Below, piece after piece: positions 1-32,262 of a DNA stretch of 32,262 bases. Position numbers and translations under genes: made by a program. Source of the stretch: an uncultured Acidobacteriota bacterium (lineage in GTDB: Bacteria; Acidobacteriota; Thermoanaerobaculia; UBA5066); contig CAIMWE010000212.1 in NCBI GenBank assembly GCA_903845115.1, forward strand, positions 1 to 32,262, given 5' to 3'. The notes under the pieces are model-generated. The model made no database searches, was not told the origin of the DNA, and saw only the letters and a program-made list of their open reading frames with translations. Every line of letters starts with the position of its first letter. Position 1 is the first letter of the stretch.

Positions 1-767
1 AGAGCCGGGTGAAGAAGCTGGAGAAGATCGAGGCGATCGAGCTGCCGAAGCGGCGCAAGGCGGTCGCGTTCGACTTCCGGCGGGCGGCGCGCTCGGGCGA
101 CGACGTGGCGGCCCTCTCGGGGGTGACGAAGCGCTACGGGAAAAAGACGATCTACGACGGCTTCGACTTCCTGATCCGCCGCGGCGAGCGGTGGTGCGTG
201 ATGGGGAAGAACGGGGCCGGGAAGACGACGCTCCTGAAGATGGTGGCCGGGGTCCTGGCCCCGGACGCCGGGACCGTGAAGCTGGGGGCGAGCCTGAAGC
301 TGGGCTACTTCGCGCAGCAGGCCCTCGACCTCCTCGACCCGGAGCTGACGGTGTGGGAGCAGACGCAGAAGGACTTCCCTCTCGAGAGCGTGGGGGCGCT
401 CCGGAACCTCCTCGGCGCGTTCCAGTTCTCCGGCGACGAGGTGGAGAAGCCGATCCGGTTCCTGTCGGGCGGCGAGAAGACCCGGCTCGTCCTGGCTCGG
501 ATGCTCTTCGACCCGCCGAACTTCCTCGTCCTCGACGAGCCGACGAACCACCTCGACCTCCTGACGAAGGAGATGCTCGTCCGCTCGCTCGGGGACTTCG
601 ACGGGACGATCCTGTTCGTGTCGCACGACCGGTTCTTCCTCCGGGGGATGGCGAACCGGGTGCTGGAGCTGCTCCCCGCCGAGGAGGGAGGGCCGCACCT
701 CTACCCCGGCACGTACGAGGAATACGTCGGGCGGACCGGACACGAGGCGCCGGGCGTCCACGCCTGA
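1..767 (+). CDS. ABC-F family ATPase, C-terminal part (5' truncated by window edge)
   Basis: The reading frame is open to the first bases, and the residues before the GTG at 9 (S-R) continue the typical charged inter-domain linker of ABC-F proteins, so the gene starts outside the window. What remains is the end of the linker and the complete second ATPase domain. Counting from the GTG at 9, Walker A is GKNGAGKT (about residues 66-73). It is followed by the Q-loop region (YFAQQ), the signature LSGGEKTRL, Walker B FLVLDEPTNHLDL and the switch histidine in SHDR. DEPTNHLD is diagnostic of ABC-F. These are soluble, ribosome-associated ATPases (EttA/Uup/YheS types) acting in translation or antibiotic protection, not transporters. 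The subgroup cannot be assigned without the N-terminal half. Confidence 0.93.
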   Translation, partial: SRVKKLEKIEAIELPKRRKAVAFDFRRAARSGDDVAALSGVTKRYGKKTIYDGFDFLIRRGERWCVMGKNGAGKTTLLKMVAGVLAPDAGTVKLGASLKLGYFAQQALDLLDPELTVWEQTQKDFPLESVGALRNLLGAFQFSGDEVEKPIRFLSGGEKTRLVLARMLFDPPNFLVLDEPTNHLDLLTKEMLVRSLGDFDGTILFVSHDRFFLRGMANRVLELLPAEEGGPHLYPGTYEEYVGRTGHEAPGVHA

Positions 768-847
768 ACGCCGGGAGCCGTGGCGGGAAACGACGGCCGT
801 GGTAGGGTCGTCGGCATCCGATCCGGTCCTTCGGGAGGTGCCCTGAC

Positions 848-1321
848 GTGGAACCCAGCGTCTTCCTGCCGCCGACTCGCGGGGAGTTCGTCATGCTGGC
901 CCGCCTCGCTCTGGCCGCGTTGGCCGGAGGGGCGGTCGGCTGGAACCGGTACCGGGCGGGAAAACCCGCCGGGATCGGGACGCACGCCCTCGTGGCGCTC
1001 GGGGCGGGCCTCTTCGTCGCGGTGCCGACCATCGCCGGGGACGAGTCCCTCAACGCGCTGAGCCGGACGATCCAGGGCGTGGCGACCGGGATCGGGTTTC
1101 TCGGGGCGGGCGAGATCTTCCGGGATCCGTCCGAAGGAAACCGGATCACCGGCCTGACGTCGGCGGCCGCGCTCTGGGCCACGGCCGCCCTGGGGATCGT
1201 CATCGGGTGCGGCTCGCTGTTCGGCGCGATCTCGACGACGCTCCTCCTCCTCGCCGTCCTGGAGCTGGCGCCGCGGATCGAGAAGAGGCTCCCGCGCCGC
1301 GACCCTCCCCCGGCCGCCTGA
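848..1321 (+). CDS. MgtC/SapB family inner-membrane protein
   Basis: A 157-residue polytopic membrane protein. Recognisable MgtC/SapB features are the early ALAGGAVGWNR segment, the GIGTHALVALGAG block, the hallmark GIGFLGAGEIF motif near the middle, and GLTSAAALWATAALG in the last third. About four hydrophobic segments are visible. The GTG start is supported by GGGAGG 8-14 bases upstream. It is slightly longer than the bare MgtC domain, with a short charged proline-rich tail and no C-terminal ACT-like extension. Family members affect Mg2+ homeostasis and intramacrophage survival in pathogens, but most environmental homologues have no known role. It lies alone between the ABC-F gene and a small secreted protein gene; no Mg2+-responsive leader is evident. 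Confidence 0.88.
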   Translation: MEPSVFLPPTRGEFVMLARLALAALAGGAVGWNRYRAGKPAGIGTHALVALGAGLFVAVPTIAGDESLNALSRTIQGVATGIGFLGAGEIFRDPSEGNRITGLTSAAALWATAALGIVIGCGSLFGAISTTLLLLAVLELAPRIEKRLPRRDPPPAA

Positions 1322-1465
1322 CTCCCGGGGCACAGATCGGGGAGGCGACGGGCCCGACGGCGTCGGCCGGCGGCGTCCCGAACAAGTTCCTCGCGAAGAT
1401 CGGCTCCGGTTAGGATTCGGGGCGCTCCCGTCGCCGGGAGGATCGCGAATACACCGGAGGAACGG

Positions 1466-1846
1466 ATGACCCGCAAGACGACCCTTCTGGCCCTGACGCT
1501 TTCCCTCCTGGCCGCAGTCCCGGCCGGCGCCCAGGCTCCGCCCGCGCCGACTCCCCCCGCCCAGGTTGTTCCGGACGATGGGGTCGAGGCCCACGGGCGC
1601 TCCAAGGTCGAGCCCCCCCTGATCGTGGCGAAGGGGCCGTGCCACAAGATCGAGGGGAAGTTCGTCGTGGGGATGAAGCTCTACCTGATGACCGACCACC
1701 GGCTCATCGGTGAGGTGACCGTTCACCGCTCCAGCCACCTCTTCCCGGACGGAAAGTCCCGCGAGGCGGTCAAGCTCAAGCTGGCGGACGGGAAGTCCAC
1801 CTGGCTGCCGGCCGACACCGCTCGGCGGATCTACGTCACCCAGTGA
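1466..1846 (+). CDS. small secreted protein of unknown function
   Basis: A 126-residue protein with a clear Sec signal peptide: K/R-rich start, hydrophobic stretch, likely cleavage after AGA at about residue 22. A proline/alanine-rich spacer follows, then a compact domain of about 80 residues with alternating hydrophobic residues (for example KFVVGMKLYLM, VKLKLADGK), suggesting a small beta-rich periplasmic domain. There is one cysteine in the mature protein and no lipobox. The ATG has GGAGG seven bases upstream. A 6-bp hairpin (CTCCCG at 1425-1430, CGGGAG at 1435-1440) lies in the leader. I do not recognise the family. It sits about 50 bases before the ECF sigma gene and could be co-transcribed, but nothing proves this. 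Confidence 0.7.
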   Translation: MTRKTTLLALTLSLLAAVPAGAQAPPAPTPPAQVVPDDGVEAHGRSKVEPPLIVAKGPCHKIEGKFVVGMKLYLMTDHRLIGEVTVHRSSHLFPDGKSREAVKLKLADGKSTWLPADTARRIYVTQ

Positions 1847-1898
1847 AGCCGGGCGGGGGAGGGGGACACCGGCCGCCGAGCTGGGGGACGACGTCCTC

Positions 1899-2444
1899 GT
1901 GGCAGGCATCCTGGACGGCCAGGAGGAGCTCTTCACCGTGCTCGTGGCGCGCTACCAGACGCGCCTCTTCCGCTTCATCACCCGCTACACGGGCGACGCG
2001 GAAGACGCCCGCGACGTGACCCAGGAGGTGTTTTTCAAGGTCTACTCCGCCCTCGACACGTACGACTCCCGGTACAAGTTCTCGACCTGGCTCTTCCGGA
2101 TCGGGGGCAACGCGGCGATCGACCACATCCGCCGCCGGAAGGCCCGTCCCGTCCCGATCGACCTCCCGCTGACGGAGGACGGGGAAGTCCAGCAGGTGGA
2201 GTTCCCGGACACGCGTCCGGACCCGCTCGAGGCCCTCTCCCGGACCCGGCTGAGGCACGAGCTGGACGCGGCGATCGAGAGGCTCCCGGACGACTACCGC
2301 GAGCTGATCTCTCTCCGGCACTACGGCGAGCTGCCGTACGAGGAGATCGCGGAGCTGAAGGGAATGCCCCTCGGGACCGTCAAGAACAAGCTCTTCCGGG
2401 CCCGGCAGGCGCTCCGAGATCTTTTGCCGAAATCAACCGTATAG
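1899..2444 (+). CDS. ECF-type RNA polymerase sigma factor (sigma-70 family)
   Basis: A 181-residue group-4 sigma factor. Region 2 is clear: the helix around RYQTRLFRFITRYTGDAEDARDVTQEVFFKVY, split as RYQTRLFRFIT then DARDVTQEVFFKVY, followed by STWLFRIGGNAAIDHIRRRK for -10 recognition. An acidic linker of about 30 residues follows, then region 4 with AIERLPDDYRELISLRHY and the helix-turn-helix YEEIAELKGMPLGTVKNKLFRARQ for -35 binding. The GTG at 1899 has a GGGGGA about ten bases upstream, but homologous N-termini usually carry a few more residues; an open stretch upstream (including CTG at 1881) would allow this, so the start is uncertain. The next gene begins ten bases downstream and encodes a membrane protein, the usual sigma/anti-sigma arrangement. 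Confidence 0.92.
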   Translation: MAGILDGQEELFTVLVARYQTRLFRFITRYTGDAEDARDVTQEVFFKVYSALDTYDSRYKFSTWLFRIGGNAAIDHIRRRKARPVPIDLPLTEDGEVQQVEFPDTRPDPLEALSRTRLRHELDAAIERLPDDYRELISLRHYGELPYEEIAELKGMPLGTVKNKLFRARQALRDLLPKSTV

Positions 2445-2454
2445 AGAGAGCGAG

Positions 2455-2931
2455 ATGGAGAAGACGACCCGCCAGCCGAGGACCGACGAAGAGATCGAAC
2501 TCCTTCTGGACCGCGGGGTTGAGGGAGACCAGCCGGCTCTTCCGGAGGGGTTCGCCGACCGCGTCAGAGGGGCCTGCCCCTTCGCGCCGTGGGAGGCGCG
2601 GCAGAGGCGCTTCTGGAAGGTGCCCGCCCTCGTCCTCGGCGCGCTCTCCGGCTCCGCGTTTCTCCTGGGGATGGCGCCCCTGTTCCGACTCGGGCCGGAG
2701 ACTGCGCTCCGCGTCTGGGCGCAGCTCCTCGCCGTCTCGATGATCCGGCCGGCCGTGGTGGCCGTGGAGGCGGCGCCCCTGGCGGGCAGGGCCGCCTCGC
2801 GGGCGCTCGGCGCCTCGCCCGGCTCGCTGCCGCTCCTCGCGGCGTGCGCGGCCCTCGGCCTCGCGGCCATGGTGTTCGCCCTCCTCCCCGCTCTCCGGAG
2901 GCGCCGGGCCAGCGATGCCGCGGCGCGCTGA
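2455..2931 (+). CDS. membrane protein, candidate anti-sigma factor
   Basis: A 158-residue protein with an acidic cytosolic N-terminus of about 50 residues. This includes LPEGFADRV, a short motif often seen in N-terminal domains of anti-sigma factors. Hydrophobic segments follow at roughly residues 53-72 and 127-148, with a weaker one between, and the protein ends in an arginine-rich tail. There is no CxxC or HxxxCxxC zinc motif, so it is not a ZAS-type anti-sigma factor. Its position ten bases after the ECF sigma gene and 17-base overlap with the next gene point to one operon. The anti-sigma role is inferred from position, topology and the short motif. Confidence 0.6.
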   Translation: MEKTTRQPRTDEEIELLLDRGVEGDQPALPEGFADRVRGACPFAPWEARQRRFWKVPALVLGALSGSAFLLGMAPLFRLGPETALRVWAQLLAVSMIRPAVVAVEAAPLAGRAASRALGASPGSLPLLAACAALGLAAMVFALLPALRRRRASDAAAR

Positions 2932-3820
2932 GCGCGGGAGACCGAACCGGGCGCCCGGGGCGTCGGCGGCGCTGGCCGCCCTGGCCGCCCTCCTCCTCCT
3001 GAGCGCGCCTCCCGCCCGGGCGGAGGACGTCGTCTCCTTCGGAAAGCCGCTCACCGTCTCGGGCGACGTGGACGGGTCGGTCGTCTCCATCGACGGGAGC
3101 GTGACCGTGACCGGGCGGGTCCGAGGGGACCTCGTCGTCCTGGGCGGCGACGCGGCCGTGCCCGAGGGGGGCCGGGTCGGGGGAGACCTCCTCGTGGTGG
3201 GAGGGAGCGGCACCGTGGCCGGCTCCGTGGCGGGCCGGGTCCTCACGGTGTCGGCGCTGGAGGCGGCGTTCCTCGCGGAGATCAGGACCTCGCCCCTCCA
3301 GGGCGGAGGGATCTCCCTTCTCCTGGCCGCGTTCCGGCTCCTCCTGCTCGCGTTCTGGCTCGCGGGAGGGCTGGCGCTCGTCCGGTGGAAGCCGAGGCGA
3401 ATCCAGTCGGCGGCCGGCGCCATCTCCGCGGGGGAGCTGGCGATCGCGGCGGTCCTGGGGCTTTCGGCGGTCCTCTCCGGAATCCTCCTCGCCACGTTCT
3501 TCCTCGCCGCGCTCCCTTCCCAGGCCGCGGTGGTCCTGATCGGGCTCCTCGCCTCCTCGGTCGTGGGGGCGAAGCTCTTCGGCCTGGCGGCCCTCTTCGT
3601 CGCCGCCGGAAGGGTGATGAACGCCGGCGCCCGGAGGGGGAGCGCCCTCTTCGGCGACCCCGCGGCGCTCGCGGTCGGCCTGCTCCCCTTCGGTCTCGCC
3701 TCGCTCGTCCCGGTCGTCGGCCCCCTGGTCTGGGGAGCGGTGTCGCTCCTCGGCATCGGCCTGTCGATCCGGACGGCGTTCGGCTCGGGTGACCCGGTCG
3801 TTACCGTCGCGCGCGCGTGA
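2915..3820 (+). CDS. bactofilin-like beta-repeat membrane protein
   Basis: A 301-residue protein starting inside the previous gene (17-base overlap), implying coupled translation. It has an N-terminal signal segment (probable cleavage after ARA, residue 36). Next comes a glycine/valine-rich domain of about 70 residues with short repeats such as GDVDGSVVSIDGSVTVTGRV and GDLLVVGGSGTVAGSVAG, the pattern of bactofilin/polymer-forming (DUF583-like) beta-helices. About five hydrophobic segments follow, ending in a GLLPFGLASLVPVVGPLVWG block. The repeat domain is predicted to be extracytoplasmic, unlike classical cytosolic bactofilins. Being third behind a sigma factor and candidate anti-sigma factor suggests an envelope-stress or envelope-structure role, which is inference. 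Confidence 0.65.
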   Translation: MPRRAERGRPNRAPGASAALAALAALLLLSAPPARAEDVVSFGKPLTVSGDVDGSVVSIDGSVTVTGRVRGDLVVLGGDAAVPEGGRVGGDLLVVGGSGTVAGSVAGRVLTVSALEAAFLAEIRTSPLQGGGISLLLAAFRLLLLAFWLAGGLALVRWKPRRIQSAAGAISAGELAIAAVLGLSAVLSGILLATFFLAALPSQAAVVLIGLLASSVVGAKLFGLAALFVAAGRVMNAGARRGSALFGDPAALAVGLLPFGLASLVPVVGPLVWGAVSLLGIGLSIRTAFGSGDPVVTVARA

Positions 3821-3851
3821 CGGATTCCACTCTCGTCCTCGAGGAGGGATC

Positions 3852-5888
3852 ATGAAAATTCGAAACCTGGCGCTTCCCGTGCTGGCTTTCCTGCTGACCG
3901 GCGTTCCGGCCGCGGCCGCCGGCCCGGAGAAGGCCCTCGACCCGGCGTCCCTCGACCCCGCGGTCCAGCCGTGCGACGACTTCTACCAGTACGCCAACGG
4001 CTCGTGGATGAAGGCGAACCCGGTCCCGGCCGACAAGGCCAGGTGGGGCGCGTTCGAGGAGCTGGCCGAGCGGAACCGGCTCTTCCTGAGGGCCGTGGTG
4101 GAGGAGGCGTCGGCCAGGACCGACTGGCCCAAGGGAAGTGTCCGCCAGAAGGTGGGGGACTTCTACGCCGCCGGGATGGACGAGGCCGCCATCGAGAAGG
4201 CGGGCCTCAAGCCGCTCGAGCCGTGGATGAAGAGGATCGAGGCGATCAAGGGGACCGGGGAGCTTCCTGCCCTCCTCGCGGCGCTCCACCTGAGCCGGCT
4301 GCCGTCCGGGTTCGGGTTCATGGTGGCGCAGGACCCGAAGAACAGCACGCGGTACATCCCGTCGATGAGCCAGGGCGGGCTGGGGCTCCCGGACCGCGAC
4401 TACTACCTGAAGGACGACGCGAAGTCGAAGGAGATCCGCGAGAAGTACCTCGTCCACGTGGCGAAGATGCTGGAGCTGGCGGGCCAGAGCCCCGAGGCGG
4501 CGAAGGCGGACGCGGAGAGCATCCTGGCCCTGGAGACCTCGACCGCGAAGACGTGCCGGACGCGCGTCGAGCTGCGCGACCCGGTGAAGAACTACAACCT
4601 GAGGACCCTGGCGAACCTCGAGAAGGACGCCCCTGGCTTCGACTGGAAGACCTACCTCGGGGCCCTCGGCGTCTCGTCCGCGCAGGAGCTGAACGTCCGT
4701 CAGCCGGAGTTCTTCGCGGCGTTCGCCGAGAGGGCGCCGAAGACCTCCCTGACCGTCTGGAAGACCTACCTCCGCTACCACCTGATCCGGTCGGCGGCGC
4801 CCTACCTCCCGAAGCGGTTCGAGGAAGAGGCCTTCGCCTTCCAGGGGAAGGTCCTGAACGGGGTCCCGCAGCAGGAGGACCGCTGGAAGCGGGTCGTGGC
4901 GGCCGAGGACGGGGCGATCGGCGAGGCGCTCGGCGAGCTCTACGTCGGGAAGGCGTTCAGCCCGAAGTCGAAGGAGCGGATGAAGGTCCTGGTGGAGAAC
5001 CTCCGCGCGGCGCTGAAGGTGAGGATCGAGGGCCTCCCCTGGATGGGAACCGAGACGAAGGCGGCCGCCCAGAAGAAGCTCTCGGCGTTCGGCGTGAAGA
5101 TCGGCTATCCCGACCGGTGGCGTGACTACTCGGCCCTCGAGATCGACCGGACCTCCTACATCGGAAACGTCCTCCGCGCCCACGAGTTCGAGGTGAAGCG
5201 GAACCTCGCCAAGCTCGGGAAGCCGATCGACCGGACGGAGTGGGGGATGACCCCGCCCACCGTCAACGCCTACTACAGCCCGACGATGAACGAGATCGTC
5301 TTCCCGGCCGGAATCCTCCAGCCGCCGTTCTTCTACGCCGAGGCGGACGACGCCGTGAACTACGGCGGGATCGGCGTCGTCATCGGACACGAGATGTCCC
5401 ACGGCTTCGACGACTCGGGCAGCCAGTACGACGCCGACGGGAACCTGAAGAACTGGTGGACCGAGAGCGACCGGAAGGCGTACGAATCCCGGACGACCCT
5501 GCTCGCGAAGCAGTTCGACGGCTACAAGGCGCTGCCCGACCAGGCGATCAACGGCAAGCTGACCCTGGGGGAGAACATCGGCGACCTGGGCGGCCTGAAG
5601 ATCTCGTACGCGGCGCTGGCGAAGGCCCTCGGCACGGACCCCCAGAAGGGGGCGAAGGTCGACGGCTGGAGCCCGGCCCAGCGCTTCTTCCTGAACTACG
5701 CCACGATCTGGCGGAACACCATCCGGGACGAGGCGCTCCGCGTCCGCCTCAACACCGACCCCCACAGCCCGGCCAAGTACCGGGTCCTGGGTCCGCTCTC
5801 CGACCTGCCGGAGTTCCACGAGGCGTTCGGCTGCGCGGCCGGCGGGCCGATGGTCCGGCCGGAGGCGGAGCGCCCGAGCATCTGGTAG
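3852..5888 (+). CDS. secreted M13 family zinc metallopeptidase (neprilysin/PepO type)
   Basis: A 678-residue endopeptidase. The ATG at 3852 is chosen because GAGGAGGG lies just upstream and it gives a clean signal peptide (MKIRNLALPVLAFLL..., cleavage near residue 23); an upstream in-frame start would spoil it. The M13 N-terminal domain opens with PCDDFYQYANGSW. The substrate-binding NAYYSP motif precedes the zinc site HEMSH (H513, E514, H517), and the third ligand is E574 in GENIGD with D578. The length is normal for the family. M13 enzymes cleave short peptides outside the cytoplasm. Of the neprilysin disulfides only the C41/C661 pair appears retained; the positions of two other pairs are non-cysteine at both ends. 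A hairpin at 5942 follows the stop. Confidence 0.95.
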   Translation: MKIRNLALPVLAFLLTGVPAAAAGPEKALDPASLDPAVQPCDDFYQYANGSWMKANPVPADKARWGAFEELAERNRLFLRAVVEEASARTDWPKGSVRQKVGDFYAAGMDEAAIEKAGLKPLEPWMKRIEAIKGTGELPALLAALHLSRLPSGFGFMVAQDPKNSTRYIPSMSQGGLGLPDRDYYLKDDAKSKEIREKYLVHVAKMLELAGQSPEAAKADAESILALETSTAKTCRTRVELRDPVKNYNLRTLANLEKDAPGFDWKTYLGALGVSSAQELNVRQPEFFAAFAERAPKTSLTVWKTYLRYHLIRSAAPYLPKRFEEEAFAFQGKVLNGVPQQEDRWKRVVAAEDGAIGEALGELYVGKAFSPKSKERMKVLVENLRAALKVRIEGLPWMGTETKAAAQKKLSAFGVKIGYPDRWRDYSALEIDRTSYIGNVLRAHEFEVKRNLAKLGKPIDRTEWGMTPPTVNAYYSPTMNEIVFPAGILQPPFFYAEADDAVNYGGIGVVIGHEMSHGFDDSGSQYDADGNLKNWWTESDRKAYESRTTLLAKQFDGYKALPDQAINGKLTLGENIGDLGGLKISYAALAKALGTDPQKGAKVDGWSPAQRFFLNYATIWRNTIRDEALRVRLNTDPHSPAKYRVLGPLSDLPEFHEAFGCAAGGPMVRPEAERPSIW

Positions 5889-5941
5889 GGCGGGAACGGG
5901 GCCAGCCTGCCCGAGGTCACGAATCAACCAATAGATCCAAC

Positions 5942-5967
5942 CGGGGCGCCTCGAAAGGGGCGCCCCG
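5942..5967 (+). terminator. hairpin after the M13 peptidase gene
   Basis: CGGGGCGCC (5942-5950) pairs perfectly with GGCGCCCCG (5959-5967) across an 8-base loop. There is no T-run after it, so it may be a Rho-assisted or stabilising hairpin rather than a classical intrinsic terminator. It separates the peptidase gene from a new promoter at 6007. Confidence 0.6.
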
Positions 5968-6006
5968 AGCGTCAGGTCTCACGAAGATCGTGGCCGAGCA
6001 GGCCGG

Positions 6007-6036
6007 TTGACCCTTCCCGCGGGCCGCGCATAGTCT
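6007..6036 (+). promoter_or_regulatory. sigma-70-type promoter for the hydroxyacyl-CoA dehydrogenase gene
   Basis: TTGACC (6007-6012), an 18-base spacer, then TAGTCT (6031-6036). The predicted start is near 6043, giving a leader of about 70 bases. It lies just after the peptidase-gene hairpin. The match is good but comes from eye inspection only. Confidence 0.5.
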
Positions 6037-6113
6037 CCGCCCCTGCCGGACCGGGGCCGAGAGGGCGCCGGGAACTGCCGCACGAGGCACCGGGCACGAA
6101 GAGAGGGGACGAC

Positions 6114-6989
6114 ATGACGATCCAGAAGGTCGGGGTCATCGGCGCGGGACAGATGGGGAACGGGATCGCCCACGTGGCGGCGCTCGCCGGCAGGGACGTC
6201 GTCCTGCTCGACGTCGACGCGGCCTTCGTGGAGAAGGGGCGCAAGACGATCGAGAAGAACATGGGGCGCCTCGTGGAGAAGGGGAAGGTGACCGCCGAGG
6301 CCGGGGCAGCGGCGCTCGCCCGCGTGAAGGCGGGGACCGACCTCGCCCTCCTCTCCGACGCGGACCTCGTCGTCGAGGCGATCGTGGAGAACGAGGGAGT
6401 GAAGGTCGACCTCTTCCAGAAGATCGACGCGCTCGCGAAGCCCTCGGCCATCCTCGCGTCGAACACCTCGTCGATCTCCATCACGCGCCTGGCGGCCGCT
6501 ACGAAGCGCCCCGGGCAGTTCATCGGGATGCACTTCATGAACCCGGTCCCGGTGATGCAGCTGGTGGAGGTGATCCGCGGGATCGCGACGTCCGACGAGA
6601 CGGCCGCGGCCGTGGTCCAGGCGGCCAAGGAGTTCGGAAAGACGCCGGTGGAGTGCCGGGACTTCCCGGGCTTCGTCTCGAACCGCGTCCTGATGCCGAT
6701 GATCAACGAGGCGGTCTTCGCGGTCCACGAGGGGGTCGCGACCCCGGAAGCGGTGGACACGATCATGAAGCTGGGGATGAACCACCCGATGGGTCCGCTG
6801 ACCCTGGCCGACTTCATCGGCCTGGACACCTGCCTCTCGATCCTGCGCGTCCTCCACAGGGGGCTCGGGGACGACAAGTACCGGCCGTGCCCCCTCCTGG
6901 TCCAGATGGTCGACGCCGGGTGGAACGGGAAGAAGTCGGGGCGCGGCTTCTACCGGTACGCGGCTCCGGGAGGGGAAAGAGTCCCTTGA
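6114..6989 (+). CDS. hbd: 3-hydroxyacyl-CoA (3-hydroxybutyryl-CoA) dehydrogenase
   Basis: A 291-residue NAD-dependent dehydrogenase, the normal length of the stand-alone short enzymes (Hbd/PaaH/FadB2). The Rossmann motif [10 protein letters not shown] is at residues 10-19 and an acidic residue (LLDVD) follows beta-2 as expected for NAD. Also present are NTSSISIT at 117-124, the catalytic His140 in GMHFMNPVP, Glu152 in VEVIRG, and the C-terminal dimerisation domain with [17 protein letters not shown] and [18 protein letters not shown]. It interconverts L-3-hydroxyacyl-CoA and 3-oxoacyl-CoA in beta-oxidation or butyrate-type pathways. GAGGGGA precedes the ATG. The stop overlaps the next gene's TTG as TTGA. 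It could supply the acyl-CoA enzymes downstream, but an unrelated TPR gene separates them. Confidence 0.95.
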
Positions 6990-8839
6990 TCTGCCAGGTC
7001 TGCGGCCAGCGGCACCAGGAGGAACGGGAGTTCTGCAGCCGGTGCCAGAGCAAGCTCCTCGTGATCTCGGGTCCGGCCGGCCCGTTCGACGAGCCGGACC
7101 CGGGAGAGACGGTCGGGATGGACGAGCACCTGCTGGAGCGGGTGTCGGTTCTCGAGGAGATCGTCAAGCGGAGCGCCGAGACGCTGAAGACGCTGCTGGA
7201 GGCGCTGAACCGGCAGGAGAAGAACGGATTCGTCGTCCAGACGGGCGTCCTGGCGCTGAAGGACCTCCTCGAGCGGAAGGGGGTCCTCGTCGAGGAGGAG
7301 CTCCTCGACCTCTGGGAGAGCCGCGTCGACGTCCACATGGCCGCCACCGAGAAGCGGGAGCGGTTCCTGGAGCGGCGCGAGCGGATGGTGGCGGGATTCA
7401 CCGGCGAGAGGCGGGAGCGGTTCCAGTCGCTCCTCGGCGAGGCCGAGTTCTCCTTCTACGCGCTGGACCCGGAGAAGGCGGCCCGGACGCTCGAGGAGGC
7501 CTGGAAGCTCGACCGGGGGAATGCCGAGCTGGCGTTCTTCCTGGGCGAGAGCGCCTTCAACGAGGGGGAGACGGCCCGCGCCGCCACCCTGCTCCACCAC
7601 GTCCTCGCCCGCGATCCCCACCACTTCGAGGCGCTCGTCTACTGCGGCGTCATGGAGAACGAGGCGGGCCGGGCCGCCAAGGCGGTGGAGCTGCTGAAAC
7701 GGGCGATCGCCATCAAGCCCGACGCCTTCCTCCCGTACTTCGCGCTCGGCGCTCTCTACGCCACCTCCGGCCAGCTCGCGCGGGCGGAGGTCCTCCTGAA
7801 GAAGGCGCTCCTGATCGAGGAGAACGCCCAGACCGCGTCGCTCCTCGGGACGATCGCGTACGAGCGGGGGCGCCTCCCCGAGGCGATCGACCATCTCCAG
7901 AGGACGGTCCGCCTCGACCCGACCGACGAGGAGGCCCTCTACCTGCTGGGGCTGAGCTACCTGGACCGCGGCTGGACGCAGAAGGCGGCCGACCAGTTCC
8001 GGGCGGCCCTGGAGCTGAACCCGAACCGGATCGAGTACCAGGCGGCGTCGTCCCTCCTCGCCCCGGCCGGGCTGAAGGGGCTGCCGAAGGTCCGGGGGGA
8101 GGCGGCGAAGTGGGTGAAGCGCGCCGAGGCGGTGGCCTCCCGGGAGCCGCTGAAGGCGCTGGAGCTGTTCCGGAAGGCGCTCGCGACCGACCCGGACAAC
8201 CCGACGCTCCTGATCTCGTACGCGCTCGTCTGCTCCGCGGCGGGCCGGATGGCGGAGGCGGTAGCGGCGACGAAGCGGGTGCTGGCGAAGGAGCAGGGGG
8301 AGATGGTCGCGGCCGCGGCCTACACGACGCTCCTCGAGGCGCTCCGGTCGGAGGGGAAGTTCCGCGAGGGGGACCGCATCGCGGCCGAGATGCTGACGGC
8401 CGTGAAGTCGAACTACGCCCGGTCGATCGCCTGCTTCCAGCGGGCGACCGCCCTGGCCGAGATGGGCGAGAAGCTGGACGAGGCGCTCTCGCTCGCCGAC
8501 CAGGCGCTCCAGCTCTCCCCGAGGGAGATGCGGCACTTTCCGCTGGCCGCGAAAGGGTGGGTCCACTACAAGCGGAAGGAGTTCGACCGGGCGGTCGAGT
8601 GCCTGAGGAGGGCGGCGGAGCTGGGGGAGACGCCGACGGGCCTGACCCACCTCGGCCTCGCGCACCTCGCGGTGGGCGACTCCCGCGCGGCCCGCACCGC
8701 CTTCTCCCGCGCGAAGCGCCGCGGCTCGTCCCGGTCGGCCCGGCGCGGAGGCCTCGAGACGAAGATGCTCGAGCAGATCCGCCGCAACCTCCACCTCACC
8801 GAGAAGCTGGAAAAGGGCAAGCGAACCAGGCTACGCTGA
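6986..8839 (+). CDS. TPR-repeat protein with N-terminal zinc ribbon
   Basis: A 617-residue, apparently cytosolic protein with no signal peptide. The TTG at 6986 is chosen because its TTGA overlap with the dehydrogenase stop, and GGGAGGGGA 10-18 bases upstream, fit coupled translation. From there the protein begins with a four-cysteine ribbon, C3xxC6 and C17xxC20, typical of a small zinc ribbon. A helical, probably coiled-coil region follows (about 45-160, rich in E/R/L). Many tetratricopeptide-like units run from about 165 to the end, recognisable by repeats such as [40 protein letters not shown] and [18 protein letters not shown]. The C-terminus is basic. It is probably a protein-protein scaffold; the partner is unknown. 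The overlap with an acyl-CoA dehydrogenase gene need not mean shared function. Confidence 0.85.
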
Positions 8840-8963
8840 CTGTCCGCACCGGCTTGGCCGCCTCCCGGAAGAGCCGGGCCGGCGCCCCGCGGGGCGAAAA
8901 CACACAAAACACAGCCCTGACCCCATCGTCTCGGGATGATGCATCGGGATCATCCGTGGAGCA

Positions 8964-8993
8964 TTGACACCGGATTCGGGGGACTCCTACTAT
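8964..8993 (+). promoter_or_regulatory. strong sigma-70-type promoter for the KAS-III-like gene
   Basis: TTGACA (8964-8969), 18-base spacer, TACTAT (8988-8993); predicted start near 9000. This is the best consensus promoter seen in the window. The leader to the ATG at 9043 is about 43 bases and contains a palindrome at 9012. Confidence 0.65.
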
Positions 8994-9011
8994 CCCTTCG
9001 GGTGAAAACAA

Positions 9012-9025
9012 ACCGAGTGTTCGGT
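9012..9025 (+). promoter_or_regulatory. operator-like palindrome ACCGA-N4-TCGGT
   Basis: ACCGA (9012-9016), GTGT, TCGGT (9021-9025) lies 12-25 bases past the predicted transcription start, a position where a bound repressor would block elongation or initiation. Short palindromes of this kind are typical of TetR-family operators, and two TetR-type genes lie in the same region. It does not match the 26-bp elements near 21123 and 21338, so a different regulator would be needed. Confidence 0.4.
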
Positions 9026-9042
9026 ACGTTGAGGGGGCCAGA

Positions 9043-10035
<993 letters not shown>

Positions 10036-10109
10036 GGCGGGAGCGGAGGGTAGACCCCCGTGGACCGGAAGCCGTTCTCGCGGGCGGCGCCCCCGATCGT
10101 GCATTCTCC

Positions 10110-10132
10110 CGTTCTCCCGGAACGATTTTCTT
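10110..10132 (+). terminator. possible weak terminator between the KAS-III-like gene and the porin
   Basis: CGTTC (10110-10114) and GAACG (10120-10124) form a 5-bp stem with a 5-base loop, followed by the T-rich ATTTTCTT. The stem is short, so this may instead be a regulatory palindrome. A CATAAT hexamer at 10134-10139 could be a -10 box for the porin gene, but no convincing -35 box precedes it. Confidence 0.3.
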
Positions 10133-10208
10133 CCATAATGCTCCCGTCAACGCCTCGGGCCGTCGCGGTCCCGTTTAACTGCTTTTGAAGGAGGAAAGAG
10201 GAAAGATC

Positions 10209-11504
10209 ATGAAGTCAAGAATCGCAATACTCGTACTCGTCGCCGCATTCGTCGTCGTTCCGGCTCCCGCCGCCTGGGCCCAGCCGACCCTCGGGTTCCA
10301 GGTCGGGTCCCTCACCCAGGTGAACATCATGGGTCTGCTCGCGGTCGGCCTCAAAGGGAGCCAGGTCACGAACACTAACCGCCCGGGGCTGAACACCGAG
10401 ACGAGGCTGGACGACAACACGTCCCGTCTCATCATCTCCAGCTCCTCCAAGATCGCCGACGGCTGGGCCGTGAACTTCGTTCTCGAGAGCCGCTTCTTCG
10501 CTGACAGCCGTCCCGGCGACCCGTTCGTCCCGGGGACCACCATCTACAACACCAACTACGGCTGGGCGGACGGCGACACCTACGGCGCCATCTCCTCGCC
10601 CTTCGGCTCGATGAGCTTCGGCCACACGACCCTCTACTACACCGACACGATCAACGTGGACTACCTCGGCCTCGCCGCCTCCCCCGGAGAGGGTTACCGG
10701 ATCTGGGACGTCAACGGGCTGGGTAGCTTCAACATGCTCGACCAGGTCACGTCCCTGACCAAGACTGGCGTCGGCGCGGGCAGCCTGTTCACGTTCGGCA
10801 ACGGCCGGGCCCGGAACGTCGTGCGCTACAACTCCCCCAACTTCAGCGGCCTCACCTTCTCGCTCGCCTGGACCCCGAACGCCGCCAGCAACGAGCTCCA
10901 GTACATCGCCCCGGACACGCCGGGCTACACGAGGAGCTACACGAACGGCGCGACGCTCTACGGGACGGCCCGCTACAACAAGGGCCCCGTCTCGGCCCAG
11001 CTCAGCTACTACCAGTCCCGCGTCGCCGGCGGCGCCTACAACCCCGCCGCGCAGGCGGGACCCACGGACAACTCGGGCGTCCGCGCCGGTGCCTCGTACA
11101 AGCTGCCGTTCAACCTGAAGATCGGCGTCGTGTGGGACCGCACCCAGTACGACAACTCGGTCTACGCCTCCGCGGCGAGCGCCGTCGCGACCGAGGCCGC
11201 CAAGCGCGACGTCTTCCTCATCCCGGTCTCCTACAGCTGGAAGGACCACGCGTTCTACGTGACCTACTCGATCGCCGGCAACACCTCCTCCGTCGCCAAC
11301 ACGGGGGCCACGCAGCTGAACATCGGCTACGACTACGCGCTGACGAAGCGGGCCTTCGCCGGCCTCTACTACACCTCGATCAAGAACGACTCGTACGGGC
11401 ACTACACGCCCTTCCTTGCCGGCAGCTCCATCGGCCCCACGGCGAACAGCGTGGCCGGGGAGAACTGGTGGCAGTTCGGCGCCAACCTCAACTACTGGTT
11501 CTAG
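10209..11504 (+). CDS. outer-membrane porin (general trimeric porin type)
   Basis: A 431-residue beta-barrel protein. The ATG at 10209 is chosen because it follows GGAGGAAAGAGGAAAG and starts a clean signal peptide (MKSRIAILVLV..., cleavage after AWA at residue 24). The mature protein has alternating hydrophobic strands, many aromatic residues at strand ends (YGWADGDTYGAISSPFGSMSFG, split as YGWADGDTYGAI and SSPFGSMSFG), loops rich in N, S, G and T, and the terminal phenylalanine of an outer-membrane signature (NLNYWF). The SPFGSMSFGHT segment resembles the early strand of neisserial/burkholderial-type porins. It likely lets small, possibly anionic solutes into the periplasm, where the binding protein encoded next could capture them. 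A strong intrinsic terminator follows, so the importer operon may be separately transcribed. Confidence 0.85.
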   Translation: MKSRIAILVLVAAFVVVPAPAAWAQPTLGFQVGSLTQVNIMGLLAVGLKGSQVTNTNRPGLNTETRLDDNTSRLIISSSSKIADGWAVNFVLESRFFADSRPGDPFVPGTTIYNTNYGWADGDTYGAISSPFGSMSFGHTTLYYTDTINVDYLGLAASPGEGYRIWDVNGLGSFNMLDQVTSLTKTGVGAGSLFTFGNGRARNVVRYNSPNFSGLTFSLAWTPNAASNELQYIAPDTPGYTRSYTNGATLYGTARYNKGPVSAQLSYYQSRVAGGAYNPAAQAGPTDNSGVRAGASYKLPFNLKIGVVWDRTQYDNSVYASAASAVATEAAKRDVFLIPVSYSWKDHAFYVTYSIAGNTSSVANTGATQLNIGYDYALTKRAFAGLYYTSIKNDSYGHYTPFLAGSSIGPTANSVAGENWWQFGANLNYWF

Positions 11505-11574
11505 CCTCCAGGGAGGGCCGCATGGAATGAACCATGGCGCCCTCCGGGTCCTGGATACCGAGGAAAAGATGACG

Positions 11575-11608
11575 GGGGCGGCGGCGACGGCTCGCCGCCG
11601 CCCCTTTT
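11575..11608 (+). terminator. strong intrinsic terminator after the porin gene
   Basis: A 13-bp perfect stem (11575-11587 with 11592-11604, all G/C except one pair) closes a CGGC tetraloop and is followed directly by TTTT (11605-11608). This is the clearest Rho-independent terminator in the window. It should insulate, or partly attenuate into, the importer operon. Confidence 0.85.
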
Positions 11609-11695
11609 CGACCGACGGCGAGGCCCCGAGGGGGCGTTCACCCCGAACCGAGAGGGGCCCCGCCGCTCCGACTCACACCGACACAAGGAGGCACC

Positions 11696-12892
11696 ATGCA
11701 GCTCGACCGTAGGATCCTCGCCCTGGGGATCGGAGCCGGCTTCGCCGCGCTTTCCCTCGTCCCGGCGACCGCCGTGGCGCAGGACATCAAGATCGCCCAC
11801 GTCTACGACAAGACGGGCGCGCTCGAGGCGTACGCCAAGCAGACCCAGACGGGCCTGCTGATGGGCCTGGAGTACGCGACGAAGGGGACGATGACCGTCA
11901 ACGGCCACAAGCTGGTCGTGATCGAGAAGGACAGCCAGGGCAAGCCCGACGTGGGCAAGGCCCAGCTCGCCGCGGCGTACGCCGACGACAAGGCCGACCT
12001 CGCGGTCGGGCCGACCAGCTCGGGCGTGGCCCTCGCGATGCTCCCGGTCGCCGAGGAGTACAAGAAGATCCTGCTGGTCGAGCCGGCCGTGGCCGACTCG
12101 ATCACCGGCGACAAGTGGAACCGCTACATCTTCCGGACCGGCCGGAACTCCTCCCAGGACGCGATCTCCAACGCGGTCGCCCTCGACAAGAAGGGGACCT
12201 ACATCGCGACCCTGGCGCAGGACTACGCGTTCGGGAAGGACTTCGTCAAGGCCTTCAAGGGGGCCCTGAAGAACGCCGAGCTCATCCACGAGGAGTACCT
12301 CCCGGCCACCACCACCGACTTCACGGCCGGCGCCCAGCGCGTCTTCGACGCCCTCAAGGACAAGAAGGGCCGGAAGATCATCTTCATCAACTGGGCCGGC
12401 GTCGGGAACCCCTTCAAGATCGCCGACATGGACCCGAAGCGCTACGGCATCGAGATCGCCACGGGCGGCAACATCCTGCCCGCGCTCGCGGCCTACAAGC
12501 CCTTCCCGGGCCTCGAGGGCGCGGCCTACTACTACTACGAGATCCCGAAGAACGACATCAACAAGTGGCTGGTGGCCGAGCACCAGAAGCGGTTCAACGC
12601 TCCCCCCGACTTCTTCACGGCCGGCGGCATGAGCGCGGGCCTCGCCATCGTGGAAACGCTGAAGAAGACCGGCGGCGTCGTCGCCACCGAGAAGCTGATC
12701 TCGACCATGGAGGGGATGTCCTTCGAGACCCCCAAGGGGAAGATGATCTTCCGCAAGGACGACCACCAGGCGCTGCAGTCGATGTACCACTTCAAGATCA
12801 AGGTCGACCCGAACGTGGCCTGGGCGATCCCCGAGCTGGTCCGCGAGATCAAGATCGAGGACATGGACATCCCGATCCGCAACAAGAAGTAG
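11696..12892 (+). CDS. livK: periplasmic substrate-binding protein of a HAAT-type ABC importer
   Basis: A 398-residue LivK-like type I binding protein. It has a signal peptide with likely cleavage after AVA (residue 28). It then shows IKIAHVYDKTGALEAYAKQT at the start of lobe 1, the linker-side segment ADLAVGPTSSGVALAMLPVAEEYKKILLVEPA, split as ADLAVGPTSSGV and LLVEPAVADSI, and YIATLAQDYAFGKDFVKAF in lobe 2. These are standard landmarks of the branched-chain amino-acid/amide/carboxylate binding family. A near-perfect AAGGAGG lies four bases before the ATG, suggesting high translation. The ligand cannot be assigned: the family also binds aromatic acids, urea and other carboxylates. Codons favour GGC/CGC/AAG more than neighbouring genes, consistent with high expression. 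A long hairpin separates it from the ATPase gene. Confidence 0.92.
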   Translation: MQLDRRILALGIGAGFAALSLVPATAVAQDIKIAHVYDKTGALEAYAKQTQTGLLMGLEYATKGTMTVNGHKLVVIEKDSQGKPDVGKAQLAAAYADDKADLAVGPTSSGVALAMLPVAEEYKKILLVEPAVADSITGDKWNRYIFRTGRNSSQDAISNAVALDKKGTYIATLAQDYAFGKDFVKAFKGALKNAELIHEEYLPATTTDFTAGAQRVFDALKDKKGRKIIFINWAGVGNPFKIADMDPKRYGIEIATGGNILPALAAYKPFPGLEGAAYYYYEIPKNDINKWLVAEHQKRFNAPPDFFTAGGMSAGLAIVETLKKTGGVVATEKLISTMEGMSFETPKGKMIFRKDDHQALQSMYHFKIKVDPNVAWAIPELVREIKIEDMDIPIRNKK

Positions 12893-12906
12893 CCAGAAGC
12901 AAGCCG

Positions 12907-12949
12907 GAGCCGGCCGCGCACCCCGCTCGCGGGGGCGCGCGGTCGGCTC
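12907..12949 (+). other. long intercistronic stem-loop between the binding protein and ATPase genes
   Basis: 13 consecutive pairs (12907-12919 with 12937-12949, one G-U) can be extended, past one mismatch, by four C-G pairs around a 7-base loop. No T-run follows. Such structures commonly protect an upstream binding-protein mRNA from 3' exonucleases and lower expression of downstream genes; that role is inferred here. Confidence 0.65.
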
Positions 12950-12987
12950 CTCGCGGTTCCGGTAACCGACGCCATCCACGAGAACCC

Positions 12988-13746
12988 ATGAGCTTCGCCC
13001 TGGAAACCAGAGACCTGACGATCCGGTTCGGCGGCCACGTGGCCGTCAATTCGGTGACCTGCGGCTTCGTCCCCGGCACGCTGACGTCGATCGTCGGCCC
13101 CAACGGCGCGGGCAAGACCACCTACTTCAACCTGATCTCGGGTCAGCTCAGGGCGAGCGCGGGCCGCGTCCTCCTCCGCGGCGAGGACATCAGCTCCCGC
13201 AGCGCGCCGCAGCGCAGCCACCTCGGGATCGGGCGCGCCTTCCAGCTGACGAACCTCTTCCCGAACCTGACGGTCCTGGAGAACGTCCGCCTCGCGGTGC
13301 AGTCCCGGGCCCGGCTCGGCGGGAACCTCTGGAGCGTCTGGAGCAGCCACCGGGAGCTGATCGGGCGGGCGGAGGAGGTACTGGAGACGGTCGCCCTGGC
13401 GGCAAAACGCGACGTCGCCGCCAGCGCCCTGCCTCACGGCGACCAGCGGAAGCTCGAGGTCGCGATCCTGATGGCGCTGGAGCCCGACGTCTTCATGTTC
13501 GACGAGCCGACGGCCGGCATGAGCGTGGACGAGGTGCCGGTCATCCTGGACCTGATCCGCGCGCTCAAGACCCAGGCCGACAAGACGATCCTGCTGGTCG
13601 AGCACAAGATGGACGTGGTGAGGGAGCTGTCGGACCGGATCGTCGTCCTGCACAACGGCGCCCTGGTGGCCGACGGCGAGCCGGCCGCGGTCATCGCATC
13701 GCCCGTCGTCCAGGAAGCGTACCTCGGCGTCGAGGTGAAGAAATGA
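12988..13746 (+). CDS. livG: HAAT ABC importer ATPase 1 (LivG-type)
   Basis: A 252-residue ATPase. Walker A is GPNGAGKT (37-44), the Q-loop is GIGRAFQLTNLFPNLTVLENV (glutamine 86), the signature is the LivG-type variant LPHGDQRKLE (148-157), Walker B is VFMFDEPTAG (168-177), and the switch histidine is H206 in LLVEHKMD. The AGMS after Walker B and the LPHG signature are usual for LivG rather than LivF. The ATG at 12988 follows the intercistronic hairpin and has only a weak Shine-Dalgarno (ACGAGAA), consistent with lower expression than the binding protein. It overlaps the next gene by four bases (ATGA), implying coupled synthesis of the two ATPases. It powers import on the cytoplasmic face. 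Confidence 0.95.
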   Translation: MSFALETRDLTIRFGGHVAVNSVTCGFVPGTLTSIVGPNGAGKTTYFNLISGQLRASAGRVLLRGEDISSRSAPQRSHLGIGRAFQLTNLFPNLTVLENVRLAVQSRARLGGNLWSVWSSHRELIGRAEEVLETVALAAKRDVAASALPHGDQRKLEVAILMALEPDVFMFDEPTAGMSVDEVPVILDLIRALKTQADKTILLVEHKMDVVRELSDRIVVLHNGALVADGEPAAVIASPVVQEAYLGVEVKK

Positions 13747-14480
13747 GCGGGCCGCTGCTCGAGCTGGAGGGGGTCCACACCCACATCGGCGCCTACCACA
13801 TCCTCCACGGCGTGGACCTGCAGGTGGCCCGCGGGGAGCTGACCGTCCTCCTGGGCCGCAACGGGGCCGGGAAGACGACGACGCTCCGGACGATCATGGG
13901 CCTGTGGCACGCCTCCGCGGGGCACGTCCGTTTCGACGGGCAGGAGATCGGAGCGCAAAGCACCCCGGAGATCGCCCGGAAGGGGATCGCCTACGTTCCC
14001 GAGAACATGGGGATCTTCGCCGACCTCACCGTGCGCGAGAACATGATCCTGGCGGCGCGGGGCGCGAAGAACGCCGAGGAGATCGACGCGAAGCGCCTGG
14101 AGTGGGTCTTCTCGCTCTTCCCGGCCATGAAGAAGTTCTGGCAGCACCCGGCCGGGCTCCTGTCGGGCGGCCAGAAGCAGATGCTGGCGGTGGCCCGCGC
14201 CATCGTCGAGCCGCGGCACCTCCTGCTGGTGGACGAGCCGAGCAAGGGGCTGGCGCCGGCCATCATCCAGAACATGATCGCGGCCTTCCGCGAGCTCAAG
14301 CAGACTGACACGACGATCCTCCTCGTCGAGCAGAACTTCAACTTCGCGCGCCAGCTCGGCGACCAGGTGGCGGTGATGGACGGGGGGCGCATCGTCCACT
14401 CCGGCACGATGGCCGCGCTCGCCGAGGACGAGGCCCTGCAGCAGCGGCTGCTCGGCCTTTCGCTCGGGGCCCACCAGTGA
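13743..14480 (+). CDS. livF: HAAT ABC importer ATPase 2 (LivF-type)
   Basis: A 245-residue ATPase with Walker A GRNGAGKT (38-45), Q-loop region GIAYVPENMGIFADLTVREN, canonical signature LSGGQKQ (140-146), Walker B LLVDEPSKGLAP (from residue 160) and H-loop replaced by the LivF-type glutamine in LLVEQNFNFA. The SKGLAP sequence and VEQN are LivF hallmarks and separate it from the preceding LivG. It starts within the LivG stop codon (ATGA) and is followed after 13 bases by a permease gene with GAGGAG before its start. It should form the ATPase heterodimer with LivG. Confidence 0.95.
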   Translation: MSGPLLELEGVHTHIGAYHILHGVDLQVARGELTVLLGRNGAGKTTTLRTIMGLWHASAGHVRFDGQEIGAQSTPEIARKGIAYVPENMGIFADLTVRENMILAARGAKNAEEIDAKRLEWVFSLFPAMKKFWQHPAGLLSGGQKQMLAVARAIVEPRHLLLVDEPSKGLAPAIIQNMIAAFRELKQTDTTILLVEQNFNFARQLGDQVAVMDGGRIVHSGTMAALAEDEALQQRLLGLSLGAHQ

Positions 14481-14493
14481 ACGAGGAGCGCCC

Positions 14494-15516
14494 ATGAGTT
14501 CTTCCGCAGCCACCCCCGCGGTCCCGGACGCGCTTCCCGAGGTCAAGGCCGACCGGATCCCCCTGCTGCTGATCCCGGCGCTGGCGCTCCTGGCGCTGCC
14601 GGCGATCGGGTCGTTCTCGACCTGGGTGACGTTGACCTTCGCCGGGCTGGCGATGGGGATGATCATCTTCATCATCGCCTCGGGGCTGACGCTGGTATTC
14701 GGCCTGATGGACGTCCTCAACTTCGGCCACGGCGTCTTCATCACCCTCGGCGCGTTCCTGGCGGTGTCGGTCCTCGGCGCGATGGCCCCGTGGAGCACGA
14801 GCGACCGGATGATCCTGAACGTGGCGGTGGTCCTGGTGGCGATGCTCGTGGCCATGGTGGTCACGGGCGCCGTCGGCCTCGGGTACGAGCGGCTGATCAT
14901 CCGTCCGGTCTACGGCAACGGGCTGAAGCAGATCCTGATCACGATGGGCGGCATGATCGTCGGGGAGGAGCTGATCAAGGTGATCTGGGGCCCCCAGGCG
15001 ATCCCGCTGCCCCTGCCGACGGCGTTCCGCGGCTCGGTCCTCTTCGGGGAGGCGGCCGTGGAGCGGTACCGCCTGATCGCGGTCGTCATCGGGCTGATCG
15101 TCTTCGCGGCGATGATCTGGGTCCTCAGCAACACGAAGGTCGGCCTGCTGATCCGGGCGGGCGTCCACGACCGCGAGATGGTCGAGAGCCTCGGCTACCA
15201 CATCCGGAGGCTGTTCGTCGGCGTCTTCGTCGCCGGATCGGCGCTGGCCGGCCTCGGCGGCGTGATGTGGGGCCTCTACCAGCAGGGGGTGATGCCGCAG
15301 ATGGGCTCGGCGGTCAACGTGCTCCTCTTCATCGTCATCATCATCGGCGGGATGGGCTCGGTCGGCGGCTGCTTCATCGGGGCGCTCCTCGTCGGCCTCG
15401 TCGCCAACTACACCGGCTTCCTGGTTCCCAAGGTCGCGCTCTTCTCCAACATCCTCCTCATGGTGGTCATCCTGCTCTGGCGGCCCGCGGGGCTCTACTC
15501 CGTGGGGAAGCGGTGA
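14494..15516 (+). CDS. livH: HAAT ABC importer permease 1 (LivH-type)
   Basis: A 340-residue polytopic permease. After a hydrophilic N-terminus of about 20 residues there are eight or more membrane segments. The LivH landmark ASGLTLVFGLMDVLNFGHG is near residues 62-80, and GGMGSVGGCFIGALLVGL precedes the C-terminal segment. A cytosolic loop including ESLGYHIRRLFVGVF matches the coupling-helix region of these permeases. The N-terminal extension (SSSAATPAVPDALPEV) is longer than in enterobacterial LivH. The stop shares a base with the LivM start (TGATG), so the permease pair is translationally coupled. Confidence 0.93.
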   Translation: MSSSAATPAVPDALPEVKADRIPLLLIPALALLALPAIGSFSTWVTLTFAGLAMGMIIFIIASGLTLVFGLMDVLNFGHGVFITLGAFLAVSVLGAMAPWSTSDRMILNVAVVLVAMLVAMVVTGAVGLGYERLIIRPVYGNGLKQILITMGGMIVGEELIKVIWGPQAIPLPLPTAFRGSVLFGEAAVERYRLIAVVIGLIVFAAMIWVLSNTKVGLLIRAGVHDREMVESLGYHIRRLFVGVFVAGSALAGLGGVMWGLYQQGVMPQMGSAVNVLLFIVIIIGGMGSVGGCFIGALLVGLVANYTGFLVPKVALFSNILLMVVILLWRPAGLYSVGKR

Positions 15517-16628
15517 TGCTCTCGCGCATCCTCTCCGGCGATTTCCCCCGCAGCCGCGTGCTGACGGCCGTGTTGATCGTCGTCGTGCTCGGCCTGGCGC
15601 TCGCCCCGTTCGTCTTCCCGGGCGCCAGGGCGCTGAACGTGGCGGCCAAGATCTGCGTCTTCATCGTCCTGGTGGCCAGCTTCGACCTCCTGCTCGGCTA
15701 CACGGGGATCGTCTCGTTCGCCCACACCATGTTCTTCGGCATCGGCGCGTACGGCGTGGCCGTCGCGATCACCCGCATGGGGCCCTCGTGGGCCGCGGTG
15801 GCGGCAGGGGTCGGCGTCGCGCTGGTCCTCTCGTTCGCGCTCTCCCTGGTGATCGGCCTGTTCAGCTTGCGGGTGAAGGCGATGTTCTACGCCATGATCA
15901 CCCTGGCCGTCGCCGTGGCCTTCCAGACGCTCGCGTCCCAGCTCTCCGACCTGACGGGGGGCGAGGACGGGCTGAGCTTCAAGGTGCCCGAGCTGCTGAC
16001 GCCGAGCTTCTCCCTCTCGGAGACCCCGTTCCTCGGTGTCAGCCTGAACGGGAAGCTGATCTCGTACTACCTGCTCTTCGCGGCGACCGTGCTCCTCTTC
16101 CTCGTGATGCTCAGGATCGTCAATTCCCCCTTCGGCAGGGTCCTGCAGGCGATCCGGGAGAACGAGTTCCGGGCCGAGGCCCTGGGCTACCGGACCGTGG
16201 CGTACCGCACCGCCTCCAACGTCCTCTCGGCCTCGTTCGCGACGCTGGCGGGCGCCCTGCTGGCCCTGTGGCTGCGCTACAACGGTCCGGACACGTCGCT
16301 CTCGTTCGAGATCATGATCGACATCCTGCTGATCGTCGTGATTGGCGGGATGGGGACGCTGTACGGGGCCGTGGTCGGAAGCGCGATCTTCATCATCGCG
16401 CAGAACTACCTGCAGGACCTGATGAAGCTGGCCAGCAACGCGACGTCCGGAGTGCCGGTGCTGAGGGACCTGCTCCACCCGGACCGATGGCTGCTCTGGC
16501 TGGGCCTCCTGTTCATCATCAGCGTCTACCGGTTCCCGATCGGGATCGTCGGCAAGCTCAGGGTCAACGCCTGGATCAAGGCCCGCGCCAAGGCCATGGC
16601 TGCGGCCACGGCCAAGGGGGTGTCATGA
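15516..16628 (+). CDS. livM: HAAT ABC importer permease 2 (LivM-type)
   Basis: A 370-residue permease beginning at the ATG that overlaps the livH stop by one base. About eight to ten hydrophobic segments are present. The LivM landmark FDLLLGYTGIVSFAHTMFFG lies near residues 54-73, followed by RVKAMFYAMITLAVA, the coupling-loop segment RENEFRAEALGYRTVAYR, and IGGMGTLYGAVVGSA near the end. It forms the membrane pore with LivH. The C-terminus is extended and basic (KARAKAMAAATAKG). It overlaps the following hydrolase gene by four bases (ATGA), tying that enzyme to the transporter operon. Confidence 0.93.
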   Translation: MLSRILSGDFPRSRVLTAVLIVVVLGLALAPFVFPGARALNVAAKICVFIVLVASFDLLLGYTGIVSFAHTMFFGIGAYGVAVAITRMGPSWAAVAAGVGVALVLSFALSLVIGLFSLRVKAMFYAMITLAVAVAFQTLASQLSDLTGGEDGLSFKVPELLTPSFSLSETPFLGVSLNGKLISYYLLFAATVLLFLVMLRIVNSPFGRVLQAIRENEFRAEALGYRTVAYRTASNVLSASFATLAGALLALWLRYNGPDTSLSFEIMIDILLIVVIGGMGTLYGAVVGSAIFIIAQNYLQDLMKLASNATSGVPVLRDLLHPDRWLLWLGLLFIISVYRFPIGIVGKLRVNAWIKARAKAMAAATAKGVS

Positions 16629-17422
16629 GCAAGGTGAAGGTCAACGGCGTCGACCTGTTCTACGAGTTCCACGGGCCCGAGGACGGCGAGCTGCTGATCC
16701 TCAACAACGGCGTCTTCATGAACACGACGTCCTGGGCGTTCCAGCTGCCCGACCTCTCCAGGCGCTACCGCGTCCTGACGTACGACATGCGGGGCCAGGG
16801 GCAGAGCGACCACCCGGCGAGCGACTACTCCCTCGAGCAGCACGGCGAGGACCTGGCGGCCCTGATGGACGCGCTGGGCCTCGGCAAGGCGCACATGGTC
16901 GGCACGTCGTACGGCGGGGAGCTGAATCTGGTGATGGGGATCCACCACCCGGAGCGGTGCCGGTCGCTGACCATCATCGCGTCGGTCTCGCACAGCGATC
17001 CGCTGCTCGCGGCGATCATCGAGCGCTGGCGGATCGCGGCCAGCCTCGGCGACGGGCCCCGGTTCTTCCGCCTGATCTATGCCGACACCTACTCGGAGAG
17101 CTTCCTGGTGAGCCGCCCCGACCTCATCCCCATGGCCGAGCAGCGGTACGCCCTGCTGGATCTCCCCGCCGCGGTGCGCCTCATCGAGAGCTTCCAGCGC
17201 TTCAACGTCACGACGGACCTGGGCAAGATCGAGGTCCCGACGTGCATCGTCGCGGCGGAGCAGGACGTCCTGAAGCCGAGGCGCTACGCGAAGATCATGC
17301 ACCAGGCGATCGCGGGCTCGGAGTTCCACCTGATCCCGGGCGCGGGGCACGTCGTGGTGCTGGAGAAGGCGGCGGAGGTCAACACGATCATCCTCGGGTT
17401 CCTGGCCAAGCACCCAGCCTGA
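16625..17422 (+). CDS. alpha/beta hydrolase (enol-lactonase-like) in the importer operon
   Basis: A 265-residue soluble alpha/beta-hydrolase. The nucleophile elbow is GTSYGG with Ser95, the acid is probably Asp214 (AAEQDVLKP) and the base His242 (GAGHVVVLEKA). YDMRGQGQSDHP at 53-64 is the usual strand-4 motif. The oxyanion segment is NNGVFMNTTSW rather than the common HG-containing version. The overall pattern resembles 3-oxoadipate enol-lactonase (PcaD) and related esterases, but no pca genes are present. It starts in the livM stop (ATGA), so it is the last gene of the importer operon and probably acts on the imported compound or a derivative. A bidirectional hairpin follows. The substrate is unknown. 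Confidence 0.85.
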   Translation: MSKVKVNGVDLFYEFHGPEDGELLILNNGVFMNTTSWAFQLPDLSRRYRVLTYDMRGQGQSDHPASDYSLEQHGEDLAALMDALGLGKAHMVGTSYGGELNLVMGIHHPERCRSLTIIASVSHSDPLLAAIIERWRIAASLGDGPRFFRLIYADTYSESFLVSRPDLIPMAEQRYALLDLPAAVRLIESFQRFNVTTDLGKIEVPTCIVAAEQDVLKPRRYAKIMHQAIAGSEFHLIPGAGHVVVLEKAAEVNTIILGFLAKHPA

Positions 17423-17452
17423 AGGCGCTTCGCCCTCGCGGTGAACACGCCT

Positions 17453-17475
17453 GCCCCCCTGAAGGGAAGGGGGGC
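17453..17475. terminator. bidirectional hairpin between convergent genes
   Basis: GCCCCCCT (17453-17460) and AGGGGGGC (17468-17475) form an 8-bp stem with a 7-base loop. It lies midway between the hydrolase stop (plus strand) and the lipoprotein stop (minus strand). The T-tract is poor on both strands (TTCCCC on plus), so efficiency is uncertain. Confidence 0.6.
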
Positions 17476-17486
17476 TTCCCCGGGAC

Positions 17487-18377
17487 TCACAGCCCCTGGA
17501 CGATCTCCTGCCGTTTCCTGTCGTACTCCTCCGCCGTGATCAGCCCCTGGTCGCGGAGGTCCTTCAACCTCTTCAGCCTCTCGGCGGGGTCTCCGGCGGG
17601 CGGCTGGGCGGGGCTCGCGGCCGCCGGGGCGGGGCTCGCGGTTGCCGGGGCGGGCGCCGCGGTCGCCCCCGGACGGGCCCCCTCGATTGGCGCCGAGAGG
17701 AAGGTCTTCAGGTCGAAGACGAGCCAGTTGCAGCGCGGCTTGCCGAGCCACTTGTCTCCAGGGGTCACCGGCGGCGGCGCGGCGCCCGGGCCGGCGCCCG
17801 CCAGGATGCTCAGGCGCATGTCGGGGATGTCGAAGAGATCCCTGGGGTCGAGACGGTAGGGCTCCGTCGTCTGGGTGGACGCATGAGCCGGCTCGAACTG
17901 GATGTTGCCGATGACCAGGTTGAGCTTCCCGTCCTTGACGAAGCAGATCCCGTCCGAGAATTGCGCGGCCGTCCCCAGGAGGGCCTTCGACGGCTGGAGC
18001 ACCGAGAAGCGGACCCACTGGTCGGCGTTCGCCTTCCTGAGGCCGTCCGCGATCCAGGTCGCCAGCTGTCCCCTCTCTCTGTCCGAGAAGAACAGCGGGC
18101 CCCGATTCCGCCAGGCGAAGAAGAGGTGTTCCTCCACGCCGACCGCCGCCAGGATCCTGCCGACCTCGCCCTCGGTCAGGGTCGCCGGGTGGGCGTAGCC
18201 CTGGGACGGGGCCTTCCCGTCCTGGGCGCGGGATTGCAGGGAGACCGACGCACTCTCGTTCTTGTGGAGGTTCACCTGAACCACGTTCGAGCTGCACCCG
18301 GCGGCCAGCGCCAGCGCGGCGGCCAGCCCGACCAGGAGGGGGCGGCGAGGGCTGAGGCGAACGTCTGTGATCTTCAA
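17487..18377 (-). CDS. lipoprotein with C-terminal SHOCT domain, otherwise unknown
   Basis: A 296-residue protein. The TTG at 18377 is chosen because AAAAGGGG lies seven bases upstream and it yields a normal lipoprotein signal (RRPLLVGLAAALALAAGC, lipid-modified Cys28); a GTG 24 codons earlier would add an implausible charged extension. The body of about 180 residues is unrecognised (segments EHLFFAWRNRGPLFFS and DPRDLFDIPDMRLSIL). A proline/alanine spacer follows, then a SHOCT domain at the very end (ERLKRLKDLRDQGLITAEEY), a short helical module common at protein termini. A TAGTAT at 18509-18514 (minus strand) might be its -10 box; no good -35 is seen. It is convergent with the importer operon and probably a separate unit. 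Confidence 0.8.
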   Translation of the reverse strand: MKITDVRLSPRRPLLVGLAAALALAAGCSSNVVQVNLHKNESASVSLQSRAQDGKAPSQGYAHPATLTEGEVGRILAAVGVEEHLFFAWRNRGPLFFSDRERGQLATWIADGLRKANADQWVRFSVLQPSKALLGTAAQFSDGICFVKDGKLNLVIGNIQFEPAHASTQTTEPYRLDPRDLFDIPDMRLSILAGAGPGAAPPPVTPGDKWLGKPRCNWLVFDLKTFLSAPIEGARPGATAAPAPATASPAPAAASPAQPPAGDPAERLKRLKDLRDQGLITAEEYDRKRQEIVQGL

Positions 18378-18587
18378 GGCTGTCCCCTTTTCGGCCCCGG
18401 AGTCGGCAAGGACCGGGGCCCCGCGGATTCGGCCACCTCCTCGGACCACCGGTTCGGCCGGCAGCCCAGGAGCGCTCCTCTCACCGTCTTGCCACGGAGG
18501 CGCAGCCGATACTAACGCGGGAGGCGGTCCTGCGGCCCGCGGCTCATTGGATCGAGAGCTTCTTGCCGGCGAGGGTGGCGTCGAGGA

Positions 18588-19895
18588 TCAGAGGTACCCG
18601 AGGGCCTTCGCCCTGGAGGTCAGCTCGCCCTGGAACTTCGGGTCGGCGACGGCGATCAGGGCCTTCGTGCGCTCTCGGACCGTCCGGCCCCGGAGGAGGG
18701 CGACGCCGTGCTCGGTGACGACGTGGTCGACGTGGGAGCGGTGGAGGGTGACGGCCGACCCCTCCGGGAGCATCGGGACGATGGTGGAGAGGGCGCCGCC
18801 CTTGGCGGTCGAGTAGCAGGCGATGATGCTCTTGCCCAGCCCGTCGAAGCCGGCGACCGCGCCCTGCGCCGTGTCCGACTGGCCGCCGGTCCCCGAGTAC
18901 TGCTGGGCGCCGATCGACTCGCTGGCCACCTGGCCCGTGAAGTCCACGGAGATGCAGGTGTTGACCGAGACCATCCTGGAGTTCTGGGCGACGACGGAGG
19001 GGTTGTTGACCCAGCTGCCGCGCTGGAACTCGACGGCCAGGTTGTCGTCGAGCCAGTCGTAGAACTTCCTGGAGCCCATCGCGAAGGTCGTGACGAACTT
19101 GCCGGGCTTCAGGGCCTTCCTCGCGTTCGTGATGACGCCCAGCTCGTAGAGCTCCATCATGGAGTCCACGAGCATCTCCGTGTGGACGCCGAGGTCCTTC
19201 TTCCCCTTGAGGGCGAGGGCGGCGGCGTTGGGGATCCCCCCGATGCCCAGCTGGATGGTGGAGCCGTCCTCGACCAGGCCGGCGATGTGGGCGCCGATCT
19301 CGAGGTCGGTCGCGTTGGGAACCGGCGCGGGGAGGGCGGGGACCTCCTGGTCGTGCTCCACGAAGTAGTCCACCTTGGAGACGTGGACCTGGGTGTCGCC
19401 GAAGGTCCGCGGGAGGCGCGGGTTCACCTCGAGGACGACGAGCCGGGCGTGGTCGATGATGTCCTTCTCGTACGTGATTCCGAGCGAGAGGGAGACGAAG
19501 CCGTGCTTGTCGGGCGGCGTGCAGGTGCCGAAGAAGATGTCGGGCCGGTGCGCGTGGATGCGGTCGGTGGCCGCGCGGTGGAGCATGTTGGGGACGTAGG
19601 TGACGGTGCCCGTGCCGGCCTTCAGGGCGGCGCGCGAGCCCGGGGCGTGGAACCACGAGGCGAGCTCGAAGTGGCCTTTCATCTCCTTCTTCATGTAGAA
19701 GTCGTATTCCCTCAGCGTGAGGACGGAGAAGACCCTGACGTTCTCGACGCGGTCGCCCATGATGTGGAAGCGCGACATGCAGCCCTGCGGCTCCGAGGCG
19801 CACTGGGCGACGATGACGTCGTCGTCGCTCTTGATGTGGGAGACGGCCTCGTCGATCGCGACCAGCTTGCTGCGGTAGGTGTCCTGGTGGTTCAT
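18588..19895 (-). CDS. acetyl-CoA hydrolase/transferase family CoA-transferase (4-hydroxybutyrate CoA-transferase-like)
   Basis: A 435-residue class I CoA-transferase of the AbfT/Cat2/acetyl-CoA hydrolase family. The N-terminal domain includes YVPNMLHRA and FFGTCTPPDKHGFVSLSLG. The C-terminal domain holds IQLGIGGIPNAAAL, the catalytic glutamate E240 in GVHTEM, and GTGGQSD and ALSTIVPMLPEGSAVT, the CoA-site segments. It moves CoA from acetyl-CoA (or another acyl-CoA) to a small carboxylate through a glutamyl-CoA thioester. The ATG overlaps the TetR stop (ATGA), so enzyme and regulator are made from one message. This suggests that its substrate or product is close to the inducer. 4-Hydroxybutyrate is only the best-known family substrate; the real one may differ. 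Confidence 0.9.
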   Translation of the reverse strand: MNHQDTYRSKLVAIDEAVSHIKSDDDVIVAQCASEPQGCMSRFHIMGDRVENVRVFSVLTLREYDFYMKKEMKGHFELASWFHAPGSRAALKAGTGTVTYVPNMLHRAATDRIHAHRPDIFFGTCTPPDKHGFVSLSLGITYEKDIIDHARLVVLEVNPRLPRTFGDTQVHVSKVDYFVEHDQEVPALPAPVPNATDLEIGAHIAGLVEDGSTIQLGIGGIPNAAALALKGKKDLGVHTEMLVDSMMELYELGVITNARKALKPGKFVTTFAMGSRKFYDWLDDNLAVEFQRGSWVNNPSVVAQNSRMVSVNTCISVDFTGQVASESIGAQQYSGTGGQSDTAQGAVAGFDGLGKSIIACYSTAKGGALSTIVPMLPEGSAVTLHRSHVDHVVTEHGVALLRGRTVRERTKALIAVADPKFQGELTSRAKALGYL

Positions 19896-21076
19896 TTCAT
19901 CTCCTCTTGAGAAAGGTATCCCGAGAGTCCTCGGGCAAGGTAGGTCCCGATGGTCGTGACGAGGGCTCGCGCGTTCACGGGCGACTCGTCGAAGGCGGTC
20001 TCCAGTCCGAAGTAGTGGGCCAGGCCCATGAGGTACTCGACGGCGGTCCCCTCGTCGATCCCGGGGGCGGCGGCCGTGACCCGGAGGTGGGCCGGGCGCT
20101 TCCGGTACCCCGCGGCGAAGGCCCCGTAGTAGTCGCGCACCGCGGCGGGAAGGACGAACTCGGCCTCGCGGACGATGCTGTAGCAGTGCTTGTCGATCGA
20201 GAGGTAGACGAGCCAGAGCCAGAGTCCGCGGAGCTCGAGCTCCAGGGGGTTGAGGGCCGCCGCCCCGGCCGCCAGGTTCCCCGAGATGAAGGCCCGGACG
20301 TCGTGGCCGACCCTCGCGATCAGCTCGGTGTAGAAGGCTTCCTTGGAGTCGAAGTAGGTGTAGAAGGCTCCGACGGAGAGCCGGGCGCCGTCGGTCACCT
20401 CGTGGATGTTGGTCTCGAAGTAGCCCTTCTCCCCGAACAGCCGGCGTCCGGACCGGAGAAGGCGCTCGCGGGCCCCCTCCTCCAGGGCGAGGGGGAGGGG
20501 CGTCGCCGTTCCGCCGAAGACCTTGTCGGGATCGAAGGTGAGGCCGCGGAAGAGGCCGTCGGCGAGAATGTCGCAGGCCGCCTGGAGGTGGGCGGGAGCC
20601 TGGTGAAAGGCCCAGCTGACCGCACAGAACCGGAGTCCGCCGAGTGCGAAGAGGTACTCGGCGAGCCCGATCTCCCGCCCCAGGGCCGCGCCGAGGCTCC
20701 GCGTGTAGGCGGCGACGAGCCGCCGCTCGTACTCGAAGTGGCGGTACTGCCCCTCGCGGAAGACCGAGACGAGGTCGGGGTGCTCCTCGGAGAAGCGGAT
20801 GATCACCCCGGCAAAGCTCCGGAGGCGCTCGCGGGGAGTCTCGCCCTCGACCTGCTCCAGGGCCTCCCGCACCTGGTCGGAGATCCGGCCCAGGATGACC
20901 TTGAAGAGGGCTTCCTTGTTCTCGTAGTAGCGGTAGAAGACGCCGTTGGAGAGGCCGGCCGCGCGGCAGATCTCGGCCACGGAGACCGTTCCGTACCACT
21001 TTTTCGAGAAGAGGCCGACGGCGGCGGCCAGGAGGCGCTCCGCGTTCTCCGGGTTGCCTCGGCCTTCGCTCGTCAT
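19892..21076 (-). CDS. tandem (double) TetR-family transcriptional regulator
   Basis: A 394-residue protein containing two full TetR modules. The first HTH (about residues 10-57) reads AERLLAAAVGLFSKKWYGT then VAEICRAAGLSNGVFYRYYENKE. The second (about 203-250) reads RERLLRSGRRLFGEKGYFET then HEVTDGARLSVGAFYTYFDSKE. Each is followed by a helical ligand domain of 130-145 residues, so it is about twice the usual TetR length. The ATG at 21076 with GGAG ten bases upstream is preferred; a GTG at 21139 lies inside an operator-like element almost at the predicted transcription start. It would act as a repressor on elements near 21123 and 21338, and is coupled to the CoA-transferase gene. TetR proteins beside such enzymes often sense acyl-CoAs, but the ligand is unknown. 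Confidence 0.88.
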   Translation of the reverse strand: MTSEGRGNPENAERLLAAAVGLFSKKWYGTVSVAEICRAAGLSNGVFYRYYENKEALFKVILGRISDQVREALEQVEGETPRERLRSFAGVIIRFSEEHPDLVSVFREGQYRHFEYERRLVAAYTRSLGAALGREIGLAEYLFALGGLRFCAVSWAFHQAPAHLQAACDILADGLFRGLTFDPDKVFGGTATPLPLALEEGARERLLRSGRRLFGEKGYFETNIHEVTDGARLSVGAFYTYFDSKEAFYTELIARVGHDVRAFISGNLAAGAAALNPLELELRGLWLWLVYLSIDKHCYSIVREAEFVLPAAVRDYYGAFAAGYRKRPAHLRVTAAAPGIDEGTAVEYLMGLAHYFGLETAFDESPVNARALVTTIGTYLARGLSGYLSQEEMK

Positions 21077-21105
21077 GCGCGGCAACTCCGGACGAGACGG
21101 CCACA

Positions 21106-21119
21106 AACAGCGGGTTCCA
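21106..21119 (+). repeat. 14-bp direct repeat, copy 1
   Basis: AACAGCGGGTTCCA occurs here and identically at 21286-21299, in the same orientation. Each copy lies upstream (left) of a 26-bp operator-like element, suggesting that the divergent control region arose by duplication or carries paired sites. Confidence 0.6.
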
Positions 21120-21122
21120 GAA

Positions 21123-21148
21123 AATGAGAAATGATTCACTCCTCACGG
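21123..21148 (+). promoter_or_regulatory. operator-like element, copy 1 (at the TetR promoter start site)
   Basis: A 26-bp element matching copy 2 (21338-21363) at 22 of 26 positions in the same orientation, with shared core GATTCACT and ends AATGAGA and ACGG. Positions 21125-21145 form an imperfect palindrome (8 of 10 half-site matches around a central T). It covers the predicted transcription start (about 21144) of the minus-strand tetR promoter, as expected for autorepression. A second inverted repeat, ATTCAC/GTGAAT (21134-21139 and 21148-21153), overlaps it. Confidence 0.6.
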
Positions 21149-21150
21149 TG

Positions 21151-21179
21151 AATGTAGGCCCTGTCTCTGGCCAAGACAA
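21151..21179 (-). promoter_or_regulatory. predicted promoter of the tandem tetR - CoA-transferase operon
   Basis: Read on the minus strand: TTGTCT (21179-21174), 17-base spacer, TACATT (21156-21151). The predicted start is near 21144, giving a leader of about 68 bases to the ATG at 21076. The operator-like copy 1 begins immediately downstream of the -10 box. Confidence 0.5.
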
Positions 21180-21247
21180 GCCGAAAACTGTCTTTTTCCC
21201 CACCGCCACGCGGATGTCGGACGATTTGCATGAATCGGGGGAAGGAA

Positions 21248-21280
21248 GGGAATCCTGCGATGCCGGACGCCGGGATTCCC
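21248..21280. repeat. inverted repeat in the divergent control region
   Basis: GGGAATCC (21248-21255) and GGATTCCC (21273-21280) are perfect 8-bp arms separated by 17 bases. It lies between the two divergent promoters, and could be another protein-binding site or a hairpin in an unidentified transcript. Confidence 0.45.
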
Positions 21281-21285
21281 TCCGG

Positions 21286-21299
21286 AACAGCGGGTTCCA
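21286..21299 (+). repeat. 14-bp direct repeat, copy 2
   Basis: This is the second exact copy of AACAGCGGGTTCCA (first at 21106). Here it lies about 14 bases upstream of the predicted -35 box of the divergent KAS-III-like gene. Confidence 0.6.
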
Positions 21300-21312
21300 T
21301 CCCATTTTTCCC

Positions 21313-21340
21313 TTGAAGGATCGGCGGTCCGTCCTAGAAT
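21313..21340 (+). promoter_or_regulatory. predicted promoter of the KAS-III-like - hydrolase - thiolase group
   Basis: TTGAAG (21313-21318), 16-base spacer, TAGAAT (21335-21340), with a predicted start near 21347. The operator-like copy 2 (21338-21363) overlaps the end of the -10 box and the start site. Confidence 0.5.
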
Positions 21341-21363
21341 GAGAGACGATTCACTTCTTACGG
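21338..21363 (+). promoter_or_regulatory. operator-like element, copy 2 (at the KAS-III promoter start site)
   Basis: This 26-bp element shares 22 of 26 bases with copy 1 at 21123, including GATTCACT. The internal palindrome is weaker here (6 of 10 half-site matches). It runs from the -10 box into the Shine-Dalgarno GGAGGAG (21362-21368), so a bound protein would block RNA polymerase directly. The tandem TetR protein encoded next door is the obvious candidate ligand. Confidence 0.6.
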
Positions 21364-21373
21364 AGGAGTCGAA

Positions 21374-22387
21374 ATGCACGTAGGCATCATCGGACACGGA
21401 ACCTGGCTTCCCCCGGGCAGGATGACCGCCGCGGACCTCGCGGCCGCGACCGGGATCCCCGAGAACGTCATCGCCCTGAAATTCGGCGTGAAGTCCAAGC
21501 CCGTCGCGGGACCCGGCGAGACCACCGCCTTCATGGGGCTGGCCGCCGCGAGGAAGGCCCTCGACTCGGCGGGGATCGACGGCGCCGCCGTCGACCTGGT
21601 GATCTGGTGCGGGGCCCAGCACAAGGACTATCCCTGCTGGCTCGCGGGGCTCTACGTCTCCGACCAGATCGGGGCGAAGCGTGCCTGGAGCTTCGACATG
21701 GAGGCGATGTGCGGCTCCATGATGGCCGCTCTCGACGTCGCCAAGGCACTCATGTTCACGCACCCGGAGCTCGAGACCGTCCTCCTCGTCTCGGGCTACC
21801 GGAACAACGACCTCATCGACCTCTCGGTCCCCGAGACGCGGTTCATGCTGGACATCGGCTCCGGCGGCTCGGCGGTCGTCCTGAGAAAGAACGCGGGTCG
21901 GAACGCGGTCCTCGCGTCTTCCTTCCGGGGAGACGGGGCGCTCTCCGAGATGTGCATCGTCCCCGCCCTGGGCGCCGGTTCCTGGCCGCCCGCGCCGGAG
22001 GACGTGAAGCGGGCCCACTTCGTCGTGCCCGACGAGGAGGCCTTCAAGAAGAAGCTCGGCGAGGTGACGATGCCGAATTTCTACGCGGTGATCCGCGAGG
22101 CGGTGAAGCTCTCGGGCTGGCCGGAGGGCGGCATCGACTACCTCGCCATCCTCCACTTCAAGAAGAGCGCGCACGACGGGGTCCTCGCGGAGCTGGGCCT
22201 GAAGCCCGAGCAGAGCACCTACCTGGACGACTACGGCCACCTCGGCCAGAACGACCAGGTCCTCTCCCTCGAGCTGGGCCTGAAGTCCGGGAAGATCCAG
22301 GACGGGTCGCGCATCGTGTTCGTGGGGGCGGGCCTCGGCTTCGTCTGGGCCGCCACCGCCATCCAGTGGGGTCCCTGTTCCGAGTAG
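21374..22387 (+). CDS. second KAS-III-like acyltransferase (divergent from the tandem tetR)
   Basis: A 337-residue thiolase-fold enzyme. N-terminal landmarks are IIGHGTWLPPGRMTAAD and VDLVIWCGAQHKDYP; the nucleophile is Cys113 in FDMEAMCGSM. In the C-terminal half, ILHFKKSAHD places His261 at or one residue from the FabH catalytic His. The FabH Asn motif GNTS is replaced by YGHLGQND, with His289 at the Asn position. IVFVGAGLGFVWAATAI is the usual terminal strand. It resembles FabH-like/HMG-CoA-synthase-like acyltransferases that work with CoA substrates. GGAGGAG supports the ATG. It is followed by a hydrolase and a thiolase, and its promoter carries an operator-like element. It is a distant paralogue of the KAS-III-like protein at 9043. 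The exact reaction is unknown. Confidence 0.83.
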   Translation: MHVGIIGHGTWLPPGRMTAADLAAATGIPENVIALKFGVKSKPVAGPGETTAFMGLAAARKALDSAGIDGAAVDLVIWCGAQHKDYPCWLAGLYVSDQIGAKRAWSFDMEAMCGSMMAALDVAKALMFTHPELETVLLVSGYRNNDLIDLSVPETRFMLDIGSGGSAVVLRKNAGRNAVLASSFRGDGALSEMCIVPALGAGSWPPAPEDVKRAHFVVPDEEAFKKKLGEVTMPNFYAVIREAVKLSGWPEGGIDYLAILHFKKSAHDGVLAELGLKPEQSTYLDDYGHLGQNDQVLSLELGLKSGKIQDGSRIVFVGAGLGFVWAATAIQWGPCSE

Positions 22388-22420
22388 AAGACCAGGAAAG
22401 CGCTCGAGGGAGGAAGCCAT

Positions 22421-23344
22421 ATGTCGACAGGGTGGATCGCCGGGAGCGTGGTTCTCGCGCTGTTGGTCGCCGGTGGTCTCTTCATGGGGTGGCTGTTCGC
22501 CAAGCGTCCGCTCGAGGTCTGGGAGTGGGGAACGCGGCGGGCGCTCCTCCGCGCCGGCCTGAAGAAGACCGTCGTCCAGGCGCCCGTGGGGCCCCAGACG
22601 GTCTTCGTGGGGGGATCGGGTCCGGTCCTGGTCCTCCTGCACGGGGCGGGGCACCAGGCGGGGACCTGGGCCCAGGTGGCTCCGGCCCTGGCAAAGCGGT
22701 ACACGCTGGTGATTCCCGACCTCGCCGGTCACGGAGGGAGCGCCCCGTCCGCGGGCCCGATCCAGGTTTCCGACGTGTTCGGCGCCCTCGAGGCGGTGAT
22801 CAGGGCCACGGCCGGGGAGAACCGGGTGCGGGTCGTGGGCAACTCCATGGGGGGCTGGATGGCCATGGTCCTCGGGGCGCGGCACCCCGAGTGGGTGGAG
22901 CGGGTCGTCGCCGTCAACGGCGGCTCCCCGCAAGGCGCGAGCCCCGGCGTGAGCCTGTTTCCCAGGACGCGGGAGGAGGCGCGGAGATCGATGGCCCAGA
23001 CCAGGGACGCCGGAAGCCCGGCCGTTCCCGACAACGTCCTGGACGACCTGGTGCGGCAGATCGGAGCCGGTCCGCTCGCCCGCCTCGCGGCCGCGGCGGC
23101 CGGCATGGGGGCCTGGCTCCTCGGCGACGAGCAGCTCCAGGCGATGAAGGTGCCGGTGCGGCTGGTCTGGGGGGTCTCCGATCAGCTGATGACGATGGAC
23201 TACGCCAGGCGCATGGCGGAGCTCCTCCCGGACGCCCAGCTCATCCCGGTCGAGCGGTGCGGTCACATTCCCCAGCAGGAGGCCCCGGAGCGGTTCGCGA
23301 TCGCCCTCTCCCGGGCGCTCGGCGAGGCCCCGCCGGCCAGGTGA
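22421..23344 (+). CDS. membrane-anchored alpha/beta hydrolase
   Basis: A 307-residue alpha/beta-hydrolase with an N-terminal hydrophobic anchor (residues 5-28) and no obvious signal-peptidase site, so it is probably tethered to the inner membrane. Catalytic landmarks are LHGAGHQAGTW (oxyanion, from residue 73), nucleophile Ser142 in GNSMGG, probable acid Asp254 (WGVSDQL) and base His282 (CGHIPQQE). IPDLAGHGGS is the usual strand-4 motif. GGGAGG precedes the ATG by eight bases. It lies 33 bases after the KAS-III-like gene and about 115 before the thiolase. Anchoring could place it in the periplasm or at the inner face; the arginines following the segment (LFAKRP) do not settle this. The substrate is unknown: a thioester, ester or C-C bond is possible. 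Confidence 0.85.
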   Translation: MSTGWIAGSVVLALLVAGGLFMGWLFAKRPLEVWEWGTRRALLRAGLKKTVVQAPVGPQTVFVGGSGPVLVLLHGAGHQAGTWAQVAPALAKRYTLVIPDLAGHGGSAPSAGPIQVSDVFGALEAVIRATAGENRVRVVGNSMGGWMAMVLGARHPEWVERVVAVNGGSPQGASPGVSLFPRTREEARRSMAQTRDAGSPAVPDNVLDDLVRQIGAGPLARLAAAAAGMGAWLLGDEQLQAMKVPVRLVWGVSDQLMTMDYARRMAELLPDAQLIPVERCGHIPQQEAPERFAIALSRALGEAPPAR

Positions 23345-23460
23345 GCCCGGAGCTCCTCCCGCGTCGTGGCCACCCTGCTGGCGTGGCCCGCTCCGCCGGT
23401 TTGCAGCCTGCTTGCGCCCCGGCCCGCGAAGCCGCAACCTGAACCGCCGGAGGAGGTCCC

Positions 23461-24669
23461 ATGCTCGAGAAGATCTACGTCGCCGCGTACCAGCAGTCGA
23501 AGTTCGGGAAGCTGATGGGGATGACGGTCCCCGGGATCGTCGATACGGCCGTCCGCGAGACCTTCTCCTCGATCCAGGCCGACCCGGCGCTCGCCGACGT
23601 CGCGTCGATCGGGGCTTGCACGAACATCGCCCTCCACCAGCAGGGGCTCCTCGCCGGCCTCGTGGCGATGACGCCGGGGCTCTCCGGCAAGCCGATCGAG
23701 ACGGTGGAGAACGCCTGCGCCACCGGGGGGCAGGCGATCCTGTCGGTGGTCCGCAAGCTCCTCCTGGGCGAGGGGGAGGTGGGGCTGGCGGTCGGCTTCG
23801 AGAAGATGCGCGACGCCGAGGGAAAGGTGGACGGGGCGCTGATCGGGAAGGCGCTCACCTGCTACACCCACCCCGACGAGCGGATCGGGAAGCTCTCCGT
23901 CGTCCCGCACCTCTTCGCCGAGGTGATGGAGGCCTACATGAAGGCCTACGGCGTGACGGAGCGAGACCTGGCCGCCGTCGCCGTCCAGGAGTACGCGAAC
24001 GCCCGCTCGAACCCCTTCGCCCAGATGCAGAAGAACGACGTGACGCTGGAGAAGGCCCTCGCGATCGAGGGGATCAACCGGTACGTCGTCGACGGCCTCC
24101 CCCTCAAGACGTACGACTGCTCCCAGATCACCGACGGCTGGGCGGGGATCGTCCTGGCGACGGAAGAGGGGCTCTCGCGCCTCGGGGTAGCCAGGAAGGA
24201 CGCGGTCCTCCTCGCGGGCTACGGCCAGGCGACCGACCCGCTGAAGAAGGCGGGACGCGACGTTCTGAAGCCCGCGGGGGCGCTCGAGGCGATGCGGAAG
24301 GCCTACGCGATGGCGGACCTCTGCCCCGATTCGGTCGACGTCGCCGAGGTCCACGACTGCTTCACCGTCATGGGGGCGATGGGCGCCGAGGTGATCGGAA
24401 AGGCCGACTTCGGCGAGGGAGCGCGCTACTGGGTGGAGGGGAAGGCCGCGCCGGGCGGGGAGTGCGGGATCAACACGTCGGGCGGGCTGATCGCCAAGGG
24501 GCACCCGATCGGCGCGACCGGGATCTCGATGGTCGGCTGGTGCGCGTGGCAGCTCCTGGGGAAGGCGCCGGCGCCGCTCCAGGTGAAGAGCGCCCGGGCC
24601 GCCGCCACCTTCAACATCGGCGGGCCGATCTGCGCCTCGGTCTGCACGGTCCTGACCCCCGGGGCCTGA
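23461..24669 (+). CDS. thiolase of the SCP2/sterol-carrier type (acetyl-CoA acetyltransferase-like)
   Basis: A 402-residue thiolase. Active-site landmarks are Cys86 in ENACATGG, His298 in EVHDCF and His348 in GLIAKGHPIGATG. The HDCF motif is typical of the SCP2-thiolase branch, as is the single-domain length with no fused sterol-carrier module. The C-terminal loop usually carrying the second catalytic Cys reads GGPICASVC, with Cys391 and Cys395. Branch members cleave or form 3-oxoacyl-CoAs, and relatives such as PhlC form complexes with a KAS-III-like partner. No DUF35/OB-fold partner gene, common beside such thiolases, is visible. GGAGGAGG precedes the ATG. It is probably co-transcribed with the two upstream genes despite a 116-base gap, in which I find no terminator. 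Confidence 0.9.
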   Translation: MLEKIYVAAYQQSKFGKLMGMTVPGIVDTAVRETFSSIQADPALADVASIGACTNIALHQQGLLAGLVAMTPGLSGKPIETVENACATGGQAILSVVRKLLLGEGEVGLAVGFEKMRDAEGKVDGALIGKALTCYTHPDERIGKLSVVPHLFAEVMEAYMKAYGVTERDLAAVAVQEYANARSNPFAQMQKNDVTLEKALAIEGINRYVVDGLPLKTYDCSQITDGWAGIVLATEEGLSRLGVARKDAVLLAGYGQATDPLKKAGRDVLKPAGALEAMRKAYAMADLCPDSVDVAEVHDCFTVMGAMGAEVIGKADFGEGARYWVEGKAAPGGECGINTSGGLIAKGHPIGATGISMVGWCAWQLLGKAPAPLQVKSARAAATFNIGGPICASVCTVLTPGA

Positions 24670-24758
24670 GGCCGGCCGGACGGTCGATCAGCCTCGAGGC
24701 GCCGGCCGGACGCTGACCGGCCCGGAGCGGACGGTGGCGAGGCCGGGGCCGCCGGGAC

Positions 24759-25385
24759 TCAGGGGTCGGGCTGGAGCATGCCGGATCGCAGGACCGTGGC
24801 GATCTCGGTGATCGCCGACGGGGTCCCCTTCCCCATCTGGTCGGGGACGCCGAAGAGGACCTCCACCGCGAAGTACTGCAGGAAGGTCCGGCTCGCCAGC
24901 ATCACCGCCGTCGTGGGGTCGACCCCGGGTGCGAGCTGCTCCTCCAGCGAACCCGACGGGAACTTCTTCCTGAGGAAGCTCGCGAAGCGGTTCGACATCT
25001 CGGAGTAGAACTTCCGGATGTGGGTGCCTTCGAACTCCACGACGTCGACGTAGATGAGGGCGACGTAGTGACGATACTCCCGGACGCTCTCCTCCGCGGC
25101 CCGGGCCAGCGCCTCGAGGTCGTTCGGGAAGGCCCCGGCCGCGAGCGCCCGGTTGAAGGGGAAGTCGGGACTGTCGATGGCGGCCCAGTACTGGTCCAGG
25201 AGGGTCCGGAAGAGGGCCTCCTTGTCGGGAAAGTGGTGGTAGACGTTCCCGGTGGAGATGCCCGCTTCCTCGGCGATCTCCCGGATGCTGGTTCCACGGT
25301 ACCCCTGCTTCGAGAAGAGCCGGAGGGCGGTCTCCAGGATCGCGGCGCGGCTTCGCTCCGACTTCTCGCCCTGCTTGAGTTTCAA
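24759..25385 (-). CDS. TetR-family transcriptional regulator
   Basis: A 208-residue regulator of normal TetR length. The HTH (about residues 12-58) includes AAILETALRLFSKQGYRGTS, REIAEEAGISTGNVYHHFPD and KEALF; the remainder is a helical ligand domain. The TTG at 25385 is chosen because GGGGG lies nine bases upstream and a promoter reads into it. A TTG at 25433 is part of the promoter's -35 box and has no Shine-Dalgarno. The gene is convergent with the thiolase gene and divergent from proS. It may control part of the acyl-CoA region, perhaps the palindrome at 9012, but no matching site beside its own promoter was found. Confidence 0.88.
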   Translation of the reverse strand: MKLKQGEKSERSRAAILETALRLFSKQGYRGTSIREIAEEAGISTGNVYHHFPDKEALFRTLLDQYWAAIDSPDFPFNRALAAGAFPNDLEALARAAEESVREYRHYVALIYVDVVEFEGTHIRKFYSEMSNRFASFLRKKFPSGSLEEQLAPGVDPTTAVMLASRTFLQYFAVEVLFGVPDQMGKGTPSAITEIATVLRSGMLQPDP

Positions 25386-25404
25386 TTTCGAGAGCCCCCG
25401 GGGG

Positions 25405-25433
25405 AGCCTAAAGGGCGCCGGAGGCGGGGTCAA
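25405..25433 (-). promoter_or_regulatory. predicted promoter of the single-module tetR gene
   Basis: Read on the minus strand: TTGACC (25433-25428), 17-base spacer, TAGGCT (25410-25405). Transcription would start near 25398, leaving a very short leader before the TTG at 25385. The leader contains the palindrome CCCCCGGGGG (25395-25404). Confidence 0.5.
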
Positions 25434-25530
25434 GGCGAGAGAAGCGGCGGCCCGTAGGCCCGCGGGCGGCGAGGAGGGCCGCGCCGGAGCGCCGGGTCCC
25501 CCGCGGCTTCTGCGGTATCCTCGCGCCCTT

Positions 25531-27306
25531 ATGCGCTGGTCTCAGTCGTTCCACGTCACTCTCCGCGAGGCCCCCGGCGACGCCGAGGTGGTCTCCCACC
25601 GCCTGCTCGCCCGCGCCGGCCTCATCCAGAAGCTGGCCGCCGGGATCTACTCCTACACACCCCTCGGCTTCCGGTCGCTCCGGAAGATGACCGAGATCGT
25701 GCGGGAGGAGATGGACGCGACGGGCGCCCAGGAGGTCGACCTGCCCATCCTCCAGCCGAAGGAGCTGTGGGTCGAGTCGGGCCGCTGGCAGCGCTACATC
25801 GACGACGGGATCCTGTTCCACCTCGAGGACCGGAAGGCGGGGGAGTTCGCCCTGGCCCCGACCGCCGAGGAGGCGATCACCGACCTCGTCCGCCGCTCCG
25901 TCACGTCGTGGCGGCAGCTGCCGTTCAACCTCTACCAGATCCGGACGAAGTTCCGCGACGAGATCCGCCCCCGCTTCGGGCTCCTCCGGGGGCGCGAGTT
26001 CCTGATGAAGGACGCCTACTCGTTCGACGTCGACCAGAAGGGGCTCGACCGCCACTACGAGAAGATGGAGGCGGCCTACCGGCGCATCTTCGAGCGGTGC
26101 GGCCTCGAGTACGCCCTCGTCCAGGCCGATTCCGGGGCGATCGGCGGGTCGGCGTCGGAGGAGTTCATGGTGGTTGCCGACACCGGCGAGGACGCCCTCG
26201 TCTTCTCCGAGGTCGGGGACTACGGAGCCAACATCGAGAAGGCCGTGACGGCGCCCCTCCCGGAGCCGTGGGCCGGTGAAGAAGGCAGGCCGTTCGGCAG
26301 GGCCGACTCGCCCACCCCCGACCTGATCACCTGCGAGGACCAGGCCCGGCACCTGAAGACGGACGTCACCCGGATCACCAAGACGATGCTCTACGAGACC
26401 GTCGACGCCGAGGGAGCCGCGCGCGTGGTGGCCGTCCTGATCCGGGGAGACCTCGACATCAACGAGGTGAAGCTGCCGAAGGCGCTCGGCGTCATGCACG
26501 CGAAGCTGGTCGACGAGAAGCTCCTGCCGGCGATCGCCGGCTGCCGACCCGGCTTCGTCGGCCCGATCGGCCTGAAGCCGCCGGCGGGGCAGCCCGAGGT
26601 GCCGGTCTACGTGGACCGGTCGATGGAGAACGCGCGGAACGTCTTCTGCGGCGCGAACGCGGAGGGGCTCCACCACTCGGGCCTCTCGGTGAAGCGGGAC
26701 CTGACGGTGGCCGGCGTGGTCGAGGTCGCGACGGCCCGCGAAGGGGATCCCTCTCCCACCGGGACGGGGACTCTGAAGATCAAGCGGGGGATCGAGGTCG
26801 GGCACATCTTCAAGCTCGGGACGAAGTACTCCGAGGCGATGAGGTGCGAGGTCGCGGACCAGGGCCAGAAGATGATCCCGCTGATGATGGGCTGCTATGG
26901 CCTCGGCGTCGGCCGGACGCTCGCGGCCGCGGTGGAGCAGAGCCACGACGACGACGGGATCCTCTGGCCGGTGGCGCTCGCCCCGTACGCGTGCGCCCTG
27001 CTGTCGCTCCAGCGCGACGCCGAGGTCCAGAAGGCGGCGGACGGCCTCTACGACTCGCTGAAGGCCGCCGGGGTCGAGGTCTTCTACGACGACCGCGACG
27101 AGCGGCCCGGCGTGAAGTTCAAGGACGCCGACCTGGTCGGCTTTCCCGTCCGGATCGTGGTCGGGGCCAAGGCGCTCGCGAAGGGGGGCGTCGAGGTCTC
27201 GACCCGCCGCGAGAAGAAGGCCGAGGTCGTCCCGGTCACGAAGGTGGTAGAGACCGTGAAGGCGACGCTCGCGGGCGGCGCCAGATCGCTGGTCGTTCCG
27301 GCGTAG
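25531..27306 (+). CDS. proS: prolyl-tRNA synthetase (bacterial type with editing insertion)
   Basis: A 591-residue class II synthetase. The N-terminus MRWSQSFHVTLREAPGDAEV and KLAAGIYSYTPLGFRSLRKM are typical of bacterial ProRS. Motif 2 lies in RTKFRDEIRPRFGLLRGREF (residues 138-157) and motif 3 in CYGLGVGRTLAAA (455-467). Between them, from about 225 to 395, lies the INS/YbaK-like domain that hydrolyses Ala-tRNA(Pro), marking the long bacterial form. The C-terminal anticodon-binding domain follows (APYACALLSLQ to the end). It attaches proline to tRNA(Pro) in the cytosol. The ATG at 25531 fits family N-termini; the open frame upstream has no family similarity. No good Shine-Dalgarno is visible. 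A TATCCT at 25516-25521 could be a -10 box of a nearly leaderless transcript, but this is weak. Confidence 0.97.
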   Translation: MRWSQSFHVTLREAPGDAEVVSHRLLARAGLIQKLAAGIYSYTPLGFRSLRKMTEIVREEMDATGAQEVDLPILQPKELWVESGRWQRYIDDGILFHLEDRKAGEFALAPTAEEAITDLVRRSVTSWRQLPFNLYQIRTKFRDEIRPRFGLLRGREFLMKDAYSFDVDQKGLDRHYEKMEAAYRRIFERCGLEYALVQADSGAIGGSASEEFMVVADTGEDALVFSEVGDYGANIEKAVTAPLPEPWAGEEGRPFGRADSPTPDLITCEDQARHLKTDVTRITKTMLYETVDAEGAARVVAVLIRGDLDINEVKLPKALGVMHAKLVDEKLLPAIAGCRPGFVGPIGLKPPAGQPEVPVYVDRSMENARNVFCGANAEGLHHSGLSVKRDLTVAGVVEVATAREGDPSPTGTGTLKIKRGIEVGHIFKLGTKYSEAMRCEVADQGQKMIPLMMGCYGLGVGRTLAAAVEQSHDDDGILWPVALAPYACALLSLQRDAEVQKAADGLYDSLKAAGVEVFYDDRDERPGVKFKDADLVGFPVRIVVGAKALAKGGVEVSTRREKKAEVVPVTKVVETVKATLAGGARSLVVPA

Positions 27307-27324
27307 GAGCGGGGCGGGCGGACG

Positions 27325-28767
27325 ATGGAGGCGGGAGAGGGCCCCGGGAGCTCCCGCGTCCCCTGGCTGCCACTCCTGTGCGTCCTGGCCGGTCTGGGCG
27401 TCCGTCTCGCGCTCTGCTTCGAGAAGCCACTCTGGGCCGACGAGATCTTCACGCTCTCGCTCGCCCGTGAGCCGCTCTCCCGGATCGTCGAGGCCCTGAG
27501 GCTCGACTCGGGACCGCCGCTCCACTACCTCCTGGCGAAGCTGGCGCTCCTCCCGGCCGGCGCCCCGGGAGCGGGCGACGTCTCGGTCCGGCTGGTCTCC
27601 TTCCTCGCCGCGCTCCTTCACGTCCCGCTGCTCCTCCTCGCCGCCCGCCGGGCCGGGGCGGCGCGCAGCGGCTGGGGCGCGGCGGCGCTCTACTCGCTCT
27701 TCCCGATCGCCGTGGCGTACGGGGCCGAGGGGCGCGGCTACGCGGTCGCGTCGCTCCTGGTCCTGGCGGCGTTCGAGCGGTCGCTCGCCGTCAGGGAGCG
27801 GCCCTCCCCGGGGACCGCGGTCGCCGCCGGGCTCTGCGCCGGGGCGGCGCTCCTGACCCACTACCTCGCCCTCTTCCCGCTGGCGGGAGCGGCGCTCGCG
27901 CTCCGGCGCGGCGGGCCGCGGCGCCTCCACCTCCTCTCGGGCGCCGTCGCGGCGCTCGTCGCGGCGGCCTGGCTGCCGGTGGCGCTCGTCCAGCCTCGCG
28001 CGTCGATGGCCTGGGTCGCCGGCCTGCCGGCCTCTGGCCAGGCTTCGCGGCTCGTCGTGGGAGTGCTCCTGGGGATCGACGACGGGGGAAGGGCGCTCCC
28101 CTTCCTCTTCTGCGGGTCGCTGGCCGTCCTGGTGCTGTTCGCCCTCGCCGCCCGCCGCGGGGACCCGGCGGCCGCGGCCGTCCTGGCGGGCGGGGCGCTC
28201 TTCTTCCTGGCCGGGCTCGCCTATCCGGAGATCCTGCTCCCCGAGAGGGGGGCGGTGGCGTTCCTCCCCCTGACGGCTCTCGTCCTCGGGGGGCGCGACG
28301 GGATACCGGCGGGGACGGCGTCGGCGGCGGCGGGAGCGTTCCTCCTCCTGCAGGCGTCGTCGTGGGTCAGGACCTCGCCGGGGGAGGACCTCGCGGCGCA
28401 CCTGGCGGGGCCGGTCGGCCAGGGGGCTCGGGTCGTCGCCGTGGGCCTGTGGGGGCCGGAGCTCGGCTACCGGATGGCGGCGATCGGACGGCCCGGCTGC
28501 GTGTCGCTCTTCCCTTCCGACGTGGCGAGGCACCCGGGCTGGTACGCGGAGGCCGAGGTCCCGCCGGAGCGGCTGGTGGCGGAGGCGAGGGCGGTCGCAG
28601 CCGCGGGGCGGCCCTCCGACCTCTTCGTCCTGCCCCGGGGATCGAGGGCCTCGGAGGCGCTGAGGGGAGAGATCGCCGGGGCGGGGGCCCGGCCGGTCGG
28701 GGCGACGCCGCTCCTGGAGCTCTACCGGCTCGGCCGTCCCGGAGCGGCCGGCGAGGGGGAGCGATGA
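27325..28767 (+). CDS. GT-C-type membrane glycosyltransferase (GT39/GT83-like)
   Basis: A 480-residue protein with about ten hydrophobic segments and a soluble C-terminal region of about 120 residues. The catalytic-type acidic pair D39-E40 (LWADEIFTLSLA) lies in the first extracytoplasmic loop, and LDSGPPLHYLL follows about 30 residues later; both are usual in the PMT/ArnT-like superfamily. Such enzymes move a sugar from a polyprenyl-phosphate donor to a lipid, glycan or protein on the outer face of the inner membrane. It starts 18 bases after proS and overlaps the next gene (ATGA), so the two GT-C genes are coupled. The acceptor is unknown; the methyltransferase and amidotransferase neighbours suggest surface glycan. 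Confidence 0.8.
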   Translation: MEAGEGPGSSRVPWLPLLCVLAGLGVRLALCFEKPLWADEIFTLSLAREPLSRIVEALRLDSGPPLHYLLAKLALLPAGAPGAGDVSVRLVSFLAALLHVPLLLLAARRAGAARSGWGAAALYSLFPIAVAYGAEGRGYAVASLLVLAAFERSLAVRERPSPGTAVAAGLCAGAALLTHYLALFPLAGAALALRRGGPRRLHLLSGAVAALVAAAWLPVALVQPRASMAWVAGLPASGQASRLVVGVLLGIDDGGRALPFLFCGSLAVLVLFALAARRGDPAAAAVLAGGALFFLAGLAYPEILLPERGAVAFLPLTALVLGGRDGIPAGTASAAAGAFLLLQASSWVRTSPGEDLAAHLAGPVGQGARVVAVGLWGPELGYRMAAIGRPGCVSLFPSDVARHPGWYAEAEVPPERLVAEARAVAAAGRPSDLFVLPRGSRASEALRGEIAGAGARPVGATPLLELYRLGRPGAAGEGER

Positions 28768-30479
28768 GCGGGTGGGGCGGCCGGCCGAAGCTGGCCGAGG
28801 TCGCGGCGCTCCTCGTCCTCGTGGCGGTCTCGCTGGTCGCGGTCCGAGGCCACCAGAAGGACGATTCGGCGACGGCGGACGAGGGCATCCACCTCTTCGC
28901 GGGGGCCGAATACGTGGAGAACGGGACCTACTGGATGAACCTGGAGCACCCGCCCCTGATGAAGGACCTCGCCGGCCTCTCCCTGCGGTCTCTCGGGCTG
29001 AGGCCGCCGGCCGGGGGCGACTCCCGCGACCGGACGCCGCAGAACGACTACCTCCGGTTCCTCTACCTCAACCGCGTCCCCGCCCACGAGATCCTCCAGG
29101 CAGCCCGGCGGCCTTTCCCGTTCCTGCTCGGGCTCCTGATCGTCCTCGTCTGGGCGGCGGCCCGCGCGCTCGCCGGGACCTGGGCCGGATTCCTGGCGGC
29201 AGGGCTGATCGCCCTCGATCCGGGCTTCGTCGCCCACGCCAGCCTCGTTCACTCGGACGTCGGCGCCGCGCTGACCATGACGGCGGCTCTCTTCCTCCTC
29301 CTCGCGGCGGCGAGGCGAGGCTCGGCTGCGCTCTGGATCGCCGCGGGCCTCGCTCTGGGAGTCGCCCTCGCCACGAAGTTCACGGCCGTCCTGCTCATTC
29401 CGCTTTACGCCGTGGTCCCCCTCCTCGCGCTCCTGGCGGAGGGCGATCGGCGAACGGTGCGATCGGCGGCGGGGAAGGCTCTCGGCGCGGCGGCGGCCGG
29501 CGCGATCGCCTTCGCGCTCCTCGCCGGGATCTACGCGGTCCACCTCAGGGCGATGTCGGCCGGAAAGGCTACCGAGTGCGTCGTGCAATTCCTCCAGGGC
29601 CGCGGGGCGCCGCCGGAGGTGATCGACCGCCACGCGAGCCTCTCCCGGGCGGTGCCGTCACTCGGGCACTGGGCCGCCGGGCTGAAGGGGGTGATGCTCC
29701 TCGGCGCTGGAGAACGGGAGAACGTCAATTTCTTCAGGGGCGAGACCTCTCGCCACGGGTTCCTGGCCTACTTCCCCGCGGCGTTCGCGGTGAAATCGAC
29801 CCCGGCGCTCCTCCTCGTCTTCGCCCTCATGCTCGTCCCTGGGCGGCGCGAGCTCGCCGGGTATGCGGTGGGCGGGATGCTCCTGGCGGCATCCTTCTAC
29901 TTCGCCGTCTCCGTCCCTTCGTCCTTCAACATCGGCGTCCGCCACCTCTTCCCGATCTACCCCCTCCTCGCGGTGGCGGGGGCCAGCGTCCTGGTCCGGC
30001 GCTTTCCGGTCCGCCTCGCCGCCCCCGCTGCGATCGGTCTCGTCCTCTCCACCGGGGCTTCCCTCGCTTCCATCCACCCGCTCGAGCTCGGCTATTTCAA
30101 CTCCTTCGTCGGGCGCCCGGAGCGGGGGGCCGCCTGGTTCGCGGACTCGAATCTCGACTGGGGCCAGGACCTGAAGCGGCTCGGCGATGCCCTGCGCGCG
30201 TCCGGCATCGAGGCGAGGACGACGATCGTCGCCTACGGCGGATTCGCCACGAACTACTACTCGCGCTCCTGCCGTCTCCTCGACCCCGCGAGGCCCATCA
30301 CGCCGGGCCTCTACGCGGTCTCGGACTCGATGCAGGCGATCGGCCCGGAGTTTCTCGAGAGCCTCGAGGGAAAGGCCTCGGCGGACCAGCTCCGCGATCT
30401 CCTCGGGCGCCTCCGATCGCGGGGCCGGCGCCTGGCCCGGGTCGGCGCCTCGATCACGATCTGGGAGCTTCCGGGCTGA
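28764..30479 (+). CDS. GT-C-type membrane glycosyltransferase (PMT/GT39-like)
   Basis: A 571-residue polytopic protein with ten or more hydrophobic segments. D39-E40 in ATADEGIHLFAGAEY, followed by NLEHPPLMKDLAGL, is the classic first-loop signature of dolichyl/polyprenyl-phosphate mannosyltransferase-like GT-C proteins. A later loop contains SSFNIGVRHLFPIYP, and the C-terminal portion (WFADSNLDWGQDLKRLGDAL) is a soluble segment often present in this group. The ATG overlaps the stop of the preceding GT-C gene. Its last 26 bases overlap, tail to tail, the minus-strand methyltransferase gene. The role is probably sugar transfer to an envelope glycan or protein; donor and acceptor are not determinable. 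Confidence 0.83.
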   Translation: MSGWGGRPKLAEVAALLVLVAVSLVAVRGHQKDDSATADEGIHLFAGAEYVENGTYWMNLEHPPLMKDLAGLSLRSLGLRPPAGGDSRDRTPQNDYLRFLYLNRVPAHEILQAARRPFPFLLGLLIVLVWAAARALAGTWAGFLAAGLIALDPGFVAHASLVHSDVGAALTMTAALFLLLAAARRGSAALWIAAGLALGVALATKFTAVLLIPLYAVVPLLALLAEGDRRTVRSAAGKALGAAAAGAIAFALLAGIYAVHLRAMSAGKATECVVQFLQGRGAPPEVIDRHASLSRAVPSLGHWAAGLKGVMLLGAGERENVNFFRGETSRHGFLAYFPAAFAVKSTPALLLVFALMLVPGRRELAGYAVGGMLLAASFYFAVSVPSSFNIGVRHLFPIYPLLAVAGASVLVRRFPVRLAAPAAIGLVLSTGASLASIHPLELGYFNSFVGRPERGAAWFADSNLDWGQDLKRLGDALRASGIEARTTIVAYGGFATNYYSRSCRLLDPARPITPGLYAVSDSMQAIGPEFLESLEGKASADQLRDLLGRLRSRGRRLARVGASITIWELPG

Positions 30480-31311
30480 CCCCCGTTCGCCCCCCGAACT
30501 TCCACGAGTTGCCGTTCCGGAAGATGAGGTAGGTGCTGGCCGGCTCGACGCCTTTCGAGGCGAGCCAGCGTTCGACCGTTCGCCGGTCGAAGTAGGCCGT
30601 CCGGGGGGTCACGAGCTGGTCGAAGGCCACGTGGTGGAAGAACCAGAAGGGCCTTTCCGCGATCCAGAGGGCGTAGGCGTGGAGCGGGAGGGCCCTCTCG
30701 AGACGCGCCGAATGTCCGAACCGGCGCTCCACGAGCCACAGGAACCGGGCGTAGAGGAAGAACGGGACGACGAGGGGAAGCGCGAGGCCGTACTTCGTCA
30801 GCCACCACGGAAGGCGCGAGGCGATCCGCCGAATCGGCTCGACCACGAGGCGCACGAGACCGTTTCCTTCCCTGGCGTAGACCCAGCCGTGGAAGCGGCC
30901 TCCCGGCCGGGTGTGCCGGAGCAGCGAGCGGAATCCGGCGTCCGGGTCGGCGAGGTGGTGGAGGGCGCCGATGCAGTAGACGAGGTCGAATGCTCCGAGG
31001 TCCGCCGTGACCAGGTCGCCCCGGTACAGCTCGACGGGGCCGGGAGCGACCCGAGCGAGGTTCCGGCGCGTCGCCTCGAGCGTGTCGCCCAGCTCGATCC
31101 CCGCGAGACGGCCGGGACCGAGCGTCGCGAGGTGAACGAGGAGCGAGCCGTTCCCGAAGCCGAGCTCCAGGACCGAGAGGCCGGCAACGGAATCGGGCTC
31201 GATGGGGGCGATCCACTCGAGGAACTGCTCGCGCGAATAGGCCGAACCCTCCCGGACGGTGTTCCAGGAGGAGGCGAAGGCCTCGGCGGTCCGGCGGTCC
31301 GGGCCGGTCAA
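30454..31311 (-). CDS. class I SAM-dependent methyltransferase with a hydrophobic segment
   Basis: A 285-residue methyltransferase. The TTG at 31311 is chosen because it overlaps the upstream stop (TTGA) and has GAGG five to eight bases upstream; the open frame continues upstream but duplicates the neighbour gene. Motif I is VLELGFGNG (47-55), the SAM acidic residue is Glu74 (GIELG), and the post-II region is FDLVYCIGALHHL. After the Rossmann domain a hydrophobic stretch (about 175-195, LALPLVVPFFLYARFLWL) suggests membrane association. The C-terminal part (AERPFWFFHHVAFDQLVTPR) is unrecognised. The 3' end overlaps the convergent GT-C gene by 26 bases. It probably methylates a glycan or lipid-linked sugar, an inference from context. 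Confidence 0.82.
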   Translation of the reverse strand: MTGPDRRTAEAFASSWNTVREGSAYSREQFLEWIAPIEPDSVAGLSVLELGFGNGSLLVHLATLGPGRLAGIELGDTLEATRRNLARVAPGPVELYRGDLVTADLGAFDLVYCIGALHHLADPDAGFRSLLRHTRPGGRFHGWVYAREGNGLVRLVVEPIRRIASRLPWWLTKYGLALPLVVPFFLYARFLWLVERRFGHSARLERALPLHAYALWIAERPFWFFHHVAFDQLVTPRTAYFDRRTVERWLASKGVEPASTYLIFRNGNSWKFGGRTGVSPEAPRS

Positions 31312-32090
31312 GACCTCGGCCCTCTCCGCGCCACGGCGTAGAGCTGCGCGCCCGACGAGCGCGAGTTCAGCCTGAATGCTCCCCTCAGGAGGGCGCAGAC
31401 CAGCCTTTCTCGCGGTCCGTAGGGCCTGTCGCCGAAGCGCCGGACCGAGGCGTCGGGGTTCCGGTTTGCCCACCACTTCGAGAGGTCGTGGAACGGGAAG
31501 CCGGCGTTCCACACGCGAGGCTCCGTCCAGCCCGTCTCCTCGAGGAGGATCGCCAGGGCGCCATTCGAGAAGTGCTGCCTGTGACCGACGCGTCGCTCGG
31601 TTTCGCGGAGCGGGCCGCTCTGGGTCGTGAGGAGGAGCCGGCCGCGGCCGGGCGTGGCTAGCCGGAGCGCAGCTCGAAGAAACGCGGCCGGCTCGTCCAG
31701 GTGCTCCAGGATCTCGGACGCGACGACGGCGTCCCAGCGGCCTGCGAGGCCGGCCGTGCCGTCCAGCGGCCTCTCGAGGTCGACCGCCTCCCAGCGGATC
31801 TTCGCCTGGCGGCGGCGGTTCTCCTCGATCTGGCGGCGCGACAGGTCGAGGCCCGCGAGCTGGACGGCGGGGAGCCGGGCCTCGACCTCCCGGAGGAGCA
31901 TCCCGTTGGCGCAGCCGAGGTCGATCACGGACCCGACCGATTCCTCCTGGATCAGGGCGAGCAGCATCGCGGCCCGCGCTCGCGGAGCCGCCATGAAGCG
32001 CCAGTAGTCATCCTGGCCGGGGTAGGCCGTCTCGTAGTAGGCGCGGTTGACGCGGGCCGCCTCGGTCTCCTGCGTCCCGCGCAGCGTCAC
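31308..32090 (-). CDS. class I SAM-dependent methyltransferase (Methyltransf_11/UbiG-like)
   Basis: A 260-residue methyltransferase. The GTG at 32090 is chosen because it overlaps the stop of the upstream asparagine-synthase-like gene (GTGA) and has GGGGAG eight bases upstream; a GTG at 32141 would run through that gene. Motif I is VIDLGCANG (55-63), the acidic SAM residue is Asp82 (GLDLS), and SEILEHLDEP is the classic motif after strand 4. TYPG-like YETAYPGQDDYWRF near the N-terminus is often found in glycan-cluster methyltransferases. It overlaps the next methyltransferase by four bases. It is likely to act on a sugar or polysaccharide intermediate. Confidence 0.85.
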   Translation of the reverse strand: MTLRGTQETEAARVNRAYYETAYPGQDDYWRFMAAPRARAAMLLALIQEESVGSVIDLGCANGMLLREVEARLPAVQLAGLDLSRRQIEENRRRQAKIRWEAVDLERPLDGTAGLAGRWDAVVASEILEHLDEPAAFLRAALRLATPGRGRLLLTTQSGPLRETERRVGHRQHFSNGALAILLEETGWTEPRVWNAGFPFHDLSKWWANRNPDASVRRFGDRPYGPRERLVCALLRGAFRLNSRSSGAQLYAVARRGPRS

Positions 32091-32262
32091 GGCCGAGCTC
32101 CCCGGGCGGACCGGGACGCTTCCGCCGCGAACGCGTTCCACCAGAGCTGGAACATCAGGAGGTTGAGCAGGCGCTTCCGGTGGTCGCGGCGCCCGGCGGC
32201 GTGCTCGCGGAGCAGCCGCGACACGTACCTCGCCTCGAAGATCCCGTGTCGATCGAGCGAAG
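32087..32262 (-). CDS. asnB: asparagine synthase-like amidotransferase, C-terminal end (5' part outside window)
   Basis: The minus strand is open from the window edge to a TGA at 32089-32087, encoding 57 residues. They include LDRHGIFEARYVSRLLREH, then GRRDHRKRLLNLLMFQLWW. This is the characteristic C-terminal end of glutamine-hydrolysing asparagine synthases (dRxGlF..xyV..ll.eH..g..dh...lw.ll.fqlW). The catalytic domains lie beyond the window. In glycan clusters such proteins often amidate sugar carboxylates rather than make asparagine. The stop overlaps the start of the methyltransferase gene (GTGA), making a three-gene coupled chain. Confidence 0.8.
   Translation of the reverse strand, partial: SLDRHGIFEARYVSRLLREHAAGRRDHRKRLLNLLMFQLWWNAFAAEASRSARGARP

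Follow-up and report, generated by a model that had tools for sequence, protein, structure and literature searches.

A conserved pair of putative operators between divergent acyl-CoA genes of an Acidobacteriota bacterium and its probable recognition by the adjacent double-TetR regulator

The window analyzed in this work, i.e. the whole stretch of 32,262 nucleotides of contig CAIMWE010000212.1 from an uncultured Acidobacteriota bacterium, contains two divergently oriented gene groups. The minus-strand group comprises the gene of a double (tandem) TetR regulator and a CoA-transferase gene, which are presumed to form one operon, while the opposing plus-strand group begins with a KAS-III-like gene. 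The gap between the start codon of tetR (21076) and that of the KAS-III gene (21374) is 297 bp long and harbors two similar elements and two predicted promoters. The features of the locus are as follows:

18588..19895, minus strand: CoA-transferase gene, butyryl-CoA:acetate CoA-transferase-like (Pfam AcetylCoA_hyd_C), overlapping the end of tetR (ATGA)
19892..21076, minus strand: double (tandem) TetR regulator, 394 aa, two Pfam TetR_N domains, presumed binder of both operators
21124..21146, plus strand: operator A (putative), ATGAGAAATGATTCACTCCTCAC, just downstream of the tetR promoter -10 box
21151..21179, minus strand: predicted tetR promoter, TTGTCT-17-TACATT
21313..21340, plus strand: predicted KAS-III promoter, TTGAAG-16-TAGAAT
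21339..21361, plus strand: operator B (putative), ATGAGAGACGATTCACTTCTTAC, overlapping the end of the KAS-III promoter -10 box
21374..22387, plus strand: KAS-III-like gene, first of the opposing group (NCBIfam PRK06840 equivalog, 425 bits against a cut-off of 315)
22421..23344, plus strand: alpha/beta hydrolase gene (Pfam Abhydrolase_6)
23461..24669, plus strand: thiolase-like gene of the Thiolase_C_1 type (Pfam)
24759-25433: single TetR-family gene (Pfam), 3 kb away

The elements at 21123-21148 and 21338-21363 agree at 22 of 26 positions, as stated in an earlier, sequence-only reading of this DNA. When the 297-bp region was shuffled 2,000 times with its dinucleotides preserved, the top pair of 26-mers matched on average at 16 positions and never at more than 20, and a chance match of the two elements is thereby excluded. 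The same reading described a 21-bp imperfect palindrome in each element. Comparison of this stretch with its own reverse complement yields 16/21 matches for copy 1 and 12/21 for copy 2, hence the label "palindrome" suits the former and fits the latter, like the asymmetric operator as a whole, only poorly. On the basis of the alignment of relatives and of a held-out weight matrix (both described below), we redefined the element as the 23-mer GTGAGAGnTGATTCAnnTCTcAC, which occupies positions 21124-21146 and 21339-21361. The exact 14-bp repeat AACAGCGGGTTCCA, which had been reported to accompany each copy, does exist (21106-21119 and 21286-21299) and is unique to these positions in the genome, even if one mismatch is allowed; however, it is not conserved even in the same-genus relative, and the distance from its start to the element that follows is 17 bp in one case and 52 bp in the other. 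Being unconserved and out of register with the elements, it was rejected as a part of the operator, and perhaps represents a small recent local duplication.

The elements had also been placed on two divergent promoters. This holds well for the plus strand, where the promoter scanner reports a match of 9/12. The minus-strand promoter (8/12) falls under the scanner threshold and is weak in the source genome, but its position and hexamers are kept in the relatives, in which the minus-side promoter attains a mean score of 8.9, compared to 5.5 in shuffled sequence; it is this comparison that makes it credible. The -10 box ends 4 bp ahead of operator A on one side and 2 bp within operator B on the other, so a protein bound to the elements would cover both start points.

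Its relatives assign the window to an acidobacterium of the Holophagae type. A scan of contigs with the KAS-III protein as a query yielded 80 loci, mostly from Holophagae, Spirochaetota and Thermotogota, and the element was found to be present twice in the DNA upstream of the KAS-III relatives. In the set of 56 loci with the divergent layout (from Holophagae and Spirochaetota, the window included), and with a site threshold of 20 that was reached by no third-best match, the KAS-side site (operator B) is present in all 56 and the TetR-side site (operator A) in 55; in the single exception (L068) the TetR-side copy is still recognizable, with a score of 19.5. The operators are 65-87% identical to the window in six aligned relatives, and the remainder of the gap 36-55%. 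A weight matrix trained exclusively on loci from outside Holophagae and then run on the window recovers operator B with 37.4 bits and operator A with 35.0 bits, with the next match at 3.6. In Thermotogota the arrangement is different: the regulator lies downstream of KAS-III and is co-directional with it, and two head-to-tail sites, 25 or 19 bp apart, precede the KAS-III gene. Conservation in relatives that retain the genes, on which the sequence-only reading had staked its claim, is thus observed, with both elements on the divergent promoters in dozens of species.

The sites are also specific at the genomic scale. The 5.8-Mb genome contains the pattern TGAGANNYGATTCA at two places, both of them in the divergent gap, and the controls gave no matches, while the stricter TGAGAGNYGATTCA occurs 0-2 times per genome in ten other genomes and never in controls. 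Two matches to a relaxed pattern (C25 and C157), considered as extra sites in the genome, were discarded, since their scores of 10.6 and 11.6 bits are far under those of the true sites. Sites are also present ahead of other genes in relatives: in three spirochaete loci where KAS-III follows branched-chain-type transporter genes, the sites lie ahead of the first transporter gene; in one genome (L090) there are further sites ahead of acyl-CoA ligase and thiolase genes, and in another locus (L045) a site precedes an alpha/beta hydrolase gene. Geothrix fermentans carries the regulator and both sites (L048), and at a distance of 12 kb from this main locus a single additional site precedes a short-chain dehydrogenase gene. 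At about 1240-1520 of the corresponding region (L147) an operator and an apparently decayed KAS-III start are fused upstream of the dehydrogenase gene, an arrangement with the appearance of a duplicated control region.

The tandem TetR gene adjoins the sites in practically all loci that bear them, and all held-out Holophagae-type loci with a tandem TetR have two sites of at least 22 bits. On the other hand, in six Geothrix-type genomes the CoA-transferase and KAS-III genes are adjacent, yet a full-length tandem TetR was found nowhere in the genomes, and no sites were found in these loci, where the best match reaches 15 bits and most stay below 11. As these regulator-less genomes form one related group, the joint absence may reflect a single event. 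The co-occurrence of sites and tandem TetR supports the earlier proposal, in which one regulator would control its own operon and the opposing KAS-III/hydrolase/thiolase group. In comparative terms, its recurrence in three phyla and its absence from the genomes that lack the regulator mark the site pair as a genuine gene switch, albeit of a fairly conventional kind. Two tandem-TetR genes of the same family lie within a 4-kb stretch of one spirochaete locus (L095:7057-8193 and 9414-10538).

The operator is composed of a strict arm TGAGAG, a fixed center TGATTCA and a loose arm nnTCTcAC. Since the first scoring of the sites weighted the left arm, the asymmetry was rescored with symmetric weights: of the 6 positions per arm, 5.7 match in the left arm (TGAGAG) and 3.1 in the right one, and the right arm is the stronger one in no site. 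Of the 112 sites, 106 have T as the central base. In the divergent loci both sites share the same orientation although the promoters oppose each other, which makes promoter overlap an unlikely cause of the asymmetry; in L095 and L110 the two sites of a pair are oriented in opposite directions, so that a common orientation is a trait of the divergent layout rather than a law. In the regulator, the N-terminal recognition helix (SNGxFYR) shows almost no variation; in its C-terminal counterpart three positions are variable. An asymmetric operator suits one chain with two different heads, and the N-terminal head would probably be the one that reads the strict arm.

The layout with two TetR domains, which in the regulator are unlike each other, is common to 58 aligned relatives, down to 27% identity. 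The regulator was modeled by AlphaFold with a pLDDT of 92.3 and a pTM of 0.90, and its top match in the PDB by both sequence and structure is Mce3R of M. tuberculosis (9b7y). The sequence match covers two stretches (phmmer E 1.6e-16), and the structural match spans 345 residues (VIA Z 23.9, rmsd 5.7), compared to Z of 17.6 for the best single-domain TetR. Mce3R is a single-chain pseudo-dimer whose two heads, unlike each other, occupy an asymmetric site; in the Mce3R control region there are two 25-bp sites, the second of which raises the affinity, and a dimer of Mce3R was observed on two duplexes (PMC11667970). The regulator described here shares with it the presence of two TetR DNA-binding domains in one polypeptide of about 400 residues, the full-length structural match, a predicted single-chain pseudo-dimer fold, asymmetric sites of about 25 bp, two of them in a divergent control region, and targets related to lipids or acyl-CoA, presumably along with autoregulation. 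By motif, Arg49 aligns with Arg53, the residue that Mce3R needs for binding, according to our reading of the sequences. However, the regulator does not appear to be an Mce3R orthologue, as the structural alignments show only 16-19% identity, the targets are KAS-III and CoA-transferase genes instead of the mce3 operon context, and the phyla are different; with an identity to Mce3R as low as 16%, the single-chain mode must be regarded as a prediction. Besides, while the Mce3R sites are described as non-palindromic, the site analyzed here retains the frame of a palindrome, of which one arm is strict and the other loose. Single-domain repressors of the FadR type, such as SaFadR (6en8) and B. subtilis FadR (3whb), share the TetR fold and acyl-CoA related targets and resemble the C-terminal half of our regulator, which differs from them in being double. 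The site of Bacillus FadR is a TGAATGA-type palindrome and differs from the operator found here.

We therefore consider it very probable, judging from the comparative data, that the two elements are paired operators of the adjacent double-TetR regulator, by which a short-chain acyl-CoA gene group and the regulator's own operon would be controlled. One regulator chain, probably folded as a single-chain pseudo-dimer with two different helix-turn-helix heads, would cover one site; occupation of operator A would block the start of the operon of tetR and the CoA-transferase, and occupation of operator B the KAS-III, hydrolase and thiolase genes. The regulator would probably be released by a short-chain acid or CoA ester, a ligand suggested by the identity of the target genes only. 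That the control involves repression rather than activation, plus autoregulation, we infer by analogy with TetR repressors and Mce3R.

It is tempting to consider a further possibility, in which one double-TetR dimer holds both sites and loops the DNA between them, repressing both promoters together. The Mce3R dimer bound to two duplexes, the gain in affinity from its second site and the nearly universal presence of two sites per control region agree with such an arrangement, as do the spacings of the sites, for which a period of 10.5 to 10.75 bp is the best among 6-16 bp at every level of dereplication. However, the corresponding R declines from 0.57 to 0.41, at which level a period of 6.0 bp does equally well, p is 0.18 when the period is left free in the strictest test, and the differences between nearest neighbors are hardly phased; the signal is weakened by the kinship of the loci, and independent loci added only two usable spacings, 174 and 242 bp. 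Moreover, the spacing ranges from 105 to 539 bp (226 bp in L062), a distance of 19-25 bp, as in Thermotogota, is too short for a loop, and two promoters need two sites anyway. We thus regard looping as a tentative possibility, less likely than not, and its specific version, in which the dimer bridges two equally oriented asymmetric operators in helical phase and so controls both divergent promoters at once, as slightly less likely still.

Two other explanations fare considerably worse. Since copy A is fairly palindromic and another TetR-family gene (24759-25433) is located 3 kb away, one might think of a classical homodimer-type palindrome bound by a regulator other than the tandem TetR, such as the product of that gene. 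Nonetheless, one arm of the sites is consistently weak and the two TetR domains of the presumed binder are unlike each other, in disagreement with a classical homodimer on a palindromic operator; the tandem TetR is the neighbor in practically every site-bearing locus, and genomes whose TetR-like genes do not include the tandem one are devoid of sites, so we find this explanation very unlikely. Even less credible, to the point of being nearly negligible, is the idea that the elements work at the RNA level, each transcript carrying one of them as a hairpin at its 5' end: the strand of operator A does fold (-9.1 kcal/mol, z -2.7), but operator B does not (z +0.6), no match to Rfam was obtained, and in many loci the stem would be disrupted by the loose arm.

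To our knowledge, few operators of double-TetR proteins have been described, and Mce3R is the only structure that we found. Comparison across genomes gives solid grounds for counting the present system, whose operator pair is well defined, among those of the double-TetR proteins. The locus supplies an explicit putative operator together with its presumed regulator and a set of target genes in three phyla, for which natural losses serve as a control, and makes testable both the reading of asymmetric DNA by one two-headed chain and looping by double-TetR proteins; if the latter were true, it would constitute a looping TetR system conserved over phyla.

The operators also mark the genes of an uncharacterized KAS-III/CoA-transferase/thiolase pathway. 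A search of the literature library for PRK06840 returned nothing. The active-site Asn motif of FabH is YGN, and the KAS-III-like protein (21374-22387) reads YGHLGQN, so its active site may differ from that of ordinary KAS-III. In most spirochaete loci (several among L053-L096) the tandem TetR and CoA-transferase genes flank another KAS-III-like gene, which is only distantly related (about 25% identity), hinting that two KAS-III-like proteins may act in one pathway.
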